Assembly: GCA_030669695.1 (NCBI GenBank)
Contig: DAOVDC010000029.1
Location: forward strand, 1-8,137
Reading direction: 5' to 3'
From: Candidatus Bathyarchaeota archaeon
GTDB taxonomy: Archaea; Thermoproteota; Bathyarchaeia; Bathyarchaeales; Bathyarchaeaceae
DNA length: 8,137 bases
A model generated the notes under the pieces. It was not told where the DNA came from and searched no databases. It saw nothing but the letters and a program-made list of their open reading frames with translations. The position numbers were made by a program, and so were the translations under genes. Shown piece by piece: positions 1 to 8,137 of the stretch (positions are counted from its first letter, which is position 1; each line of letters opens with the position of its first letter).

Positions 1-734
1 TTAACGTCAAGGAAAGTTCAGACAGCATAGCTATGTTTGCAGTGCAAGGTCCAAAGGCAGAAGAAACACTGCAGAAGATATCCATTGAAAACCTAAGCAG
101 AATCGAACGATTCAAGTGCGGCTGGACCAAATTGGCTGGAGTCGACGCTTCTATTTCAAGAACAGGATACACAGGTGAAGATGGGTTCGAAGTCTTCGTA
201 TGGAACACTTCTCTTTCGAATCCTCATAAGGCTGAAAGGGTATGGAACGGTGTTTTAGAGGCTGGTCAAGAAGCTGGGATAGAACCGTGTGGACTAGGTG
301 CCAGAGACACACTTAGACTGGAAGCTGGCATGTGCTTATACGGCAATGACATCGACGAAAATACTAACCCTTTTGAAGCACGACTGAGCTTTGTTGTCAA
401 ACTTAAGAAAGGAAACTTCATCGGTAGAGATGCTTTGATAAGACGGAAAGCTGAAGGTTTGAAAAGGAAGCGCGTTGGTATACGAATGTTGGAAAAGGGG
501 ATTCCTCGCCAGCATTGTGAAGTGTGGAGAAATGAAGAAAAAGTGGGAGTAGTGACAAGTGGAACATTCTCCCCGGTGCTTAAATGCGGCATAGCTATGG
601 CATATGTTTTCAAAGAACATGCAATCGATGGTGAAAAAGTTATGGTGAAAATACGGAATAAGCATGTAAAAGCAGAAATCGTTAGGTTTCCTTTCTATGA
701 CACCACAGAGTACGGTTTTAGAAGAAAAGTATGA
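1..734 (+). CDS. gcvT: Aminomethyltransferase (glycine cleavage system T-protein), 3' part
   Basis: This is the T-protein of the glycine cleavage system. It moves the methylene group from the aminomethyl-lipoyl H-protein to tetrahydrofolate and releases ammonia. The frame is already open at the left edge (first complete codon at base 3), so the start lies outside the window; the ATG at 33 is internal (AMFAVQGPK). The visible 243 residues cover roughly the C-terminal 60 percent of a protein usually near 370-400 residues. Family motifs seen are RTGYTGEDGFEVF, then ARDTLRLEAGMCLYGNDI with the conserved folate-site region, and SGTFSPVLKCGIAMAYV in the C-terminal barrel domain. It is the only rightward gene and converges on the PAC2 gene, with 13 bp between the two stops. 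No other gcv gene is visible. The family call is secure; whether the whole system is present cannot be seen here. Confidence 0.95.
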   Translation, partial: NVKESSDSIAMFAVQGPKAEETLQKISIENLSRIERFKCGWTKLAGVDASISRTGYTGEDGFEVFVWNTSLSNPHKAERVWNGVLEAGQEAGIEPCGLGARDTLRLEAGMCLYGNDIDENTNPFEARLSFVVKLKKGNFIGRDALIRRKAEGLKRKRVGIRMLEKGIPRQHCEVWRNEEKVGVVTSGTFSPVLKCGIAMAYVFKEHAIDGEKVMVKIRNKHVKAEIVRFPFYDTTEYGFRRKV

Positions 735-747
735 TTGAGCTTTGCTC
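735..747. other. Convergent 13-bp junction with a tiny hairpin
   Basis: The stop of gcvT (732-734) and the stop of the PAC2 gene (748-750) face each other. The 13 bases between them contain GAGC (737-740), a TTT loop and GCTC (744-747), a four-pair stem readable on both strands. There is no long T-run on either strand, so both transcripts probably terminate inside the opposite gene. The hairpin is short enough to be chance. Confidence 0.25.
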
Positions 748-1521
748 TTATGAAATATAGGTAATCCGTTCTTCTTCCATTCTACGCATTTTCGATGAAT
801 AAGTTTCTCTTCGCTTCTCGATTTCTCGCATTCTTTCCACGATTTTCTTAGATTTCTCTATTTCTTCATCCAGCCTGGTTAAATCAACTTTTATCTTTAA
901 CATTTTTTGTAAAATGTTGAGAATGCTTTTGGCTGCTTTTGGATCTGGTAGATAGCCACGGGTTTCTCCTAAGAGGCAAAGTGCATTTATGTTCCTAAAT
1001 CTTGCCAGACCTAAGAGTAGCCCAGCTGTTCCTACAATTGGATTTCCCGCAGGACTGGCTAATGCCTCTGCCTCTAATGCTTTTTTCAAAAGCTCAGAAT
1101 TGGTTGACACCGCTATTACCTTTGGCGTTTCTTCTGGCTCTTTCCGATATCCTCCAATTGTGACTATTGTTTTTACATCGTGTTTTTCAGCAAAGTCTAG
1201 TATGCAACCAGCTACGTCATATTGCCCCTCGATTGTTTGTGCCTGGCTGTCTCCGGTTAAGAAAATGAAGTCATTTTCTCCTGCTTCATTTTTCCAGAAG
1301 TAGAATGTTCCATGAAGTAGTCTTACGCTTCCTTTTTTGTTTACAAGAACGTAGTAGGGAAAGTGGGGGGAATATAGCTCTCCGAGTTTTTTGGCGTTTA
1401 ATTGCTTAGCGAGATATCGTGTGGTTATTCTTCCAACCATTCCTAGCCCAGGGAGGCCCTCTATTAGAATGGGATTTTTTAATTTGATCTGTGTTTTTTC
1501 CTTTACATGCGTTGTTTTCAT
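748..1521 (-). CDS. PAC2-family proteasome assembly chaperone homologue
   Basis: A 257-residue protein of the PAC2 family (older name DUF75), related to eukaryotic proteasome assembly chaperone 2 and archaeal PbaA/PbaB. These are cytosolic proteins thought to help assemble or cap the 20S proteasome. The N-terminal core shows EGLPGLGMVG (residues 21-30) and a following helix. Later come ASPAGNPIVGTAGLLLGLA (155-173) and GETRGYLPDP (185-194), all typical of the archaeal family. Residues from about 205 to 254 are charged, heptad-like and probably form a coiled coil. The protein ends in TYIS, so the last three residues are not a hydrophobic-Tyr-X tail of the kind used to dock on the proteasome alpha ring. 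The start ATG overlaps the nop10 stop (ATGA), with GAGGT about a dozen bases upstream, so translation is probably coupled. It is the last gene of the L44e operon. The family is sure; the exact role is inferred. Confidence 0.9.
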   Translation of the reverse strand: MKTTHVKEKTQIKLKNPILIEGLPGLGMVGRITTRYLAKQLNAKKLGELYSPHFPYYVLVNKKGSVRLLHGTFYFWKNEAGENDFIFLTGDSQAQTIEGQYDVAGCILDFAEKHDVKTIVTIGGYRKEPEETPKVIAVSTNSELLKKALEAEALASPAGNPIVGTAGLLLGLARFRNINALCLLGETRGYLPDPKAAKSILNILQKMLKIKVDLTRLDEEIEKSKKIVERMREIEKRRETYSSKMRRMEEERITYIS

Positions 1522-1685
1522 TTCAGCTTCAAACCTCGCATTGCCTGCCTATATTTCGCATATCTATCGTCAGGCGAAAATTTTGCCGGATGAGGTATTC
1601 GCACGTTTCCTCCGCAGTATGGACATTTCTCTTGTTTTAACGTATATTTTTTGCATTTTTCACATTTTCTAAGTAGCCAGACCAT
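1518..1685 (-). CDS. nop10: H/ACA ribonucleoprotein protein Nop10
   Basis: A 55-residue zinc-ribbon protein, full length for archaeal Nop10. It is a structural subunit of H/ACA small RNPs with Cbf5, L7Ae and Gar1, which make pseudouridine in rRNA. Nop10 stabilises the Cbf5 active site. The translation begins MVWLLRKCEKCKKYTLK. It has paired cysteines C8/C11 and C21/C24, then the hallmark HPAKFSPDDRYAKYR (residues 32-46) and a short basic tail. The start ATG shares its A with the last base of the aIF2-alpha stop (TAATG). An AGGG Shine-Dalgarno lies a few bases upstream inside that gene. The stop TGA overlaps the PAC2 start (ATGA). This double overlap implies translational coupling through the operon. 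Placement directly after aIF2-alpha is the common archaeal arrangement. Confidence 0.95.
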   Translation of the reverse strand: MVWLLRKCEKCKKYTLKQEKCPYCGGNVRIPHPAKFSPDDRYAKYRQAMRGLKLK

Positions 1686-2476
1686 TATTTTTCCCTTTTA
1701 AAGGTGCCTTGCCCGCCGGTTTTTGCTATTTCTTTCAGAGCTATTTTTGTGGCTTTTTCGAGGATTTTTTCAGCCTCTTTGTAATCTTCAGCTAAAACAT
1801 CAATGCGATATTTCGGTGGAGAAATTACGTGAATATGAACTTCCGCTTCTTCAGAACCTCCAACCTTTTGAGCGCTTGATAATGCGTCTCGGATTACGGT
1901 TACTCCGTTGGGCTTTGTGCATTCAAGCTCTAGTATTCCTTTTATTTTCACCATGGGTATTCTAATTCTTTCTTTTGCAATTTCCTCAAGAGTTGTCGCT
2001 ATGTCTTTAGACACGCCTATCTTCAATAGAATGTCAGCTCCGTCTTTTGCAGTTTTTTCTAGTCCTTCATATATTCCTCCAAACTCTTTTTCCAGCAGAA
2101 CCCCAGCTTTTTCATAGATCTCTTCTGCAGACATGTTTAGTTTTTCAGAGGCGCTCTCCAGCAAAGTGTCAGCTTTCCTTTCTTTTTTCCAAAAGAGAAT
2201 TTTTTCTTTTTTCTCACGTCTCGTAACTCTTCTAAGCGAGAGGTCTACTTGCCCCTTTTCTACGTTGACCCGTAGAACCTTCAATACAACTTTTTGTCTT
2301 TCCCGCGCGAAATCACGGATGTTTCTAACCCATGTTGTGGAAAGCTCAGATATGTGGAGTAAGCCTCTTTTGTCATACTCATCTAATACAACATAGGCAC
2401 CATAGCTTGTTACTCTTTCAACCGTAGCGATTACGAGGTCTCCTACCTCCGGCCATTCCATTTTTCTAAACGTCAT
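1685..2476 (-). CDS. eif2a: Translation initiation factor aIF2 subunit alpha
   Basis: The alpha subunit (263 aa) of the aIF2 heterotrimer, which brings initiator Met-tRNA to the small ribosomal subunit. The N-terminal S1 RNA-binding domain (about residues 10-86) reads WPEVGDLVIATVERVTSYGA and then LDEYDKRGLLHISELS. It is followed by a helical middle domain (about 90-180) and a C-terminal alpha-beta domain that binds the gamma subunit, with AEVHIHVISPPKYRIDV. The SELS motif (residues 43-46) aligns with the loop holding Ser51, the regulatory phosphorylation site of eukaryotic eIF2-alpha. I can see the serine but not whether it is modified. The start is fixed by GAGGAG five bases upstream; an internal Met at residue 6 is a weaker choice. 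It sits 13 bases after the S27e stop and overlaps nop10 by one base. Confidence 0.97.
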   Translation of the reverse strand: MTFRKMEWPEVGDLVIATVERVTSYGAYVVLDEYDKRGLLHISELSTTWVRNIRDFARERQKVVLKVLRVNVEKGQVDLSLRRVTRREKKEKILFWKKERKADTLLESASEKLNMSAEEIYEKAGVLLEKEFGGIYEGLEKTAKDGADILLKIGVSKDIATTLEEIAKERIRIPMVKIKGILELECTKPNGVTVIRDALSSAQKVGGSEEAEVHIHVISPPKYRIDVLAEDYKEAEKILEKATKIALKEIAKTGGQGTFKREK

Positions 2477-2481
2477 TTTCT

Positions 2482-2487
2482 CTCCTC
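2482..2487 (-). promoter_or_regulatory. Ribosome binding site of aIF2-alpha
   Basis: GAGGAG on the minus strand with a five-base spacer to the ATG at 2476. It overlaps the end of the S27e spacer and favours this ATG over the internal Met codon 6. Confidence 0.75.
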
Positions 2488-2489
2488 AT

Positions 2490-2687
2490 TTACTCAAACA
2501 CCGCGACAACTTCTCCCTTAATTACAACCTTTCCACTAGAGGGCTTGGCGAGTAGAGCTCCACAAACATTGCAGTGAACGATGTTCGTAGAATGGCTGAA
2601 GACGGTCTGCTCGTTTCCACAGTCGGGACATTTTACTCGGAGGAACCTGCTTCTGGGTTTTGGTATTAGTTCTTCCCAATCACTCAT
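2490..2687 (-). CDS. rps27e: Small ribosomal subunit protein S27e (eS27)
   Basis: A 65-residue zinc-ribbon protein of the 30S subunit, the usual archaeal length. It starts [20 protein letters not shown]. The zinc ligands are C20/C23 (CPDC) and C39/C42 (CNVC), with the characteristic HSTNIVHC between them. The C-terminal half, [19 protein letters not shown], matches the family well. The reading frame can be extended to a TTG at 2708, but the extra residues are encoded by the Shine-Dalgarno AGGAGGG itself (2702-2696), so the ATG at 2687, eight bases further on, is the real start. The stop of the preceding L44e gene is part of the same Shine-Dalgarno (TAGGAGGG), which implies coupled translation. 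Confidence 0.96.
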
Positions 2688-2695
2688 ATCTTCAT

Positions 2696-2702
2696 CCCTC
2701 CT
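2696..2702 (-). promoter_or_regulatory. Ribosome binding site of S27e, fused to the L44e stop
   Basis: AGGAGGG on the minus strand lies eight bases before the S27e ATG. Its first two bases are the last two of the L44e TAG stop, so a ribosome terminating on L44e sits directly on this site. Confidence 0.8.
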
Positions 2703-2976
2703 ATTCAAAGATTAATTTTGAGAGGCGTATTCCTTTCTTGTGTCGTGTGTAACTACATGTTTTACACGTAAGTTTTAATGTTTGCTTTTTCGTTGTTTTG
2801 GCAAATTTTCTTTGAAGCGCGTATTTCTGTCCGCCGTATCCTTTTTTTTCACGTTCATGTCGTCGTTCACCCTTGGCCAAAGCCCGCCTCTTCCCAGCTT
2901 TATAGAGAGAGACCGAGTGAAGCTGATGAGTTTTACATCTTGGACAGTAGGTGGTGACTTCCTTAGGCATTTTCAT
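2701..2976 (-). CDS. rpl44e: Large ribosomal subunit protein L44e (eL42)
   Basis: A 91-residue basic zinc-binding protein of the 50S subunit located near the E site. It begins [18 protein letters not shown]. The zinc ligands are C11/C14 and C71/C74 (CKTC). Between them is the highly conserved basic stretch with [13 protein letters not shown] (residues 38-50), a family signature. The frame is open upstream to a TTG at 3012, but those twelve residues do not resemble the family, and they lie too close to the TATA box at 3021-3029 to be within the transcript. The ATG at 2976 therefore decides the start, with a degenerate GGCGGATC as ribosome binding site; the ATG two codons later is a minor alternative. 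It is the first gene of the L44e-S27e-aIF2-alpha-nop10-PAC2 operon. Confidence 0.95.
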
Positions 2977-3019
2977 ATGATCCGCCAACCAAATCGGTAT
3001 AGAACAGCCCAACTAATTA

Positions 3020-3036
3020 CTATTTAAATGCTTCTG
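3020..3036 (-). promoter_or_regulatory. TATA-box promoter of the L44e operon
   Basis: On the minus strand ATTTAAATA (3029-3021) is preceded by purine-rich AGAAGC, resembling a TFB-recognition element. Archaeal spacing puts the transcription start about 25 bases downstream, near 2999. That gives a leader of some 20 bases before the L44e ATG at 2976. The core ATTTAAAT is a perfect palindrome. A second TTTAAA (3045-3050) lies about 20 bp upstream. Confidence 0.55.
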
Positions 3037-3081
3037 GACGCAGATTTAAACACTCCCCCATTTCTGTATCTTCACTTTTAC

Positions 3082-3204
3082 ATGGCTGTGGTTCTTATCC
3101 ATGCTAAGGCTAGAAAGCCCGTAGAACAAAATTATAGAAAAACGCGAACTTCCATAAATCTAGATATGCCGGTCTCCGCCTCCTCCTATACCTACACCGC
3201 GTAG
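3082..3204 (+). CDS. Possible small ORF, 40 aa, unrecognised
   Basis: An open frame of 40 codons running opposite to its neighbours, from ATG at 3082 to TAG at 3202-3204. It begins MAVVLIHAKARKPVEQ, is basic in the middle and ends in small and aromatic residues (SASSYTYTA). It has no Shine-Dalgarno. A palindromic TTTAAA (3045-3050) lies about 35 bases upstream, which would allow a short leader of about 10 bases. I do not recognise the family, and a frame of this length in intergenic DNA could be chance. Confidence 0.15.
   Translation: MAVVLIHAKARKPVEQNYRKTRTSINLDMPVSASSYTYTA
3124..3142 (-). terminator. Possible T-rich terminator of the priS-GINS transcript
   Basis: On the minus strand this reads TTTTTCTATAATTTTGTTC, about 130 bases after the GINS stop. 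Archaeal RNA polymerase terminates at T-runs of this sort in the non-template strand. No strong hairpin precedes it. Confidence 0.3.
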
Positions 3205-3275
3205 ACACCGATTTGCCTAAAAGCGCAACGTGTGAATTGCCGTCTTATCTCCCGCGCTAACCCGTGATTTCAGTC

Positions 3276-3821
3276 TTATGCTTCTACTTCTACAGCTACA
3301 CCTTGCTTAATTAGGATTCGAGCGTTTTCAGAAGGCAGAGTTGCTATATTCTCTTGTTTGAACGGCCCATATGTCTTCATATCAGCCCCAATTATAGCTG
3401 GAATTTCTTGAAGAAAGCGAACCAACTTCTTTTTTGGCTTCTCCTTTCTTTTCACATGTGACAGGCGCCCTCTGAGAATTTCTTTCACCACCGCTTGATA
3501 AGACTCGGCTAGGGGCGAAATTTCTTCTATGAATTTTTCCTCTTCTTTGGTTAAACTTTCTCTGGGCACGATTTTTCCATTTATGGTTTTTCGGAAAGTC
3601 TTTCGGTAGCGAAGTTGAATTAATTCATCAATCATTTTTTGGACATTCGTAAACTCACGTTGCATGAGTCTGGCTTTTGTTGTTTTTTCATCCATCATTC
3701 GGCTTTCTTCTTTTATTTTTTTCATGTAGTCAGCTAGCTTCGCGTAAAAATCTCGAGGAAGCACCTGAATCTCAATGTTTTCTCTTTCTTTTTTCCATGC
3801 TTCATAGAGCTTGTCGTACAT
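3276..3821 (-). CDS. gins51: GINS complex subunit, Gins51 (Gins15) type
   Basis: A 181-residue archaeal GINS subunit, related to eukaryotic Sld5 and Psf1. GINS binds MCM and Cdc45/RecJ-type protein (GAN) to form the replicative helicase assembly and contacts primase and polymerase. An alpha-helical A-domain occupies about residues 1-122 (LPRDFYAKLADYMKK near the start, helices with MIDELIQLRYRK). A basic linker follows (KRKEKPKKK, 124-132), then the small beta-rich B-domain, 133-181, with VRFLQEIPAIIGADMKTYGPF. The A-then-B order is that of the Gins51 class rather than Gins23. The start ATG is two bases after the priS stop, with GGTGG seven bases upstream inside priS, so the two are translated together. 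This pairing with priS is common in archaea. Confidence 0.9.
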   Translation of the reverse strand: MYDKLYEAWKKERENIEIQVLPRDFYAKLADYMKKIKEESRMMDEKTTKARLMQREFTNVQKMIDELIQLRYRKTFRKTINGKIVPRESLTKEEEKFIEEISPLAESYQAVVKEILRGRLSHVKRKEKPKKKLVRFLQEIPAIIGADMKTYGPFKQENIATLPSENARILIKQGVAVEVEA

Positions 3822-3823
3822 GG

Positions 3824-5065
3824 TTATTCCACCATTTTCGCCCTTCCTTTACACAAGAGCAACAACGCGGCAGCTGTTGGCAGTTCAATCGTTTCTTCTT
3901 GATAGGGGCCATAAGTTTCGTCTCCTAATCTAAATTGAGGAGCATCTGCTGCCGTGACCGATACTGTGCCTTCTTTGAACGCAACGGCGCTTTTAAAGGG
4001 GTCGAAGTGTTCGATGCCGGTGATTGGGACCATAACTTTTCTCAAACCTGTTTTTCCATGTAACGTGTTACCGAGCCTTAGTAGTCGATGAATATCAGTT
4101 GTAACCACGGTGTCGATTTTTGCTGATTGTTTCTCTATCCCATGTTGAGCTATCTTTTTCCAGCTTTCAACGCCTACGTCTTTTATGATTCCCCAAGGTC
4201 CTTTTCCTTTCCAGCTTTCCAACAGCGTCTCTCTATGTTTAATCAGGGTATCGACGATCTTTTTTCTCAATCCTATTTGTTGTAGTTCTTCTGGAGTAGC
4301 TGACAGAAGGAACTCATAGGTTCCTTTAGCGATTCTTCCTCTCCATCCAGAATCATTCAAGTCTGGACCAGTCAGTATACGCGATTTATTTTCGCTTCTT
4401 TCACCTAAACCGTGGAACCGAGGTTCTAACCCTATCCCTATGACATAGTCTACTATTTCTTTGCGAGCCATTTGATCGAGTGCTTGAACTTCCTCGCTTT
4501 CCACACAAACATGATAACCACGATGCCCCGAAAAACTCACCTCCATTTCTTCTGGGGAAAAACCGAAATCCCTCATCAAAAAGTCTACAAGTTTTATCGT
4601 TTCCGTCTTTGCAGACCCTAAACAAACTTCACAAGGCCAAGTTTTTTCATCAAACTTCTGTTCTCCACAGGCAGGACACTTTCTAGGCGCCACACCTCGA
4701 CCAGCAACACCACAGTTCTTGCAGACCCATTTGTCGTGGTCTCTCTCGCAAGGAGTTGGAATATGATCCGCGTCGATGTCAAAAATTAAATCTGCCCCCA
4801 TCCAGCCTTTTTCTTCCATTTTCTCTTCGGGCCTTTCATAATAGGCACTTGAATAATAAACATCCGAGGGAACTATCATTTTCAGAAAAGACCCGAGGCC
4901 TTTCACGTTTTTGAAGCCTTTATGCCTGACCATAACTCTTTCCTTAAGTAAAATAAAACCGAATTCGCGTCTTTCGATAGTAGAGGGCGGTTGAATATCA
5001 GATGAATGCTTATGATAATATTCAGCGAATTTCTCTCGAACGAAACGTGGTAAAGAGAAAGGTAT
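3824..5065 (-). CDS. priS: DNA primase small (catalytic) subunit PriS, probable AUA start
   Basis: The catalytic subunit of archaeal/eukaryotic primase, which makes primers with PriL. If it starts at the ATA at 5065 it has 413 residues. Conserved sequence runs well upstream of the first ATG (codon 45): PRFVREKFAEYY (residues 6-17) and RREFGF (32-37), both family features. Other landmarks are VYYSSAYYE, the catalytic DxD in FDIDADH (D96, D98), SGHRGYH (179-185), the third catalytic Asp (D324 in TTDIHRLLR) and HGKTGL (336-341). A cysteine-rich insert (C106, C115, C118, C130, C133, C145, C148) is the zinc region. The last 36 residues resemble a GINS B-domain (TYGP at 384-387). An in-frame TAG at 5086-5084 limits extension. 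Between it and the conserved N-terminus there is no ATG, GTG or TTG. It lies two bases before the GINS gene. Confidence 0.93.
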   Translation of the reverse strand: MPFSLPRFVREKFAEYYHKHSSDIQPPSTIERREFGFILLKERVMVRHKGFKNVKGLGSFLKMIVPSDVYYSSAYYERPEEKMEEKGWMGADLIFDIDADHIPTPCERDHDKWVCKNCGVAGRGVAPRKCPACGEQKFDEKTWPCEVCLGSAKTETIKLVDFLMRDFGFSPEEMEVSFSGHRGYHVCVESEEVQALDQMARKEIVDYVIGIGLEPRFHGLGERSENKSRILTGPDLNDSGWRGRIAKGTYEFLLSATPEELQQIGLRKKIVDTLIKHRETLLESWKGKGPWGIIKDVGVESWKKIAQHGIEKQSAKIDTVVTTDIHRLLRLGNTLHGKTGLRKVMVPITGIEHFDPFKSAVAFKEGTVSVTAADAPQFRLGDETYGPYQEETIELPTAAALLLLCKGRAKMVE

Positions 5066-5254
5066 GCGTATTCCTCCCGAGAACTACATTACAGTTTGTT
5101 ATCAACCCATCCCTAGTACAACGATGGATAATTACGTTTCGACGAGTCCTTCTGTTCTAAACCCAAACCAAACTCCGAAATGGGCTTAATCACTGCTACA
5201 TTTGGAACACGTTTATGCCCAGCTTTTTAGTAGCAGTTGCCCTTGTAAAAGCGT
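5066..5254 (-). other. Spacer between priL and priS with interleaved inverted repeats
   Basis: This 189-bp stretch contains no recognisable gene. Read on the + strand it holds GGGCTTAA (5182-5189) paired with TTATGCCC (5213-5220; one mismatch), ACTGCTAC (5192-5199) paired perfectly with GTAGCAGT (5230-5237), and GCTTTT (5222-5227) paired with AAAAGC (5247-5252). The first two pairs interleave, so they form either a pseudoknot or alternative hairpins. At the priS end are an ATG-TAG (5089-5084) and the GGGAGG site. A weak AT-rich box (TAATTAT, 5128-5134 region) might be a promoter for priS. Confidence 0.4.
5073..5078 (-). promoter_or_regulatory. Strong ribosome binding site placing the priS start at ATA
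   Basis: GGGAGG on the minus strand, followed by the seven bases AATACGC and then ATA at 5065-5063. The spacing is ideal for initiation at this ATA. The nearer in-frame ATA (5071-5069) is only one base away and too close. Confidence 0.65.
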
Positions 5255-6319
5255 TTAGGCATGCAGTTTTTCCATCTTTTCCACTGGAGGCTTTCTTCGT
5301 ATAGTCCTTAATTTCCTTCGATAATAGGTTAGGGGATGCCGTATTCTTTTGCATATGGCATCCATGCTGTGACAGACTCCGTGGGTGCGTAGCGTGTCGC
5401 AGCGAGGGGGGATATATTTTGTTCGGGATCCTCTTCCGCCAGCTATGTGTTCAACTTGATATCGGGTTAGTCTTTCGTTGAAGTCGGAGACTGAGCTGAA
5501 GAGGTTGACAACGTCTTTTGTGGTCATGCCTATGTTTATTAGGAATGATGTTAAGGCGAAGCGGCCGATGTGGGAGACGTTACGACCGGACGCTATTGTG
5601 TCATATAGTTCCTTTATGCATGGTGGAAATGCGGTTACAATTACCTCTTTGGGAAGTTCCTCTAGTTGGATTTCTCCTCGTTTTTCTATGAACAGCTGTT
5701 TTAGTCGGTTTATGCGGTTCATCACCGCTTCAGGTAGTGATTCTATTTTTATGTCGAGTTTTACTTCTATGTGCTTTCGTACTTCTTCTTCTAAAAGGCG
5801 TGCTACTTCGCTTTGCATTAGGTAAACTTCTCCTTTTAGCATACGTCTGTTGATGAGTTTCCATTTTTTGTCGTGAAAAACTGTTGCACTTTTCAAAAAG
5901 TCTGTGTAATGGAGTGCAAAATCGTAGGTTAATGAAACAGCAGGGTCTTTGACAGGTTTTATCTTCCAGTTGAAGTTGTTTGCGATATATGTGATGTTGC
6001 TTTTGTTTTCGTTTCCAAGCATGTTAGAAACTCGTTTTGCTTCTGCTAGTGCGTATCTTCTTTTGATAAACGAATCAGCCGTTGCGGCTGCCATCATTAC
6101 GGCTATCGGAAAGGAGGAGATTTCGATGTCGTCGTTGGATGATTGTTCGGTTACTAAGCCCAAGAGAATGGCTTCTTCTATCCGTTTTTCAGCGCGGTCT
6201 AGTATGGATTTGTATTCTGGGCTTGTTAGGTCATTTATCTTGATGTCCAGTGTTTTTACGTATTTGGCTGCCTCTGGAACAAAAGGGTATTTGGCCCAGT
6301 CACTTTTTGTTAGTGGCAG
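5255..6319 (-). CDS. priL: DNA primase large subunit PriL, probable CUG start
   Basis: The regulatory, iron-sulfur subunit of the archaeal primase heterodimer; it stabilises PriS and assists primer initiation. Read from the CTG at 6319 it has 354 residues. The N-terminus is (M/L)PLTKSDWAKYPFVPEAAKYV, with the family motif YPF-PEAA at residues 11-18, so the first TTG (6163, codon 53) is certainly internal. In this frame a stop lies just inside the PCNA gene, and between it and the motif there is no ATG, GTG or TTG. The C-terminal domain shows the four cysteines for the [4Fe-4S] cluster: C234 (FPPC), C307 (PPRCDTL), C316 (HGVC) and C323 (ICKRIRHP, followed by LTYY). The last 25 residues are basic. 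The gene begins 22 bases after the PCNA stop, so the two are probably co-transcribed. Confidence 0.93.
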   Translation of the reverse strand: MPLTKSDWAKYPFVPEAAKYVKTLDIKINDLTSPEYKSILDRAEKRIEEAILLGLVTEQSSNDDIEISSFPIAVMMAAATADSFIKRRYALAEAKRVSNMLGNENKSNITYIANNFNWKIKPVKDPAVSLTYDFALHYTDFLKSATVFHDKKWKLINRRMLKGEVYLMQSEVARLLEEEVRKHIEVKLDIKIESLPEAVMNRINRLKQLFIEKRGEIQLEELPKEVIVTAFPPCIKELYDTIASGRNVSHIGRFALTSFLINIGMTTKDVVNLFSSVSDFNERLTRYQVEHIAGGRGSRTKYIPPRCDTLRTHGVCHSMDAICKRIRHPLTYYRRKLRTIRRKPPVEKMEKLHA

Positions 6320-6335
6320 TTTCCCTTCCCTGCCG
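6320..6335 (-). promoter_or_regulatory. Purine-rich leader before the priL CTG
   Basis: On the minus strand CGGCAGGGAAGGGAAA directly precedes the CTG at 6319. The GGGAAGGG element is a partial Shine-Dalgarno and is the only plausible ribosome binding site in the 22 bases between the PCNA stop and the conserved PriL N-terminus. Confidence 0.45.
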
Positions 6336-6341
6336 TAGTTG

Positions 6342-7097
6342 TTACTCTACTTCTATGCGGGGAGCCAAAAAGAATGATAATTTTCCTTCTTTTTGCTGTT
6401 TAAAATCTAGTTTCACGGGCATGTCTGAGGAGAATTCTAGCGTGACGATATCTGACGTTGCCGCTGCGGCTTTAACGATTTCGGAAAGGTAGCTTAGACT
6501 GAAGGTAGCTTTCGAGTTCTCCTTTGTTTCTAGGTCGAGGAGTGCGTCACTTCCTTTCTTCATCTCTATTGTGGCGCCCATGAGGTCTCCTGTTGCATTC
6601 ATTACCAGTTTTTCGTTGTCCGCCTCGATTCGAACGTGGTCGCTTACGAGAACAGCGTCTTCGATTGCTTCACGCAGTCCTTCAGTGGTGGTCTTAGCCT
6701 TTACGTTGAAGGCAACTTTTGGGGTAGGAACCTCTTCTTCTACCGCTTCCAACGTGGGCATATTGAACGCGCGCATGTATTTTCCTCTGATAGTTATTTG
6801 CAGTCGCCCCGTCTTTTCATCCAATGAAAGCTCGACGGATTCGTCTTTTCCCGCCCGTCTGAGCAGTTTTAGCAGCTCGCTCACGTTTATGCACAGTTTC
6901 ATAGTCTCGCTGGCTGTGTATTCGTCGAAGACTGTTTTTGGCCATTCGAAGTCTATCATAGCTACGCGTGATGGATCCATTGCACGGAGTTTGATTGCGT
7001 CTGGGGTTATGTCAAATGTTGCCTCGTCGATGAGTGTTGAAATTGTGGCGATCATATCTTTCAAGAATTTTGCGTCGGCCATTTTAACCTTGAACAA
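6342..7097 (-). CDS. pcn: DNA polymerase sliding clamp PCNA, probable UUG start
   Basis: The ring-shaped processivity factor that tethers DNA polymerases, FEN1, ligase and other PIP-box proteins to DNA. Starting at the TTG at 7097 it has 251 residues, the normal archaeal length, and begins MFKVKMADAKFLKD as family members do. Landmarks are LRAMDPSRVAMIDFEW (residues 37-52), the interdomain connecting loop around EEEVPTP (119-125) and the C-terminal APRIEVE. The frame also contains an ATG at 7139. That would add 14 residues (MAERLRVSVKGGLS) partly encoded by the Shine-Dalgarno AGGAGG at 7110-7105, and it has no binding site of its own. The TTG with a seven-base spacer is therefore preferred. 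Downstream, priL follows after 22 bases. Only one PCNA gene is visible; whether the ring is a homotrimer cannot be told here. Confidence 0.96.
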   Translation of the reverse strand: MFKVKMADAKFLKDMIATISTLIDEATFDITPDAIKLRAMDPSRVAMIDFEWPKTVFDEYTASETMKLCINVSELLKLLRRAGKDESVELSLDEKTGRLQITIRGKYMRAFNMPTLEAVEEEVPTPKVAFNVKAKTTTEGLREAIEDAVLVSDHVRIEADNEKLVMNATGDLMGATIEMKKGSDALLDLETKENSKATFSLSYLSEIVKAAAATSDIVTLEFSSDMPVKLDFKQQKEGKLSFFLAPRIEVE

Positions 7098-7104
7098 TGA
7101 TAAT

Positions 7105-7110
7105 CCTCCT
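7105..7110 (-). promoter_or_regulatory. Ribosome binding site placing the PCNA start at TTG
   Basis: AGGAGG on the minus strand, followed by ATTATCA (seven bases) and TTG at 7097. It lies inside the reading frame of the longer ATG-started version and argues against that start. Confidence 0.75.
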
Positions 7111-7137
7111 TTAACGCTTACTCTTAATCTTTCAGCC

Positions 7138-7149
7138 ATTTTAATCTTT
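7138..7149 (-). promoter_or_regulatory. Candidate TATA box for PCNA-priL
   Basis: On the minus strand AAAGATTAAAAT (7149-7138) looks like a TFB-site purine run plus a TATA-like ATTAAAAT. The expected start of transcription, about 25 bases on, is near 7116, just before the AGGAGG. If right, the ATG at 7139 is not in the mRNA. The match is imperfect. Confidence 0.35.
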
Positions 7150-7270
7150 ACTTGTTTCTATCCTGCTCGTTTAACTTCTACTCTAGCCTGGTCGTGCTAG
7201 GATCGAACTCAAAATCAATAATACAACAACGTAAACATCTCGGTATGATTGCACAAAGAAAGTGGGTCTC

Positions 7271-7284
7271 ACAAAAATTTTGTT
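7271..7284 (-). terminator. Possible terminator after TFS
   Basis: Immediately after the TFS stop the minus strand reads AACAAAATTTTTGT, an AT-only inverted repeat (ACAAAA/TTTTTGT) with a run of five T. This is a plausible archaeal T-run terminator separating TFS from PCNA. The rest of the 187-bp spacer shows only the PCNA signals. Confidence 0.4.
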
Positions 7285-7629
7285 TCAACTGTATTCTCGG
7301 AAAGTATAGTTACATTTGGTACAACGGAAAAACTGTGTGGAAGACTCATCACTCCCCCTAGTCTGCACCTGCCACACATAAGCCAACATATTCCCACACT
7401 TAGGACACGCAACCCTAACAGTAGGCAAAGTCCGCAACTTCTGCGCCTCCTTCCCAATCACAACCACACGCTCTTGAGACCCATGCTCTATAACCTTTGG
7501 AGTAGCCACAATGTGCACTGCTCGTTTTTTATAGCCACACTTCGGACACGAAAGCGCAACGGAGACCTTATTTCCCTTTTTCTTCTGGGCTGGAGTCAGC
7601 CTCATCCCACACTTGGGACAGAACTCCAT
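7285..7629 (-). CDS. tfs: Transcription factor S (TFIIS-like RNA cleavage factor)
   Basis: A 114-residue archaeal TFS, homologous to eukaryotic TFIIS and the RNA polymerase subunits Rpb9/Rpc11. It enters the RNA polymerase secondary channel and stimulates cleavage of backtracked transcripts. There are two zinc ribbons. The N-terminal one has C4/C7 (CPKC) and C28/C31 (CPKC). The C-terminal one has C75/C78 (CPKC) and C103/C106 (CTKC). The catalytic hairpin reads QTRGSDESSTQFFRC, with the acidic pair D94-E95 present, so the cleavage function should be intact. The classical motif usually reads RSADE; here RGSDE. The start ATG has GGTGAT five bases upstream. It follows the DUF99 gene after 42 bases and is followed by a T-run. 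Confidence 0.96.
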   Translation of the reverse strand: MEFCPKCGMRLTPAQKKKGNKVSVALSCPKCGYKKRAVHIVATPKVIEHGSQERVVVIGKEAQKLRTLPTVRVACPKCGNMLAYVWQVQTRGSDESSTQFFRCTKCNYTFREYS

Positions 7630-7634
7630 GGCAT

Positions 7635-7640
7635 ATCACC
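7635..7640 (-). promoter_or_regulatory. Ribosome binding site of TFS
   Basis: GGTGAT on the minus strand, matching the right half of the archaeal consensus AGGAGGTGAT, five bases before the ATG at 7629. An out-of-frame ATG (7634-7632) sits within the spacer. Confidence 0.55.
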
Positions 7641-7668
7641 ATTCCGTTCAGTTTCCTTACTTTCGCGT

Positions 7669-7677
7669 CTTTTAAAC
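7669..7677 (-). promoter_or_regulatory. Candidate TATA box for TFS
   Basis: GTTTAAAAG on the minus strand spans the TAA stop of the DUF99 gene. A start of transcription about 25 bases on (near 7646) would give a leader of some 17 bases with the GGTGAT site. The TTTAAA core is good, but overlap with coding sequence makes chance possible. Confidence 0.35.
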
Positions 7678-8137
7678 CTTTTCTTTCAATCGGGTCAACC
7701 CAGAGGCTATGATATGTGCTACTCGCAACGCTTCGGGAATATTGCTTCGCGTAGATGTACTCTTTAGAATCTTCTCTGCATCCTTCTCCGAAATCCCCAC
7801 AATCTGCACATACACGGCTTGTTCAGCGTCTCGCGTATGCACCTCTATTATCTTTCCAGCATTCTCCATTGCTCCCAACCGATTTTCATATTCAGGTAGA
7901 TTCCGAAGCGCTCTCCTTATATCATCGAGGTCTGGCTTCTCTCGTGTAACCGTTATGACAGGCAAACGTACTCTTTCGAAAAGCTTCTTTATATCCACCA
8001 TGTTGAAGCCGGCGAAGGTAACCCCGTTTAACATTACTACTCGAAGTTGACCATAATGAGGGGACGCGGTTATCATGGACGCTATCTTTTCTGTTGCATC
8101 CATTCCATCAATCTCCACCTCTGTTCGCATAACTCCG
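7672..8137 (-). CDS. DUF99 (UPF0215) family protein, 3' part
   Basis: The C-terminal roughly 154 residues of a DUF99/UPF0215 protein, an archaeal family of about 190 residues that is structurally related to endonuclease V (RNase H-like fold) but without a firmly known role. The frame is open through the right edge; codons before the ATG at 8130 read GV, continuing the family pattern DGV..TEVEIDG. That ATG is therefore internal, and the N-terminus, including the usual acidic active-site region, lies outside. Family features present are EVEIDGMDATEK, QLRVVMLNGVTFAGFN, then LPVITVTREKPDL and a C-terminal helix with EALRVAHIIASGLTR. It is followed after 42 bases by TFS. The function is unknown; a nucleic-acid role is only suggested by fold and neighbours. 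Confidence 0.9.
   Translation of the reverse strand, partial: GVMRTEVEIDGMDATEKIASMITASPHYGQLRVVMLNGVTFAGFNMVDIKKLFERVRLPVITVTREKPDLDDIRRALRNLPEYENRLGAMENAGKIIEVHTRDAEQAVYVQIVGISEKDAEKILKSTSTRSNIPEALRVAHIIASGLTRLKEKV

Follow-up and report, generated by a model that had tools for sequence, protein, structure and literature searches.

A probable AUA start codon for the archaeal primase gene priS and possible relaxed start-codon choice in a Bathyarchaeia lineage

In an 8,137-nucleotide stretch of a Candidatus Bathyarchaeota contig (DAOVDC010000029.1; hereafter the window), priS, the gene for the catalytic subunit of DNA primase, is probably translated from an AUA codon at 5065-5063 on the minus strand. 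At the level of the letters, the locus combines the lack of a canonical start, conserved coding, and a conserved Shine-Dalgarno (SD)-like site with ATA, and similar cases occur elsewhere; the use of AUA, the insertion of methionine and a low output are what we infer. The nearest relatives are G001 (locus L001), a Bathyarchaeota metagenome-assembled genome (MAG) with 96-97% identity to the window, and G002 (locus L082), with 95% identity over the 4.2 kb compared; G003 is 76% identical. The features of the window are the following.

3276..3821, minus strand: gins51, a neighbouring gene with an ATG start (open reading frame and profile match)
3824..5065, minus strand: priS, DNA primase catalytic subunit, 413 aa plus stop (TIGR00335 match)
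4934..5065, minus strand: 44 conserved N-terminal PriS codons missed by gene callers (alignment of relatives, mismatch pattern, 1zt2_A)
5063..5065, minus strand: ATA, proposed start codon of priS (family start column; 7 nt after GGGAGG)
5069..5071, minus strand: a second in-frame ATA (1 nt after GGAGG; the matching codon is ATG in G003)
5073..5078, minus strand: GGGAGG, SD-like site of priS (GGGAGG in G001 and G002, GGAGG in G003, with equal spacing to ATA)
5079..5080, minus strand: a 1-nt length difference that opens or closes the frame to TTG (TC in the window, CC in G002, one base fewer in G001)
5103..5105, minus strand: TTG used for protein P0001 (shares the PriS frame in G001 but not in the window)
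5113..5143, minus strand: leader element GTCGAAACGTAATTATCCATCGTTGTACTAG, almost unchanged in G001, G002 and G003, possibly a promoter
5255..6319, minus strand: priL, DNA primase regulatory subunit (PF04104, 121.2 bits versus 22.4)
6317..6319, minus strand: CTG, proposed start codon of priL, with a weak SD (CTG at the equivalent place in G001-G004)
6342..7139, minus strand: pcna, a neighbouring gene with an ATG start (open reading frame and profile match)

Translated from ATA, the product scored 181.5 bits against TIGR00335 (cut-off 143.5), which identifies it as an archaeal PriS; its scores against the longer models NF001641 and NF001639 fell below their cut-offs. The translation contains FDIDAD, which we take to be the catalytic motif of PriS, and this motif was aligned in the profile comparison. 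Read along the minus strand, the order is TAG (5086-5084) TTC TCG GGA GGA ATA CGC ATA (5065-5063) CCT TTC. No ATG, GTG or TTG occurs in the PriS frame across the 51 codons from this TAG to the ATG at 4933-4931, which is the first canonical codon of the frame (codon 45, with 44 codons preceding it). A preliminary description of the window had already reported a TAG-closed frame devoid of ATG, GTG and TTG, together with a GGGAGG at 5078-5073 standing 7 nt before the ATA, and both the coordinates and the letters bear this out. The 3' end of the 16S rRNA was not found in G003, whose sequence includes 9,800 N.

The same description held that conserved sequence continues above the first ATG and that gene callers would lose 44 residues, and both points stand. 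Codons 1-44 align with those of PriS relatives, and the solved PriS 1zt2_A is aligned from profile position 6. Their mismatches at codon positions 1/2/3 number 0/2/7 against G001, 0/1/8 against G002 and 8/7/18 against G003, a coding-type pattern in which these codons look coding. Gene callers commonly assume ATG, GTG or TTG, and the proteins P0002 and P0003 (96 and 94% identical) are annotated with 369 aa from the internal methionine. Translation from the canonical Met45, the codon picked in these two annotations, would yield a PriS without its first 44 residues; this reading is highly improbable, given that the codons it discards change like coding DNA and show conservation both across relatives and, beginning at profile position 6, with solved PriS.

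Comparison of the start column among relatives argues further for AUA. The string GGGAGG-AATACGC-ATA is identical in the window, G001 and G002, and G003 also has ATA at the priS start column. A read or assembly error is an unlikely source of the ATA, since two further assemblies, divergent by ~4-5%, carry it, as does G003, and since G002 also has the leader length of the window. Variation between ATG and ATA at this position, proposed earlier as a check, is present: across 22 usable loci, which include near-identical genomes or second copies, the column holds ATG in 10, GTG in 1 and ATA in 3, and in 8 a canonical codon adjoins the column on one side or the other, so that a canonical codon stands at or one codon beside the column in 19/22. 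The count started from 26 loci besides the window, four of which were unusable (L085 with Ns; L089, L104 and L105 without the PriS N-terminus); the weak short matches L107-L110 were left out, and L081 coincides with L001. G003 appears less clear as an ATA-start case than G001 and G002: an ATG, 1 nt after GGAGG, lies 6 nt before its ATA, and another lies 27 nt before it. The start column, the SD spacing and the ATA of G001, G002 and G003 thus support the AUA start that had been suggested from the window alone. They also bear on the other ATA, at 5071-5069. A start there would find a parallel in G003, where the corresponding codon is ATG; it is nevertheless very unlikely, as only 1 nt separates this codon from GGAGG, which leaves too little room for SD pairing, and as the starts of the relatives fall on 5065 or no more than one codon away.

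The TAG-closed leader is not a fixed feature. G001 lacks one base just before GGGAGG, so that its frame is open across a TTG that lies 39 nt ahead of the ATA, while the window and G002 have a common leader length that puts TAG in frame; upstream of the ATA, the frame is open for 90 nt in G001 and 93 nt in G003. The block at 5143-5113, read in the TTG frame, gives RNVIIH[RH]CTR in the window, G001, G002 and G003, and third positions account for 5 of its 8 variable columns (P 0.09). This is a weak hint that the block might be coding, in which case PriS would have a longer N-terminus; a promoter element appears as likely. The alternative that follows, namely that translation of PriS begins ahead of the ATA, from the TTG or a more distant codon, and that the window and G002 carry a natural, programmed or assembly-error frameshift, is unlikely. 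It draws on the open frame of G001 and on P0001, the representative of a 52-sequence cluster, which is annotated with 426 aa from the TTG 13 codons upstream of the ATA, as well as on the open frame of G003 and the lean of the shared variable columns to third positions. We discount the coding reading of the block because no in-frame ATG, GTG or TTG precedes it in G001 or G003, so that the block would itself need an unusual start; because G003 does not preserve the 13 residues from TTG to ATA, which separate the block from the ATA; and because a single base breaks the frame in both the window and G002. Moreover, the letters before the TTG (..GAGATGGG, ..GGGATGGG) contain no GGAGG, P0002 and P0003 are annotated from Met45, and among 30 aligned proteins only P0001 and P0005 reach at least 10 residues beyond the AUA N-terminus. 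The shared block slightly lowers our confidence in the AUA start.

In the window, an ATG (5089-5087) stands directly in frame before the TAG at 5086. Reading this TAG through as pyrrolysine from that ATG is barely credible: pyrrolysyl-tRNA synthetase scored over the cut-off in none of the four genomes of the genus (1 of 14 in a control set), and the ATG-TAG frame is not kept in G001. As a start-stop, ATG-TAG (5089-5084 in the window) is found in the priS leaders of G001 and G002 as well, and it also precedes priL in G010 and G012-G014 (L124-L127). A search of viral contigs for the leader pattern of the window returned no matches.

The AUA codon of priS has a counterpart in priL. The ORF tool begins the PriL of the window at a TTG at 6163; the conserved N-terminus (..PLTKSDWAKYPF) reaches the CTG at 6319-6317, and no ATG, GTG or TTG occurs between the upstream stop and the end of the conserved KYPF (region 6346-6301, minus strand). 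PriL matches were obtained in 24 of the 27 genomes of the family of G001, and the 28 matches, with two fragments left out, gave 26 loci. In 14 of these, as in the window, no canonical codon lies between the upstream stop and the conserved KY. Six other loci have a canonical codon inside the motif only (G004, G023, G005, G015 and single copies in G020 and G021). A further five carry theirs 30-45 nt upstream (G006, G008, G016 and the second copies of G020 and G021), and the start column of G025 holds GTG. In G001-G004 it holds CTG, before which a scan of the window and of G001-G003 showed a weak SD or none. Outside the genus, GTA, GTT or TTA occupies the column in 15 of 22 loci, and in 13 of these it follows a GGAGG-type site by 7-8 nt.

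A test of 80 named loci for a canonical codon before a conserved anchor, with 9 PriL and 5 PCNA sequences left out as truncated, found it lacking in 9 of 44 usable PriL and 1 of 34 PCNA sequences. It was lacking in none for TFS (0/22), Gins51 (0/79), L44e (0/42), S27e (0/42), aIF2 alpha (0/41), PAC2 (0/32) and PriS (0/80), a canonical in-frame codon being present somewhere in all 80 PriS loci, at L001 through the TTG only. At locus L065, PCNA has no canonical codon before its conserved start. The primase genes lie on one strand with those for TFS, PCNA, GINS, L44e, S27e and aIF2 alpha.

Further genes of the lineage appear to begin at non-canonical codons, and the case of L7Ae looks the strongest. 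The SD stretch GGGGTGAAGGATC is present in G001-G004 and is followed by ACG in G001, G002 and G003 and by ATG in G004. Of 23 L7Ae loci examined (L259-L281), one consisted of Ns, and the start codon in the 22 usable loci is ATG in 18, TTG in 1 and ACG in 3 (L259, L260, L261); in G002, an ATG occurs at codon 7. MCM has CTG in G003 where G001 has TTG; CTG stands in 3 of 26 rows, and two of these, G020 and G021, outside the genus, have TTG five codons on. Rrp4 has ATA after GAGGTGA in G003 and TTG in G001. For a PIN-domain protein, CTG is found in both G001 and G003, with a TTG ~10 codons later in G003. A ThiF-family protein has ATA in G001, and a protein without a Pfam match has ACG in G003 and ATG in G001. 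Among 22 L24e loci, CTG occurs in G003, with ATG 15 nt before it, and in G004, with GTG just before it. With PriS included and swaps with a nearby canonical codon left out of the count, the non-canonical start cases comprise eight genes over G001 and G003, five or six in each genome, or ~1% of the compared genes. The earlier expectation that starts of the AUA type are very rare therefore seems not to hold in this lineage, where PriL and several conserved genes lack a canonical start.

Some names and candidates were dropped. Csl4 was rejected as a name because the protein is Rrp4 by profile check, Nob1 because the NCBIfam models scored below cut-off (the protein is the PIN-domain protein), and metallo-beta-lactamase because no Pfam match was found. 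Frames at G003 minus 55266 (OST3/OST6-like), G003 minus 97404 (helix-turn-helix) and G001 C12 minus 65598 were set aside as ambiguous or possible frameshifts, and three short frames were set aside for their resemblance to shadow ORFs.

A genome-wide survey compared one genome pair, namely the complete chromosome of G003 with 839 kb of G001. Stop-to-stop frames were paired with a third-position filter against shadow ORFs, which gave 450 genes on the G001 side and 451 on the G003 side. At least 10 aligned codons precede the first canonical codon in 45/450 and 49/451 genes, mostly without a coding-like appearance; 17 frames, 8 from G001 and 9 from G003, were judged by eye. The aligned near-start columns backed by an SD-like site in each genome comprise 193 that are canonical on both sides and 54 that are canonical on one side only. 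At these 54 SD-backed swaps, ACG (8/54 versus 9/552 internal, P 3e-5) and ATA (9/54 versus 34/552, P 0.009) are enriched, as are ATA, ACG and CTG taken together (23/54 versus 130/552, P 0.005); no enrichment was found for CTG by itself (6/54 versus 87/552, P 0.43). Not all near-start swaps are non-canonical starts, since many have another canonical codon within a few codons. Across 438 G001/G003 pairs, 261 have a common canonical column with an SD and 89 a common canonical column without one. In 7 of the 438, a canonical codon in one genome has none within 7 codons in the other, and two of these seven look internal.

The initiator tRNA has an ordinary CAU anticodon loop, judged by eye, in both G001 and G003, which argues against an altered initiator. 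This tRNA apparently carries one intron near position 4 and another in the anticodon loop (G003 C1 ~667,350; G001 C4 ~15,335), and the former would account for its poorly pairing 5' end. In G003, ARAGORN misnames this tRNA and listed no CAT tRNA, the latter probably because of the introns.

Start-codon fidelity is thought to be a common function of archaeal aIF1 and eukaryotic eIF1. Our search recovered aIF1 from 23 of 27 genomes. Its loop 1 reads E[FY]RKW in G001-G004 (L307-L310), with T replaced by F or Y, and ETRK in 18 of 19 others. The sole departure among those 19 is the aIF1 of G024 (L311), with a strongly divergent loop 1, LAMGKWRRKNT. As outlined in PMC6237735, aIF1 destabilises the initiation complex, favouring proofreading, and loop 1 takes part in 30S and 30S:mRNA binding; that the changed loop 1 of the genus would be a cause of relaxed starts is a guess from coincidence. 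Non-canonical PriL codons occur also in genomes with ETRK-type aIF1, which counts against the link to loop 1.

For the AUA start of priS, we propose that the GGGAGG of the leader would pair with the 3' end of 16S rRNA and thereby position AUA at the P site. The ordinary initiator tRNA, with its CAU anticodon, would there pair with two of the three bases, leaving a third-position mismatch, and insert methionine. The preliminary description likewise suggested that an AUA start could hold the catalytic subunit at a low level or place it under the control of initiation factors. The priS codon would then be one case of relaxed start choice in the genus, with AUA, ACG or CUG where relatives have AUG, UUG or GUG; taken by itself, we consider such relaxed start-codon choice in the lineage an evenly balanced proposition. 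In the bacterial macromolecular synthesis operon, primase output is low. Here, the weak starts would probably also keep both primase subunits scarce beside PCNA, L44e, S27e and aIF2 alpha, which are expected to be strongly expressed, and the position of primase among TFS, PCNA, GINS, L44e, S27e and aIF2 alpha makes a weak start a plausible means to this end; as a separate claim, an output valve for primase is tentative and on balance doubtful. The trait would not be a low-output device only, as L7Ae, which is expected to be abundant, appears to start at ACG. With slightly less than even confidence, we hypothesize that relaxed starts are lineage-wide, with AUA, ACG or CUG in essential replication and ribosome genes, amounting to at least ~1% of genes, and GUA, GUU or UUA for the PriL of the family, perhaps through loop 1 of aIF1, and that the codons of the primase subunits form a conserved output valve.

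Starts of this kind have bacterial precedents. AUU starts with a strong SD are described for infC and pcnB of E. coli (PMC4245954), and in S. aureus AUA starts are described for infC, ccpN and citZ and an AUU start for cvfC1, where the cvfC1, ccpN and citZ starts give ~10% of AUG output in poor medium, with ccpN reaching up to 30% in rich medium (PMC13009471). Like these genes, as they are presented there, priS combines a probable near-cognate start with an SD at ordinary spacing, and some of the bacterial cases are likewise conserved in relatives. It differs in belonging to an archaeon, in that its product is a primase and neither an initiation factor nor a regulator of metabolism, and in apparently sharing the trait with several essential genes of one lineage. 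The GUC start recorded in Halobacterium salinarum is similarly archaeal and non-canonical, but it lies on a leaderless mRNA, whereas priS has a leader with an SD (PMC4574771). As in the bacterial macromolecular synthesis operon with dnaG (PMC2824700), primase is placed among genes of macromolecular machinery; here, the primase belongs to a different family and the start codon would be the means. No report of non-canonical starts in Bathyarchaeia or in an archaeal primase was found among titles and abstract openings, with subscription papers and preprints mostly outside the search. SD-backed AUA starts in bacteria and the GUC start of Halobacterium (PMC4574771) are thus already on record, and what is unusual here is the number of essential genes with non-canonical starts in one archaeal lineage.

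If essential genes start at AUA, ACG or CUG in a large uncultured group, the N-termini held in databases would be wrong, as is seen for PriS. It would further mean that start-codon fidelity can drift in nature, and a natural lineage of relaxed fidelity would make the link between loop 1 of aIF1 and start choice testable.
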